From Aeoliella mucimassa (GTDB taxonomy: Bacteria; Planctomycetota; Planctomycetia; Pirellulales; Lacipirellulaceae), in the NCBI RefSeq assembly GCF_007748035.1, contig NZ_CP036278.1:3038001-3102000 (forward strand): a stretch of 64,000 bases of DNA, written 5' to 3'. Positions 1-64,000 of this stretch are shown here, one piece after another; positions within the stretch are counted from its first letter, which is position 1; the number at the start of each line of letters is the position of its first letter. The position numbers were made by a program, and so were the translations under genes. Under the pieces are notes generated by a model, which was given only the letters and a program-made list of their open reading frames with translations, ran no database searches and was not told the origin of the DNA.

Positions 1-41
1 GTTAGCCCAATAAAGGGCCCGCCGGGCGTTGGTGTGAACCG

Positions 42-1388
42 TTAAAGATTCGTGAAGGTGCGTTCGACGAACGTCGTGTCGATGCGACCTTCAACAAAAG
101 CCGTGTGGCTTAAAATCTCATGGTGCAGCTTGGCTGTGGTCTTAATGCCATCGACACGCAATTCGGACAAAGCACGCTTCATACATGCAATGGCCTCCTG
201 ACGGGTCGGTTGGTGGACCAGCAGTTTTCCGATCATCGAGTCATAATGTGGCGGCACCGTGTAGCCACTGTGCGCATGCGAGTCCCAGCGGACTCCAAAT
301 CCACCAGGAGCGATCAGGCGTTCGATCTTGCCAGGCGATGGCTGGAAATTGCGATCGGGATCTTCCGCGTTGATGCGGCATTCGATCGAAGCGCCGCGCT
401 GCACTACGTCGTCTTGCGTAAATGGCAGCGGCTCGCCCGACGCAACGAGAATTTGCGTTTTAATCAAGTCGATGCCTGTGACCAGTTCGGTAACTGGGTG
501 TTCCACTTGAATGCGGGCGTTTACTTCGATGAAGTAATAGTTGCCTTCGCCATCGACGATGAACTCGACCGTCGCTGCGTTAGTGTAGTTGGCAGTTGCG
601 ATCAATCGCCGTGCGGCTTCGCACATCTCTTCACGCGTCTCGTTCGAGATGCTTGTGCTCGGGCTCTCTTCGATCAGCTTCTGATGGCGACGTTGAACCG
701 AGCAGTCGCGTTCCCACAGATGCGCGACGTTGCCGTGGTTGTCGGCGATCACCTGCACTTCCACATGGCGTGGTTGGCCGATGTATTTTTCGAGATAGAC
801 ATCGCCGTTGCCGAACGCGGCTTGGGCTTCGGCCTGAGCTTGCTGCAGGGCCGATTTGAGAGACAGATCGTTCGCGGCGACTCGCATGCCGCGACCTCCA
901 CCGCCTGCGACTGCTTTGATCAGCACGGGGAAGCCAACCTCGTGCGCGAATCGCATGGCTTCATCTTCACTTTGGATCACCCCTTCGCTACCAGGCACGA
1001 CCGGTACATTGGCTCGGCGGGCCAAATCGCGGGCGGCGTTCTTATCGCCGAGTTGCGACATTGCTTCGGGCATCGGACCGATGAAGTCGATATTGCAGCT
1101 GCGACACACTTCGTTGAAGTGAGCGTTCTCGGCCAAGAATCCGTAGCCGGGGTGAATCGCTTGTACGTTGCCGACCTCGGCTGCACTGATGACGCTGGCG
1201 ATCTTAAGGTAGCTATCGGCCGACTTCGCAGGGCCAATGCAAAAAGCTTCGTCCGCCAAGTCCAGGTAGTGAGCCCCTTCGTCGCCCGCGCTGTAAACAG
1301 CAACGGTTTCGATGCCCAGTTCTCGACACGCACGGATAATCCGCAGTGCGATTTCACCTCGGTTGGCAACAAGAATACGTTGATACAT
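42..1388 (-). CDS. accC: Biotin carboxylase subunit of acetyl-CoA carboxylase
   Basis: Catalyses ATP-dependent carboxylation of biotin carried on BCCP, the first half-reaction of malonyl-CoA formation in fatty acid synthesis; cytoplasmic. The 448-residue length matches AccC. It begins [18 protein letters not shown], the usual biotin carboxylase N-terminus, has the glycine-rich ATP-grasp loop [11 protein letters not shown] near residue 160, and the catalytic segments [14 protein letters not shown] and [11 protein letters not shown]-like (here [13 protein letters not shown]). It lies 70 bp downstream of accB on the same strand, and pepQ-accB-accC is a common order. Identification is very secure. 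Confidence 0.97.
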
Positions 1389-1458
1389 CGCGGCGATCGG
1401 AGTAGAGAAAGTAAGTGGATAAAAGCGTTAGCTACGCAGCCAGTGGGGGCGGATGCGT

Positions 1459-1956
1459 CTACTCGACCTTGAACAATGGCTGGCCGTATTCCACCGCGTC
1501 GCCCGATTCAACGAGCACAGCGGTGATCTTGCCAGCACATTCGGCGGGAACTTCGTTGAATACCTTCATGGCTTCCACTATGCACACGGTGGTGTCGGGA
1601 CCAATCTGGTCGCCCACCTTCACGAATGGTGCGGCATCGGGACTCGGCGAGGCGTAGAACGTACCGACGATGGGGCTCTTGATCACTTTGCCAGTGATCT
1701 CTGCTGCTGCGGGAGCAGCCGCAGGGGCGTCGGCCGGCGCGGCCGGGGCCGCGGCAGCAGGTGCGGCCATCATCTGCGGAGCCGGCATCGCGCTCACGAT
1801 GGTGTCACCACCCTTACGCAGGCAAATCCGCTGATCGGCCTGTCGGAGATCGATCTCCGACAGATCGTGTTCATTCATCAATTCCACGAGGCGACGAACT
1901 CGGCGGACGTCGAAAACGTCGCTGTTGGCGTGATTACCAGAACCTTCTTTTCCCAT
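1459..1956 (-). CDS. accB: Biotin carboxyl carrier protein of acetyl-CoA carboxylase
   Basis: Carries the biotin that shuttles CO2 between biotin carboxylase and carboxyltransferase. The C-terminal biotinyl domain contains the biotin-accepting Lys in [13 protein letters not shown] (the more common form is EAMKM; here Val follows the Lys). The N-terminal third is a helix-rich segment, followed by an Ala/Pro-rich linker around residues 60-90. The ATG at 1956 has GGAG seven bases upstream and is preferred over an in-frame GTG at 1968. About 165 residues, normal for AccB. Directly upstream of accC. Confidence 0.95.
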
Positions 1957-2014
1957 GTCTTGCTCCACCGCCCTGGCCGACTATCAAAGGTCGACACAAC
2001 GTTTATCTAGTTGG

Positions 2015-3109
2015 TTAACTCAAGCAGCAGTCTTCGAGCTGCTTGGGAACATCAGTCAATACTTCATGGCCGGCCTTGGTGACCAGCACATCGTCTTCAA
2101 TTCGAATACCACCCCACTCAGGGAGGTAGATACCTGGCTCGACGGTCACGATCATGCCTGGTTCCAGCAGCACTTCGCCCTGGTTACTTCCCAGGCGAGG
2201 GGCTTCGTGAATCTCCAAGCCGGTTCCGTGGCCGAGTCCGTGCCCAAAGTACTTGCCGTATCCAGCGGCATCAATATGGTCGCGGGCGACCTTGTCGATC
2301 TCTGCACAAGAGGCACCCGGCTTGATGGCTTCGATCGCCTTAAGTTGTGCTTCCAAAACCACTTGGTACACTTTTTTGAATTTGGGCGAGAGTCTACCGG
2401 TGACCACCATACGCGTCAAGTCGCTGAGGTACAGCCCCGAGTTGGCTCCCCAGTCAATCAAGGTGAAATCGCTCTCACTCACCCGCTTGTCGGTCGGTTG
2501 AGCATGTGGCAATGCGGCTCGCTGCCCCACGGCCACGATCACGGGGAAACTAAGCCCTTTGGCCCCAAATCGGCGGGCCTGGTATTCCAGTTCGGCGGCA
2601 ATCTCTTTTTCGGTCGACTCCTGGCGAATCAGCGCGCGGGCGGCCATAAAGGCCTTGGCTGCCTGCTGGCACGCCAGGCGTGTGGCGTCGATTTCGCTCT
2701 TGTCTTTGACCGTCCGCAATTCTTCCACCAGCCCGTTTGTCACCACAAAACTGACGTCGGGTACATGCTCTGCAACCGCCTGTTGGGTTGCAATGGTCAT
2801 CGACGCCCCTTCGATTCCCAGCCGCTCGATGCCTTTCTCGACAATCAGTTCGCCTACGGTTGGCAGCATCTGTTGCCCGGGGCCGCGGATGACCAATGGA
2901 AGGTCCGGGCATTCATCGGCCAAATGCAGCGTGAACCGCTGGTCGGTAATCAGGGTTTCGTCGTCTTGCGTGACCAGCAGGTAGCTATCTTCACCGGTGA
3001 AACCCGACAAATAGGTCGCGTTATAATGATTGGTGACCAGCAGTGCGTCCGTGCCAGCCTTGCGGAGCAGTTTTCGCAGTTTTTTAAGACGTGGAGCGCT
3101 GTTGGACAT
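2015..3109 (-). CDS. Xaa-Pro aminopeptidase / M24 metallopeptidase
   Basis: Predicted cytoplasmic M24 (creatinase/prolidase fold) peptidase that removes N-terminal residues preceding proline or hydrolyses Xaa-Pro dipeptides. An N-terminal creatinase-like domain (about residues 1-125) precedes the pita-bread catalytic domain. Metal ligands visible are Asp in LIDWGANSGLYLSDLTR, His in GHGLGHGTGLEIHE, Glu in VTVEPGIYLP and Glu in GGIRIEDDVLV. The 364-residue length is typical. It starts the minus-strand group that continues with accB and accC, an arrangement seen in many bacteria. Whether it is PepQ, PepP or YpdF-like cannot be settled by eye. Confidence 0.92.
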   Translation of the reverse strand: MSNSAPRLKKLRKLLRKAGTDALLVTNHYNATYLSGFTGEDSYLLVTQDDETLITDQRFTLHLADECPDLPLVIRGPGQQMLPTVGELIVEKGIERLGIEGASMTIATQQAVAEHVPDVSFVVTNGLVEELRTVKDKSEIDATRLACQQAAKAFMAARALIRQESTEKEIAAELEYQARRFGAKGLSFPVIVAVGQRAALPHAQPTDKRVSESDFTLIDWGANSGLYLSDLTRMVVTGRLSPKFKKVYQVVLEAQLKAIEAIKPGASCAEIDKVARDHIDAAGYGKYFGHGLGHGTGLEIHEAPRLGSNQGEVLLEPGMIVTVEPGIYLPEWGGIRIEDDVLVTKAGHEVLTDVPKQLEDCCLS

Positions 3110-3409
3110 AGGTCGAGGCTGGCAAGTGGCAATATGGATCGAAAAACTGGCGGTCCGACGGTACGATCACCGCTGGGGCAATAGACCGGTCGTGACAAAG
3201 CTTCAATATCGGGGCCTGAGGCACTATTGGCAAGGTGCCCGATCCCTTCCGGATAGGGGAATAATGACCTATTCGGCATGTGAGAAGGCTTTGATGAGAC
3301 CCAAGCTACTGGGAATCGCGGTTGGATGCTAGCGAGTGGGCATCGACGAGCTTTCGCTATACATTATCTCTGTATTTGAATCGGCACCCTCTAACGCTGA
3401 GCCCTGTCT

Positions 3410-3811
3410 ATGTTCCAAGTGACACGAGAAATCGACTTCTGCTACGGCCACCGCCTGTTGAATTACGACGGAAAATGCAAGCATTTGCACGGCCATAATG
3501 GCAAAGCGATTATTACGATCGAAGCTCCGACTCTGGATGATCGGGGCATGGTGCTCGATTTTTCCGACATCAAGCAGGTGGTGGCGACCTGGATCGATGA
3601 GAATCTGGATCACCGCATGATCCTGTGCAAAGACGATCCGGTGGTTCCGGTGCTGCAAGAGATGGGCGAGCCGCTCTACCTGATCGACGAAAACCCCACC
3701 GCAGAAAATATTGCCAAAGTCATCTACGAGAAGACCGCCGAGGCTGGATTCCCTATTTTAGAGGCACGGCTGTGGGAAACCCCAAAGTGTTTTGCCTCGT
3801 ACCGTGCGTAA
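3410..3811 (+). CDS. 6-pyruvoyl tetrahydropterin synthase / QueD family protein
   Basis: Member of the PTPS/QueD family, which converts dihydroneopterin triphosphate to 6-carboxy-tetrahydropterin (queuosine/deazapurine route) or related pterins. Seen in the sequence: the zinc-binding His set (FCYGHRL and KHLHGHNG), a Cys in GKCKHLHGH at the catalytic position, and the conserved PTAENIAKVIYE and WETP segments. 133 residues, full length. No other queuosine gene is in the window, so the exact pathway is inferred only. Divergent from pepQ across 300 bp. Confidence 0.9.
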   Translation: MFQVTREIDFCYGHRLLNYDGKCKHLHGHNGKAIITIEAPTLDDRGMVLDFSDIKQVVATWIDENLDHRMILCKDDPVVPVLQEMGEPLYLIDENPTAENIAKVIYEKTAEAGFPILEARLWETPKCFASYRA

Positions 3812-3983
3812 TTTAGCGCACACTGCTATATGCTGGCATCGAAGAAGCTGAAATAATGGGATTTACTGGTCGAGTCTAACGATTAGACCGATCATACCAA
3901 TGAGGGCCCGCAGGTCGGCTGCGCAAGGGTTCTACACTTACAATACGACTGCCGCCGTCACTATCGAGAAAGGATGCTCGAAC

Positions 3984-5792
3984 GTGTCACGCATAGCTTC
4001 ATTTTCCGACTGGCTAATCCGCTCCCCTCTAATCTGGGGTGGCATGGCCTGTATGGGCTTCTACGCTCTGCTGCAACAAAACTGGATTAATAGCGACCTG
4101 TTGGATCGCTATCTCGCGAGCCACTGGATCGAAGTGGCGACCATGTCGCTGGCCTGTATCGCCTTTGCTGCGCTCGCAATTCGGGTGCTGGGGCTCGTGC
4201 CGGAAGCGGTGGTCATGGAACGCGATCTGCTCGAGAAACCGGTCGCCGGAGGCCAGCCAACGAGCGAGGCCCCACGATTGCTCAAGAAGCTCGATCAGGT
4301 TCCCTACACCTACCAAAACACGTATCTGATCCGACGCTTGCGTGCCGCGATCGACTACGTTCATCGCAAAGACTCAGCAGAGACCCTGGAGCGCCAACTG
4401 CATCACTTGGAAGAAGTCGACCTCGACCGGATGTCGAGTGGTTATTCCCTGGTGCGGGTCATTCTGTGGGCGGTTCCCAGCTTTGGTTTTCTTGGCACCG
4501 TGCTCGGTATCGGTGCTGCGATTGGCCATCTCTCGTTCGATGGCGACAACATCGTGAAGTCGCTAGAGCAAGTGATTCCGCCGCTCACTTCGGCCTTTGA
4601 TACCACCGCATTGTCGCTGGCTTTGTCGCTTCCTCTGATGTTCTGCAAGTTTCTGGTGGAGCGTTACGAATCGAAGCTCTTGGAGCAAGTGGATCAACGT
4701 ACGGAAGAAGAAATGGTAGGCCGTTTCTTTGAGTACGGTTCGGCGAGCGATCCTCAGGTGGCCGCGGTTCGTCGGATGGCTGAGCAGGTGATTCGCACGG
4801 TGGAATCGATGACCGTACGCCAGGCGCAGGTGCTGCAGGAGACGGTTGAGAAGAGCCAACGCCACTGGGCTGATATTACTGCTGCAACGGGACAATTGCT
4901 GAACGAGTCGTTGGAAACCACGCTTCACGACAGCTTGGAACGTCACGCTCAGGCGATTACCAGTTCTTCCGCGCAACAGTCGCAAGCCCTGGAAAAATTG
5001 CTTCGCACCCAGTTGGCGGCGATGGATTCGTCGACGGAGAAGAACATTGCCCTGCTGAACGACGGTGTTAGCCGCAATGTGAACGCCATTGAGAATGGTG
5101 TGGTGAATCGACTGGGAATGCTCGACGACGTATTCGCCCAGCAGGTCGAGTCGCTGCAGTTGCTCATTGCCGAGCAGGTCAAGACGCTGCAAGACATCGT
5201 GACTCAGCAAGTCGATGTGTTGGGGCTGTCGGTGCAGTCGCAAGCCGAATCGGTGCAGCAGAATACCACGGAACTGATCGGTCGCCTGCGAGATGGCTTG
5301 GAACGCATGGCTGAACTGCTGGTGGAAGCCCTGCAGAAGCATGGTGAAACATTGACCCATAGCGAACAGTCCTTGGCGCAAGAGAATCGCCAGCATCTGG
5401 CAGAAGTCGAAGCCGCCCTTGGCGAAGCCATGGTGCTTTCGGCCGACCGTCAGGAGAAGCTGGTCAAGCAAAGCGAAAATATGCTTCGCGAAATGCAGCA
5501 GGCCCTGGTCAGTGCGGCGGGTGCTACGGTGGAACAGCAAGAGCAGCTGGTGCGTCAGGGCGATATTCTGCTGAAAGTGGTAGACGCCACCGGGCAGGTA
5601 AAGCAACTGGAAGAAACGCTCAACCAGAATCTTTCCACGTTAGGACGTACGCACAACTTCGAAGAGACCCTTTTGAGCCTTTCGGCCGCTATTCAGCTGC
5701 TGAGTGCCAAGATGGGCCGCGAAGGGGGAACTGTGCATCATGTAGACTTCGATTCGCCCCGCACTGGCAGCACTAGCAATAACGCCGCATGA
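3984..5792 (+). CDS. MotA/TolQ/ExbB-like channel protein with long coiled tail
   Basis: Predicted inner-membrane ion channel subunit of an energy-converting motor. Four hydrophobic segments lie near residues 15-33, 50-72, 155-183 and 200-224; the last two carry the MotA_TolQ_ExbB signature (FLGTVLGIGAAIG and LTSAFDTTALSLALSL). The remaining ~375 residues form a Gln/Glu/Leu-rich, probably coiled-coil tail reaching into the cytoplasm, far longer than ExbB or TolQ and closer in layout to ZorA. The GTG at 3984 has AAAGGA about ten bases upstream and is preferred to an ATG at 3900. Its stop overlaps the next start (ATGA), so it is translationally coupled to the following gene. Confidence 0.85.
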   Translation: MSRIASFSDWLIRSPLIWGGMACMGFYALLQQNWINSDLLDRYLASHWIEVATMSLACIAFAALAIRVLGLVPEAVVMERDLLEKPVAGGQPTSEAPRLLKKLDQVPYTYQNTYLIRRLRAAIDYVHRKDSAETLERQLHHLEEVDLDRMSSGYSLVRVILWAVPSFGFLGTVLGIGAAIGHLSFDGDNIVKSLEQVIPPLTSAFDTTALSLALSLPLMFCKFLVERYESKLLEQVDQRTEEEMVGRFFEYGSASDPQVAAVRRMAEQVIRTVESMTVRQAQVLQETVEKSQRHWADITAATGQLLNESLETTLHDSLERHAQAITSSSAQQSQALEKLLRTQLAAMDSSTEKNIALLNDGVSRNVNAIENGVVNRLGMLDDVFAQQVESLQLLIAEQVKTLQDIVTQQVDVLGLSVQSQAESVQQNTTELIGRLRDGLERMAELLVEALQKHGETLTHSEQSLAQENRQHLAEVEAALGEAMVLSADRQEKLVKQSENMLREMQQALVSAAGATVEQQEQLVRQGDILLKVVDATGQVKQLEETLNQNLSTLGRTHNFEETLLSLSAAIQLLSAKMGREGGTVHHVDFDSPRTGSTSNNAA

Positions 5793-7678
5793 GCCGCGCA
5801 TCACGACGCGACAACTCGACGGACTCGTCGCTGTTCCCCTTCCTAGCTGTGCTGCTTTGCACCATGGGGGTGCTGGTGGTGCTGCTGTCGGTCATGGCAA
5901 GCGTGCAGCTCGATCAGGCAAAGGAGCGTGTTGCTGGAGAAGAAGCCGAAGCCCAACACGTTGCTGAGCAATTCGAGAGTGAAGAGCAAATCGCTCTTCG
6001 TGCCAAGTTGGAGAAGTTGAAGTCGCGGGCGGACGAGGTCGATGAGTTTCGCACGAAGACCAAAGAGCTTCTTTCCGACAAGCAGAAACAACTTGCTCAG
6101 GTTGAGGAGAATGTTCGCCGCAGACAAGAGGAATTAGGGTTGCTGCGTCGGCAAATTGAGGAGATGCAGGCGCTCGATTCGGGAGCCACCGACAACCTGG
6201 AAGAAGCACGTTTTGAGCTGCAACGTCAGCGCGAGTTAATCGCCCAGACGGAGCGCGAAATTGAGCAACTGAAGCAAGGGGTGAAGAATAGCGAAAAGAA
6301 CTTCGCCATCGTCCCTTACAACGGCGATAGCGGTGTCCGAAGACAGCCGATTTATATCGAGTGTCGTCGCGATCGAGTCATCTTCCAGCCGGAAGGTATC
6401 GAGCTCACAGCCGAGGATTTCAACAGCGAGTTCGTAAGCGGGAGTCCGCTGCCATCTGCCATTCGTGCAGCGCAAAGCTACTATCAAAAGAATGGGCTAG
6501 CCAGTGATGTGCTGCCCTACCCGTTGGTGATCGTTCGTCCCGACGCGACCAGAGCCATGTTTGTGGTACTGACCCTTCTGGAAGAGTTGGATCAAGAGTT
6601 CGGGTACGAGATCGTCGAGCAGGATTGGGAAGTTGACTTCAGTGCTGCAGATCCCGGTCTAACGGATGAGATTGGCGCAGCAGTCGACCTGGCACGGAAA
6701 CGTATGGCGAGGCGGAGAGAGGGAGCTCCACGCAACTACGGCGAAGGCGCCGTCGCTTCGCTGGCTCCCAGTGAGAGTATTATCGATCGCATCCAGCAGG
6801 GCCGCTTAGTCGGGCAAGGAATCATCGGGGCTGGCGGCCAGAGTCCAGTTGGCGGTGCACCGCAGTCTTCGGGCATCAACCCTAACTTATTAGCGCAAGC
6901 CATTGAGCAAGGGGGGACGCCGAATAGCAGCACCCCAGGCGGGACTGGCGGCACCGGTGGAAGCTGGTCGCCGTTCAATGCTCAGTCTGGGGCACAGGCT
7001 GCGAACGCCCCTCAGGCAGCGTATCGCACACTCGGCCAAGGCAGTCCGGCTTCTGCTCCCATGGGGGCTGCGAAAGCAGCCATGGAGGGCTCCTCCGCCA
7101 CGGCTAGTGGTGGTGACCAAAACCAAGCCATGGAGGCTGCCATGGCCGCAGCGATGGCAGACGCAGCAACAAACAATAAATCGGGAGCTGCTGAAAGCAA
7201 TGGACAGAGTCAAGCGGGCTCAAACGGAGCGTCGGGCAGTAATGCTGAAGGTTCCGCGGCCGGCAACAGCTCGATCGCCGGAGGGAGTGCAGCAGACGGT
7301 TCCGAGTCGGCCTATGTTCCCAATAGTCGACAGCAGGGGTCTAGTGGGTCCGGAGTAGCGGTGACGCGCACGATTCGCATGCAAGTTAGCGCAAGACAAT
7401 TGGTGGTGATCTCAAGCAAATTGTCGCCGGGAGCAACCGACCGCACCATACCGCTGGATGCTAATCCCCGTTTGGCCGCGACCAGCATTGCCAAGGCTAT
7501 TAGCGACGAAGTGGCCGATTGGGGCATGGCCGGTCAGGGGACCTACTGGAAGCCGGTGCTGAAGATGACCGTCACGCCGGATGGCAGTCAGATGGCCGCA
7601 AGTCTGGCCCGCGCCCTGCGACAAGGTGGTATCGAGGTACAGATCGCTGCGACGAACCAATCGACTTCTATCAGGTAG
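5789..7678 (+). CDS. ExbD/MotB-like partner lacking the channel Asp, Ala/Gly-rich
   Basis: 629-residue single-pass membrane protein, second gene of the motor-like operon. The N-terminus DSSLFPFLAVLLCTMGVLV resembles the ExbD segment PFIDVMLVLLIIFM, but the proton-carrying Asp position is Ala20. A coiled coil follows (about residues 40-160), then a globular region around 170-300, a Gly/Ser/Ala/Gln-rich low-complexity stretch (about 340-510) and a C-terminal alpha/beta domain of about 100 residues (YWKPVLKMTVTPDG). Probably periplasmic after the membrane segment. It overlaps the preceding gene by 4 bp and is followed 5 bp later by the third gene. Function inferred from operon and topology only. 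Confidence 0.75.
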   Translation: MSRASRRDNSTDSSLFPFLAVLLCTMGVLVVLLSVMASVQLDQAKERVAGEEAEAQHVAEQFESEEQIALRAKLEKLKSRADEVDEFRTKTKELLSDKQKQLAQVEENVRRRQEELGLLRRQIEEMQALDSGATDNLEEARFELQRQRELIAQTEREIEQLKQGVKNSEKNFAIVPYNGDSGVRRQPIYIECRRDRVIFQPEGIELTAEDFNSEFVSGSPLPSAIRAAQSYYQKNGLASDVLPYPLVIVRPDATRAMFVVLTLLEELDQEFGYEIVEQDWEVDFSAADPGLTDEIGAAVDLARKRMARRREGAPRNYGEGAVASLAPSESIIDRIQQGRLVGQGIIGAGGQSPVGGAPQSSGINPNLLAQAIEQGGTPNSSTPGGTGGTGGSWSPFNAQSGAQAANAPQAAYRTLGQGSPASAPMGAAKAAMEGSSATASGGDQNQAMEAAMAAAMADAATNNKSGAAESNGQSQAGSNGASGSNAEGSAAGNSSIAGGSAADGSESAYVPNSRQQGSSGSGVAVTRTIRMQVSARQLVVISSKLSPGATDRTIPLDANPRLAATSIAKAISDEVADWGMAGQGTYWKPVLKMTVTPDGSQMAASLARALRQGGIEVQIAATNQSTSIR

Positions 7679-7683
7679 CATCT

Positions 7684-8712
7684 ATGGCACGCCGCAGAAA
7701 TGACGATCAGGCAGGCAGCAACGGTGTTGAAGATTCGTTCCTCGACATCGTGGCCAACATCGTAGGTATTCTCATTCTATTAGTGTTGGTGGTCGGCGTG
7801 CGTGCGGCCAGCCAGCCTCAGCATGCTTCGGAAACGGTAGCCGAAACTCAGCAAGAGCCTGTGGAGTTACTAGAGGAAGAACAGGTTGAGGAAATTGAGA
7901 AGGAGGTAGCAGCTTCTGCCCGTGAAGTGGCGGATTTAGCACAGTCGCTCGCGAAGGTGGATCAGCAGCTTGAAACCAGCGAAGATGAGCGGTTGCTCGT
8001 TACTACCTATGCGATCGCGCTGGAGCAAGAGTACGAAAAGCACAAGCAACAACTGGATGAGCAAAGCGCGGAACGCCTCGAAATTCGAGAGGAACTAGCT
8101 GCCCTCGACTCCAAAGCGCATCAGCTGATGTTGAAAAAAGTGGGCCTGACCACGGCATCTATGCAACCAGCGACTCTGGTGAATACCCCCACTCCTATCG
8201 TGCGCCGCAATATCGAAGAGACCGTCCACCTACGGCTCGGCGAGGGACGCATTGCTGTTGCCCCGCTAGATAAGCTTGTCAAAATGCTTGAATCGGTCTC
8301 TCCCCAAACGCGCTTGCGCGATCTCAATCGTGGAAATGGTGTTGCGCGTATCGGGCCTGCCGATGGATTCGAGCTGTTGTACGCAGTGCAGCAAGCCTTC
8401 AGTGATGTTAGTCCAATGGGAACTCGCACCACCCAGCACGAGGTGTTTGCAGAACTTCGCCCACTCTTTACACCCATAGGGGTAGAAGCCGAGCAAGCGC
8501 TCCAGCCAGGAGACCTAATCGACCAAGCCCTCCGCCCGTACAGCGCGCACAACACGGCAGTTGTGTTGTGGGTGCTGCCGGATGGGATTAAGGACTACCG
8601 CAAGATCGTCAGCGCGGTGCGCGAACGAGGCTATGCGGTGGATGTGCGACTTCTGCTGGAAGGAACTCACATTGCCATCGGTACTAGTGGTCGCAAGACG
8701 GCGGCCCAGTAA
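7684..8712 (+). CDS. ExbD/MotB-like partner retaining the channel Asp
   Basis: 342-residue single-pass membrane protein, third gene of the operon. The N-terminus EDSFLDIVANIVGILILL matches the ExbD/TolR pattern with Asp21 at the position of the proton-binding Asp (Asp25 of E. coli ExbD). A Glu-rich coiled coil spans about residues 55-160, and a C-terminal domain (about 175-342) contains VAPLDKLVKMLESVSPQTR and ends with a beta-alpha-beta-like segment. The ATG at 7684 follows the preceding stop by 5 bp. Its 3' end overlaps the convergent Rrf2 gene by 29 bp. The pairing with a second, Asp-less partner is unusual. Confidence 0.75.
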   Translation: MARRRNDDQAGSNGVEDSFLDIVANIVGILILLVLVVGVRAASQPQHASETVAETQQEPVELLEEEQVEEIEKEVAASAREVADLAQSLAKVDQQLETSEDERLLVTTYAIALEQEYEKHKQQLDEQSAERLEIREELAALDSKAHQLMLKKVGLTTASMQPATLVNTPTPIVRRNIEETVHLRLGEGRIAVAPLDKLVKMLESVSPQTRLRDLNRGNGVARIGPADGFELLYAVQQAFSDVSPMGTRTTQHEVFAELRPLFTPIGVEAEQALQPGDLIDQALRPYSAHNTAVVLWVLPDGIKDYRKIVSAVRERGYAVDVRLLLEGTHIAIGTSGRKTAAQ

Positions 8713-9166
8713 CTGATGGATTTGCGGTCGGAGCCTCCTGATTCAAGCATTCTTGATCAGAATCTTCCGTCTTAGGTTCCAACAAATCGGCGATCGTTGT
8801 TTGCGATAGCTCGCGTTGCACAATGCCGGCAACGCTATTCATGCGTTGCGACATTTTGCTTCGCGCGTGATCACTTAACGAAGGAAGTGGTGGAATACTG
8901 GGAATGATCGGGCGATCAAATGCCTCGTAGACATCCAGCAGGGTAATCTCATCGGCTGACTTAGCCAGAATGTATCCACCATCGACCCCTCGGATCGATT
9001 TGAGCAAGTCGTTCTTTACCAATGCGCGGAGAATCTGTAGCAGAAATCGTTCTGGCATCTGGCCCTGACGAGCCAGCAGATTACACGGAATCGGTAACTT
9101 CGAGTCGGCTGTAGCCAACTGTACGAGCGCTTGAATGGCGTAAGCCATGGATCTCGAAACTCTCAT
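8684..9166 (-). CDS. Rrf2 family transcriptional regulator without Fe-S cysteines
   Basis: Winged-helix regulator of the Rrf2 family (IscR, NsrR, CymR relatives). The N-terminus MRVSRSMAYAIQALVQLA, the helix-turn-helix segment LLARQGQMPERFLLQILRALV and the wing GVDGGYILAKSADEITLLDV are clear. The three-Cys cluster-binding motif that normally follows the wing is absent; the corresponding segment is FDRPIIPSIPPLPSLSD. It is therefore unlikely to bind an Fe-S cluster in the IscR manner, and its signal is unknown. A perfect AGGAGG lies six bases before the ATG. The C-terminal ~40 residues are poorly conserved-looking and overlap the convergent motor gene. Confidence 0.9.
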   Translation of the reverse strand: MRVSRSMAYAIQALVQLATADSKLPIPCNLLARQGQMPERFLLQILRALVKNDLLKSIRGVDGGYILAKSADEITLLDVYEAFDRPIIPSIPPLPSLSDHARSKMSQRMNSVAGIVQRELSQTTIADLLEPKTEDSDQECLNQEAPTANPSVTGPPSCDH

Positions 9167-9546
9167 CGCAACCTCCTTCGTCCAGCAGTAGTACGGAATG
9201 CGAGCTGAACCGCTGCCCCCCCCAGGCCTGTTGCCGCCTTACTCCATGGTATCGATTCGTTCAAATCGTAAGGCGTTTGGAAAAGTGAGTTGAATGCTAA
9301 TTTCCTACTCAGCACTCAATCATGACATAGTATACGGGTAATCGTTGAAAACGCCGATTCACTTTACCGCATTTTTCTCAGAATCGATCCGGAAAGTAAT
9401 AAAAAAACTACTGAAGAGCGTAGTGAATAGGTAAAAACTGCAGTCGTGGATATACTCTAGTATCGTACTGAAGTATAAGCCTTCGTTGCTTGTTGCGAGT
9501 CGACATTCTGAGCTGTCTTCTTAAGACTGAGTCGCAACTAGCTTTA
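9167..9546. other. 380-bp intergenic region upstream of the Rrf2 gene
   Basis: AT-rich leader between lspA and the Rrf2-type gene, both on the minus strand. No coding sequence is apparent. It contains a strong dyad at 9451-9477 (listed separately) and otherwise nothing recognised. It presumably carries the promoter of the Rrf2 gene. Confidence 0.5.
9451..9477. promoter_or_regulatory. 27-bp imperfect palindrome upstream of the Rrf2 gene
   Basis: Dyad TATACT-ct-AGTA-tcg-TACT-ga-AGTATA: six outer and four inner positions pair exactly, with two mismatched positions on each side. Size and AT-richness fit a dimeric winged-helix operator, and Rrf2 proteins often autoregulate, so it may be the operator of the gene at 8684-9166 (about 290 bp upstream of its start). 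It could instead be the weak 3' hairpin of lspA, which ends 70 bp away. Confidence 0.4.
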
Positions 9547-10191
9547 TTAGTTCTTCTTTTCAGTAGCTACCGAAGTCTTGGTGTCGCTCTGTTGCATTGA
9601 TTGATCAAACATTGCGCGCAAGAGGACAATTCCTGCCCCGACAACAAGTAGTGAATCTGCAATATTGAAGTTGGGCCAGCGATAGTTGGGGCCCCACTGC
9701 AGAAGTATCCAGTCGCGCACCGCGTAAGCTGTTTCACTTTGGCGTGCGGGGTCGAAGAACCACGTCTCACCATGCAATGCGACGCGGTCGTAAAGATTGC
9801 CAAGGATGCCGGCCATCACGAAACCAAGCGCCAGAGTAATCCAAAAGTCACACGCAGCACCATAACGGAACAACCACACAGGTAATCCTGCTGCAGCGAC
9901 GATGCCGAATATTGCAAACAGCCACACATAGCCCTGACCAAGACCGAACAAAGCGCCTTCGTTCAGGCTCAATTGAACTCCAGCATAGTCGGGCAGTACC
10001 CACCAGATGACACCAGCGCGTAGATCGCTCTGGCTAAAGAAAAACCACTTGCTCCACAAATCGGCGATGAGTCCAACAATTGCAGGCAGAACGAACAGTG
10101 CAATTCTTGAGCGTGGGTACTCCCCCCCCTGCTCTGTCGCTTGGGGAGCAGAGTATGGAGAAGATTCCGCCTTGTTTGTCGAGTTGGACAT
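9547..10191 (-). CDS. lspA: Signal peptidase II (prolipoprotein signal peptidase)
   Basis: Inner-membrane aspartyl protease that removes signal peptides from diacylglyceryl-modified prolipoproteins. Four hydrophobic segments are visible. The catalytic Asp pair sits in GILGNLYDRVALHG and FNIADSLLVVGAG, both standard LspA motifs. At 214 residues it is longer than E. coli LspA (164), because of an N-terminal hydrophilic extension that contains SSPYSAPQATE, a segment shared with the MFS transporter at 13611, and a short C-terminal tail. Downstream of the DksA-like gene on the same strand. Confidence 0.95.
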   Translation of the reverse strand: MSNSTNKAESSPYSAPQATEQGGEYPRSRIALFVLPAIVGLIADLWSKWFFFSQSDLRAGVIWWVLPDYAGVQLSLNEGALFGLGQGYVWLFAIFGIVAAAGLPVWLFRYGAACDFWITLALGFVMAGILGNLYDRVALHGETWFFDPARQSETAYAVRDWILLQWGPNYRWPNFNIADSLLVVGAGIVLLRAMFDQSMQQSDTKTSVATEKKN

Positions 10192-10287
10192 CCGATGTCC
10201 TCAGGTGAGACACTTATTGAGTCGAGCAGGCGATTCTACACCATGCCTGCGAATCGATGGAGTCCAATCGCTACGGCCCAACAAAGC

Positions 10288-10650
10288 CTACGATTCGAAC
10301 TTCTCGGCACATTTGATACACATCGGAGCGAACGGGATGGCATTCAGGCGTGTCTTTGGGATCACGCCATCGCATTCCACGCACTTGCCGAAGGTCCCTT
10401 GGTCGACACGACTGATCGCGGCGTCGATCTGTTGCAACGTATCTTCTTCCGTAGCAACCAGACTGAGGGTGAACTCCTGCTCGTAGTTTTCACTTCCAAG
10501 CTCAGCCATATGAATCGGCATCGAGGAGTTATCGCCTTCCAGACCAGATTTTCGCAGAGCAGCGTCAGCCATCGCCGAAACATCGCCACGCAGGCGAGCA
10601 CGAAGTGCAAGGAGGCGTTGCTTGTAAACCTGCATGTCGGCTTTCTTCAT
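10288..10650 (-). CDS. DksA/TraR family C4 zinc-finger protein
   Basis: 120-residue protein with the DksA/TraR layout: an N-terminal helical hairpin (coiled coil, about residues 5-75) and a C-terminal four-Cys zinc finger CVECDGVIPKTRL followed by FAPMCIKCAE. Family members bind the RNA polymerase secondary channel and modulate transcription initiation, often with ppGpp. The ATG at 10650 has GGAG seven bases upstream; a TTG codon immediately before it is unlikely to be used. It is upstream of lspA on the same strand, as in several planctomycetes and proteobacteria. Confidence 0.9.
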   Translation of the reverse strand: MKKADMQVYKQRLLALRARLRGDVSAMADAALRKSGLEGDNSSMPIHMAELGSENYEQEFTLSLVATEEDTLQQIDAAISRVDQGTFGKCVECDGVIPKTRLNAIPFAPMCIKCAEKFES

Positions 10651-10931
10651 CAAGAATCTCCAGTGGTAATCGCCTGGCTACCTTCCGGGGCTCAAAGAGG
10701 AGTAGATTACAGATTCTCCATGCTAACCGGAAAACCGTTACAAGTCTACGAAATGACCCCCTCCGGATAGGGATAGCATCTTAGTTGCCTAGTGCTAGAT
10801 AGAACACTACAATTGTGTTAACTTGTTTACCTGTTTTAAGTTAGGGCGATTCGAAATGCTTCGATCAGCCCTCCGCAAAGGGGTTAATCACCACTGTGCG
10901 GCCCGCAATTTATCGCCAGGAGCCAGCCGCC

Positions 10932-12344
<1,413 letters not shown>

Positions 12345-12360
12345 AAAACAAGCAAGCTTG

Positions 12361-13170
12361 ATGACAACAAAAGTAGCCATCCACGGAGCGGGTGGGCGGA
12401 TGGGACATCGACTCATCGCCCTGGGTACAGCAGCCGACGGTATCGACGTGGTTGCCGCGATCGATTCGGGAAAGAACCCCAAGTGCGGCCAAGACGCCGG
12501 AACGCTGGCGGGCGTCGGCGACATTGGTGTTCCGCTTTCTGCCGAGTGGCCCGAGGCGGTTGATGCGGTGATCGACTTCTCGGTGCCCGAAGCGACCGAC
12601 GCCCTGATCGCTGAGTGTGTTGCCCGAGGGTTTCCGTTGGTGTTTGCGACAACCGGACTCAGTCCGCAGCAGGAAGCAGCGATTGCCGAGGCCAGCCAGA
12701 CGATTCCGATTGTCAAGGCGGCCAGCATGAGCACCGCGGTGAACCTGACCATGAAGCTCACGGAAATCGCTGCAACCGCGCTGAAGGATCATCCCACCGG
12801 GGCGGATGTCGAAATCTTGGAACGCCATCATCGTTTCAAAGAAGACTCGCCCAGCGGCACCGCCCTGGCGTTCGGGAAGATCGTATCGCAAGCGATGGGC
12901 CAATCGAACGAGCAGCATGGTCGCTCGGGCCGTCCAGGGGCGAGACCCCACGACGAGATTGGCTACCATGCGATCCGTACCGGCGACAATCCTGGCGAAC
13001 ACACCATCGTGTTCGGCTTGCTCGGCGAGACGATCGAATTGCGAGTTGCCGCGACGAATCGCGACTGCTACGCCCAGGGAGCCTTCCAGGCAGCCGCTTG
13101 GCTCAAGGGCAAAGCCGCCGGCCTGTACAATATGCAGGATGTGCTGGGACTCAACTCGATTGGTGCCTAA
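12361..13170 (+). CDS. dapB: 4-hydroxy-tetrahydrodipicolinate reductase
   Basis: NAD(P)H-dependent reductase of the lysine/diaminopimelate pathway. It shows the N-terminal nucleotide-binding motif VAIHGAGGRMGHRLI, the active-site segment ERHHRFKEDSPSGTAL with its catalytic His and Lys, and the C-terminal GDNPGEHTIVFG motif. The 269-residue length is standard. ATG at 12361 is preferred; a TTG immediately before it is also in frame. Probably co-transcribed with thrC. Confidence 0.96.
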   Translation: MTTKVAIHGAGGRMGHRLIALGTAADGIDVVAAIDSGKNPKCGQDAGTLAGVGDIGVPLSAEWPEAVDAVIDFSVPEATDALIAECVARGFPLVFATTGLSPQQEAAIAEASQTIPIVKAASMSTAVNLTMKLTEIAATALKDHPTGADVEILERHHRFKEDSPSGTALAFGKIVSQAMGQSNEQHGRSGRPGARPHDEIGYHAIRTGDNPGEHTIVFGLLGETIELRVAATNRDCYAQGAFQAAAWLKGKAAGLYNMQDVLGLNSIGA

Positions 13171-13184
13171 CCAGCTGACACGAT

Positions 13185-13571
13185 ATGGCGAAGTGCGACG
13201 AAGGCTATTTGTGCGAGGTTTGTGGCAACGATGTCGCCAAGATCACGGATAGCGATCTGTACTTGCGTTACGTGATCGGGCTGATTGATCCCGAAGTGCT
13301 GCACACGCAGCAGGAGCGGCACCTGCGGTGCAATCCCACGTTGGCCCAGTTTATCGTTCACCCCGATTTTGAACCGGTCGTCGTGGAAGGGGATTTTGAT
13401 AAACGCCTGCTCGACGAAGCGTTCGCTTTGGAAAGAGAACGCTTGGTAACTCGCGGATGGGAGCGGTTGCGAGAGGTCATCAAACTCGACCTGCCGATCA
13501 TCAAATATCCGTTGCCAGAAGTGTTGGAACGGATTGAGCATCGAGCTGGATTTCCCGAGCGCGACAGGTGA
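13185..13571 (+). CDS. Small conserved-looking cysteine protein of unknown function
   Basis: 128 residues, starting MAKCDEGYLCEVCGNDV, which places three Cys (CX6CX2C) in the first 13 residues, a possible half zinc site. The rest is helix-rich and charged (LLDEAFALERERLVTRGWERL). It begins 14 bp after dapB in the same direction, so it is probably in the thrC-dapB transcript. No known family is recognised. Base composition and codon use look like the neighbours, so it is likely a real gene. Confidence 0.7.
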   Translation: MAKCDEGYLCEVCGNDVAKITDSDLYLRYVIGLIDPEVLHTQQERHLRCNPTLAQFIVHPDFEPVVVEGDFDKRLLDEAFALERERLVTRGWERLREVIKLDLPIIKYPLPEVLERIEHRAGFPERDR

Positions 13572-13610
13572 CCTTGCCCCAGATTCGTTGGGCGGTCCAT
13601 AATCGCCGGT

Positions 13611-15002
13611 ATGAACACCGACCAGCCAACTGAAGATAATCCCTACTCAGCACCTCAGGCGAGCGACCCTGCGCCTTCGAGTCCCGCGGCCGCAGAGGGG
13701 ACCCACTCACACGCTAACCAGCCCGAGTTGCTTGCCGATCGTTGTTTCTGGGGGATGGCAATCACTCAGTTCATGGGGGCATTCAACGACAATCTGTTCA
13801 AGCAGTTGTTGCTGTTGCTGGCCACTCCCACGCTGGTGAAGAATGCTGTCGACACTAGCGGCGATCGCCAGGCGGAAGCCACGATTGTGTTTGCGGCCTC
13901 GTTCCTTATTTTTTCAGGCGTCGCTGGCTGGCTTGCGGACCGCACGAGCAAACGATCGCTGATCATCGCTTCGAAGGTGGCCGAAGTCGTGGTGATGGTC
14001 GCCGGCATGGTTGGCTTTTTCTATTACAACGTGATCGGCTTCAATGGCATGCTCGTCGTGCTATTTCTGATGGGCGTGCAAAGTGCTTTTTTTGGACCAC
14101 CGAAGTATGGCATTCTGCCCGAAGCGATACGGGCCCGGGATTTGCCTCGCGCAAATGGCATCTTTTTGATGTTTACGTTCATCGCCATCATCTTTGGGAT
14201 GGGGCTCGCCGGATTGCTGATCCAAGAAGGAGTTCCCCGCGAGCAGGCGGCCGCCGGCGTCTGGCGAGGCTCTGGCATCTGCGTCGGCATTGCCGTGATC
14301 GGCACGCTCACCTCGCTAATGGTCTGGCGCGTCCCTGCTGCGACACCCGGCACTCCTTTAAGAATGCAAGACCTCTTCGTGCCTGGCGACATTGTTCGTT
14401 TGGTGCTGCGGAATCGTCAGATCATGCTCGCGCTGTTGGTGACCAGCACCTTCTGGATGCTAGGAAGCGTGGTGCAGCAAGGGGTGAATTCCCTGGGCAA
14501 GACACAGCTCGGGCTGAATAACACCTGGACCAGTGTGTTGGCCGCAATGATGGCTGTTGGTATTCCCATCGGGTGCGTCGTCGGCGGGCTGCTGTCGAAG
14601 AACAGCATTAACCCTCGCGTGGTCTCGACCGGGGCCATCGGGATGGTGGTTTGCTTGATCCTGCTCGCCATTCCCGGCGGACCTAAACATCACCTGCTGG
14701 GCTTTGCAGGCAGTATTCCAGTGTTGGTACTGCTAGGGTTCTTTACCGGCATGTTCGTCGTGCCGATTCAGGTATCGCTGCAGGTGCTGCCGCCGCCGGA
14801 AGATAAAGGGCGGATGATTGCAGTGATGAACCAATGCAATTTCATCGGCATCATCCTGGGTGGAGTGATCTTTATGATCGTCATCAAGGTGCTCGAAGCA
14901 GCCGACTGGCCACGTAACTTAACGTTTGTGGTGACCGCCTTGATGATGTTGCCGATTGCCCTGTTCTACCGACCAGAAGAGCGGCAACTTAGCGACGATT
15001 GA
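13611..15002 (+). CDS. MFS transporter, LplT-like lysophospholipid transporter family
   Basis: 463-residue major facilitator protein with about 12 hydrophobic segments. The opening motif FWGMAITQFMGAFNDNLFKQ is characteristic of the LplT / Aas-associated MFS group that flips lysophospholipids to the cytoplasmic side for reacylation; the substrate is inferred, not shown. The first ~45 residues are hydrophilic and contain NPYSAPQASD, the same type of N-terminal segment found in LspA. No acyltransferase domain is fused at the C-terminus. It lies 39 bp after the small Cys protein. Confidence 0.85.
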   Translation: MNTDQPTEDNPYSAPQASDPAPSSPAAAEGTHSHANQPELLADRCFWGMAITQFMGAFNDNLFKQLLLLLATPTLVKNAVDTSGDRQAEATIVFAASFLIFSGVAGWLADRTSKRSLIIASKVAEVVVMVAGMVGFFYYNVIGFNGMLVVLFLMGVQSAFFGPPKYGILPEAIRARDLPRANGIFLMFTFIAIIFGMGLAGLLIQEGVPREQAAAGVWRGSGICVGIAVIGTLTSLMVWRVPAATPGTPLRMQDLFVPGDIVRLVLRNRQIMLALLVTSTFWMLGSVVQQGVNSLGKTQLGLNNTWTSVLAAMMAVGIPIGCVVGGLLSKNSINPRVVSTGAIGMVVCLILLAIPGGPKHHLLGFAGSIPVLVLLGFFTGMFVVPIQVSLQVLPPPEDKGRMIAVMNQCNFIGIILGGVIFMIVIKVLEAADWPRNLTFVVTALMMLPIALFYRPEERQLSDD

Positions 15003-15020
15003 GCGGGGAGGAAACAAAGG

Positions 15021-15557
15021 CTATTCGGTGCCCTCTTCCGCTTCTTCGGGAGCTTTTGCTGCATCCGCGTTTTCTGCTGCCTGCTCCTCGGCGGCTTCTA
15101 CTGCAGGTGGAACAGCGGCTTCTTCGTCGGAAGTATCGTTCTCTTCAGTCGTCTCAGCAGCTTCTTCGGCATCCGACTCTTCGGGATCAGGGAACGTATC
15201 GCTCAGCGTTTGTCGAGCGGTTTCGGAATCGAAGGTGGCTTGGTCGTAGACCACCAATACCTTCTTGGCTGCCGCATCTGCCTTGACTTCCTTCACCCCT
15301 TCCATGTCCAGCAGCATTCTGCAGGCCGACTGCGAGCAGGCTACGCAATGCAGTCCTGGCACATCGAACTCCACGGTGGGCAGTTCCTGCTTGTTGAAAT
15401 CGGCCAGCGTTGGTTTTGCATCTGCCGAAGCGAGGGCCATGGTCTCGCTTACTTTAACAATTCTACCCGACTTGGAATCTCGGCTGGACGACGTTGGATT
15501 CATCTCCTGACAACCAACCATCGCGGCCAACAATGCTATTGCTAGAAACGTGCGCAT
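15021..15557 (-). CDS. Lipoprotein with one heavy-metal-associated (HMA) domain and acidic tail
   Basis: 178 residues. A lipoprotein signal ends at the lipobox MVGC (Cys16). An HMA fold covers about residues 60-120, with metal ligands in PGLHCVACSQS (GLHCxxC in place of the usual GMxCxxC). The last ~55 residues are Glu/Asp/Ala-rich (EESDAEEAAETTEEND) and could bind cations or be disordered. An envelope-anchored metal-binding or metal-delivery role is inferred. Convergent with the MFS gene. No P-type ATPase or copper gene is adjacent. Confidence 0.8.
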   Translation of the reverse strand: MRTFLAIALLAAMVGCQEMNPTSSSRDSKSGRIVKVSETMALASADAKPTLADFNKQELPTVEFDVPGLHCVACSQSACRMLLDMEGVKEVKADAAAKKVLVVYDQATFDSETARQTLSDTFPDPEESDAEEAAETTEENDTSDEEAAVPPAVEAAEEQAAENADAAKAPEEAEEGTE

Positions 15558-15626
15558 GTGAACTATTCCTTCGGACTGACGGAAAACGGTGCTGATAATC
15601 CCAGCGTGAACGAAGCGATCGGAGCC

Positions 15627-16997
<1,371 letters not shown>

Positions 16998-17190
16998 CTA
17001 TCAAAGCAACGCTACGCCGGCAACGCATCAAGGCGTAACTACTATTTATTCATGGATTTATAACATCGTAACGCTCTATCATCTACTGTCAACGAAGCAG
17101 AGGTAGGCGAACTCTGCTACGGGCTGTTGCCAGGCTAACTGTTCTGGTGCAGAATATTTCGTTTCTGTCATCTGAAGGAGTCAGCTTGCA

Positions 17191-17844
17191 ATGCCAGGAC
17201 GCATGATTGCCATCGGCGATATTCATGGTTGCGCCGCGGCATTCAACGGCTTGCTTACGCTCATCGAGCCTGCGGCCGACGATACCCTAATTGTACTTGG
17301 CGATTGCATCGATCGGGGACCCGATAGCCGGGGTGTGATCGACCGCATGATTGAGCTCGAAGATCAATGCACCGTGGTGCCGATTCTTGGAAACCACGAA
17401 GAAATGCTGCTGGCGGCAGTCGATCGCCCGAATACCACCGAACCCTGGCGGCATGTTGGAGGTCAGCAGACGCTGGAATCGTACAACATTGCCGAGGCCC
17501 AGCAGCTGCCGCGCGACCACCTACTCTATCTTCGCACCTGGGGAGATTATTGGTCGACTAGCTCTTACTTCTTCGCCCACGGTAATTACGATCCCAAAAT
17601 GCCGCTTCGCAAGCAGGAGTGGGGATACCAGCGGTGGCAATCGCTTCGCGAACGGCTTCCCGACCCCCACAAGAGTGGCAAGACGGCCGTCGTCGGACAC
17701 ACCGCACAGAAAAAAGGGGACGTTCTGGACCTCGACTATCTGGTTTGCATCGACACCTATTGCTGCGGCGGAAAGTACCTCACTGCTTACGACACGACCA
17801 ACAACAGGTTCCACCAGGTCGATCCCCGCGGAAACCCGCGGTAA
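17191..17844 (+). CDS. PPP-family serine/threonine or bis-nucleosyl tetraphosphate phosphatase
   Basis: 217-residue metallophosphoesterase with all PPP signature blocks: GDIHGC, GDCIDRGPDSRGVID, GNHEEML and GHTAQK. These bind two metal ions and the phosphate. The short, bacterial PrpA/PrpB/ApaH-like form does not allow the substrate to be decided (phosphoprotein or Ap4A). A good AAGGAG lies about 11 bases before the ATG. Stands alone between thiC (divergent) and a secreted protein gene. Confidence 0.9.
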   Translation: MPGRMIAIGDIHGCAAAFNGLLTLIEPAADDTLIVLGDCIDRGPDSRGVIDRMIELEDQCTVVPILGNHEEMLLAAVDRPNTTEPWRHVGGQQTLESYNIAEAQQLPRDHLLYLRTWGDYWSTSSYFFAHGNYDPKMPLRKQEWGYQRWQSLRERLPDPHKSGKTAVVGHTAQKKGDVLDLDYLVCIDTYCCGGKYLTAYDTTNNRFHQVDPRGNPR

Positions 17845-17999
17845 AGTGCAGCCAGCAGGCCGGTTTTGTCCTCACAATTGACACCACTCCAACCTGAGAA
17901 ATTACCTAAGCTCAAAATAGTCGCCAACTTAGGTCTCGCACTTTATACTGAGGATCTCGGGATCGGCTTCCATTCGAGTTCCTCCAGTTTCGCATCCGT

Positions 18000-18767
18000 A
18001 TGACGTTTCCATCAGTTCGCAATCGCCTGATCCTCATTGCGCTATTCGCTTGTTGCGGTTCCTTTTGCAGAGCCGCCAGCGCGGAATTGGCGGCCACCAT
18101 TCGTTTGACGACTGGTGAGTTTCGCTTGTCGAATATCGGCGAGACCGACATCAGCTTGGTAGGCTACAGCATCGAAATGTCGACGCCCGAGCTGCTGGCC
18201 GACCAGTGGTTGCCCGTCACTGGGCGGCTGGACTCCAGCGTTACCGGGGACGGATCTTTCGATGCCGCGAGTCCCTGGTTTGTGTTGGCTCCCCTGGAAA
18301 CTCCCCCGACCTTGGTGGACGAATTGTCGGAAGCCACCGCACTGGGTTCGGGAGGATTGATGGCCGCCGGCGACATTTTGTATCTCGGGAATGTGTGGGA
18401 TACGAACACAACGCCAGATGTTGCAGTCACCGTATTCGATGGCACTGCAGCTGAGCTGATCAGTGTGACTTTCGTACCGGGCGGCGACTACAACGAGGAT
18501 GGCCTTGTCGACCTGCTGGATTACGACCTTTGGAAATCGGAATTCGGTTCGAGCGGCATCGGTTTGCTCGCCGATGGCAATGCGGATGGGCAGGTGGATC
18601 TGTCGGACTACACCGTGTGGCGCGACAACCTTGGTGCGACGGCTCTTTCGGCAGTGCCTACCTTGGCCGCAAGCATCGTGAGCGTGCCCGAGCCTGCTGC
18701 CATCGTGCTGCTGGCAGTTGGTAGCCTAGCTGTATTCACTGCTCGCCGCCGCTATCTGGCTGGCTAA
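18000..18767 (+). CDS. Secreted PEP-CTERM protein with dockerin-like repeats
   Basis: 255 residues. A signal peptide (about residues 1-28, ending near CRAASA) is followed by a beta-rich domain (AATIRLTTGEFRLSNIG). Two calcium-binding dockerin-type loops come next (GDYNEDGLVDLLDYDLW and DGNADGQVDLSDYTVWRDN). The C-terminus has the PEP-CTERM sorting signal: VPEP, a hydrophobic stretch and RRR. Such proteins are processed by an exosortase and are typical of planctomycetes, where the dockerin loop is commonly not cellulosomal. No exosortase gene is in the window. Confidence 0.85.
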   Translation: MTFPSVRNRLILIALFACCGSFCRAASAELAATIRLTTGEFRLSNIGETDISLVGYSIEMSTPELLADQWLPVTGRLDSSVTGDGSFDAASPWFVLAPLETPPTLVDELSEATALGSGGLMAAGDILYLGNVWDTNTTPDVAVTVFDGTAAELISVTFVPGGDYNEDGLVDLLDYDLWKSEFGSSGIGLLADGNADGQVDLSDYTVWRDNLGATALSAVPTLAASIVSVPEPAAIVLLAVGSLAVFTARRRYLAG

Positions 18768-20254
18768 CGCTCGTTGAGGTTGGCCGGAACCTGCTCTCCT
18801 GGTTCCCCATCGCTTCCCGTGAACTGCAGGTAAACGGTATCGTCGGCATCAGCGACTGCTTTGTAGAACGCATCCGGCGTGGTGACTCGTTGCTCTGCGA
18901 CGTGGCTGACGAACATGCCCGGCTTGATGCCTGCTGAATCGGCCGCGCTGCCTGGATCGACCTCCACAATGGCCACGCAGCCTTCGGGATCGATCAACGC
19001 CTGCATGGTTGCCCGGTTCAGCAACGCCTGAGGTAAAGCGGTGGAGTAATCGACTTTCATCCCCCGCCAAGATCGCTGGCCTTGGGTGACGACTTTCTCG
19101 CCGGGGACGTAGAGTTTCCAAAGCGAGATGGAAGAGTCGAACGCCTCGCCGTTGCGAAAGTACTTCACTTGCACAGGCTTCCCGGGAGGGAGCGTGCTAA
19201 CGATCAGCTGCAGGTCGGGGACATCGCGAATTGGTTGGCTATCGATTTCCGCAATCCGATCTCCCGGGCGGATACCGGCGGTGAACGCGGCGCTTCCGCG
19301 AACCACGCTAGACACTAGCGCACCCGAGGGTTGGGAAGAACCCGCTGGCGGCGGAGCGGCTCCAGAGAGGGAGAGCCCCAGCAGTCCGTATTCGACTTCC
19401 TGGCCGGTTTTCAGTACGTCGACAATACGGCGAATGGGAGCCGACATGGGAATCGCATAGCCTGCAGGGGACTCGTGCCCTGGAAGGGTGCCGGTGTGCG
19501 TGGTGATGCCAACCAGTTTGCCCGAAAGGTCGACGACCGCACCGCCGTTGCTGGTCCAGTTCAGCTTGGCGTCGGTTTGAATGAGCGTTCCCAAATGATG
19601 CAGGGTGGTCGCGTAGTCGAGTCCGCTCTCGCTGTGGGTGTTATTCAAGTTCGTCGAAGGAGTCGCTCGCTGGGCCAGGTTCGTCACTGAGCCCCAACTT
19701 GCGGTAGCCTGACCGCTGGCGATGATGGCTTCGGGGTTCCCCAGGGTGACGATGAAATGCCCCTTCCGCAAACCTTCGGCATTGCCTATCTCGATGGCGG
19801 TGAGTTTGGTCGCTTTGACCTGCAAGATCGCCAAGCCGCTACGAGGATCGGCGGCTTTGATCACTGCTGGTAGCAGTTGTCCATCGGTCGTGGTGACGAG
19901 ATGACGTTCCCCAGGGCGGATACTCAAATACTGCGTGAGAATCAGCCCCGACGGGTCGATCACCACCCCTACCCCGCTGGAGGTGAACTCCGAGTTGGCG
20001 CCGTCGTACAGCGCGGCCGGCAATGGGGTGAGCATTTGCAGCGGGGAAACAGCCTGAGGCTGGTCGCCTGCAGGGGCCCGGCTGATGGCTACCACGCAAG
20101 GTTCCACGCGTGCAATGACGTTTGCCAAGGTCTCCTGCAGAGCGAGCACCGCTGCTGCAGGAGGCTGGGTATCCGAGGGCTGAGCATGCACTACCGCCGG
20201 CGCGGCGAGAAGGATTCCCATCAACGCCAGCGGTAAGCTTGCTCGATACATCAT
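18764..20254 (-). CDS. HtrA/DegP-like pseudoprotease with two PDZ domains
   Basis: 496-residue exported protein: signal peptide (residues 1-24, ending VVHA), a trypsin-like S1C domain (about 35-280), PDZ1 (about 290-380) and PDZ2 (about 415-490). All three catalytic positions appear lost: the His of ILTNxHV is Leu110 (LILTQYLSI), the Asp of TDLAVL is Gly140 (DPRSGLAILQV), and the Ser of GNSGG is Asn236 (NWTSNGGAVVD). The fold is otherwise well kept, implying a chaperone or peptide-binding role. The reading frame continues upstream over recA, but that part is not protein-like; the start is the ATGATG at 20254/20251. Follows recA by 50 bp. Confidence 0.85.
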   Translation of the reverse strand: MMYRASLPLALMGILLAAPAVVHAQPSDTQPPAAAVLALQETLANVIARVEPCVVAISRAPAGDQPQAVSPLQMLTPLPAALYDGANSEFTSSGVGVVIDPSGLILTQYLSIRPGERHLVTTTDGQLLPAVIKAADPRSGLAILQVKATKLTAIEIGNAEGLRKGHFIVTLGNPEAIIASGQATASWGSVTNLAQRATPSTNLNNTHSESGLDYATTLHHLGTLIQTDAKLNWTSNGGAVVDLSGKLVGITTHTGTLPGHESPAGYAIPMSAPIRRIVDVLKTGQEVEYGLLGLSLSGAAPPPAGSSQPSGALVSSVVRGSAAFTAGIRPGDRIAEIDSQPIRDVPDLQLIVSTLPPGKPVQVKYFRNGEAFDSSISLWKLYVPGEKVVTQGQRSWRGMKVDYSTALPQALLNRATMQALIDPEGCVAIVEVDPGSAADSAGIKPGMFVSHVAEQRVTTPDAFYKAVADADDTVYLQFTGSDGEPGEQVPANLNER

Positions 20255-20303
20255 TTGCAGGCCAATCACGTGCAATTCCCTTTGGGCACCACGGAGCGGG
20301 CGA

Positions 20304-21458
20304 CTATTCGTCGTCGGAATAGTCCTCTTCCGCGTCTTCCGAAACGGCCGAGTCGCTTTTGACGGCCAGAAGGTCATCAAAGCCCCCCGCCTGAAGAATC
20401 TTATCCTTGATTTCCTCGGTGATATCGGAATTCTCCTTGAGGAAAGCCCGGGCCTTTTCCTTGCCCTGTCCAAGCTGCATGTCGCCGTAGCGGAACCATG
20501 CGCCGGTGCGGGCAACGATTTTCTGCTCCATGCCGAGATCCAAAATGTCGCCTTCGTAACTGATGCCATCTTTGTGCATCATGTCGAATTCGGCCACTCG
20601 GAACGGCGGAGCTACCTTGTTTTTCACCACCTTGGTGCGGACTCGCTGGCCAACCACTTCTTCCCCGTCCTTAAGTTGCCCGATCTTGCGGACATCGATA
20701 CGGCAGGAAGAGTAGAATTTGAGCGCCCGACCACCGGGAGTGGTTTCGGGGCTGCCGAACATGACGCCGATCTTCTCGCGGATCTGATTGATGAAGATCA
20801 CGGAGGTTTTCGCCTTGGCGATCGCGGCGGTCAGCTTTCGCATCGACTGGCTCATCAAACGAGCCTGCAAACCAACGTGGGAGTCGCCGATTTCGCCGTC
20901 GAGTTCCTTCTTGGGAACCAGGGCGGCTACCGAGTCGACCACGATCACGTCGACCGCGTTACTCTTAATAAGCATTTCGGTGATATGCATTGCCTCTTCG
21001 CCGTGGCCCGGTTGGCTGACGAGCAAGGTTTCGAGGTCGACCCCCAGTTTCTTGGCCCAACTCGGGTCCAGGGCGTGCTCGGCATCGATAAACGCGGCGA
21101 TACCACCCGCTTTCTGGGCGGCGGCAACCACATGCAGGGCGAGCGTGGTTTTACCGCTCGATTCGGGGCCAAACACCTCGATAATACGTCCGCGGGGGAT
21201 TCCCTGGCCGCCGAGAGCGATGTCGAGCGACAGGCTCCCGGTCGGGATGCCTTCGATCCGGCGGTCGGCTTCGATGCCGAGCGGCATAATTGCCCCATCG
21301 CCAAACTGCTTTTCGATCGCAGCGACGGTGTTTTTGAGGTCGGGGCTGTTTTCCAGCATGGCTAGCTTGGGAGTCTTGGCCTTGCTGTCGGCCTTACTGG
21401 ATTTCTTACTTTGCGATTTCTTGGCCATAGTGTTCTTCGGGGTTGCGGTGGCGACCAT
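20304..21458 (-). CDS. recA: Recombinase RecA
   Basis: ATP-dependent strand-exchange protein for homologous recombination and SOS induction. Walker [12 protein letters not shown], the Walker B strand [13 protein letters not shown], and the RecA signature [16 protein letters not shown] are present, with an acidic C-terminal tail ([11 protein letters not shown]). An N-terminal Lys/Ser-rich extension of about 35 residues precedes the core. The start at 21458 (MVATATPKN) is chosen because AAAGGAG lies seven bases upstream; an internal ATG at 21428 has only a weak site. 384 residues. Confidence 0.97.
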
Positions 21459-22686
21459 ACGTCCGCTCCTTTTATCTATTACAGGTTGGGTATTACGCAA
21501 GAGATGGCGGGACAATCAGTCAGGCCCCCCACCGCGTTCTGTCATGTACGTACGAATACCATACTGATGTTCACTGTCGGATGCAAGTCTTTTTTTCGGC
21601 GAGTTTTTTGCCTGAAACAGCCAGTTTTTGCCCTCCTGGCCAATTTTCAGTGAGATAAACTGGGCGAAATATGCTGGTCGCACCCGTTGGGGAGACTTTT
21701 GATGGTCCGCTGCTTTTCCGAGTACTCGCCCGATTTCTGCTGTTCACTAGACCACGCGGAGTACCCCATGTAGGGGGTGTGGCTGTTCCCTTTTTTGCCT
21801 TTCCTAGGCTGAAATCTGGCTAAAAAGGGGTGCATTGATCCATCCATGCGGTGGGGAGCCCCCAGGGGACCGGCGCTCGTCGGCGACCCTATTACGCAAG
21901 CTGGGCCGGGCCAGGTCCGAGAAGTCGGAGAGAATCTTGCCACTCGTCTCGGGCTGGCAACTTGGGAATCCACGGCGACGAATCAGCGCGTATAGCGGAC
22001 TTTTTGCTAGGAATTGGCCACAGGACGTGTTCTAATGAGCAGGTGTTTAAGGCTGTTGGCTTCTAGGTGTAAGGAGGTTTGAGATGTAATGCTTGTTTTC
22101 ATGCCAGACGACTAGCAACACGCAGGCAAGTGGTTGCTTGCGGGGCGTTCGCTGCTGCGCGCGTTGGTAAAGCGGTGGTGGGGCTGCGTCGCTGGAAGCT
22201 CCTGGACCCACCCTACTACCCTTTCTAACTCCCAACTTCCAACCCCTAACTCCCAACCCAAAATAGATTCCCACCCATGGGAATCTATTTTGGGCAACTA
22301 TCGCGGAGCTGTCGATGCAACTCATTACTGGTAAACGACTTGCGAGTGTTACCCGCCGCGAAAATAGATTCCCACTCGATGCGTTTTGGGGAATGGGAAT
22401 CTATTCGCAGTCGAAAACCACTGGTTTTATAGCGTGGGCACAGATTCAATTTTCCCATCGGTGGGAAAATTGGGAATCTATTCGTGAACGGTGGGAATCT
22501 ATCCCGTCCGAGTCTGGAAGCGAAAGGTATTGGTCGGATTGGGTGAGCAGCTGGAAAGGTTAGCTTGAATAGGATAGTAATTGCCGACTGACGTCCTACT
22601 TAAGATGGGCAGTGCTTTGGAGCAGTCGAACGAACGCGAGCAAGTTCACTCGGCTGTGTCCCTTACTTGATAATTCGAGAACGCAA
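21459..22686. other. 1.2-kb non-coding region between recA and a membrane protein gene
   Basis: No convincing gene. Short open frames in both strands lack ribosome sites and protein-like composition. The recA promoter must lie at its left end. The right part (22225-22510) holds short direct and inverted repeats listed separately. No tRNA, LexA-type box or other recognised element was seen. Confidence 0.6.
22257..22502. repeat. Cluster of TGGGAATCTATT inverted and direct repeats
   Basis: The 12-mer TGGGAATCTATT occurs on the plus strand at 22278, 22394 and 22471, an 11-mer version at 22492, and its reverse complement at 22262 and 22363. The first pair forms a perfect 17-bp stem (22257-22273 with 22278-22294) around a 4-nt loop CCCA. 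A second looser pair is 22361-22374 with 22394-22405. A separate perfect 11-bp hairpin (CAATTTTCCCA, loop TCGG) is at 22447-22472. The spacing is irregular (about 80-115 bp between pairs). Confidence 0.85.
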
Positions 22687-23490
22687 ATGGATTCAGAAGA
22701 GAGTTTAAGCATGGCAGCCAAGGAGCCTTTGGCCGAAATCGATTTCTCTAGATATCGCACCGAAGACCTGGTGGACCAATTGGTGGAACTAATCAGCGTG
22801 CCCGGGGCTATTCGAAAAGTGTTGAAGACGATCGGCTGGGTCCTTTTGCTGGCAACCATTGCTTGTGGACTGATGCGTAGCTATGCCGAACTGTCGCTTC
22901 TGCCTTGGCTGGTCTGCAGCGTGTACGCGTTGCTGGCGGCCGTGGTGTTTGGAGGTGCGCTGGGAGTGCTCCGAGTGATTCGCGCAGGGCTGAAGAACAT
23001 ACAGGGCATCTTGGTATGTAGTCTCGATGTCACCCGCAAGGCTGCTGACGACTACCAGAAGCTTGGCAATGCCGAAGTACGTTTGCCCAGTGGGAGCGAA
23101 CTTTTACTACAGGTCGAGCGCAAAGTGATCGATCCGGCGCTCCAGCGGGCGGTGCGGTCGGCATTTGGCCGGTTGGGGGGCCCGATCTCGTGGGCTTACC
23201 GGCGGACGATTGGGTCGGCGGTCTCGAGCCTGGTAACTCGACTCGGCAAAAGCAAGTCGCCTGAAGAGAGGGAAAACGAAGCGACCCGCTCGACGCTTCG
23301 TGCTCTCGCAGGGCTAAATCAGTACTCCGCGCGCATCGAGTCGTTTGCCAATTCGGCGACTGAAATGGTCGAACGACTGGGCCAGCGGCTTCGGTTCTAC
23401 GCGATGTTTCCCTTGTGGGCGCTCTATGCAGTAGTATTAGGGATAGCATCGGTGCCTGTGGTCGTGATTTTGTACCTAGGAGCTCAATGA
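22687..23490 (+). CDS. Membrane protein of unknown function
   Basis: 267 residues with two hydrophobic N-terminal segments (about 48-65 and 73-100), a long amphipathic/charged middle, and one C-terminal segment (about 240-265, LWALYAVVLGIASVPVVVILYL). No family recognised. ATG at 22687 is preferred because the upstream in-frame residues look non-native. Its TGA overlaps the ATG of the glycosidase gene, so the two are translationally coupled. Confidence 0.7.
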   Translation: MDSEESLSMAAKEPLAEIDFSRYRTEDLVDQLVELISVPGAIRKVLKTIGWVLLLATIACGLMRSYAELSLLPWLVCSVYALLAAVVFGGALGVLRVIRAGLKNIQGILVCSLDVTRKAADDYQKLGNAEVRLPSGSELLLQVERKVIDPALQRAVRSAFGRLGGPISWAYRRTIGSAVSSLVTRLGKSKSPEERENEATRSTLRALAGLNQYSARIESFANSATEMVERLGQRLRFYAMFPLWALYAVVLGIASVPVVVILYLGAQ

Positions 23491-26192
23491 TGATTCGTAC
23501 CAAGTTGCAAGTACTTATCGCCCTCCCGTTTCTGATCGTTACGTTGTTGCCTGCCGCTCGTGGGGACAATGGCAGCGGCTACGTGTGGTTGGAGGCCGAA
23601 AAGGCAACGAACAAGCGAGTGACTTACAACAATTGGTACGACGACGTGAAAAAGGATTCTCTTTCGGGGGGAAGCTGGCTCACGAATTTCGATAACAACA
23701 AACAGGGAACCGCCGAGCTGCACTTCTCGATCGACAAAGCTGGGGACTATACCTTCTGGCTCCGCGCGAATCCGGTGAAGTCGCATTTGTCTTACCAAAT
23801 CGACGATGGCGATTGGCAAGATGTAGATTTCTCACTCGATACTCGAGGGCAGATGAACATTGCCAGCAACGATCAACCCGATTTGCGATTTATCGCTTGG
23901 GTGAAAATCGGCAACGTAGAACTCTCCGAAGGTCAGCACTCGTTGGCCTTACGCATGGATAGCGAACTCTCCAACCATGGTGGTATCGACTGCGCCGTGT
24001 TTACTTCGGTGCCGTTCATTCCCAGTGGCATCACTAAGCCTGTGGCGATGGACGGCCCTGCGGAACCCGATGAGTGGTTTCCGGTGATGATGGATGTCGA
24101 TCCGTTGTCGCCGAAGTCGATTATCGACGTGAGCGCGCTGATCGATGCTCCTGCTGGTAAGCACGGGTTTCTCAAACGCGATAAAGATGCGATGCGATTT
24201 GAGAACGATCAGCAGCCGAGCAAGTTCTGGGGAGTAGGTGCTCATCCGCTGGGGAATACCCCAGAGCAAATGGACGCAACCGCTGCTTGGTTCCGCAAGC
24301 ATGGAATCAACATGGTTAGGCAGCATACCGTGATCAATGCGGTCGGGTTGTTTGACGATCAAGGGAAGCTCGATCCAGAGAGGGTCGATCGTTACGACCG
24401 GTGGTTTGCAGCACTTAAGCAACAGGGGATTTATAGCACGTGGTCGGTGGTCTACCCGCATCATGGGGTATTCCTGCGTTCGGAAGATCTTGATGATGAT
24501 CTGTTTGCTGAATTGGATGCCGAAGACGCGTCGCGCGACGGTACAAAAGAGCCCATCGTATCGAACGATTACATCAACATTGATCGACGCATCCAAGACG
24601 TGGCCTGGAAGTATTTTGAGGCGATGCTGAATCACAAGAATCCCTATACCGGGCTGGCCTATAAAGACGATCCGGCGCTAGCCGTAATGGAAGTGCAGAA
24701 TGAAAGTAACGTGTTCTTCTACACGTTTAATTCGCTCGTGCAGGATGGCAAGATGCCAGGGCTATCGCGCGACATGCGGAAACGTTTTCATGATTTCGTG
24801 ATCAAGAAATACGGGTCGCAGGAGGATGCGGTCAAGACTTGGGGTCGTAGCATGAAGGGAGATGACTGGCAGCAGGGCGAACTCGAACTCATGGGCGCCT
24901 ACCATTGGGGTAGCGATGGGCCGCTGTACGAGTACGCGGGGCAAGATCGCCGATGTGGTGATTACATCGAGTTCCTCACCGATGTTCAGCGCGAGTACTA
25001 CGAGCGCCGCATTCAGCAGATGCGCGATGCGGGCTTCCAAGGAGTCACGGTTACCACCGCTTGGCGATCAGGAGGGCCTGGGGCGAGTCTTGCTAATCTG
25101 TACTGCGATGCTGCGGGCGATAGCATCGATCGGCATAACTATTTCGGTGGCGGCGAAGGTGGCCATCGCATCATGCAAGGCAACGTGAATACGAAGACCC
25201 ACTTGGGAGATCCCGGGCTGGGGTTGCTTTCGGTGGGGATGTTTCAAGTGGGAGACCACCCGTTTTCGTACAGTGAGTGGTCGCATATGCCGCCGAACCC
25301 CTGGAAGGCGGAAGCAGCGCCGCTGGTCGCTTTCTATGGTCTTGGGCTGCAGGGATGGGATGCTAGTTATCACTTCATGATGAACGACACACGCATCGGC
25401 GATGGTTGGCCGAAGCAAAGCAAGTACGTAACGAACACGCCGCACTACATTGGTCAGTTCCCTGCTCTGGCGTTTGCGATCTACAACGGACATATCGCCC
25501 AAGCCGATACGATTGCCTTGCGAAGGGCGACCAGCGAGGAGATGTTCGCTGGGCGCGATGTGCTGGGGCAATCGCTGGCTGGTGGGGAACACGACGCAAA
25601 AGAGCTAGTCGGCAAGGGAGTGACCCCGCCTGCAGCGCTAGCCGCGGGACGAGTGACCATTGAGTTTGAGGAAGGGGAGTCGGAGATCTCCGGATTCGAG
25701 TCGTTGCACGACGTGGAAGCGAAGACGATTCGTTCGACCACCGGGGAACTCGTCTGGCGATATGGGGAGCGAATCGTCGAGGTCCGCTCGCCGAAAACGC
25801 AGGGAGTGATCGGATTCGCCGAGAACCAGGTGATTCGCTTGCCATCGGTAGCGGTGAAGACTTCGACTCCGTTTGTGTCGCTGCTGTTCACTCCGCTGGA
25901 CAATGCGGAGCTGAAAGACTCGAAGCATATTCTGATTACCGCGATGGCTCGCGAGAAACAAACCGGCAGCGAGTTCAACGACGATTGGTCGCAACTCATC
26001 AACGAGGGCCGTCCGCCGCTGTTGATGGAGCCTGTGCAATCGCTGGTGTTGATCGCGGGCGATAAGCCGAAGAGTGTGCGCCCTGTGGATTTGTACGGGG
26101 TTCCTCGCGACGAATTGTTGCCGGTGAATGAGAATGGCACGTTCAAGATCGATGGCACCTGGCGCACTTACTATTACGAAGTGATTCGTTAG
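23487..26192 (+). CDS. Secreted clan GH-A glycoside hydrolase with N-terminal carbohydrate-binding-like domain
   Basis: About 901 residues. Signal peptide (residues 1-26) followed by a CBM-like beta-sandwich (YVWLEAEKATNKRV...AGDYTFWLRA; about 30-170). A TIM-barrel region (about 210-640) has the clan GH-A acid/base pattern AVMEVQNESNVFF and a later Glu in FSYSEWSHMPP as candidate nucleophile. A C-terminal beta-rich domain (about 690-900) follows. Related to GH5/GH42-type enzymes acting on plant or algal polysaccharides; the exact family and substrate cannot be assigned by eye. Start ATGATG at 23487/23490 with AGGAG just upstream. Overlaps the preceding gene. Confidence 0.8.
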   Translation: MMIRTKLQVLIALPFLIVTLLPAARGDNGSGYVWLEAEKATNKRVTYNNWYDDVKKDSLSGGSWLTNFDNNKQGTAELHFSIDKAGDYTFWLRANPVKSHLSYQIDDGDWQDVDFSLDTRGQMNIASNDQPDLRFIAWVKIGNVELSEGQHSLALRMDSELSNHGGIDCAVFTSVPFIPSGITKPVAMDGPAEPDEWFPVMMDVDPLSPKSIIDVSALIDAPAGKHGFLKRDKDAMRFENDQQPSKFWGVGAHPLGNTPEQMDATAAWFRKHGINMVRQHTVINAVGLFDDQGKLDPERVDRYDRWFAALKQQGIYSTWSVVYPHHGVFLRSEDLDDDLFAELDAEDASRDGTKEPIVSNDYINIDRRIQDVAWKYFEAMLNHKNPYTGLAYKDDPALAVMEVQNESNVFFYTFNSLVQDGKMPGLSRDMRKRFHDFVIKKYGSQEDAVKTWGRSMKGDDWQQGELELMGAYHWGSDGPLYEYAGQDRRCGDYIEFLTDVQREYYERRIQQMRDAGFQGVTVTTAWRSGGPGASLANLYCDAAGDSIDRHNYFGGGEGGHRIMQGNVNTKTHLGDPGLGLLSVGMFQVGDHPFSYSEWSHMPPNPWKAEAAPLVAFYGLGLQGWDASYHFMMNDTRIGDGWPKQSKYVTNTPHYIGQFPALAFAIYNGHIAQADTIALRRATSEEMFAGRDVLGQSLAGGEHDAKELVGKGVTPPAALAAGRVTIEFEEGESEISGFESLHDVEAKTIRSTTGELVWRYGERIVEVRSPKTQGVIGFAENQVIRLPSVAVKTSTPFVSLLFTPLDNAELKDSKHILITAMAREKQTGSEFNDDWSQLINEGRPPLLMEPVQSLVLIAGDKPKSVRPVDLYGVPRDELLPVNENGTFKIDGTWRTYYYEVIR

Positions 26193-26369
26193 CGATGCTC
26201 CGAGGGAGGGATATTGGAGACCAGCAGGGGCAGAATAACTATCCGCAGAAGCTGGCAGATTTTTTGGAGATATCAGAACCATACTGGGGTATTGGGCGTA
26301 CCAAGAGTCGGAACGAGAATAGGCGAGGCCTACTGTAGATTCACTACCTGCCCCCCTGCCCCGCCTGCC

Positions 26370-27275
26370 ATGAAATCACCGATGCCCTTTCTCTCCCAAA
26401 AACTGGGAGAGCTCGACCGCCTATTGCGCGGCGACGCGACCCGCCCTTCGCAACTTACTAGCGACCAGCTTCAGATCTCCGCTCGCGGTTTAGCGATCGT
26501 AGCCTTGATTCTGTCGATGTTTTACGGCCTGTGCATGGGGTCGTACTCGCTACTGAAAACGCCAACTCACGGAATAGACGATCCTTTCGGCCCGTACTTA
26601 CAAGTGTTGGCATCGATGATCAAAGTGCCAGCGCTGTTTGGACTTACATTGATTATCACGCTTCCGTCGCTGTATGTATTTAATGCGCTGGTCGGCTCAC
26701 GGCTATCACTGCTCGGCATGATGCGTCTGCTGGTGGCTTCGCTTTCAATCAACATCACCGTGCTGGCTGCGATGGGAACGATTGTCGCGTTCTTCTCGCT
26801 GACGACGACCAGCTACTCGTTCATCTTGCTGTTGAATGTGGCTGTGTTTACGGTATCGGGCGTCTTGGGGTTGCTGTTTCTGCTGCAAACTCTCCATCGC
26901 CTGAGCGTGGTGAACTCCATCAGCAAGCTTACCGCGTTTAGCAGTCCCAGCCCGTTTGTGAATGTTATTGAAGAGCAGTCTCAAGACGAGTCTGAACTCG
27001 AGACACCTTCCGAGGAAGCTGCGACAGAACCAAGTAACAAGATCGACGATAGCGCACTCGACATGCCTGAAGGCCAAACCTTAGGGCATCATACGCAGAT
27101 TGTGTTTCGTTGTTGGATTGTGCTGTTCTCGTTGGTGGGTGCCCAAATGGGATGGGTGTTGCGCCCCTTTATCGGCTCACCCGATATGCCGTTCACGTTC
27201 TTTCGGGCGCGGGAATCGAACTTCTTTACGGAAGTATTCCATACGTTGGTGAACTTCGTGCTAGGTGGTGGTTGA
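26370..27275 (+). CDS. Multi-pass membrane protein, first of a tandem paralogous pair
   Basis: 301 residues with about six hydrophobic segments. It shares with the next protein the blocks GxxMGSY, IKVPxL, LTLPxxxVFxxLVG and the C-terminal WxLRPFxGxPxxPxTFFR (here WVLRPFIGSPDMPFTFFR). A hydrophilic insert (about residues 185-230, ESELETPSEEAATEPS) splits the membrane part and is absent from the paralogue. The ATG at 26370 is preferred to an upstream in-frame ATG at 26214. Its stop TGA shares a base with the next ATG. Function unknown. Confidence 0.75.
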   Translation: MKSPMPFLSQKLGELDRLLRGDATRPSQLTSDQLQISARGLAIVALILSMFYGLCMGSYSLLKTPTHGIDDPFGPYLQVLASMIKVPALFGLTLIITLPSLYVFNALVGSRLSLLGMMRLLVASLSINITVLAAMGTIVAFFSLTTTSYSFILLLNVAVFTVSGVLGLLFLLQTLHRLSVVNSISKLTAFSSPSPFVNVIEEQSQDESELETPSEEAATEPSNKIDDSALDMPEGQTLGHHTQIVFRCWIVLFSLVGAQMGWVLRPFIGSPDMPFTFFRARESNFFTEVFHTLVNFVLGGG

Positions 27276-27997
27276 TGTTCTCGGTACCCTTGATCTTCAA
27301 GCAGGTCCACCGACCCATCGCCCGCCTGATTCACAACGCCAACGATGTGCTTCGACGGGCCGAGTGGACCACCGACGCGGAACGTTGGCAAACCGCCCTG
27401 CCCCGGCTGGTGGTCTGCATCGTTGTGTTTGCTTTCGTCTTTGGCGCGTCGATGGGCTCCTACCGAGGTTTCACCGGGCAGTCGCAGTGGCTTCTACAGA
27501 TGACCTACTCGGCGATCAAAGTGCCGATCTTGCTATGCGGGTCGTTTGCGTTGACGTTGCCACCCTTCTTTGTGTTCAGTAGCCTGGTCGGCTTGCGGGC
27601 TGGATTTGGTCCGATGGTACGAGCGTTGGCTGCAGCTCAAGCGGGGTTGGCGGTGACGTTGTCGTCGCTCGCGCCGCTAACACTAGTGGTGTATGCCTCG
27701 ACGACGGAATACGACATCGCACTATTGAGCAGCGCTCTACTGTTTGGCGTCGCTGGCATTGCCGGGCAAGCGATTCTGCGTTGGCACTGTCGCCCGCTGA
27801 TTGCCAGCAATCCGCGCTGGCGCAAACTGCTGGTGCTGTGGGCGACGGTTTACGCACTGGTTGCCATTCAGTTGGCGTGGCTCTTGCGGCCGTTTTTCGG
27901 TGCGCCGAATGTGCCGGTCACGTTCTTCCGCCCGCAGGCGTGGGATAATGCCTACGTGATGATGCTAAGACTGGTTTGGCGAACGTTATTCGAATAA
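27275..27997 (+). CDS. Multi-pass membrane protein, second of a tandem paralogous pair
   Basis: 240 residues, about six hydrophobic segments, carrying the same blocks as its neighbour (GASMGSYRG, AIKVPILL, LTLPPFFVFSSLVGLR, WLLRPFFGAPNVPVTFFR). It is translationally coupled through the TGATG overlap. The pair probably arose by duplication and may form a heteromeric membrane complex. I recognise the LRPF-G-P-TFFR motif from uncharacterised bacterial membrane proteins but know of no function. Confidence 0.75.
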   Translation: MFSVPLIFKQVHRPIARLIHNANDVLRRAEWTTDAERWQTALPRLVVCIVVFAFVFGASMGSYRGFTGQSQWLLQMTYSAIKVPILLCGSFALTLPPFFVFSSLVGLRAGFGPMVRALAAAQAGLAVTLSSLAPLTLVVYASTTEYDIALLSSALLFGVAGIAGQAILRWHCRPLIASNPRWRKLLVLWATVYALVAIQLAWLLRPFFGAPNVPVTFFRPQAWDNAYVMMLRLVWRTLFE

Positions 27998-28016
27998 ACC
28001 GCTCCACCGAACAGGC

Positions 28017-29582
28017 CTAGGTGTAGATTACCTCAACTGGAACTCGCGAATGCAAGGAGTAAAGGTCGTTTCGGCGGTCTTGCAGTGGTTTGACGCTACC
28101 GAGATCTCGCTGCACAGCGAGATCGTTGAGGTCCAGTTCTGCAATGACGACCGTTTCACAGTTAGGATCGGCCTCGGCCATAATGCCGTCTTTGGGAAAT
28201 GCCACGTCGCAAGGCGTACAAACGGCTGCCTGACCATAATTTACCAGAAAACTACGAACCTGAGGCAAATTGCCAACGCAACCGGCAATCACCACATAGA
28301 TGACGTTCTCGATGGCTCTCGCTTGAGCACAGTAGCGAATGCGATGGTAGCTTTTGCGTTCGTCGGTAGCAAACGGAACAAACAGCACGTCGATGCCGGC
28401 TACTGTGAGTAGACGCGCTAGCTCGGGGAACTCCACATCGTAGCAAATCAAAATACCAATGCGTCCCATCGGAGTATCGAACACACGAAGCTTATCGCCA
28501 GGTTGAATATCGTAATAGTGTCGCTCGACCGAGGTGATGTGAATTTTTTCTTGTGTATAGACTTTGCCAGCCGGAGTGAATAAATGAGCAATGTTTCGCA
28601 GTTCGCCGTCTACATCAACAGGGTGTGAGCCGGCAATGATATGAAGTCCATGTTTCGTTGCTTGTTCAGTAAACAGTTCCAGGTATTTCTCGTGATATCT
28701 GGCTACCTCGCGTACCGCATGTAGCGAGTCCATATCGGGGGGGAGCATGCTGAAAAGTTGAGCGGTAAACAACTCGGGAAGCAAAAGAAAATGGCAATGG
28801 TATTCGTCGGCTGTTTCGGCAAAAAACTCTACTTGCATCACCAGCTGCTCCCAGCTTGTGATCGGCCGAATTTCGTACTGTGCCGCGCAGACACGCATTT
28901 TTCGCACCGGTCGGTTAATGGGCGAAGCCGCGATCATCCGCTTGGCAGGATCAAACGCTTTGTTTTCAAACTCCAGATAGGTCGCGTAGTTCATGCTTTC
29001 GCCATCGCTCAGGTAGGCATAGTGCACGCTCTTCACGTCATAGCCAGCCTTTAAGTGAGCCGATAAAGCCATGTCCTTCAGTTGGCCCGCTTTGACCAAT
29101 TCGATGTATCTTTGTGGCGATAGCTTTTTCGAGTGTTCGGCGTAGCCTGGAATTCGCCCACCGGCTACCATACGACGCAGGTTCAAACGCTTGAGTAGTG
29201 TTTTTCGTCGTTGATAGAGCTTGCCGGCAACTCCCTGTCCACGATAGTCGGGATGAACGGCGATGTCGGAGCCATACAATGTATCGCCACTGGGATCGTG
29301 GGTGCTGAACGTGCCGCAACCGGTGATCTCGTTGTAGGAGTACCAAGGGGAATCGTCATCCAGCAGCACGATCAGCGACGTAGAATACCCGGCTATTTTC
29401 CCATCGATCTCGGCCAGAAACTGTCCCTCAGGGAACGTGTCGAGTTGCATCTCGAGCTTACGTGAGTCGCTTAAGCTATCACGGTCAATGTGAGGATACG
29501 CAGCATTTTGACACTCCACGATGCTGGGGATATCCGATTTTTTCCATCGTCGAACCTTGATATTTGAAGATGTTTTGGCCAT
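28017..29582 (-). CDS. Fusion of GNAT acetyltransferase and nitrilase-type carbon-nitrogen hydrolase
   Basis: 521 residues. The N-terminal GNAT domain (about 8-205) has the acetyl-CoA loop VHPDYRGQGVAGKLYQRR. The C-terminal nitrilase-superfamily domain (about 228-505) keeps the Glu-Lys-Cys triad: LLPELFTAQLF, YTQEKIHIT and GILICYDVEFPE. This fused form is widespread in bacteria and annotated as a bifunctional enzyme; its substrates are not known. One could imagine an amide being hydrolysed and the product amine acetylated, but that is inference. Convergent with the preceding membrane gene. Confidence 0.92.
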   Translation of the reverse strand: MAKTSSNIKVRRWKKSDIPSIVECQNAAYPHIDRDSLSDSRKLEMQLDTFPEGQFLAEIDGKIAGYSTSLIVLLDDDSPWYSYNEITGCGTFSTHDPSGDTLYGSDIAVHPDYRGQGVAGKLYQRRKTLLKRLNLRRMVAGGRIPGYAEHSKKLSPQRYIELVKAGQLKDMALSAHLKAGYDVKSVHYAYLSDGESMNYATYLEFENKAFDPAKRMIAASPINRPVRKMRVCAAQYEIRPITSWEQLVMQVEFFAETADEYHCHFLLLPELFTAQLFSMLPPDMDSLHAVREVARYHEKYLELFTEQATKHGLHIIAGSHPVDVDGELRNIAHLFTPAGKVYTQEKIHITSVERHYYDIQPGDKLRVFDTPMGRIGILICYDVEFPELARLLTVAGIDVLFVPFATDERKSYHRIRYCAQARAIENVIYVVIAGCVGNLPQVRSFLVNYGQAAVCTPCDVAFPKDGIMAEADPNCETVVIAELDLNDLAVQRDLGSVKPLQDRRNDLYSLHSRVPVEVIYT

Positions 29583-30094
29583 TTACTATCGCAGACCTGT
29601 GGTTTCTGGAGATCAATCAAAAGCAAGCATTGTATGCGTTATTGGCAAGAAGCGTGAAGTTCAAAGTTCGCTTAGATGTTCTGCAACATTCTCGGTGGGC
29701 AGCACCTAGTCAGTTGGGAAGGCTAGCCATTGCTTGAAAACATCTGTTGATTTCAGCCTTGGATCAATGAGATGATCGTGCAGGTGTAACCACAATGCGG
29801 GGAAGATTATCATTTCAAGCAATTACTTCTGTCACTAGCTGAGAGTAGCGAAGAATCCACTCGCCTAGGTGACTGTTGTAAGGTAGTCGTGAGTAGTTTC
29901 GGCGACACCTAAAACCAGCCAGGTAGCCGAAAAATAAGTAGCTAGCGATCAGGAAAACTTGAGAAAGGACATGATTCTTGTACAAATCGCCTTTGGTCGA
30001 GTGGAGAAGAATCCGCTATAATTTACGACCATTTATAGGGCATTTGTCCGCTTGTTTTAGCTTGTTTTGCATCGCTGTTAACTGAGAGCCCGCC
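29583..30094. other. 512-bp intergenic region, nothing recognised
   Basis: Between the divergent GNAT-nitrilase and UVR-motif genes; it must contain both promoters. No gene, RNA or strong dyad is visible. Confidence 0.5.
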
Positions 30095-30892
30095 GTGTCG
30101 CCCGATATTGATCCGATTCTTCGTGACTGGGAATTCCTGCCAGACGATGTCACGGTTCGTTCCATTACGACTGAAGCCGGGGAAGAACGGATTCAGCTTC
30201 GCCTGGAGCTTGGAATTCTTCAAATGTACGTCGATGGCCGCCCGGATGGAAAGAGAATTCACGATTGCGAATCGTGGCTCGAGTATCACCAAAAACAACA
30301 GCTAGCTCATGACCAACAGAATCCCGATTCTGCGAGGTACTTGCTTCAACCCGAAGACTGTGCTGAACTACTGCGAGAAGGCGTGCAGTATTATCATCGA
30401 TATTTGAGTTTTTGGCATTTGGGACGTTATGAACTGTGTGCACGCGATACCACACGCAACCTCCAGTTGTTTGCATTTGTGAGAAACCATGCAAAGCATG
30501 ATCGCGACAAACTACAGTTTGACCAATGGCGTCCTTATGTCACCATGATGCATGCCCGTGCTGTCGCCACCCCACTGGCGGATTTGGAAGAGTGGGAAGC
30601 AGCGATCCATGTGATCGACTCGGGTATTCGTGGGCTGGAGGAGTTTCTCGTGGACTACGGGCAGGAGGAACACGCCGATCGGTTGAGCGAATTGCAGTTC
30701 TTACGACGGTGGAGAAAAGACCTACTTTCTAAGAGTGGAGAAGAAAGCGACGAGGACGAATCGGGAGACCCAGTCGACCAAATCCGCCAGCAACTTGAGC
30801 AGGCGATTGCCGAGGAACGCTATGAGGAAGCTGCAGAATTAAGAGACCAATTGCGGCAATTGCAGGATCCTCGCCCTCCCCATCTGCCGTAG
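30095..30892 (+). CDS. UVR-motif (UvrB/UvrC-like) protein
   Basis: 265 residues beginning with GTG (MSPDIDPILRDWEFLPDD). The first ~220 residues are mixed alpha/beta then helical (TPR-like character in the middle) with no recognised domain. The C-terminus (about 225-260) is a UVR motif: QIRQQLEQAIAEERYEEAAELRDQLRQL. UVR motifs mediate helical-hairpin contacts, as between UvrB and UvrC or in McsA/Clp adaptors. The role is therefore probably as an adaptor, but no partner gene is adjacent. No ATG alternative precedes the conserved N-terminus. Confidence 0.8.
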   Translation: MSPDIDPILRDWEFLPDDVTVRSITTEAGEERIQLRLELGILQMYVDGRPDGKRIHDCESWLEYHQKQQLAHDQQNPDSARYLLQPEDCAELLREGVQYYHRYLSFWHLGRYELCARDTTRNLQLFAFVRNHAKHDRDKLQFDQWRPYVTMMHARAVATPLADLEEWEAAIHVIDSGIRGLEEFLVDYGQEEHADRLSELQFLRRWRKDLLSKSGEESDEDESGDPVDQIRQQLEQAIAEERYEEAAELRDQLRQLQDPRPPHLP

Positions 30893-31135
30893 TGCGCACA
30901 GCAAACATCGAATCACGCAGAAGTTCCATTTCGATCTTATGTGACGCTTCTGTTCTGGACGTTTAGATAGCAGAATAGTAGTGAAAAGCATCGATTCGTG
31001 TTTTTTGGTTGAGACTAGCTGTTATTTTTCTAACATTTAGGTTTAATTGCTCTAATAGTATCACGTATCGCACGCAGCCAGGCTTTACTGGACCCTCTCA
31101 TTCAAGGCAGATTCTGCAACAGGAGGTTTAGGCCC

Positions 31136-32020
31136 ATGCCAGAGCGAAGTTCCTTAGAGTTTGAAAGGCAATCTGTCGCGACTATGGTAAACGCTGATTC
31201 TATTGCTCCGGAATTGCTCGCTGAGCGGTTGCTCAACCACATCGTTGAGTACGAAAGCTGTGCCATTGCCTATTCTGGCGGTGTTGATAGTGCTGTGGTA
31301 GCAATCGCTGCCAAGATTGCTCTCGGTGAACAGGCCATTGCTATTACTGGTGTTAGTCCTTCTCTGGCCGAAGAACAACTTGCTAATGCACGCGAAGTTG
31401 CATCAAAGATCGGCATCGAACATGTCGAAGTATCGACTTCAGAGATTAACGACCCGGCCTACGTTGCCAATGCTCCCGATCGGTGTTTTCACTGTAAGTC
31501 AGAGCTTTACCGCGTGATGGGAGCTTACGCTGAAGCTCATGGAATAAAGACTCTAGTGAATGGAACCATTCTAGAAGATCTTGGGGACTATCGCCCTGGC
31601 CTTGTTGCTGCCGGAATGGCCACGGTGCGCAGCCCGCTGGCGGAGTGTAAGCTCGACAAGAATGCCGTGCGAGCATTGGCGCAGTACTGGAACTTGGAGG
31701 TATGGGATAAACCGTCCAGCCCATGCTTGGCTAGTCGAATTGCCTATGGACAGGAGGTAACTCCTGAGCGACTCAAAATGATAGACAAGGCTGAACAAAT
31801 CCTACATCAACTTGGCTTGCGTGAGTGCCGAGTGCGTTACCACGAAGGTGACCTCGCACGCATTGAAGTACCTACAGATGCGATTGCTGAGTTGTGCGAG
31901 CGAGAACTCATGGAATGGCTGGTACAAGAGTTTACCGAAATCGGATTCCGCTACGTTTCCCTTGATTTGGCGGGTTTTCGATCAGGGAGCCTCAATCTAG
32001 GACTCCCCGTTTTGCAATAG
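31136..32020 (+). CDS. larE: ATP-dependent sulfur transferase LarE
   Basis: PP-loop pyrophosphatase-fold enzyme that adds sulfur to a pyridinium dicarboxylate nucleotide for the nickel-pincer cofactor of lactate racemase and related enzymes. Seen: PP-loop AIAYSGGVDSAVVA (about 44-56), a CX2C pair (PDRCFHCKSELY, Cys117 and Cys120) and SSPCLASRIAYGQEVTPERL (Cys197). Three Cys in these positions match the Fe-S-containing LarE subtype rather than the sacrificial single-Cys type. AGGAGG lies 11 bases before the ATG. No larA, larB or larC is in the window. Confidence 0.9.
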   Translation: MPERSSLEFERQSVATMVNADSIAPELLAERLLNHIVEYESCAIAYSGGVDSAVVAIAAKIALGEQAIAITGVSPSLAEEQLANAREVASKIGIEHVEVSTSEINDPAYVANAPDRCFHCKSELYRVMGAYAEAHGIKTLVNGTILEDLGDYRPGLVAAGMATVRSPLAECKLDKNAVRALAQYWNLEVWDKPSSPCLASRIAYGQEVTPERLKMIDKAEQILHQLGLRECRVRYHEGDLARIEVPTDAIAELCERELMEWLVQEFTEIGFRYVSLDLAGFRSGSLNLGLPVLQ

Positions 32021-32114
32021 TAGCAAGGTGCCGTTGGCATCTCCCCCCTCAGGTGGATAGAATAGTGCGAATAGCACTGCCTCAAATTCCCCACCACTCT
32101 TGTTTTCCCTCCCT

Positions 32115-32462
32115 ATGAAACTCATCCTTGCCATTATTCAGCCGAGCAAACTGGAAGACGTAAAAGCCGAACTTTCTGAGGTGGAAGTAGTACGGCTTAC
32201 GATCATGGATGTGCAGGGATTCGGGCGGCAAAAAGGGCAAACGGAAGTCTATCGCGGCCACGAGATTTCGGTGAACTTGCTCCGCAAGGTGCAACTGCAA
32301 ATCGCCGTGAACGAAGACTTCGTGGAGCCAACCATCAACGCCATTATTCGTGGTGGGCGTACCGGCGAAACTGGCGAGATCGGTGATGGCAAGATTTTCG
32401 TTTTGCCGATGGATGATTGCATCCGAATTCGCACGGGGGAACGAGGCCCCGAGGCCATTTAG
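32115..32462 (+). CDS. Nitrogen regulatory PII protein lacking the uridylylation tyrosine
   Basis: 115-residue PII signal protein that senses 2-oxoglutarate/ATP/ADP and controls Amt and nitrogen enzymes. PII blocks are clear: MKLILAIIQPSKLEDV, GFGRQKGQTEVYRG, IRGGRTGETGEIGDGKIFVLP and IRIRTGERGPEAI. In the T-loop residue 46 is Tyr but residue 51, the uridylylated Tyr in enterobacteria, is Ile (RGHEIS). ATG at 32115 chosen from the family N-terminus. It stands alone; the only amt gene in the window is 23 kb away. Confidence 0.95.
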   Translation: MKLILAIIQPSKLEDVKAELSEVEVVRLTIMDVQGFGRQKGQTEVYRGHEISVNLLRKVQLQIAVNEDFVEPTINAIIRGGRTGETGEIGDGKIFVLPMDDCIRIRTGERGPEAI

Positions 32463-32485
32463 GCCGGCCTTGGATTACGCGGCGT

Positions 32486-33616
32486 CTAGTTTCGCACTTT
32501 GATCCGGAAACTGCCTGGTAAGTCTTCTTCGGTAGCAACGAAGATGTAACCTCCGCCACAGCCGCTGGTAATGCGGCCGTATCCTTGGTTGTTGTACGAA
32601 TTCAGGATGCTGTCGATCTCAGGATTCGTCGTTTCTGGCAATAAGTCACGCCAGGCATCGTGGGTTGCCGTCATGCTTTTGCCAAAAGCTCGGATGTCCT
32701 GCTGCACAATTGCTTCGTAGCACCGTCGACCTGCATTCCCGAGTCGTCGAACGATTTCAGGCAGCAAATGCCGTTGTCTCAGGGGATCGTAGCCGTCCGG
32801 ACGTTCAAAGAGGGGGACAATAGCCAGCGATTGCTCCAACCAATCACAAACCTCCTGGCTTCGGCACGTTTCAATATGGTGTGGCCAGTATTCTCCATCG
32901 TAGTCGAGTCGATTTATGCCAGCGTGGGTGAGCCCGATCGCGTCTTGGCTTCCGGCCACGTACTGGGTGCCGGGAGGGTTCTCGTAACCAAACAGCAAGC
33001 GAGCCAGTTCGCCATGATCATCTGTCGTGGTCCCCATCGCAGCAAGCTTCTGCCAGTGTTGGCGCGTGCTGGTGGCCATGCCGCTGCGGAGGCTGAAGTC
33101 CACCGTCGGTTCAATCTGAACCACGACGGCCGAGCCGGGGGCGATTTCGCTGACCCACGGCTGATCGATCCAGCCGCCAGCCAGGCAAAGCCGGTATGGC
33201 AGGTTCAGCGTCGCCTTGATGCCGCTTGATGAGCGTGCCGGCAGACCTTCCTTCGGGGTGCGTGGTAGCTCGACAAACTCTACTCCAAGTTCTTCGCACA
33301 GCGCCCGTTTCGCTGGAGTGGAGCCATCTTCGTTGACCACAAAGTAGTCGGGCTTTAGTTCGCGTAAGTCGGGCTCGAAGTCGAGCATCCCGCTGCCCGA
33401 TGATACTCTGGCGTGAGAGACGTGGGAGATCGACTGCACGATGTAGAGTCGCTCGTCCTGGCTGAATTTGGGAGCATGCCCCTTGAGCAAGCGGATGTTG
33501 TCATCTGAGCCGATGCAAACGTGGAGTTCGCCGTACTTGGCTGCGGTTTCGAAGAAGGCGACGTGGCCTGCATGAAGCAAGTCGTAACAGCCGCTCACTA
33601 ACACTTTTTTAGGCAT
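32486..33616 (-). CDS. Cytidylyltransferase-type domain fused to degenerate GHMP-like domain
   Basis: 376 residues. The N-terminal nucleotidyltransferase domain (about 1-135) carries VSGCYDLLHAGHVAFFE with the HxGH catalytic motif and VVNEDGSTPAKR. The C-terminal part (about 145-376) resembles GHMP small-molecule kinases (PYRLCLAGGWIDQP at its start, AGSQDAIGL, SGCGGGYIFVA near the end), but I cannot find the ATP-binding GLGSS loop. It may make or use a nucleotide-activated sugar, as in heptose or fucose activation enzymes. ATG at 33616 matches the conserved MPKKVLVSG start. Confidence 0.82.
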   Translation of the reverse strand: MPKKVLVSGCYDLLHAGHVAFFETAAKYGELHVCIGSDDNIRLLKGHAPKFSQDERLYIVQSISHVSHARVSSGSGMLDFEPDLRELKPDYFVVNEDGSTPAKRALCEELGVEFVELPRTPKEGLPARSSSGIKATLNLPYRLCLAGGWIDQPWVSEIAPGSAVVVQIEPTVDFSLRSGMATSTRQHWQKLAAMGTTTDDHGELARLLFGYENPPGTQYVAGSQDAIGLTHAGINRLDYDGEYWPHHIETCRSQEVCDWLEQSLAIVPLFERPDGYDPLRQRHLLPEIVRRLGNAGRRCYEAIVQQDIRAFGKSMTATHDAWRDLLPETTNPEIDSILNSYNNQGYGRITSGCGGGYIFVATEEDLPGSFRIKVRN

Positions 33617-33741
33617 GGTGAAAGCTCGGACGAGAGTGAAACTGCCGATACTCCAAGATACCCAGCATACGCCGCAGCGCAAACAGTCCGCACTGTTTGC
33701 TGTGAGAACGCGAGATCAGATAAGCAGCAACGAATCGACGA

Positions 33742-34155
33742 CTACTTGCTGGCCAAGCGTTTTTGGGCGCGGGCCTGCAGGATCAGGCGGTCGCGAATGG
33801 CCATTTCTTCGTCATTCGAAGGTTTGCGAGCAATGGCGTCGACAAGCTGTTCGTCAGCGCCTACCAGATCGATTTGATCGGTGGCCAGTGCCCGATTCGT
33901 GAGAATCGAGACCACGTTGTCCTGTACTTGGACAAACCCACCATCCACGTAGTAGACGGTGGTTTCGCCGCCGAATCGAAAGCGAAGTGGTCCATATCCC
34001 AAACGCCCGATCATGGGAGCATGCAAACGGCCGATACCTTTCTCGCCATCAAACAACGGAACAGCCACAAACTCAGCCGTAACGTCCAGTACGGTCGTTT
34101 CGGGAGTGACTACTACCAGTCTTAAGTCGTTTGAGCTATTTGACAGATCAGCCAT
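33742..34155 (-). CDS. atpC: F1Fo ATP synthase epsilon subunit
   Basis: 137 residues. The N-terminal beta-sandwich contains LRLVVVTPETTVLD, EKGIGRLHAPMIGRLGYG and VDGGFVQVQDNVVSILTN, all standard for the epsilon subunit of the central stalk, which also inhibits ATP hydrolysis through its C-terminal helices. Last gene of the atp operon, 21 bp after atpD. Confidence 0.95.
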   Translation of the reverse strand: MADLSNSSNDLRLVVVTPETTVLDVTAEFVAVPLFDGEKGIGRLHAPMIGRLGYGPLRFRFGGETTVYYVDGGFVQVQDNVVSILTNRALATDQIDLVGADEQLVDAIARKPSNDEEMAIRDRLILQARAQKRLASK

Positions 34156-34176
34156 CTGAGCACCTTATCCTATCGT

Positions 34177-35631
<1,455 letters not shown>

Positions 35632-35685
35632 TTAGCAGAAGTAAAATGTGATTTGTATTGTGGACTGATGGGGGGTGACCGGGGC

Positions 35686-36567
35686 TTAGCTCAGGGCTTC
35701 GACGCCGCCGATTAGGTCCATCAGTTCCGAAGTAATTCGACCCTGGCGGGCGCGGTTGTATTGCATGCTGAGCTGTTTGATCAGTTCGCCAGCATTCTCG
35801 GTGGCTCCCTTCATCGCAACCATGCGGGAGATTTGCTCGCTTACGGCCGTGTCGAGGAAGCACTTGAACAGCTTAATGCGGAAGCTCGTGGGTACGACTT
35901 CTTCCAAGATACTCTCGGGCGAGGGAAGGAAATCGTAGAGCGTCGAGCTGGCTGCTTCCGCGGGTTCGTCGCCGCCGGTTTCGAGTCCCCCCAGTGGAAG
36001 GAGCGTTTCGATGGTGACGACTTGCTTCGAGGCGCTCTCGAACGAGGTGTACACCACGTCCAAGCGATCGAGCTTGCCAGCTGCGTACTCCTCGAGGTAG
36101 CGATTGGCAATCATCTCGACTTCGTCGTAGCTCGGGCGATCCTCGAACTGCGTGTAGCTTTGAGCCAGGTCGATGCGGGCCTGTTTGAAGCCGTTCATCC
36201 CACGCTTGCCGCTGACCTCGACACGCACGTTGCTGATCTGTTCTTTCAGCAATTTGTAGTGTTGCACACCCGCGCGGGTAACGTTGCCGTTGAAGCCGCC
36301 GCAGAACCCTCGATTGGCCGACAGCACCAGAATCGCAGCGTTCTTGGTCTCTTCCCGCTGCTCGAGCAAGGGATGTTCGACCGACACACCAGCGTTCACG
36401 AGATCCCGAACCAGCTTCATGATCTGGTTAGTGTAGGCCGTGGCGGCGTGAGCGCGGTCCATCGCTTTGCGGAACCGGGCCGTCGCGATCAATTCCATGG
36501 TCCGCGTAATCTTGCGGATGTTCTTGATCGACTTGCGCCGTTTGTCGAGTTCGCGAGGGTTAGCCAT
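35686..36567 (-). CDS. atpG: F1Fo ATP synthase gamma subunit
   Basis: Central rotor shaft. The N-terminal RRKSIKNIRKITRTMELIA and the C-terminal MVAMKGATENAGELI...YNRARQGRITSELMDLI blocks are characteristic. 293 residues. Canonical position between atpA and atpD. Confidence 0.97.
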   Translation of the reverse strand: MANPRELDKRRKSIKNIRKITRTMELIATARFRKAMDRAHAATAYTNQIMKLVRDLVNAGVSVEHPLLEQREETKNAAILVLSANRGFCGGFNGNVTRAGVQHYKLLKEQISNVRVEVSGKRGMNGFKQARIDLAQSYTQFEDRPSYDEVEMIANRYLEEYAAGKLDRLDVVYTSFESASKQVVTIETLLPLGGLETGGDEPAEAASSTLYDFLPSPESILEEVVPTSFRIKLFKCFLDTAVSEQISRMVAMKGATENAGELIKQLSMQYNRARQGRITSELMDLIGGVEALS

Positions 36568-36637
36568 GAATCAAAGTAGGGTTGCGGTTGAGGTTGCCGA
36601 GTCGAGAGAGGTAGCAAAGCGAGCCTTTCCGTTTGGG

Positions 36638-38155
<1,518 letters not shown>

Positions 38156-38248
38156 CTTTGGGAGGCTCCAGCATTCGCTTGACGCAAATGGAAGTTATGG
38201 TCGTTGATTATGTTATAGGACTGCCGAGCTGCAAGGTTCGCAGCCGGC

Positions 38249-38884
38249 TTAGTCCGCAGCAAACCGCTGAGGATTGGTTTCGATGGCTTCAATCGCATGC
38301 TCAAGCATATGGTGGCGAGCACGTTCGAGCGTGGTTCGTACTGAACCATCGAAAACCGTGTCGCCAATCTGAACGATCAATCCACCGATCAAAGAGGGAT
38401 CGATATGAACATGGAATTCCGCCTCCATGCCAAATCGATTCTTCAATACTTCACTGAGGTCGGCCTGCTGTTTCGCGTCGAGTGCTTGCGGCACATAAAC
38501 ACGAACTTCGTGGCGGCCGATGGTTTCCCCGTAGAGCTTGTGAATGGCGTGCAGCACCGTGTGCAACGAGCCGTTGCGGTGGTTCTGCGATAGGGTCTTC
38601 AGTAGATTCACGACAGGTGCCGATGCCCGGCCCCCCAGGACACCATCAATCAACTTCACTCTCTCGTCGTGCGAGAGAAAGTCGGAAGTCAGGTGATAGT
38701 TAAACTCGGGGAACTTCTTGAGCACATCGGTCACCAGCGAATCTAACTCTTCAACCAGGGCGGCCTGGTCCATCGATTCGGTAGCCGACAGAAACGCCTT
38801 GGCGTACGTGCGGGCGAGTTGCTCCTGGCCAACGTCCACGATGGCTTCGGCACTTTCGATGTTTGTTGAGTAGGGTGAAGACAT
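38249..38884 (-). CDS. atpH: F1Fo ATP synthase delta subunit
   Basis: Peripheral-stalk subunit joining F1 to subunit b (OSCP type). 211 residues with the N-terminal helical bundle (QLARTYAKAFLSATESM) and the C-terminal DPSLIGGLIVQIGDTVFDGSVRTTLE motif. ATG at 38884 is preferred to an in-frame TTG seven codons upstream. Confidence 0.95.
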   Translation of the reverse strand: MSSPYSTNIESAEAIVDVGQEQLARTYAKAFLSATESMDQAALVEELDSLVTDVLKKFPEFNYHLTSDFLSHDERVKLIDGVLGGRASAPVVNLLKTLSQNHRNGSLHTVLHAIHKLYGETIGRHEVRVYVPQALDAKQQADLSEVLKNRFGMEAEFHVHIDPSLIGGLIVQIGDTVFDGSVRTTLERARHHMLEHAIEAIETNPQRFAAD

Positions 38885-38938
38885 CACCAGTTCACTTGGT
38901 AACAAGGAAGCCAGCCAGCAGCCAGCAGTTCAATCCAT

Positions 38939-39610
38939 CTAGTTATTGCTAGGCGACGTATTGGCCAGCTTGGTAGTTGCTTCGCGAACCAGTTCGGCCT
39001 GTTGATCGGTCGAAAGGTTCTGGGCAATTACCTTGCCGGCCAAGTCGACCGCCAAGTTGGCGCTGGTTTCGGCCAGCGTTCGTACGGCACTGTCGCGGGC
39101 TTGTTCGATGTCGCGAACAGCTCGATCGTGACGCGATTTAGCCGCAGCTTCCGCTTCGCTGAGAATCTGCGACTTCGTGGCTTCCGCATCACGGCGAGCC
39201 TCTTCCAACATCTCGCGAACTTCTTCCTTGGCAGTAGCCAGGCGGGCTTCGTGTGCTGCGAGCAACCCTTTCGCTTCCTCGTGCTTGGCTTCTGCAGCAG
39301 CGATGTTGTCGGCTACGGCCTTTTCACGAGCATCAAGTGCTTCGGTGATAGGGCCCCAGGCAAACTTCCATAGCACTGCCAGCAATACCGCGAAGATAAT
39401 CGCCGTATAGATAGCCAAGTCGGGGTCGAACACGAGCGGGTTAAGCACCGGTTCGGGCGCTTCGCCGTGCGTGGTCGCCTCGTGCGAAGCGGCCGATGCC
39501 GCTTCGTCGGAGGGGTGCTCGGCACCAATTGCCAGGCTGGCAGCGCCAGTCACAGCGACCAGCATGCAGCCCAGCATTAGCCACCGGACAAACGGTTGCA
39601 ACGCAGACAT
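38939..39610 (-). CDS. atpF: F1Fo ATP synthase b subunit with leader-like N-terminus
   Basis: Peripheral-stalk b subunit. A hydrophobic N-terminal segment (about residues 7-32, WLMLGCMLVAVTGAASLAIGA) resembles a signal peptide. It is followed by a hydrophilic Ser/Glu/His stretch and then the usual membrane anchor (AIYTAIIFAVLLAVLWKFAWGPI, about 70-92) and a long charged coiled coil. A leader before the anchor is absent from most b subunits. GAAGGGA precedes the ATG at 39610. 223 residues. Confidence 0.93.
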   Translation of the reverse strand: MSALQPFVRWLMLGCMLVAVTGAASLAIGAEHPSDEAASAASHEATTHGEAPEPVLNPLVFDPDLAIYTAIIFAVLLAVLWKFAWGPITEALDAREKAVADNIAAAEAKHEEAKGLLAAHEARLATAKEEVREMLEEARRDAEATKSQILSEAEAAAKSRHDRAVRDIEQARDSAVRTLAETSANLAVDLAGKVIAQNLSTDQQAELVREATTKLANTSPSNN

Positions 39611-39667
39611 AGTTATCCCTTCAAACATGCGTTGTAGGTCTCGCAGGTGAGAACGTACCAGACGCAG

Positions 39668-40042
39668 TTAGGCCAACAGACAGACCACCAAGGCGAAGAA
39701 GCCGGCACCTTCGATCAGAGCGGCGGCAATAATCATGGCAGTTTGGATGTTGCCAGCGACTTCGGGCTGACGCGACATGCCTTCGACAGCCTGGCCACCG
39801 ATGCGACCGATACCGAAGCCAACACCGAGCAGCACGATACCAGCACCAATGCCAGCACCAAGCTTATTCAGCATCAGGCCTTCAGCTGCGACTTCCTCTT
39901 CAACCACCGGAGTTTCGGCGTCGGTTGTTTCTTCAGTCAGGGTGGTGGTTTCGGTTTCCTCACCATCGCCTTGAGCGAAAGCGGGGGCTGCTACCAGACC
40001 GAGCATTGCCAGCAACATCATCATGCGAAGCGTTTTAGCCAC
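39668..40042 (-). CDS. atpE: F1Fo ATP synthase c subunit with signal-peptide-like leader
   Basis: Proton-translocating rotor ring subunit. Two membrane helices (about 57-80 and 97-122) flank the polar loop SRQPEVAGN. The ion-binding Glu is in AALIEGAGFFAL, and the following Gly-Ala, with no Ser/Thr, suggests protons rather than sodium. Unusually, about 55 residues precede the first helix: a typical cleavable signal (MAKTLRMMMLLAMLGLVAAP, ending AFA-Q) and a very acidic Thr/Glu segment. Total 124 residues against the usual 70-90. Confidence 0.95.
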   Translation of the reverse strand: MAKTLRMMMLLAMLGLVAAPAFAQGDGEETETTTLTEETTDAETPVVEEEVAAEGLMLNKLGAGIGAGIVLLGVGFGIGRIGGQAVEGMSRQPEVAGNIQTAMIIAAALIEGAGFFALVVCLLA

Positions 40043-40089
40043 GTTAGGAATCTCCTGTAAAACTTGTGTTCGTGTCGCATACAGTGCGA

Positions 40090-40995
40090 CTAGTGTGGAT
40101 GAACGGCGGCGCCGATAAACAGCGACGCAAGGAAGACAAAAACGTATGCCTGCAAAAAGGCGACGAATAACTCAAGCAAACTTATGGCGGTGGCTCCCAG
40201 AATACTGGCAGGCATCACACCCCAGAAAAACAGTGTATTAGCAGTGGCCGCAATGAACGCCACGATCACAGCCAGCACGATATGACCGGCAAACATGTTC
40301 GCTAACAAACGAATGGAAAGCACCGCGTGTTTGACGCACAAGCCAAGCATTTCGATCAGGAAGATGCCGAACTTCATCGGTGGTCCAATCGGCCCTGGTA
40401 GATCCATGTGTGGCACTTGAGATTTAAGAAATCCCATGAAGCCAAACTTCTGGATACCAGTACCAACGGTGACGATGAATGTCATCAACGCTAGTGCAGC
40501 GGTCACGGCAAACGCTCCGGTGGGCGACCCCATCCAAGGGATCATTCCCAGCAGGTTGCAGCCGAGGATGAAAAAGAACATCGTTAGCAGAAATGGCACG
40601 TAACGATCTGCATCGTCTTTGCCGATGCAGGGGCGGGCAACATTATCGCGGATGAACAAAATCATCGCTTCGAGCATGTTCCACAGGCGGCCTTTGGGGA
40701 GTCCCCCGTAGCGAATCTTGGTCGCGAGTCCAATGAAGAAGATCGCGATTAGCACTGCAGCAATCAACTCGAGCACCATGAACTTGGTGAGTTTCAGGTC
40801 GAGCGGGAACACAATGCTGTCGAGCATCGCGTTGCCCGACTTCATCTCCCATAATGGCTGATGAAGATTGAAGGGCTGCGGGATATCGAAGTGACCGTGA
40901 TGTGCAGGTGCGAACGCGCGCGGAAAGTGGAACGAGTCCGCATCTTGGACGTGTTCGAACAGTGTTTCCGGGCTGAGCGGGTCGTGACTGGCCAT
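40090..40995 (-). CDS. atpB: F1Fo ATP synthase a subunit
   Basis: Stator channel subunit. Five to six membrane segments; the essential Arg is in HAVLSIRLLANMFAGHIVL, and the C-terminal ATAISLLELFVAFLQAYVFVFLASLFI block is typical. 301 residues, with a hydrophilic ~60-residue N-terminus as in Bacteroidetes and planctomycete homologues. First core gene of the operon. Confidence 0.96.
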   Translation of the reverse strand: MASHDPLSPETLFEHVQDADSFHFPRAFAPAHHGHFDIPQPFNLHQPLWEMKSGNAMLDSIVFPLDLKLTKFMVLELIAAVLIAIFFIGLATKIRYGGLPKGRLWNMLEAMILFIRDNVARPCIGKDDADRYVPFLLTMFFFILGCNLLGMIPWMGSPTGAFAVTAALALMTFIVTVGTGIQKFGFMGFLKSQVPHMDLPGPIGPPMKFGIFLIEMLGLCVKHAVLSIRLLANMFAGHIVLAVIVAFIAATANTLFFWGVMPASILGATAISLLELFVAFLQAYVFVFLASLFIGAAVHPH

Positions 40996-41041
40996 AAGGT
41001 CGAATTCGGTCCGGGAGGTGCAACTCCGTTTGCCTCAGACG

Positions 41042-41431
41042 CTATTTGTCTGACGGTTTGCTCGGTTTGGTTGGGATGCTTCCGATTGCTCCCACCGTGC
41101 CGGCATAGATGGTCAGGAACTGAAACGGAAGGAAGTACAGCAGGTAGGTGTTGTCTAGTAAGTGTCTTCTCGTAATCGCTAACGCCAACAAAAAGCTAAC
41201 TGGTAGTGCCATCCGCAAGCATGTTTCAAGCAACATGCGGTTGAGCGGTTGTTGTTTCCATCGGGCAAGGCTAACCGTGGCGATGCAGGCCGCTGTGGTA
41301 AACAACGACACTCCAACACCGGCAAGCATGGCGCGCCCGGCAATGGCATCCCCTCTCCAGGTGCCAATCGGCAGCAACACGGCGAGTATCGCCAGGCAGC
41401 CAACCAGCCAAACCACCGCACTACGAGGCAT
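41042..41431 (-). CDS. Small membrane protein in AtpI position of the ATP synthase operon
   Basis: 129 residues with four hydrophobic segments (about 5-22, 31-52, 65-85, 95-115) and a Lys/Pro-rich C-terminal tail. The position just before atpB and the topology fit the atpI-type protein thought to help assemble the c-ring, but sequence similarity is weak by eye. Confidence 0.65.
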   Translation of the reverse strand: MPRSAVVWLVGCLAILAVLLPIGTWRGDAIAGRAMLAGVGVSLFTTAACIATVSLARWKQQPLNRMLLETCLRMALPVSFLLALAITRRHLLDNTYLLYFLPFQFLTIYAGTVGAIGSIPTKPSKPSDK

Positions 41432-41447
41432 GGTGCCACTTCAGGGA

Positions 41448-41657
41448 CTAACGTTTCTGTTTGCGTTCAGTTGCCGACGCTCGGGTAACAGTCAGTAAGT
41501 GCCACATGCCCAAGGCCAGGCCACCGCTGAACCCTACCACCGTAAACAACGGGGTGGTCTCCAGCTTCCCATCTAACCAAAGTCCCCCCACTCCGGGGAG
41601 TACCATCTCCAGCGAGACAGTCAGTACTCGGCTAGCCCACAGGTAGGCGACTACCAT
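41448..41657 (-). CDS. AtpZ/AtpI-like two-helix protein at the head of the atp operon
   Basis: 69 residues from the only ATG: two hydrophobic segments (about 2-25 and 37-58) and a basic tail, with LPGVGGLWLDGKLETTPLFTVVGFSGGLALG resembling AtpZ. AtpZ/AtpI helpers support ATP synthase assembly or magnesium uptake. The frame stays open 24 codons upstream (to a TGA at 41730-41732) and encodes an acidic His/Glu/Ser segment like the usual AtpZ N-terminus, but has no ATG, GTG or TTG. No ribosome site precedes the ATG, so the true start is uncertain. Confidence 0.6.
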   Translation of the reverse strand: MVVAYLWASRVLTVSLEMVLPGVGGLWLDGKLETTPLFTVVGFSGGLALGMWHLLTVTRASATERKQKR

Positions 41658-42354
41658 TGGAGAGCTGGGAAGGGAGTCGTCTGGTTCTTCGGAGGGCTCG
41701 TGGGAGTGCTCTTCGACCGTAAACCACCTTCAGCAAACAACTTGCAGTTATTGAGGTGGGTCACCTGTTAAGGTGAATCAGCCCCAAGTCCTTGTGTGCA
41801 AGCAGTTTAAATGTGGTGAAATAAAGCGTCAACGCCCGGAGGGTCCTATTTGTGAATTTTTTCACAAATACCTTTTTCTATTCCTAAGGTGTTTGGAAAT
41901 AATCACTTAGGGCGATTGACGAATGTCCAGATGGAGGCCTGCAAATGCGAGTTGCCGCGGTCTGTGGAGCACTCACAGTCCCGGAAATTGGTAGCTGAGT
42001 CACCCCTCGCAGCGACCTGCTCTGCTAGCGGAAAAGTTTTTGTAAAGCTATATGCTGCAACGTGTTATGACGACAGTTGCGATCGATTTTCTTGTGTTTT
42101 ACCGCATATTCGGATAATATGAGAAGTACACGGCGGAGGGATTCTTACTCGTCCGATGGAAGGCCACTCTCTAACACTTAGGCATCCAGTCGTTGCGGTG
42201 GTGACTGGCGTGCATGGCGGATTGGGGGCTTTGCTTGGGGACGTGTCCCACGCCGGTGTTACCCGCATCCACTTCACCGTCCCACCTATCGCGTGACTAC
42301 GGGCCTGCTACCTACCCGCCCTATTCACGCTCAGCTTAAGCGAGCAAGGCAGAT
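41658..42354. other. Divergent intergenic region holding the atp promoter
   Basis: About 630-700 bp between the atp operon (minus) and the DUF4912 gene (plus). It holds a short dyad TCACCT-gtta-AGGTGA at 41761-41776 and the CRP-like palindrome at 41847-41870. The 42120-42354 part shows no RNA gene or other recognised signal. Confidence 0.5.
41847..41870. promoter_or_regulatory. CRP/FNR-like palindrome upstream of the atp operon
   Basis: Perfect 10-bp dyad TATTTGTGAA-tttt-TTCACAAATA. It contains TGTGA-N6-TCACA, the consensus half-site spacing of CRP-type regulators. It lies about 190 bp upstream of the first atp-operon reading frame. A weak terminator-like hairpin is the alternative, since CCTTTTTC follows on the plus strand. 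Confidence 0.5.
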
Positions 42355-43464
42355 ATGACCGCAGCGACATTACGCACTTACACGTGCAAGGATCTCGCCC
42401 AGATGGCTAAAAAGGAAGGAGTCACGGGCTGGCACTCCATGCGTAAAGAGGAACTGATCGATGCACTCGCCAAGGCAGCCCGCCGACGGAAGCGGCGCGG
42501 CGAGGAGCTTGAGCCTCCGACGCCTAAGAAGAGTAGTACCAATGGAGCAATGGCCGCGCGGCTAACACCCGCTCAGCGGCGGGCGAAATCGCGAATCGAA
42601 GCCCTTCGTTCGCGACTTTCGAACATGAAAAACATCTCTGGCGACCGAGAGCAAAACGGACAAGAAGAAGACCGAGTTGTCTTGATGGTTCGCGATGCTT
42701 ATTGGTTGCAAGCCCACTGGGAAGTTCGCCCGTCGAGCGTGGAACGTGCTCGGACCGCCTTAGGACACAACTGGCACGGCGCCAAACCCACCCTGCGTGT
42801 CTACCGGGTGTTGGAAGATGGCAGCTCGGCGCTCTATCGCGAGGTAGAGATCCACGGCGGCGTGAATCACTGGTATATCGATGTCGATGAACCACCAAGT
42901 CAATTCCGTGCCGAACTCGGCTACCGCGGCGACAACGAAACATTCTACTGTCTGTGCCGTAGCAGCAAGGTGGCCACTCCGGTACCTGGCTCGGCCGACG
43001 CAGTGAATGGCAGTTGGGGAGACGTGGCTGAGAATGCCGATCGCATCTTCGCTATGAGCGGCGGCTACTCCGCCGAAGGTACCAGCATGGAGCTGCAGCA
43101 GTTGCTTGAAGAGCGACTACAGCGCCGAATGGGACGCCCCACCGAAACCCGTTTCGGCAACGGTGCCAACGGCATGCAAGGCGATCGCGAAGAGCTGAGT
43201 TTCGCAATTGACGCCGAACTCGTCATCTACGGGGCGACCACTCCGCGCGCGCATGTAACCGTGGAAGGTGAGCCGGTAAAGCTCCGTCCCGATGGAACAT
43301 TTGCCGTGCGGATGCACCTGCCCGATCGTCGGCAAGTAGTGCCGGTCGTGGCTTCCGACCCCGATGGGGTCGAGCAGCGGACGATCATTCTTGGTGTGGA
43401 ACGTAATACCAAGGAATTGGAGCCAGTGGTGCGTGACGCGACCAAGTCGAATCCCTATAGCTAA
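42355..43464 (+). CDS. Rho_N-domain and DUF4912 protein
   Basis: 369 residues. The N-terminus (about 8-40, YTCKDLAQMAKKEGVTGWHSMRKEELIDAL) is a Rho_N/SAP-like helix-extended fold that may bind nucleic acid. A basic linker (KAARRRKRRGEE) follows. Residues about 100-205 match DUF4912 (VLMVRDAYWLQAHWEV ... VNHWYIDVDEPPSQFRAELG). The C-terminal third is beta-rich (IYGATTPRAHVTVEGEPV) and looks like a second carbohydrate-module-like sandwich. The protein ends SNPYS. Function unknown. Confidence 0.85.
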   Translation: MTAATLRTYTCKDLAQMAKKEGVTGWHSMRKEELIDALAKAARRRKRRGEELEPPTPKKSSTNGAMAARLTPAQRRAKSRIEALRSRLSNMKNISGDREQNGQEEDRVVLMVRDAYWLQAHWEVRPSSVERARTALGHNWHGAKPTLRVYRVLEDGSSALYREVEIHGGVNHWYIDVDEPPSQFRAELGYRGDNETFYCLCRSSKVATPVPGSADAVNGSWGDVAENADRIFAMSGGYSAEGTSMELQQLLEERLQRRMGRPTETRFGNGANGMQGDREELSFAIDAELVIYGATTPRAHVTVEGEPVKLRPDGTFAVRMHLPDRRQVVPVVASDPDGVEQRTIILGVERNTKELEPVVRDATKSNPYS

Positions 43465-43491
43465 GCAGTCTTCGCATCTAACTTCGACGTG

Positions 43492-44067
43492 CTATGACAG
43501 CGGAATGGTCGCCAAGGCGGCGTATTCCGGGCCTTCGCGGCGAAGTCGGCTAGCGTACACGATAAGTTCTTCTACTGTTTGACTGCCTCCTTCGAAGTCG
43601 GTGAGCTTGGCAAGATCTTCTGCCAAGGCCACCGACTCGGCGGGGCGCAGTGACCGCCCTGCCCTGCCGAGGGTCAAATGCGGCACGTACTTGCGCGTTT
43701 CGCCTCGGAAGCCAAGCGGGCGAAGTTGCTCTTCGAGTTTCGCGTGCAGGTCGACTAACCCGTCGCCCCCTTCTCCGGCACCGAGCCAAAGCGTGCGCGG
43801 TCGGCTGTTCGACGGAAAAGCTCCGACCCCTTCAGCAATCATGCTAAAGGCCTCTACTTCACCGGCCGCGCGTTCCGCAGCCTTGCAAACGTCATACACT
43901 TCCTGGTCGTCCAATTCGCCGAGGAAGTGGAGCGTCCAATGCAAATTGGAACGCTCCACCCACTTTACGTTGTCGGCCAGGCGGCGCAATCGCATCAACG
44001 CTCGCTCTGCCCGCTCAACGACTTCGGGACCTGGAGCGACCGCGATAAACGTTCGGACTTTTGCCAT
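43492..44067 (-). CDS. thpR: RNA 2',3'-cyclic phosphodiesterase
   Basis: 191-residue 2H phosphoesterase. Both catalytic motifs are present: HWTLHFLG and HLTLGR. Members (ThpR/LigT) hydrolyse 2',3'-cyclic phosphate ends to 2'-phosphates and can ligate tRNA halves in vitro. Convergent with the DUF4912 gene. Confidence 0.93.
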   Translation of the reverse strand: MAKVRTFIAVAPGPEVVERAERALMRLRRLADNVKWVERSNLHWTLHFLGELDDQEVYDVCKAAERAAGEVEAFSMIAEGVGAFPSNSRPRTLWLGAGEGGDGLVDLHAKLEEQLRPLGFRGETRKYVPHLTLGRAGRSLRPAESVALAEDLAKLTDFEGGSQTVEELIVYASRLRREGPEYAALATIPLS

Positions 44068-44157
44068 CGGTTCGGTGTTTCAAGCATGACGACGCCATTG
44101 AGCTGCGATGATGCATCGCGCCCAAACCGCCGCAGAGGAGAGTTGCCAGGCGAGTCG

Positions 44158-45060
44158 CTAGAAGCTCAGCATCTTCTCGAACTCGACCATTCGACGATCG
44201 ATATCTTCGCGAGTGATCTGTTGCATCCGTTCCAGGCCGAATCCTTCGACATTGAAGCTCGCGGTCAAGGTACCATAGGCCATGGCCCGCTTGAGAGTCG
44301 ATGGATCGAAGTTGTCTTGCTCGGTCAGGTAGCCCATCATGCCGCCAGCGAAACTGTCGCCTGCACCGGTGGGATCGACCACGTCGGGCGTGGGGTAGGC
44401 GGGCATCACGTAGGTTTCGTGTTCGCTGAAGAACATCGCTCCGTGCTCGCCCTTCTTGATGACCACGAATTTCGGACCCATTGCGCGGACCTTATGGCCT
44501 GCTTCTACCAGGTTTTCGGTGCCTGTGATCAGCTTTGCTTCGCTGTCGTTTAGCACCAACCCGTCGAGTTCTTGCAGCAAGGCGTCGAGGTCGTCGCGTT
44601 GGGTTTGAATCCACAGGTCCATCGTGTCGGCTACGGCCAAGCGTCGGCCTGGCACCTGGCTCAGCACTTTCATCTGTACGCCGGGCACACCGTTGGCTAG
44701 GAACACGTATTTTGCGTTGCGATAGGCTTCTGGCAACACGGGATCAAACTCACCGAACACGTTGAGCTCGACCTCCAGGGTCTCGCGGTCGTTCATGTTG
44801 GGTTCGTAGCGACCTGTCCAGGTGAAGGTCTTGCCGCCAGATACCTGCGACAGTCCAGTGACATCGACGCCGCGATTCGAGAGCAATTCGGTATGCTCTG
44901 CGGGCCAGTCTTCGCCTACTACTCCGACCAGGCGGACCGTGGTAAAGAAGCTCGCTGCGTAGGAAAAGTGCGTAGCGGAACCTCCCAGGCAGTTGTCCCG
45001 GCGGGCTGTGGGGGTCTCGATATTATCAATGGCAACGGAACCAACAACAACTAAAGGCAT
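44158..45060 (-). CDS. PfkB-family sugar/nucleoside kinase
   Basis: 300-residue ribokinase-fold kinase. Signature 2 with the catalytic Asp is VVDPTGAGDSFAGGMMGYL; the N-terminal GSVAIDNIETP and GGSATHFSYAASFF fit substrate binding. The substrate cannot be read from the sequence; adenosine/ribose/fructose-type kinases are possible. Followed by thpR on the same strand. Confidence 0.92.
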   Translation of the reverse strand: MPLVVVGSVAIDNIETPTARRDNCLGGSATHFSYAASFFTTVRLVGVVGEDWPAEHTELLSNRGVDVTGLSQVSGGKTFTWTGRYEPNMNDRETLEVELNVFGEFDPVLPEAYRNAKYVFLANGVPGVQMKVLSQVPGRRLAVADTMDLWIQTQRDDLDALLQELDGLVLNDSEAKLITGTENLVEAGHKVRAMGPKFVVIKKGEHGAMFFSEHETYVMPAYPTPDVVDPTGAGDSFAGGMMGYLTEQDNFDPSTLKRAMAYGTLTASFNVEGFGLERMQQITREDIDRRMVEFEKMLSF

Positions 45061-45199
45061 AAGTAATCTCTCGGCTTACGGTGAATTCTGATGGCGAACC
45101 AACCAGTATGTCCGAATCGCCAGTTGGCTTAAAGCCCCATGCCGAACGGGTGCTATTGGTTTGCAGTGGAGATCTGCTTCCTGAAACCACTTCGTGAGC

Positions 45200-46855
45200 T
45201 TAGGGGGCGTTAACCTGTTCGCCGCCAGACTTGGTGAGGATTGCCTTGAAGAATTCGGTATCGATCATTTCGTCGATGGCGGAAACGTGACCATCGCAAA
45301 ACGCGGCGAGAAATACGCCCGGACGCAAGCCGATCAGCCCCTTCAGCGGATTCTCTGTGTCGTACGACCAGTCCGCTGGTTTCGTCCAGGTGACTGCTGC
45401 CTCGTCGGAAGTTTCGAGCAGAATCACAGTCATGGAAGTGCCATCCGATACGTCCCTGGTCCGCGTTGCCTTCTGCGTTCCATCAAACACAAACCCTTCC
45501 CCAACAGGTGCAACGTAGTTCGTCTTTCCTTTTGAGGGATCGAGGATGGAACTGGGGCTGGAAAACACTGCGGGCATCAGCGGAATCAGCTGCTTGTTGT
45601 GATCGCTATCCCATGGCTCATCCAGGTGGAATTGTTGGTAAAGGCCATCTCCCCCCTCAAGGTAAGGAAGAATCGCTACCCGCCAGCTCAATAGAGGTTT
45701 GCCCTCTTGGCTGTAGATCGCGTGGGCCGGATATTCTTTTCTGACGCTCTCGTAGTTCAACAGAGCCAGGTCGAGTTGCTTGAGGTTGTTCATCGAAGCG
45801 TTGCGACGTGCGGCTTCACGACCGGCTTGCACCGCTGGTAGCAGCAAGGCGACGAGAATGCCAATCACCGCGACCGCGCCGACCTGGGCTCCGCCGGCCT
45901 GCTGCGAGTCGAACATCATAAACGTGTTGCCCTGTTGCTTGGGCTGGAACAAATCAAGGTACACCCCAGAGACTCGCTCGGTGTAGTCGGCCATGGCCGA
46001 TTGAACCGGATCGCCGCTCTGACGCATTTGGGCAAGCGAGTCTTGCATTTCGGCGAGCATTTGAGCTTTGATTTGTTCTTTACCCTCAGCGAGCAACTGG
46101 CTGACTTGCGAGGCCTCGGTCTCGGATGCCGCGTGAAAGGCAAGTCGCGATGGCAAGCTGCCATCGAGGGTGGCTGTTAATTCGCCCGATTGCAGCAACA
46201 TGGGAATGTTGAAGAACTTCTGCAGTTCTGGAGGCACTTGCGACGCCGCTTGGAACATGCCGAGGCTGATCAGCGGCCGCAGGCCTTCCATATCGACCGC
46301 CACGTACAGGTCGTCGTTCGTTGTATGCCCAGCGAGTAGCTTCGTGAGCACCGTATCTTCTTTCTCCACGTTGGGATCCATCAACTTGAGTAACATCCCA
46401 TGCGAGGCCGCAATGAGCGTCGTTTCCTTAAGCACGATGAAGCAGGGACCAGCAGGATCGATGCTCACCAGGCACTTGCGCCCGAGAATCTCGCCGGGCT
46501 CCGTATGTTCGGTGATTTCGGGAGCTAGCTTTTCCAGATCCCATGGCTGGTCGGCTTTGAGGAACAGGGCGTAGAAGAACTGGGGGCCGAGCGGGGGCTC
46601 GATCACGCATACCGCCTGTTCAATGTGGGCAGCGTCCATGCCTAGGTATTTCTCGCCAGCCGCCTTGGCGACTTCGATCGGCAGCAACGCGTTCGCAGGG
46701 TTCTTCAGCATCTGCTGAGGGCGAAGCGAAACAGCCGCAACGGACTTGTTCGAGACAAACGAACGGCTGATGACTGGCTGCTGAGCTTTGAGTGCTGCGG
46801 TAGGGGCCAGAAACATGGCCGCGGCCAACAGAATGCAAGTAGGGCGAAAACGCAT
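45200..46855 (-). CDS. Secreted protein with an internal pilin-like helix and DUF1559-type C-terminus
   Basis: 551 residues. A signal peptide (about 1-24) is followed by an unrecognised ~300-residue domain ([20 protein letters not shown]...). Near residue 326 there is a hydrophobic helix and tail typical of planctomycete DUF1559 proteins ([20 protein letters not shown], then [20 protein letters not shown]), which normally sits at the protein N-terminus. The C-terminus has [12 protein letters not shown] and the H-X9-DG region ending [13 protein letters not shown]. The ATG at 46855 has GGGGAG seven bases upstream. Function unknown. Confidence 0.8.
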
Positions 46856-46965
46856 GAGTATGCTCCCCAATGATCGGTGCGAAAATTCCCTGCGTCAGGC
46901 AGGGATAGCCGTAAGCCTAATGCAGGTGGGTTGTGTCTGTCAAACTTTGGCTGTGGTTCGTGTGC

Positions 46966-47316
46966 TTACTCCATACTAGCGATCACGACCGTGTACTGAA
47001 CCACCCATAAAACTGCGGTTACGAGTACGTGGGAAATCAATAAACATACGACCCCGCTGCCTGTGAATAATGCTCCCAGTACAACGACGGCCAGTGTCGC
47101 CACGGCGAACACCGCGATCAGTCCGCGGCGAAACGCTCGGAGCTGGTCGCGTTGCGAGGCCCAATCCATCAGGCCGAGGAACATGCCGAGCAGCGTAGGC
47201 GTCATTACGTAAATGATGGCGATGGTAAACACCCCCACCCATCGGGCGAGGGTCGCCAGCATGGCAACCACGACCATGAGCACAAGTAGTACTGCGATGC
47301 TGAATTGCGGTCGCAT
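46966..47316 (-). CDS. Small membrane protein
   Basis: 116 residues with four hydrophobic segments and little else; starts MRPQFSIAVLLVLMVVVAML. It follows glnS 21 bp downstream... in transcription order it comes after glnS (47338-49026), so it may be co-transcribed. No family recognised. Confidence 0.6.
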   Translation of the reverse strand: MRPQFSIAVLLVLMVVVAMLATLARWVGVFTIAIIYVMTPTLLGMFLGLMDWASQRDQLRAFRRGLIAVFAVATLAVVVLGALFTGSGVVCLLISHVLVTAVLWVVQYTVVIASME

Positions 47317-47337
47317 AGCAATGTGCTTGGACGTTTA

Positions 47338-49026
<1,689 letters not shown>

Positions 49027-49290
49027 GGGGAGGTTTTCCTGACGGGCAGACGCCTGGGTGATTCGGGGACCGCTTCTTCCGTGCGGTTCGCAACTAAATG
49101 TATCAAAACGACCCTAGATGGAGTACGGGAGTTCGTCGCACGAAGGGGCGATTTCAGTAGTAATGGGTAAATCGTAGGTTGTTTCATGGCAGCTGCGGGC
49201 AATAATACCTCGAAGGGATGTACCACGACGGCATCCGATGTTCCGCGATGAATTGCGAAATCCCAGTTTCCAATCCATAAGAGTAGGAGT

Positions 49291-49629
49291 TTGATGATGC
49301 GTGCGTTTATTTGTGTTGCGGTTTTGCTGCTGGGATCGTTGTGGGCTGCTAGTGCTTCGCAGGCTCAGGTGGTCGCTCATTCGGTGTACTACCCCGCTCC
49401 AGCGGTGGTGGTTCCCGCAACTTATACCCAAACCACGGTCTACCGTCCGGTGCTCCGACCGTTTTCTCCAGTCGTAAGAACGGTTCAGCGACCTGCTTAC
49501 GTCGCTCCCCAGCCGGCCGTCGTCGCACGCCCGGTGGTGCCGACCTACGCGTCGCCGGTACCGACGGTGACCACCACTCGTTATCGCCCCATCCTCGGCG
49601 GCACGGTCACTCGCACGTGGGTGCCGTGA
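49291..49629 (+). CDS. Small secreted Pro/Val/Tyr/Thr-rich protein
   Basis: 112 residues. A signal peptide (about 1-25, ending ASQA) is followed by a low-complexity mature part with repeated VYRPV / RPVVPTYASP-type motifs and no Cys. TAGGAG lies upstream of the ATGATG start. Probably an envelope or matrix protein; function unknown. Confidence 0.7.
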   Translation: MMMRAFICVAVLLLGSLWAASASQAQVVAHSVYYPAPAVVVPATYTQTTVYRPVLRPFSPVVRTVQRPAYVAPQPAVVARPVVPTYASPVPTVTTTRYRPILGGTVTRTWVP

Positions 49630-49743
49630 TTGCTGCGAATTCGGCCACCTGCCGCTCGGCTGGTCGTCGACCTTTCGCTGTTTGACTGTCTCTCGCGATT
49701 GGCAAGTCACACCCTGTGCGTGACCAACACCCAAGGTGTTCCC

Positions 49744-50277
49744 ATGCAACGCATACGTATTGTTAAAGGCGATATTACTACTCTTAAAGTCGACGCGGTT
49801 GTGAACGCCGCCAATGAGCGGATGCTCGGCGGCGGCGGTGTCGACGGCGCGATCCACCAGGCGGCCGGGCCTAAGCTGCTTGCAGCGTGCGAGCAGGTGC
49901 CGACCGTGGCGCCGGAGGTCCGCTGCCCCACTGGCGAGGCCCGGATTACTCCCGGTTTCAATCTGCCCGCAAATTGGGTGATCCACACGGTCGGTCCCGT
50001 GTGGCACGGTGGGCAGCAAGGCGAGGCGGGTAAATTGGCGAAGTGCTATCAAAGTTGTTTGAGTCTGGCATTTGAGCACGACATTCGGTCGGTCGCTTTT
50101 CCGGCAATCAGTTGCGGCGTCTATCGTTTTCCTCCACAGCAAGCTGCCGAGATTGCTCGCCGCGAGACGGAGAAGTTTCTCGCGAAGAATGATTCGGTTG
50201 ATGAAGTCCTGTTTGTCGCGTTTGAGCCCAGTATGGTGGAAGTGATGGAGCAGGTGGCGGAGAGCAGCAATCTTTAG
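49744..50277 (+). CDS. Macrodomain protein (O-acetyl-ADP-ribose deacetylase type)
   Basis: 177-residue stand-alone macrodomain of the MacroD/YmdB type. ADP-ribose-binding segments: VKGDITTLKVDAVVNAAN, MLGGGGVDGAIHQAAG and AFPAISCGVYRFP. Hydrolyses O-acetyl-ADP-ribose or ADP-ribosyl-Asp/Glu bonds. The ATG at 49744 matches the family start. Not next to a sirtuin or DarT-like toxin gene. Confidence 0.94.
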   Translation: MQRIRIVKGDITTLKVDAVVNAANERMLGGGGVDGAIHQAAGPKLLAACEQVPTVAPEVRCPTGEARITPGFNLPANWVIHTVGPVWHGGQQGEAGKLAKCYQSCLSLAFEHDIRSVAFPAISCGVYRFPPQQAAEIARRETEKFLAKNDSVDEVLFVAFEPSMVEVMEQVAESSNL

Positions 50278-50286
50278 CGAGGCTCG

Positions 50287-51162
50287 TCAGGCGGCTTCGC
50301 GAGTTTCTTCGTCGTTGCTAATGGGTGGGGGAGTTTGTCGCGCGGCCCAGTAGGCCAGGCGTTTGGCTTCTTTTCGTTTGCGGCCAATGTGCAAAGCAAA
50401 GTCGACCAGTCCAGGAGCAAACCGCTTCAGCACGCAGAGCGTCTTGGCGATCGGTTCGACCACCACGACGCGACGATTGCGGCGGATGCCTTTAATCGCT
50501 GCCTTGGCGACTTGCTCGGCGGTGGTGGTCGTCCAACGCGGTGGATTCTTATGATCCTGCACCGTCTTCGACAGCGCGGTATCAAACAGGTTGGTCCGCA
50601 CCAAACCGGGGCACAGCGCGGTGACACCGAGGCCTTGCGGGCCGTATTCGCTGCGTAGCGATTCGGTATAGCCGACCAGGCCGAACTTCGCCGCGTTGTA
50701 GGCGCACACCTTTGGCAGGCCGACCAATCCCATAATGCTGCACACGTTCAAAATGTGCGTATCAGGACGCGAAAGTAGCATCGGCAGCAACTCTTGCGTC
50801 AGCCGAATATGGGACAGCATGTTGATCGAAATCACCCGATCGAAATGCTCGAGGCTCATCCGATCGGTCGGACCGTAGTAGGCGATCCCCGCGTTGTTGA
50901 CTAGCAGGTCGACACCGCCGGGCAGGTGCTCGGCCGCTCGGGCGAGGGCCGAGACCGACTCGGTGATCGATGCATCGTACTGCTGAGTCGCGATACTCAC
51001 TCCCGCGTCGGCAGCGATCCTGGCGGTCTCGGCCATGCCAGGTTCATCGCGATCGGCCAGCAGTAAGTGCATCCCCTGATCGGCAAGTCGCAGCGCCAGC
51101 TCCCGGCCAATGCCGGAAGCCGCGCCGGTAACGAGTGCACGTTTGCCTTTCAGGATTTTCAT
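50287..51162 (-). CDS. Short-chain dehydrogenase/reductase
   Basis: 291-residue classical SDR. Cofactor motif VTGAASGIGRELALRLA, NNAGIAYYG, catalytic Ser in NVCSIMGLVG and YNAAK as YxxxK. The C-terminus is basic (IGRKRKEAKRLAYWAARQ), suggesting membrane association. It lies 69 bp downstream of the halogenase-like gene on the same strand and may act in the same pathway; the substrate is unknown. Confidence 0.92.
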   Translation of the reverse strand: MKILKGKRALVTGAASGIGRELALRLADQGMHLLLADRDEPGMAETARIAADAGVSIATQQYDASITESVSALARAAEHLPGGVDLLVNNAGIAYYGPTDRMSLEHFDRVISINMLSHIRLTQELLPMLLSRPDTHILNVCSIMGLVGLPKVCAYNAAKFGLVGYTESLRSEYGPQGLGVTALCPGLVRTNLFDTALSKTVQDHKNPPRWTTTTAEQVAKAAIKGIRRNRRVVVVEPIAKTLCVLKRFAPGLVDFALHIGRKRKEAKRLAYWAARQTPPPISNDEETREAA

Positions 51163-51231
51163 AACGCCAGGCGCTCCAGCAAGGGTTAGCTCGTAGGCAA
51201 CCTCGCCATCGCCGGTAGACGATAGCCAGGG

Positions 51232-52341
51232 TTAAGCCGCGGGACGCAGTACCTCGGTTACTGCGCCGTCGCGTTCCAGCTCGTGGGCCGGAATCGTGCG
51301 GCTGAGTCGGTAGTTGTCTTCGCCTCGCAGCAAGGCAACGCCCCACTTGTCGAGGTGGTACTTACCGCCGTTGTAAACGCTGCGGTAATACTTCTTATCG
51401 GTGTAAACCGGTACGCTCGTCGGAATCACCCGCATGTTGAACGCCAGGCGATGCTTATCGGTGGTGTTCGGGCCCGATCCGTGGATGCAGCGTTCGGTGA
51501 AGATCATGAACTGACCTGGTTTCACCGGTACCTCCACCGAGCGGGCTTCCTCTTCTGGGGTGTATTCCAAGCTAAAATCAGCCTCGTAAAATCCTTCGTT
51601 GCCGCCGAACTTGATCGGGCGAATCGAGTTGTGCGTGCCCGGCATGAACCGCAAGCAACCGTTGTCGTGGTGCGTATTGTCTACGGCTACCCAGACGGTC
51701 AGCTGGAAAATGTCGCTCAGGTTCGGCGGGAAAATCGCCGGGTCCTGGTAGTCTTCTACCATGAACGTGCTAGCTTGGTGCCATTGGATCGTCGGGGAAC
51801 CGGGGCCCTTATAGAAAATCTGCGACCGCCAAGTCAACAGATCTGGTCCCAGGATCTGAGCGCATCGCTCGGTAATCGCCGGGTGCTTCAGATAGTTCCA
51901 CATTCTCGGCATCTCGAAATGTCGATCCCGAGGAGTCTTGAACCCGTAGGTCTCGCTGTTGGTGTTCTCGATCGCTAGCAGATCCTGCTTGAAGCTCAGC
52001 ATCTGCTCGGGCGTGAACGCATCGAATGGACCCAGGTAGCCGTTGGTGTAGAACGACTTGAGCTGATCGTGACTCAGGCGGTACTCCGGAGCCACCTCGG
52101 CCTTGGGCTCGATATGTTTCGGCATCTGGAAGTAGCAAGGCTGATCGATAAACGCCTTGAGCACCCGCGATTTGAGGATCATCGAGAACATCTCGTAGTC
52201 CCAGTTGCGAACGATGCTCTTGAAGTCGCGTGGCAAGACGCCGCGCGGGAGTCCGAGTGCTTTCCACGCACACAGGCCGGCCAGGCCACCCATGATCGGC
52301 AAGCGTTGCCACATGGGACGCAGTTTGGGCTTCATATTCAT
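51232..52341 (-). CDS. SyrB2-like Fe(II)/2-oxoglutarate halogenase candidate (PhyH superfamily)
   Basis: 369 residues. The PhyH-like double-stranded beta-helix covers about 90-345. The first iron-ligand motif is WHQAS (His188-Gln-Ala190): where hydroxylases have HxD, this protein has HxA, the hallmark of SyrB2-type aliphatic halogenases, in which the free site binds chloride. Other blocks resemble SyrB2 as I remember it: NGYLGPFDAFTPEQM, ILGPDLLTWR, NGCLRFMPGTHNS and VKPGQFMIF. The distal His is probably His287 and the 2-oxoglutarate Arg is Arg298 or Arg304. An N-terminal ~90-residue extension is unlike SyrB2. GGAG lies nine bases before the ATG. No NRPS or carrier protein is nearby. Confidence 0.8.
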   Translation of the reverse strand: MNMKPKLRPMWQRLPIMGGLAGLCAWKALGLPRGVLPRDFKSIVRNWDYEMFSMILKSRVLKAFIDQPCYFQMPKHIEPKAEVAPEYRLSHDQLKSFYTNGYLGPFDAFTPEQMLSFKQDLLAIENTNSETYGFKTPRDRHFEMPRMWNYLKHPAITERCAQILGPDLLTWRSQIFYKGPGSPTIQWHQASTFMVEDYQDPAIFPPNLSDIFQLTVWVAVDNTHHDNGCLRFMPGTHNSIRPIKFGGNEGFYEADFSLEYTPEEEARSVEVPVKPGQFMIFTERCIHGSGPNTTDKHRLAFNMRVIPTSVPVYTDKKYYRSVYNGGKYHLDKWGVALLRGEDNYRLSRTIPAHELERDGAVTEVLRPAA

Positions 52342-52933
52342 CGTGTCTGCTCCGGATAAGGGGGCGAGTGCTATCGAAGCACTGCCGATGGGTAAATGCG
52401 TAGACGAGGGAGGGCTTAACGCCTGTGGTGAATTTATCGGCTGGCAAAGTGGACGACCTTAGCAACAACCTCCCAAAGATTTCGAGAGTAGTTTTTGCCT
52501 GCGCTGATCTATTGCCCCCAAAACGCCAGAATCGATTCGTGGGGGCAAAACCCTCTTGGGGCCTCACTGCTCGAGGGGCGTTTTGCTCGGTGTTTTTAGA
52601 GGTTTTGGCTGCTGGCATCGGTGGGCTCCAGATGATTTCGCCCCACCCCCACTGCAGGTGGGGGCATAATCGCCGGCCAAACGAATGAGTGGGATGGCCA
52701 GAGCAAGCGACAGGTTGGCGATGGGAGAGTAAGAGGAGTGTGTTCAGGTGTATAGTTTTAGTCCCCATTGGACCACGATAGGTGTCCATTTTCAAGGGAA
52801 AAATGGACAATTGAAGGCCTGGGGGGTGACGCTCTTGAGCCGCCAGCTGGACACCCGGCGCCCGATTTGACATCCAGCCCGGCTGCTAGCTTAATAGAGG
52901 TTTGGGTTTTCATTGCACCAGGGACGTACCGCT
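52342..52933. other. 592-bp divergent intergenic region with several hairpins
   Basis: Between the halogenase-like gene (minus) and the zinc-ribbon gene (plus). Inverted repeats: TGCCCCC/GGGGGCA (52513-52519 with 52541-52547), CCCCCAC-tgcag-GTGGGGG (52646-52664) and TGTCCATTTT / AAAATGGACA (52783-52792 with 52800-52809, a 10-bp stem with 7-nt loop). No gene is evident. Confidence 0.55.
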
Positions 52934-53494
52934 ATGCCTATCAAGTTTCACTGCCCGCATTGTCGTGCTTCGATCAAGGCCCCCGAGACTCACCTCGGAG
53001 CAACGCTCCCCTGCCCGAGGTGTGGGCAGCCAGTAGTGGTGGCCGCGGAATCGGCGGAAGAGCCCCCGCCGGTGGTGAAGCCATCGACGCAGGAGCCGTC
53101 GGTGGAAGAAGTGCCGCAGATCGTTACCAAGCCACCCAAGGGCAAGCCAGCATCGCCGCCCCCTGCCCCCCCAGCGCCGGCTAGCGCCCCGCCTGTAGCC
53201 GCGGCGGCTCCGCCAGTAGCGGCTGCTCCACCAACGGTTGATCCACCAGAAGAGCCGGTGGAGACCAATGCATTTGAACCACCGCAAGCAGTGGTAACCA
53301 ATGTCCGCGATGTGAAATTGGAGAACGTGCGGATCGTCGATGTCCGATTGTCATTCGGCACCGTGTTTCGCTTTGCCGTGCAGTTCTTCTTGGCGAACTT
53401 GCTGCTCAGCATGGCGCTTGGCGGGGTGATGTTCCTGCTATCGCTCCTGCTGACAGCGATCGGTTTGAGCTTGCTCGGGGGTGGTGCCCCTTAG
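52934..53494 (+). CDS. Zinc-ribbon, proline-rich, membrane-anchored protein
   Basis: 186 residues. An N-terminal zinc ribbon (MPIKFHCPHCRASIKAPE ... LPCPRCGQPVVV; two CxxC pairs) is followed by a Pro/Ala-rich linker (about 50-115) and a C-terminal pair of hydrophobic segments (FAVQFFLANLLLSMALGGVMF and LLSLLLTAIGLSLL). This zinc-ribbon plus linker plus membrane layout is frequent in planctomycetes; the role is unknown. The hairpin array begins 47 bp after its stop. Confidence 0.75.
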   Translation: MPIKFHCPHCRASIKAPETHLGATLPCPRCGQPVVVAAESAEEPPPVVKPSTQEPSVEEVPQIVTKPPKGKPASPPPAPPAPASAPPVAAAAPPVAAAPPTVDPPEEPVETNAFEPPQAVVTNVRDVKLENVRIVDVRLSFGTVFRFAVQFFLANLLLSMALGGVMFLLSLLLTAIGLSLLGGGAP

Positions 53495-53540
53495 GTGTAG
53501 CGATCGCTCATGGACGAGGGGGAGATAAAAAGACACCCCA

Positions 53541-55573
53541 GCTTGGGCGGTTCAGGCGGTGAAACCCCCCAAGCCTTACGGGGCGTCCTTCTGGGAAGCT
53601 TCGTCGCAATCGCGGGACAAGTCGCGGGCGACTGGTTGGCGAGCAACGCCCAACCGTAATAAGCGATGAGAGTGATCGAGAGCGGCAACAATGGGAAAGT
53701 CCCCTTCGCGAGGCAGGCCGTTCGCTCGCGGAAAGGTCAGGCGGTAACCCTTTCCGCGAGCGACGAAGGCCAATGTTTGCCGTTGTGTAGGAGTGACTGT
53801 TGGCGTGAGTTGCACCAGCGATGGGAATCTCGGCGGTTGAGTATCTCGTAAACTGCAAGCGGTCGGCGAAATACTCCCAAACAGTGCGAAGCTGGGAGAA
53901 ACAGCCCCCGAACCCGGACAGGCCAGGCGGTTTACCTGTCCGGGTTCGGTGTGGGCCTGCTAGTGAGCGTTGATTCTCCACGGTATATAAAAGCCCATCA
54001 GCCCGGGCAGGCCAGGCGGTTTACCTGTCCGGGCTGATAAGGCCAGCTTGGTCTGGTCGACCACCTGTCGGTCGTTGAATTGTTTAAGGCGGGCCTTGGT
54101 CCGAACGAGCCAGGCGGTAAACTCGTTCGGACCTTGTAGGCCAGCTTGGCTGGGTGGCACAGCTCCGGATCAGGTGAGCCAGGCGGTTTACTCACCTGAT
54201 CCGATGGAGCCAGCTTGGTTTGTCTCACGCCCGCCGGTCGTTGATTCGTTTTAAAGCGGGCCTTGGTTCGAACGAGCCAGGCGGTAAACTCGTTCGAACC
54301 TTGTAGGCCAGCTTGGCTGGGTTAAGCCCGGCCCTGACTCGGACAGGCCAGGCGGTTTACCTGTCCGAGTCGTAGAGGCCAGCTTGGTTTGGTTAAGTTG
54401 CCTCTTCACTGTTCCGGCCGATTTCAGGCCTCAGATTCGGGCAGGCCAGGCGGTGTACCTGCCCGAATCGGTGGAGGCCAGCTTGGTTCACGTCGCTCCA
54501 TCCAGCTTGATTCGTCTAAGGCGGGCCTTGGTTCGAACGGGCCAGGCGGTTTACCCGTTCGAACCAATGAGGCCAGCTTGGTTTGGCTGTGGTCGCCAAA
54601 AGTTGTGTATCGAAGTTGCGAAGGCGGGCCTTGGTTCGGACGGGCCAGGCGGTTTACCCGTCCGAACCAATGAGGCCAGCTTGGTCTAGGTGACCACCCG
54701 AGGTCGTTGTGTCGTTGTCTTGTGTTAAGTCCGGCCCTGACTCGGACAGGCCAGGCGGTGTACCTGTCCGAGTCGTGTAGGCCAGCTTGGCTTGCTAAAG
54801 CCCGGCCTCAGTTCGAGTGAGCCAGGCGGTAAACTCACTCGAACTTGTGGAGGCCAGCTTGGTCTGGTCGACCACCTGTCGGTCGTTGATTCGTTTTAAG
54901 GCGGGCCTTGGTTCGAACGAGTCAGGCGGTAAACTCGTTCGAACCTTGTAGGCCAGCTTGGCTTGTTAAAGCCCGGCCTCAGTTCGAGTGAGCCAGGCGG
55001 TAAACTCACTCGAACTTGTGGAGGCCAGCTTGGTCTGGTTGACCGCCTGTCGGTCGTTGATTCGTTTTAAAGCGGGCCTTGGTCCGAACGAGCCAGGCGG
55101 TAAACTCGTTCGAACCTTGTAGGCCAGCTTGGCTTGGTTAAGCCCGGCCTCAGTTCGAGTGAGCCAGGCGGTAAACTCACTCGAACTTGTGGAGGCCAGC
55201 TTGGTCTGGTCGACCACCTGTCGGTCGTTGATTTGGTTTTAAGGCGGGCCTTGGTCCGAACGAGCCAGGCGGTAAACTCGTTCGAACCTTGTAGGCCAGC
55301 TTGGCTTGGTTAAGCCCGGCCTCAGTTCGAGTGAGCCAGGCGGTAAACTCACTCGAACTTGTGGAGGCCAGCTTGGTCTGGTCGACCGCCCGTTGGTCGT
55401 TGTTCGGTTTTAAGGCGGGCCTGACTCGGACAGGCCAGGCGGTTTACCTGTCCGAGTCATGAAGGCCAGCTTGGTTTGGTTCCGCCTGCGTCGCGTTTGT
55501 ATCTTGAAAGGCGGGCCTTGGTTCGGGTGGGCCAGGCGGTTTACCCACCCGAACCAGTGTGGCCAGCTTTGGA
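53541..55573. repeat. Array of 21 variable-stem hairpins with a conserved 12-nt loop
   Basis: Left arms begin at 53541, 53722, 53908, 53997, 54098, 54166, 54265, 54336, 54434, 54528, 54631, 54739, 54810, 54910, 54981, 55081, 55152, 55253, 55324, 55422 and 55519. Each has a 12-15 bp, mostly perfect stem and a 12-nt loop CCAGGCGGTTTA, CCAGGCGGTAAA or CCAGGCGGTGTA (the first two units deviate: CAGGCGGTGA and TCAGGCGGTAAC). At least eleven stem sequences occur, for example GACTCGGACAGG, GGTTCGAACGAG, AGTTCGAGTGAG and GGATCAGGTGAG; both arms change together. Most units also carry an outer GGCC before and GGCCAGCTT after the stem, and in units with an AAGC 5' of the first GGCC these could extend the pairing. 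Spacing (68-186 bp) is not a multiple of three and no frame is protein-like. Confidence 0.92.
54791..55375. repeat. Tandem ~171-bp two-hairpin units inside the array
   Basis: A unit holding one AGTTCGAGTGAG hairpin and one GGTYCGAACGAG hairpin starts at 54791, 54962, 55133 and 55305 (periods 171, 171 and 172 bp), the last copy being incomplete. The between-hairpin text (ACCACCTGTCGGTCGTTGAT and variants) is also repeated. This shows recent local duplication, in contrast to the diverged hairpins to the left. Confidence 0.88.
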
Positions 55574-55584
55574 GGAACTACAAT

Positions 55585-57021
55585 TTAGTGGCTGCCGTAG
55601 GCTTGCATGCCATGCTCACTGATATCGAGACCAGCTTGCTCTTCCTCAGCCGTGACTCGCAGGATGCCAGCCGCTTTGAGGATGGTGAACAAGATGAACA
55701 TGGTTACAAAGGACCAACCGCAGATCACTGCAGTGCTAAAGGCTTGAACACCAAGGCTGCCGTGGCCGAAGACACCGATGGCCAAGCAACCCCACATGCC
55801 GCAGAGACCGTGAACAGGCCAGGCACCGACAGGATCGTCGATCTTAAGCTTGTCGAGCATCATGATGCCGAGGATCACGAGGACACCAGCGATGCCACCA
55901 ACCAGCATGGCTTGCCAGTCGGTCATGCAGTCGCAGCAGGCGGTGATGCCGACCAGACCGCCGAGGATGCCGTTGAGGCCCATCGACAGGTCGGGCTTGC
56001 CGAACATTACCCAGCTCAGCAGGGTCGCTACCAAACCACCCGCACCAGCGGCCAGAGTAGTAGTCACTGCACAGTGCATGGTCATGTCGATATCGCCAGT
56101 GCCTTGGAAGGCCAGTTGGCTACCGGGGTTAAAGCCGTACCAACCGAACCACAGGATGAACACACCGAGGCCAGCCAGTGTGATGTTGTGACCAGGGACC
56201 GGAACCGATTTGCCATCGACAAAGCGTCCGATACGCGGGCCGAGCACCAAGGCACCAGCCAGACCAGCAAAGCCACCCACACCATGCACCACAGCCGATC
56301 CAGCGAAATCGGCAAAACCCATTTGGTCGAGCCAACCACCGCCCCACTTCCACATACCGCTTACGGGGTACACAAAAGCGGTCAAAATCGCACTGTAAAT
56401 CAGGTAAGCACCAACCTTCATGCGACCAGCTACAGCACCCGAAACAATCGTGGCTGCCGTCGCTGCAAAAACAGCTTGGAAGAACCAGTCGGTTTCAGGG
56501 CTGAATGTACGACCGGGATCCAGTTTGTAATCATTCAGACCAATGCCGCCGAAGGCTCCATACTTGTTGGCTTCCTTCACTTCAGCAATCTGCTCATCCG
56601 TCATATCAGCGAACTGATCTGTGAACTTCGCATAATTGAATGGGTACATTATCCCGAAACCAATTGTGAAGAACAGCAGAACGCCGATACAAATATCCAT
56701 CGAGTTCTTGAACAAGATGTTGATTGCATTCTTCGACGAGTTGAAACCGCATTCGACCATCGCGAAACCGGCTTGCATGAAGAACACCAGCACGGCAGCA
56801 ATAAACAACACGGCGTTGTCTAAAGCGTAACCAACTCCAAGGTCTTCTGCAGGAGCTTCATCTTCCGGGGCCGCGTCGTCGGCGGTAGTCTCGGCCGATT
56901 CGGCAGCAGGAGTCTCTGCATCACCTTCTTGCGCCCAGCTAATGCTGGGGGCAGCTACAAGAGCAAGCACGCTGGCGAGCATAAGCACGCCGGCAACTCG
57001 CTGAAAACTGAGCCAATTCAT
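55585..57021 (-). CDS. amt: Ammonium transporter (Amt family)
   Basis: 478-residue Amt/MEP channel. Signal peptide (about 1-28, ending SISWA), an acidic periplasmic segment (about 30-55), then eleven hydrophobic helices. Pore His residues are in SAVVHGVGGFAGLAGAL and WPVHGLCGMWGCLAIGVF; the helix GVFILWFGWYGFNPGS is typical. ATG at 57021 has AAAGGTG eight bases upstream; a longer frame upstream is not protein-like. A sigma-54 promoter lies about 175 bp before the start. The hairpin array begins 11 bp past its stop. No PII gene is adjacent. Confidence 0.96.
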   Translation of the reverse strand: MNWLSFQRVAGVLMLASVLALVAAPSISWAQEGDAETPAAESAETTADDAAPEDEAPAEDLGVGYALDNAVLFIAAVLVFFMQAGFAMVECGFNSSKNAINILFKNSMDICIGVLLFFTIGFGIMYPFNYAKFTDQFADMTDEQIAEVKEANKYGAFGGIGLNDYKLDPGRTFSPETDWFFQAVFAATAATIVSGAVAGRMKVGAYLIYSAILTAFVYPVSGMWKWGGGWLDQMGFADFAGSAVVHGVGGFAGLAGALVLGPRIGRFVDGKSVPVPGHNITLAGLGVFILWFGWYGFNPGSQLAFQGTGDIDMTMHCAVTTTLAAGAGGLVATLLSWVMFGKPDLSMGLNGILGGLVGITACCDCMTDWQAMLVGGIAGVLVILGIMMLDKLKIDDPVGAWPVHGLCGMWGCLAIGVFGHGSLGVQAFSTAVICGWSFVTMFILFTILKAAGILRVTAEEEQAGLDISEHGMQAYGSH

Positions 57022-57502
57022 CAATTCGCACCTTTGATAAGTCAGAAGGAAATCAAAGCTCGGCGGGCTGTCATTCACTGTTCCACCCACAGCCTGCTGA
57101 GCCGCTGTCCCCGTTGGACAGTCTTGGTCTCGAGCAACCTTGGAATCACGATCTCTCGCGCCGGCCTGCTGCTCGAAGCTTGATTTGCTAGCGATCCATC
57201 GGAAATGCAACGACCGTGCCAGTTGTTCGTGAGGCACCTGCCCTATGTGCTGTAAGTGCTTGCAGTAAAAGAAGTTATAAAATATCTAAAGTTTCTTTCG
57301 CTCCCTGCCGAGGCACGCCTGCCTGCGATCTGTGCACTGATTGCGGGCAGAGTGGGCCGAGATTTCAGGCAGGTGGATAACCGGTAGATTCCGGATATGC
57401 GGCGGAAGATAGACAGATGCCTAGAATCGCAGCATGCGAGCGCGAGAAGTGCGCAGTAAGGCATCTGTCGATGGCAAGATTGATTGCGCCAGCCAGAGTG
57501 GC
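57022..57502. other. 481-bp leader and promoter region of amt
   Basis: Between ftsY and amt on the minus strand. It contains the sigma-54 promoter (57206-57221) and a 12-bp hairpin with two G-U pairs (57319-57330 with 57339-57350) that may end the ftsY transcript. No clear NtrC-type dyad (TGCACC-N5-GGTGCA) was found upstream of the promoter. Confidence 0.55.
57206..57221 (-). promoter_or_regulatory. Sigma-54 (-24/-12) promoter of amt
   Basis: Reads TGGCACG-GTCG-TTGCA on the minus strand, an exact match to the RpoN consensus TGGCACG-N4-TTGCW. It predicts transcription starting near 57195, giving a leader of about 175 nt before amt, and nitrogen-limitation control through an NtrC-type activator. 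Confidence 0.85.
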
Positions 57503-58429
57503 TTAGCCGCCGAGTTCTTCGTCGAACATCTCGTCGACGAACTTATCGGGATTGAACAGCACCAGGTCCTCGTGCTGCTCGCCGAAGCCGATGTATTTGA
57601 CCGGCAAGCCAATCTGCTGGCGGATGGCCACCACGACGCCACCCTTGGCGGTGCCGTCGAGCTTGGCCAGCACGATGCCGGTGCAGCCGGCCGCTTCGGC
57701 GAAGTTGTTGGCCTGGCTGATGCCGTTCTGCCCGGTGGTCGCATCGAGCACCAGCAGGGCTTCGTGCGGGGCCTCGGGGATTTGCTTGCGGATCGAGTCG
57801 CGGATCTTCGTCAGCTCGCTCATCAGGTTCTTCTGCGTTTGCAGGCGACCTGCGGTGTCGACAATGCAGACCTCGATGTTGTTATTCAGGGCGTATTCCA
57901 CCGCCTGGTAGGCTACCGTGGCCGGGTGCGAGCCCTCGGGCCCTTTCACGCACTCCACGCCTAGGCGGTCGGCCCAGATGCCAAGCTGCTCGACAGCCGC
58001 CGCGCGGAAGGTGTCGCCCGCTCCGAGCACGACCGACTTGCCCTGCCCTTTGAACATGCAGGCGAGCTTGGCGATCGAGGTGGTCTTGCCCGCCCCGTTC
58101 ACGCCGCACACCATGATCACGGTCGGGCCGCTGGCCGCGTAGGTAATCGGCGATTCGTCCTGCGCCATCAGCTCTTTGAGCTTGGTTTTCAGCACGTCAA
58201 TCACATCGGTCATGTGTACCACGCGGCCCCGCATATTCTTGGCCACCTCGGCCACGAGTTCCTCGGTGGGGTCGTAACCCATGTCGGTCTTGAACAGGAT
58301 CGCCCGCAGGTCGTCGAGGAAGTCCTCGTCGATCAGCCGTCCTTCGCTCTTGAACAGGTCGCGAACGTCGGTGTTGAGGACCTGGCTGGTCTTCTTGAGG
58401 CCTTGGCGGATGCGATCGAAGAGACCCAT
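57503..58429 (-). CDS. ftsY: Signal recognition particle receptor FtsY
   Basis: SRP-family GTPase that docks ribosome-SRP complexes at the membrane. N-domain (about 1-90), then G-domain with G1 CGVNGAGKTTSIAKLA, GDTFRAAAVEQL, G3 VDTAGRLQTQ and G4 AKLDGTAKGG. At 308 residues it lacks the long acidic A-domain of E. coli FtsY. Third gene of a ribH-nusB-ftsY group. Confidence 0.97.
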   Translation of the reverse strand: MGLFDRIRQGLKKTSQVLNTDVRDLFKSEGRLIDEDFLDDLRAILFKTDMGYDPTEELVAEVAKNMRGRVVHMTDVIDVLKTKLKELMAQDESPITYAASGPTVIMVCGVNGAGKTTSIAKLACMFKGQGKSVVLGAGDTFRAAAVEQLGIWADRLGVECVKGPEGSHPATVAYQAVEYALNNNIEVCIVDTAGRLQTQKNLMSELTKIRDSIRKQIPEAPHEALLVLDATTGQNGISQANNFAEAAGCTGIVLAKLDGTAKGGVVVAIRQQIGLPVKYIGFGEQHEDLVLFNPDKFVDEMFDEELGG

Positions 58430-58529
58430 GGGGGCGTGCCTGCGGTTGGAGGGCGGAAATATTGCGGGGAGCCCCTCGATTCTAAAGGGGACGGGCGGCA
58501 GCGAAAAGGCGGACCATCGGCGGCCGGAG

Positions 58530-58976
58530 TTACTCGGCCGGCTTGTCGCTCGGCTGCGAGTTGGCGGTGACCGAGCCTTTGCCGGTGCGGACTTTGTCGA
58601 GGATGCCGTTGACGAACTGGGCCGAGTTGGCGTTGCCGAACCGTTTGGCCAGCTCGACCGCCTCGTTAATCACGACGCGATAAGGCGTTTCGGTGTACAG
58701 CAGCTCGTAAGCTCCCAGACGCAGTACGTTGCGATCGGTCGACGCCATGCGACCGACGGTCCAGTTCTGGGCCACGTTGTTCAGCTGGTCGTCGATTTCC
58801 CTTTGTCTACGCCGGACGCCGAGGATCAGCGACAGGCAAAAGTCCTCCATTTTCTCCGATTTCAGCCGCGATTGCACGAAGCTGGTGAGCGCCTCGGCGG
58901 TGTCGCGCGGATTCACATCGTCCTCGAACAGGATCTGCAGGGCGACTTCGCGGGCACGGCTACGACGGGAGGGCAT
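58530..58976 (-). CDS. nusB: Transcription antitermination factor NusB
   Basis: 148-residue all-helical RNA-binding protein that binds boxA with NusE/S10 in rRNA antitermination. [19 protein letters not shown] at the start and [30 protein letters not shown] at the end are characteristic. Between ribH and ftsY. Confidence 0.96.
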
Positions 58977-59082
58977 GGCGGAGGGGCAACGCGGTTAGGC
59001 GTCGGCATGGGAGCGTGGGAAAACAGTCTATTATGGACTAGCAACGCCGATTCGAGAAGGACTTGAATCGGCCGGTTTTGCG

Positions 59083-59574
59083 TTACTCGCCGGCTTCGAG
59101 CAGGCCGACGTCGAGCGCCCCGAGCAGACCAATCATCTGCAGCGCTGCCTCGGCACACTCGCTACCTTTGTTGCCGACGTTGCCGCCGGAGCGGTGGATG
59201 GCCTGCTCGAGCGAATTGCAGGTAAGCACCCCGAATAGCACGGGCAGGTCGAATTCCAGGGCGATATCGAGCATCGCCAGGCTCACGCCGCGGTTGATGT
59301 GCTGATCGTGCGAGGTCTCGCCGCGGATGACCGCCCCCAGGCAGATAACTGCTGCGTAGTTGCCGGTCTCGGCCAGCCGCATGGCCACGAGGGGAATCTC
59401 CCACGCGCCTGGCACCCAGGCGACGTCGATCTGGTTGTCGGCGATGCCCTGCTCGGTGAGCGTGCCGACTGCCCCATCGAGCAGTTTCTGGGTGATGTTT
59501 TTGTTCCACTCGGCGACAACAATCGCGACGCGGGCGTCGGCCGGTGGTTGGGCGGGCTGAATGATATTCGGCAT
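59083..59574 (-). CDS. ribH: 6,7-dimethyl-8-ribityllumazine synthase
   Basis: Penultimate enzyme of riboflavin synthesis. 163 residues with VAIVVAEWNKNIT, WVPGAWEIPL, CLGAVIRGETSHDQHI (catalytic His) and LPVLFGVLTCNSLEQAI. ATG at 59574 gives the family length; an in-frame ATG 18 codons upstream also lacks a clear ribosome site, so the start is not certain. Confidence 0.95.
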   Translation of the reverse strand: MPNIIQPAQPPADARVAIVVAEWNKNITQKLLDGAVGTLTEQGIADNQIDVAWVPGAWEIPLVAMRLAETGNYAAVICLGAVIRGETSHDQHINRGVSLAMLDIALEFDLPVLFGVLTCNSLEQAIHRSGGNVGNKGSECAEAALQMIGLLGALDVGLLEAGE

Positions 59575-59714
59575 GTGCAAGCTGGCTGTAACGGGGATAG
59601 TGGGATCGCAAACTCCCATTGTCGCCAATTGTCAGCCGCCGAGAAGGGGCAGCGCGCCGGCCACGTGCCCTGCCCCATCTACGTCATAAGACTGTTCATT
59701 TGTTAGATCGCCTG

Positions 59715-60425
59715 TTAACCCTTGCGGAACAGGAAGACTTCGTTCGTAGATGCGAACGAAAGTTGATGCTCGATGATCTTCTCAGGGCCAAAGTCCTGCG
59801 CGCGTATCACCTTGCTAGAGAATCCGGCCTGGTGGAAGCGATCGACAATGTCCATGCCGTACAAGCGGACGTGATCGGGCTGGTAGAACACCCGCAGGCG
59901 GTCGGCTTCGCTTTGGATCGAGAAGTCCTCGTAGGTCTCTTCCCGCCAGATCGGCACCTGCACGAAAGCAACTCCCCCGGGCTTGAGAACACGAAACATT
60001 TCAGCAATGGCCAGATCGTCGCGCTCCACGTGTTCCAGCACGTGTGAAATCCAAATGAGTGTCTTGCTATTGTCCTCAAGTTCCAGTGCGGTGACATCCA
60101 TTTTAGCCATCGCATTGTTGTAGTAATCGATGCTCAGGTAGTCGCCCGCCTTGCTCCGCAGGAAGTGCTCGATCTGTTTCTCGGGAGCCACGTGCAGCAC
60201 TTGCGAGTAGTCGAGATCGGGTTGCGAAGTAGCGGTCAGATAGGCCAAGCGATGGCGCTCGAGCGACCGACAGTTCGGGCAACTGCTATCGAAGCGAATT
60301 TTGTTCTGTGCGCCGCCGTAGGTGAATTGTCTCCCAGTCCACGAGCAGAGCGGACAGGTGCGTTTGCTCGCGGGACCTTTGCCGAGAATCGTCTTCAGAA
60401 AGTGTTTGAAATTCGCTGCTGCCAT
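59715..60425 (-). CDS. Class I SAM-dependent methyltransferase with Cys-rich N-terminus
   Basis: 236 residues. A zinc-ribbon-like start (CPLCSWTGRQF ... SSCPNCRSLERHR) precedes a degenerate Rossmann methyltransferase domain (VLHVAPEKQIEHFL; LSIDYYN; LIWISHVLEHVERDDLAIAE; RVLKPGGVAFVQVPI). This C4-plus-methyltransferase layout is common among proteins near polysaccharide genes. The substrate is unknown. ATG at 60425. Confidence 0.85.
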   Translation of the reverse strand: MAAANFKHFLKTILGKGPASKRTCPLCSWTGRQFTYGGAQNKIRFDSSCPNCRSLERHRLAYLTATSQPDLDYSQVLHVAPEKQIEHFLRSKAGDYLSIDYYNNAMAKMDVTALELEDNSKTLIWISHVLEHVERDDLAIAEMFRVLKPGGVAFVQVPIWREETYEDFSIQSEADRLRVFYQPDHVRLYGMDIVDRFHQAGFSSKVIRAQDFGPEKIIEHQLSFASTNEVFLFRKG

Positions 60426-60760
60426 TCGAGTTTTCCGGTCAACAATCGTGCTGGATGAATAATGGAGTAGAACTTGCAACCGTTTGGCGAAGGATGCCGC
60501 GATGCCATTGGCAATGTTGGGCGAACCAAGGCTGGGAAAGTTCAATACTAGCAGTCGTTTCAGCCGGTGTCACGCTCCAGGAGAGTGGTTCCATACGGTC
60601 GCAGACAAATCGCCCCCATCAGACGATACGGCCGGCTTTTTCCGCCGTTGCAAGTGCTTTAGCCCGGATAATCGGTGAATTGGACTTGGCTGCCGATTGG
60701 ATTGGCAGCGGCAAGCCAGCCGTGCACACTTCGCCTGAGAACCGGTTTAGGAACCTTAAT
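60426..60760. other. 335-bp region between methyltransferase and IS copy 1
   Basis: No gene supported. A 106-codon plus-strand frame starts at 60455 and runs into the IS end, but it lacks a ribosome site and protein-like composition. The sequence carrying the insertion continues at 61805 and shows no obvious gene. Confidence 0.5.
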
Positions 60761-61795
60761 GGCCTTGTTGACTAACTCCACTCGAACTGTGGAAGCCCGA
60801 GTTGGGTGAATTGATTGATGATTTTACAGCGCAAGCGGGCTTCCGTTTGTTGGTTTTCGAATACTCGGTTTTTGAGATGGCTCCCAAAGCTTTGTTTCAC
60901 TCGGTACATGGTCGTTTCCGCCAAGCTTCTACGATGATAGCCCACTTCCTCTTTCCAACTCCTACGCCCCTTGCGTCGAATCTGACGAATTGCCTCGTCC
61001 CGGGGCAAAGGCTCCTCCGCAGAGTTGCCATGTTGTTTGATCTTGGCGTTGTGCTGCGGCGGAATCACCGGCTCAATGCCTTCGGATTCCAGCCCTTCAT
61101 AAACCTTCCACTTGTCGTAACTACCGTCGCCGTGAAACTTTTTTACGGGCTGCTCCACCTGCTCCAGCATTTCGGGAACCGCATCGGCATCGTGGCAACT
61201 GTTCTCGGTCAAAATCTCCGCCACAATCTCGCGGGTGTCAGGATTCACCGACAAATGCAGCTTCCGCCATGTCCGCCGCTTCGACTTGCCATGCGTCCGC
61301 ATCTTCCATTCGCCCTCGCCAAACACTTTCATGCCGGTGCTATCCACCACGATATCGATGTCGCCCCTCTTGTTAGCGATATCGAGCGAAACATTCAGCT
61401 TGCTGGCTCGCTTGGCGAGCGAAGAATAATTGGGAATCGCTGCCTCGACGCCCAACATCGCCACCAGCGAGCGGCCGAATCCCTCAGTCTGCCGATAGGG
61501 AAGTTTCAGCAGTTCGCGAATCGTCAGCAAGCACTCGATCGCCGTATCGCTGAAGACAAAAGGGCGACCGACTTTTGTCTGGTCGTTAGGATGTTCCCAG
61601 TTCTCCAACGCCTCGTCGCTAAACCAAATAGTGATGTTTCCACGCTCGATGAGCGACTTGTTATACTCCTTCCAGTTCGTGACTTTGTAGGTTCGTTTTT
61701 CTTTCGTAGCCATGTTCGATCTCCGTAAAAAAGGTACGTGGTTCCATTCCACGTTAGTTTTTACGGAGGTTTGTGACTAATTGTTCAACAAGGCC
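60761..61795 (-). mobile_element. IS5 family (IS903 group) insertion sequence, copy 1
   Basis: 1035 bp, terminal inverted repeats beginning GGCCTTGTTGA (close to the IS903 end GGCTTTGTTGA), flanked by a 9-bp target duplication AACCTTAAT at 60752-60760 and 61796-61804. Encodes one transposase on the minus strand. Identical in length and encoded protein to the copy at 62644-63678 and in inverted orientation to it. Confidence 0.95.
60772..61713 (-). CDS. IS5/IS903-type DDE transposase, copy 1
   Basis: 313 residues from the ATG at 61713 (GGAG seven bases upstream). DDE residues are probably Asp in IDIVVDSTGMKVFG, Asp in FHGDGSYDKW and Glu in RRSLAETTMYRVK, the last matching the Y-x2-R-x6-K-type block of IS5. 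The frame is open 13 codons further upstream but that part overlaps the inverted repeat region. Intact, so probably active. Confidence 0.95.
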   Translation of the reverse strand: MATKEKRTYKVTNWKEYNKSLIERGNITIWFSDEALENWEHPNDQTKVGRPFVFSDTAIECLLTIRELLKLPYRQTEGFGRSLVAMLGVEAAIPNYSSLAKRASKLNVSLDIANKRGDIDIVVDSTGMKVFGEGEWKMRTHGKSKRRTWRKLHLSVNPDTREIVAEILTENSCHDADAVPEMLEQVEQPVKKFHGDGSYDKWKVYEGLESEGIEPVIPPQHNAKIKQHGNSAEEPLPRDEAIRQIRRKGRRSWKEEVGYHRRSLAETTMYRVKQSFGSHLKNRVFENQQTEARLRCKIINQFTQLGLPQFEWS

Positions 61796-61896
61796 AACCT
61801 TAATTGTCATCAGATGGTCTTGCTAGAAGCGACTAGGAACTGACCATCGCAAGACATCACGACTAGCAGAAATCCACCAGTCTAACTCCATTCCCC

Positions 61897-61924
61897 GCTA
61901 CTCCTCGTGTTAAAGAGGAGTAGC
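61897..61924. repeat. Perfect 10-bp hairpin upstream of the split beta-repeat gene
   Basis: GCTACTCCTC and GAGGAGTAGC around an 8-nt loop GTGTTAAA. No T-run follows, so a transcription terminator is unlikely; it lies 113 bp before the start of the interrupted gene in a 232-bp intergenic stretch (61805-62036). Confidence 0.6.
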
Positions 61925-62036
61925 AAGTCGGTAATCAGTTGCATCCCCACAATCATGGTTTGCGACTATACTGAACGGGTCCAATGCCGATCGCCCGCAC
62001 CCTCTTTTAGGAGTGCGACCCCAGGGGGCTAATACC

Positions 62037-62643
62037 ATGCTTTTCCGAACCGTCGCTTTGCTCTTAGCATCGTTCGCAATACCACTGCTGTCGCAAGCAG
62101 AGATAACGTGGAGCGGGGATATCGATCCGAGTGATCCGACAACGTGGGGGAGCAATGATATTGCATACATCGGCGGAGTTGGAGAAGGAACGATTGCTGT
62201 CGATGGCGGGAGTGAATTATTCTCGCATGATTCCTATCTCGGCTTAGAGCTTGGTTCCATGGGTACAGTAGTCATTTCTGGGGACGGTTCTCAATGGACC
62301 AATGCCGAGCGGTTTGTTGTTGGAATCTATGGAGACGGGGAGCTCCGAGTAAACTCAGGAGGAGAATTCTACAGTGAATATAGCTCTCTGGGGTCTCATC
62401 CCGGATCCTCAGGAGCAGTAACGATCTCTGGGGCTGACTCTATCTTTACGACTCATAGTTTTTCGGTAGGTGAATCTGGAAGCGGTGCTCTGCTGGTTGA
62501 GGAAGGGGGGAAGGTTGTTAGTGATTTCGTAGAAATTGGATGGACACCTACCTCCTCAGGCACGGCAACCATCACCGGCGTCGGTTCGCAGTTGATAACG
62601 ACTTCACTGAGGGTTGGGAATGGCCAGATTGACAATGGCTCAC
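62037..62643 (+). pseudogene. 5' part of a secreted beta-repeat protein gene split by IS copy 2
   Basis: About 202 codons: signal peptide (MLFRTVALLLASFAIPLLSQ) then repeated short beta-strand units of the type GxGxLxVxxGGxxxS (GDGELRVNSGGEFYSE, GSGALLVEEGGKVVSD), typical of right-handed beta-helix or autotransporter-like passengers in planctomycetes. The reading frame is broken at 62643 by IS copy 2 and resumes at 63688. The alternative GTG start at 62013 is less likely. Confidence 0.85.
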
Positions 62644-63678
62644 GGCCTTGTTGAACAATTAGTCACAAACCTCCGTAAAAACTAACGTGGAATGGAACCA
62701 CGTACCTTTTTTACGGAGATCGAACATGGCTACGAAAGAAAAACGAACCTACAAAGTCACGAACTGGAAGGAGTATAACAAGTCGCTCATCGAGCGTGGA
62801 AACATCACTATTTGGTTTAGCGACGAGGCGTTGGAGAACTGGGAACATCCTAACGACCAGACAAAAGTCGGTCGCCCTTTTGTCTTCAGCGATACGGCGA
62901 TCGAGTGCTTGCTGACGATTCGCGAACTGCTGAAACTTCCCTATCGGCAGACTGAGGGATTCGGCCGCTCGCTGGTGGCGATGTTGGGCGTCGAGGCAGC
63001 GATTCCCAATTATTCTTCGCTCGCCAAGCGAGCCAGCAAGCTGAATGTTTCGCTCGATATCGCTAACAAGAGGGGCGACATCGATATCGTGGTGGATAGC
63101 ACCGGCATGAAAGTGTTTGGCGAGGGCGAATGGAAGATGCGGACGCATGGCAAGTCGAAGCGGCGGACATGGCGGAAGCTGCATTTGTCGGTGAATCCTG
63201 ACACCCGCGAGATTGTGGCGGAGATTTTGACCGAGAACAGTTGCCACGATGCCGATGCGGTTCCCGAAATGCTGGAGCAGGTGGAGCAGCCCGTAAAAAA
63301 GTTTCACGGCGACGGTAGTTACGACAAGTGGAAGGTTTATGAAGGGCTGGAATCCGAAGGCATTGAGCCGGTGATTCCGCCGCAGCACAACGCCAAGATC
63401 AAACAACATGGCAACTCTGCGGAGGAGCCTTTGCCCCGGGACGAGGCAATTCGTCAGATTCGACGCAAGGGGCGTAGGAGTTGGAAAGAGGAAGTGGGCT
63501 ATCATCGTAGAAGCTTGGCGGAAACGACCATGTACCGAGTGAAACAAAGCTTTGGGAGCCATCTCAAAAACCGAGTATTCGAAAACCAACAAACGGAAGC
63601 CCGCTTGCGCTGTAAAATCATCAATCAATTCACCCAACTCGGGCTTCCACAGTTCGAGTGGAGTTAGTCAACAAGGCC
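62644..63678 (+). mobile_element. IS5 family (IS903 group) insertion sequence, copy 2
   Basis: 1035 bp, same inverted ends as copy 1, flanked by a 9-bp target duplication ATGGCTCAC at 62635-62643 and 63679-63687. Inserted inside the beta-repeat gene in the same direction as that gene. Confidence 0.96.
62726..63667 (+). CDS. IS5/IS903-type DDE transposase, copy 2
   Basis: 313 residues, identical in sequence to copy 1, with the same DDE motifs and ribosome site (GGAG seven bases before ATG). The identity implies a recent copying event. Confidence 0.95.
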   Translation: MATKEKRTYKVTNWKEYNKSLIERGNITIWFSDEALENWEHPNDQTKVGRPFVFSDTAIECLLTIRELLKLPYRQTEGFGRSLVAMLGVEAAIPNYSSLAKRASKLNVSLDIANKRGDIDIVVDSTGMKVFGEGEWKMRTHGKSKRRTWRKLHLSVNPDTREIVAEILTENSCHDADAVPEMLEQVEQPVKKFHGDGSYDKWKVYEGLESEGIEPVIPPQHNAKIKQHGNSAEEPLPRDEAIRQIRRKGRRSWKEEVGYHRRSLAETTMYRVKQSFGSHLKNRVFENQQTEARLRCKIINQFTQLGLPQFEWS

Positions 63679-64000
63679 ATGGCTCACTGACAGTCGCACA
63701 TGGAGGGGTGGTTACAACCGGCAGATTGCAAGCTTCCTTGGACGACCTCTATGGCGATGGCACCATTCACGTAAGCTCAAGCGTCTTGCTTGATGCTAAT
63801 TTGAGGTATGACGCTTCAAGTGGTAACGAGATAATCACAAGTTTCGGTTCAGGTGGTTTGCTCAACATAGCGGTCGGTAATCGACTAGATTTAGGCTGGA
63901 GATCCCACGGTAGTTTAGAGATTGTCGAGGGAGCAATACTAACTAGTGGCGCCAGCGATTTAGGCCGAAACATAAACACCAGTGGCACAGTGAATGTTAG
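63679..64000 (+). pseudogene. 3' part of the split beta-repeat gene, continuing past the window
   Basis: Joining 62643 to 63688 (removing the IS and one target copy) restores one frame reading GQIDNGSLTVAHGGVVTTGR and onward without a stop to the window edge, with the same repeat type (SHGSLEIVEGAILTSG). The original protein is therefore longer than 306 residues; its C-terminus lies outside the window. Confidence 0.85.

Follow-up and report, generated by a model that had tools for sequence, protein, structure and literature searches.

An array of 21 CCGCCU-loop hairpins behind amt in Aeoliella mucimassa, a local expansion of a putative nitrogen-starvation RNA family of the Pirellulales

The amt locus and its hairpin array

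The window analyzed here is a 64,000-nucleotide stretch of the Aeoliella mucimassa genome, positions 3038001-3102000 of a single contig of 6,608,792 bp (~6.6 Mb). It encodes an ammonium transporter, amt, on the minus strand (55585..57021; Pfam PF00909, E 6e-118), with a putative start at 57021 in an open frame that extends to 57237. The ~2 kb between the end of amt (55585) and the end of a plus-strand reading frame (53494) is filled by an array of 21 hairpins (53541..55573), which lies in the 3' untranslated region of amt and has the minus strand as its RNA sense. An initial annotation had reported 21 stem-loops with a near-constant loop here, and all were recovered at that place. A PII gene (glnK-type) is encoded on the plus strand at 32115..32462, displaced ~21 kb from the array. 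Its identity to the PII that adjoins the array is 97% in one genome of the genus and 95% in another; for the other three PII genes the corresponding values are 32-55%.

Each unit consists of a 12-nt near-constant loop and a 12-bp stem. Watson-Crick pairing of the core is 12/12 in 17 units, 11/12 in three and 10/12 in unit 1. The window contains 20 copies of CAGGCGGTNNAC (0.13 expected), of which 19 belong to array loops and the last matches the minus strand at 55038. We counted 13 distinct 5' arms among the 21 units, in line with the earlier estimate of at least eleven different stems.

Unit 1 (53516..53608, minus strand) differs in type from the other units. It is of type I, the form that adjoins glnK in relatives (71.4 bits with the second covariance model described below), and runs from CCAGAAGGACGCCCC through a CCGCCU-containing loop to GGGGUGUCUUUUU, ending in CUUUUU as a terminator-like end of the array. 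Type I is the ancestral form of the array element. The hairpin cores of the remaining units, also on the minus strand, are at 53725..53760 (unit 2), 53911..53946 (unit 3), 54000..54035 (unit 4, followed by CUUUUAUAU), 54098..54133 (unit 5), 54167..54202 (unit 6), 54265..54300 (unit 7), 54336..54371 (unit 8), 54434..54469 (unit 9), 54530..54565 (unit 10), 54633..54668 (unit 11), 54739..54774 (unit 12), 54810..54845 (unit 13), 54910..54945 (unit 14), 54981..55016 (unit 15), 55081..55116 (unit 16), 55152..55187 (unit 17), 55253..55288 (unit 18), 55324..55359 (unit 19), 55423..55458 (unit 20) and 55520..55555 (unit 21, the closest to the amt stop codon). Units 16 and 18 each have one G.U pair on the RNA strand. 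Six or more U within the next 10 nt, our criterion for a U-rich stretch, are found after units 1 and 4 only.

The right half of the array contains a recent tandem duplication of 171 bp (54776..55422, minus strand; 3.8 copies, 95% matches), as the initial annotation had noted. Most stems are extended by the outer GGCC / GGCC-A-GCTT frame that it also described, and this frame is less strict than the inner helix (77.5% paired).

Two further features of the genome were observed. A second amt (855378-856672) was matched as two overlapping pieces and is possibly frameshifted; it adjoins another PII gene (856829), and the covariance model of the window units (R1, below) has no match there. Near amt and ftsY there is a possible inverted IS pair (60772-61752, minus strand, and 62687-63667, plus strand, each 326 aa), and the reading frame at 62687-63667 encodes a DDE_Tnp_1 transposase.

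Covariation and the strand of the element

The initial annotation held that the two arms change together and named a failure to co-vary on realignment, beyond a few duplicated stems, as one result that would overturn it. We evaluated the array with the inner and outer helices as the named structure (20 distinct rows, 500 shuffles). In the inner helix, 98.3% of cells are paired and two-sided change occurs in 12/12 pairs, so the arms do co-vary. Across the whole structure, 69 cells are changed on both sides, compared to 20.8 in shuffles (reached by 0/500) and 2 to 15 in slid controls, and the covariation score is 0.502, compared to 0.230 in shuffles (reached by 0/500). The number of further pair types in the array does not exceed that of shuffles (27 vs 26.3; 222/500 reach the value). 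Minus-strand folds of ten array units have z values of -4.4 to -6.8. With stems of 13 sequences around a near-constant loop, what is kept is the structure plus the loop, as first proposed. In an alignment of 31 type-I elements the inner helix shows two-sided changes in 10/12 pairs and the outer helix in 0/7.

To assign the strand, we tallied stem mismatches across 143 distinct elements from related genomes. Read on the amt-sense strand, these comprise 146 G.U, 16 A.C and 51 others, with pairing maximized for Watson-Crick pairs only; as background to this count, such a stem is found at 193/909 CCGCCT sites and at 14/753 in shuffled sequence. Mismatches in the window's own array (2 G.U, 1 A.C, 4 others) are too few to separate the strands. 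Judged from this substitution pattern, the element is an RNA read on the amt strand, because G.U far exceeds A.C on one strand and a DNA palindrome would have no reason for a strand preference. The strand first displayed is thus the antisense, and with the minus strand as the RNA strand of the array, the biological loop is UNNACCGCCUGR.

Distribution of the family

We searched with two covariance models, one built from the 21 window units (R1) and one from 31 elements of the ancestral type, taken in minus-strand sense (R2). In its own genome R1 finds the 21 units at one locus, the next matches having E values of 3.8 to 7.0. Because the family occupies one locus in the genome, a DNA parasite or REP was rejected, as was a REP/BIME with RAYT (21 R1 matches at one locus, no scattered copies). 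Of 59 genomes (its own and relatives), 38 have R1 matches with E of at most 0.1. Loci of several units are present in many genomes of its own family, the Lacipirellulaceae, and other families give one or two matches.

The initial annotation had proposed a covariance-model search of Pirellulales genomes. R2 matches 196/296 genomes of the order and 146/205 good genomes; no match was found in 100/296 and 59/205, respectively. In a draw across the phylum 12/392 genomes matched, 9 of the 12 within Pirellulales, and in a draw across the class 58/248 matched, 56 of the 58 within Pirellulales. None of the five matches outside the order adjoins amt or PII genes; two are terminator-like hairpins without CCGCCU, and one (L323) has CCGCCU. 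In families other than Lacipirellulaceae R2 finds between one and six dispersed copies in each genome. Arrays occur in Lacipirellulaceae, and the loci examined from other families have single units. Thus, by sequence comparison, the array looks like an amplified local expansion of a Pirellulales RNA family that is single-unit elsewhere.

Gene context in relatives

Loci were chosen from match lists, not at random: 40 from the R1 search of 59 genomes, 40 from the R2 search of the order, 20 from another match list and 20 lower-scoring ones from the R2 class draw. Two weak matches in genome G003 were omitted, and two R1 matches inside long reading frames (L091, L093) were dropped before the count of 99 loci, which includes the window and a few duplicate contigs of one genome.

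The element follows amt, precedes a PII gene or does both at 90/99 loci. The order is amt, element, PII at 28 loci; element, PII without amt at 31; and amt, element without PII in the available DNA at 29 (5 of these incomplete). One locus (L283) has amt, element and a second element, and another (L278; G497:C422) has amt, element and PII plus an incomplete element-PII unit, the order in one stretch being element, PII, sigma-54-like site, amt, element, PII. Nine loci have neither gene; four of these are at contig ends and six have a sigma-54-like site. In many loci the element closely follows the amt stop codon. The 20 lower-scoring loci comprise 9 with amt, element and PII, 3 with element and PII, 1 with amt and element, 1 with the element upstream of amt, 4 with only a site (one at a contig end) and 2 with nothing (L331 and L342, which lack both amt/PII context and a sigma-54-like site).

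In family f7, unlinked copies are on separate contigs, each with an amt paralogue (element 3') or glnK (element 5'), and the identity of these amt paralogues to the window's amt falls as low as 28%. We also observed an amt-element-PII unit present twice, 7.1 kb apart, with identical elements (L277; G537:C12), and an element ~190 nt upstream of amt, behind a sigma-54-like site (L339; G450:C49).

Candidate stand-alone RNAs were identified at five loci at which no amt or PII gene is present. At L285 and L290 a CNNM/CBS gene is followed by a sigma-54-like site, ~0.4 kb of DNA, the element and a convergent phosphofructokinase gene; L275 has a CNNM/CBS gene, a site, ~0.3 kb, the element and a convergent SDR gene. 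These three share a covarying inner hairpin. At L326 and L327 a divergent leuA-like gene is followed by a site, ~165 nt, the element and a convergent PNPOx gene. Weaker stand-alone cases are L080, L090, L280, L333 and L336, the last with an RmlD-family gene close downstream in the same direction.

Anatomy of the element and its loop

The ancestral form is a single hairpin shaped like a terminator, CCAGAAGGAU-GCCCC-stem-loop-stem-GGGGC, and a U-run is frequently present. In RNA sense, type I has CCAGAAGGAUGCCCC and, after a short linker, GGCUUGGGURGG; next come a loop with UCCGCCUAR at its end, the complementary arm, GGGGYRU and, in many cases, the U-run. By the criterion used for the array, the sequence after 30/54 type-I elements is U-rich. 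Several folds show base pairing between the 5' flank AGAAGGAU and the U-run, and several extra (second-type) units in other genera of family f1 have a U-run of their own.

The loop takes the form UNNACCGCCUGR or NNNUCCGCCUAR. CCGCCU is present in 31/31 elements of the type-I alignment, in 153/162 of a wider set, in the best element of 90/99 loci and in 18/20 lower-scoring elements. It is absent in 9/162: three f7 loci have CCGCAA or CCGCCA in the loop, and the other six are in the locus set that includes L277 and L278. In 24/81 elements a further small hairpin, whose loop contains GCC, lies directly 5' (2% in shuffles). In one group CCGCCU is located in this small upstream hairpin (UGGCU-UCCGCCU-AGCCA) and not in the main loop. 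The loop motif seems more strictly kept than its carrier hairpin, because CCGCCU is retained when moved.

Pairing of the loop with the glnK start region was considered and rejected, as its complement AGGCGG is present in just 3/34 such regions (upstream stretches). We also rejected glnA as a co-member of the family or target, since no motif is regular in 14 glnA loci: AGGCGG is upstream in three, CCGCCU is far upstream in four, and the one sigma-54-like match is inside the frame (several start codons are uncertain). By eye, the glnK of many Lacipirellulaceae loci has a pyrimidine-rich stretch before the start and no clear Shine-Dalgarno sequence.

Sigma-54-like sites

We define a sigma-54-like site as a consensus match to TGGCAC-N5-TTGC at 9/10 positions or more, with GG and GC fixed; shuffled DNA has 0.03 such sites per kb. 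A perfect site, TGGCACGGTCGTTGCA, lies upstream of the window's amt (57206..57221, minus strand). Sites are upstream of 38/39 amt genes with readable upstream DNA (two are duplicate contigs), of which 30 score 10/10; the sole miss (L167) scores 8. For elements with PII only, a site scoring at least 9 is upstream of the element in 28/31, the misses being two incomplete loci and L166, which scores 8. Among 25 loci with both amt and PII, a score of 9 or more is reached in the 1 kb before PII at two: L182, at positions inside amt, and L185, which has a 9-of-10 site between element and PII. A small RNA is expected to have a 3'-UTR position or its own promoter; here we find the position, and consensus promoter matches.

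In three glnK leaders (L086, L087, L089) inspected by eye, the DNA from the sigma-54-like site to the element includes a further terminator-like hairpin, with a T-run, that may be a second small RNA. A shorter hairpin immediately after the site is common to L088 and L178.

Possible role and alternatives

Because the elements are at amt and glnK genes, usually behind a putative sigma-54 promoter, they are probably nitrogen-starvation regulatory RNAs. Whether the element is more specifically the 3' terminator-shaped module of a family of nitrogen-starvation small RNAs with a CCGCCU loop, amplified here to 21, we regard as evenly balanced. We predict that under nitrogen limitation the sigma-54 promoter (a consensus match) drives amt, presumably via NtrC-type activation. 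Transcription would continue into the amt 3' UTR, and the RNA would fold into strong CCGCCU-loop hairpins, a structure indicated by covariation. A small RNA may be released from the amt 3' UTR or the glnK leader, or be made alone, and could act in trans via its loop, by pairing or by titration of an RNA-binding protein. In Aeoliella, tandem duplication would have placed 21 loops on one transcript, and this sharing of a transcript suggests a multivalent or dose-dependent action.

Several results count against a small RNA. No target was found in glnK or glnA start regions, a U-rich end follows only 30/54 type-I elements and 2/21 window units, a third of the genomes of the order have no match, 9/162 elements lack CCGCCU, and both the context and the site are missing at L331 and L342.

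A role in cis also fits, given the 28/99 loci with the element between amt and PII. The element could be a regulated terminator or attenuator, with a loop-bound factor setting read-through from amt or a leader into glnK and tandem units as serial terminators. This is possible but doubtful. The site is upstream of the element in PII-only loci that have one, U-rich stretches follow 30/54 type-I elements, several extra units of other f1 genera have their own U-run, and in several folds the U-run is paired to the 5' flank AGAAGGAU. However, the 29 amt loci without PII (5 incomplete) and the stand-alone units have no PII to regulate, a plain terminator has no need of a conserved loop, and the 9-of-10 site between element and PII at L185 would bypass the element. 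In the window, PII is 21 kb away, yet 21 units, 19 without a U-rich stretch, remain behind amt, and this speaks for a function of the array apart from glnK read-through. A cis attenuator covers only the amt-glnK and glnK settings; we prefer a trans-acting RNA because it covers the amt 3', glnK-leader and stand-alone settings.

It is improbable that the hairpins are mRNA-stability elements that block 3' exonucleases at the end of amt, with the loop as a protein handle: the folds are very stable and in many loci close behind the amt stop codon, but the copies in glnK leaders and the stand-alone units would be unexplained. A DNA-level element, be it a REP-like parasite or a cruciform or single strand recognized by a transposase or recombinase, with its arms matched by template-switch correction, would account for near-perfect palindromes, tandem growth and the very few one-sided changes within the window array, but is very unlikely given the wobble asymmetry by strand in relatives (146:16), the single locus in the genome and the tie to amt/PII and sigma-54-like sites. 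Of the three options in the initial annotation, the RNA element read through its loop is thus favored by the wobble asymmetry in relatives, its place in amt/PII transcripts and the sigma-54-like sites, and the transposase or recombinase substrate and the REP-like parasite are disfavored by the single locus and the association with amt/PII across the order.

The trans-acting small RNA has a more speculative extension, which we consider rather unlikely as it stands: a CCGCCU-loop RNA regulon, in which a loop-reading partner in Pirellulales, either a protein or an RNA, is controlled by the starvation hairpins and the array is a multivalent sponge or decoy on amt mRNA. If the small-RNA reading is correct, this RNA would be found across the order in one constant physiological context, namely ammonium uptake and PII under sigma-54 promoters. 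The conserved loop could be used as bait, natural copy numbers of 1 to 21 would allow work on dose, and nitrogen riboregulation in Pirellulales would become directly testable.

Comparison with known systems

The array lacks the constant repeat and unique spacers of a CRISPR: its stems vary, its loop is near constant and much of the DNA between units is repeated, in agreement with the initial annotation. Rfam has no gathering match in the window, the glnA RNA included. The units are not tRNAs, as the initial annotation had also stated. Ten loci of relatives gave three Rfam matches with E no higher than 1. All three are in L046: one is a tRNA, another a sub-threshold Plastid-ycf2 match overlying that tRNA, and the third a sub-threshold mir-766 match (27.7 of 110 bits) on the antisense strand of the element. 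A resemblance to the T-box was dropped, as there was no Rfam match. Searches of the open-access literature, PMC2864571 and PMC12559287 among it, turned up no amt/glnK RNA for Planctomycetes.

ANTAR target RNAs consist of two paired hexanucleotide-loop hairpins with conserved loops. They are described as read by a protein for antitermination (PMC3369931). The Pirellulales element differs from these paired hexaloops in having 12-nt loops, single or arrayed, and two hexanucleotide-loop hairpins were not found.

The glnA RNA lies 5' of its genes. It is presented as a structured RNA that accompanies genes for PII, glutamine synthetase and ammonium transporters, in some cases in tandem, and is tied to cyanobacterial nitrogen regulation (PMC2864571; Weinberg et al., 2010). 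As described there, it resembles our family in gene setting and tandem copies and differs in being cyanobacterial and in having no Rfam match here. The same source lists the Rhodopirellula-1 motif, a candidate structured RNA of Planctomycetes and Proteobacteria with no Rfam number (PMC2864571); its listed taxa differ from those of the present family, found only in Pirellulales, but the two may be the same RNA.

The array may also be compared with RNAs that present a motif several times. RsmZ-type hairpin RNAs, which titrate CsrA/RsmA, have many hairpins with one motif (GGA in the loops) on one RNA. The array likewise shows one motif on many hairpins of one RNA, but the motif is CCGCCU in a 12-nt loop, unlike the GGA loop of the titrating RNAs; GGA is present in the type-I 5' tail, CCAGAAGGA. 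The CcsR1-4 sRNAs form a tandem set with a common C-rich loop motif. Several of these stress-induced sRNAs of Rhodobacter sphaeroides are processed from one 3' UTR, that of ccaF1 (PMC8625941). By their published description they differ from the array in taxon, gene and stress (oxidative), and would resemble it in that several RNAs come from one 3' UTR.
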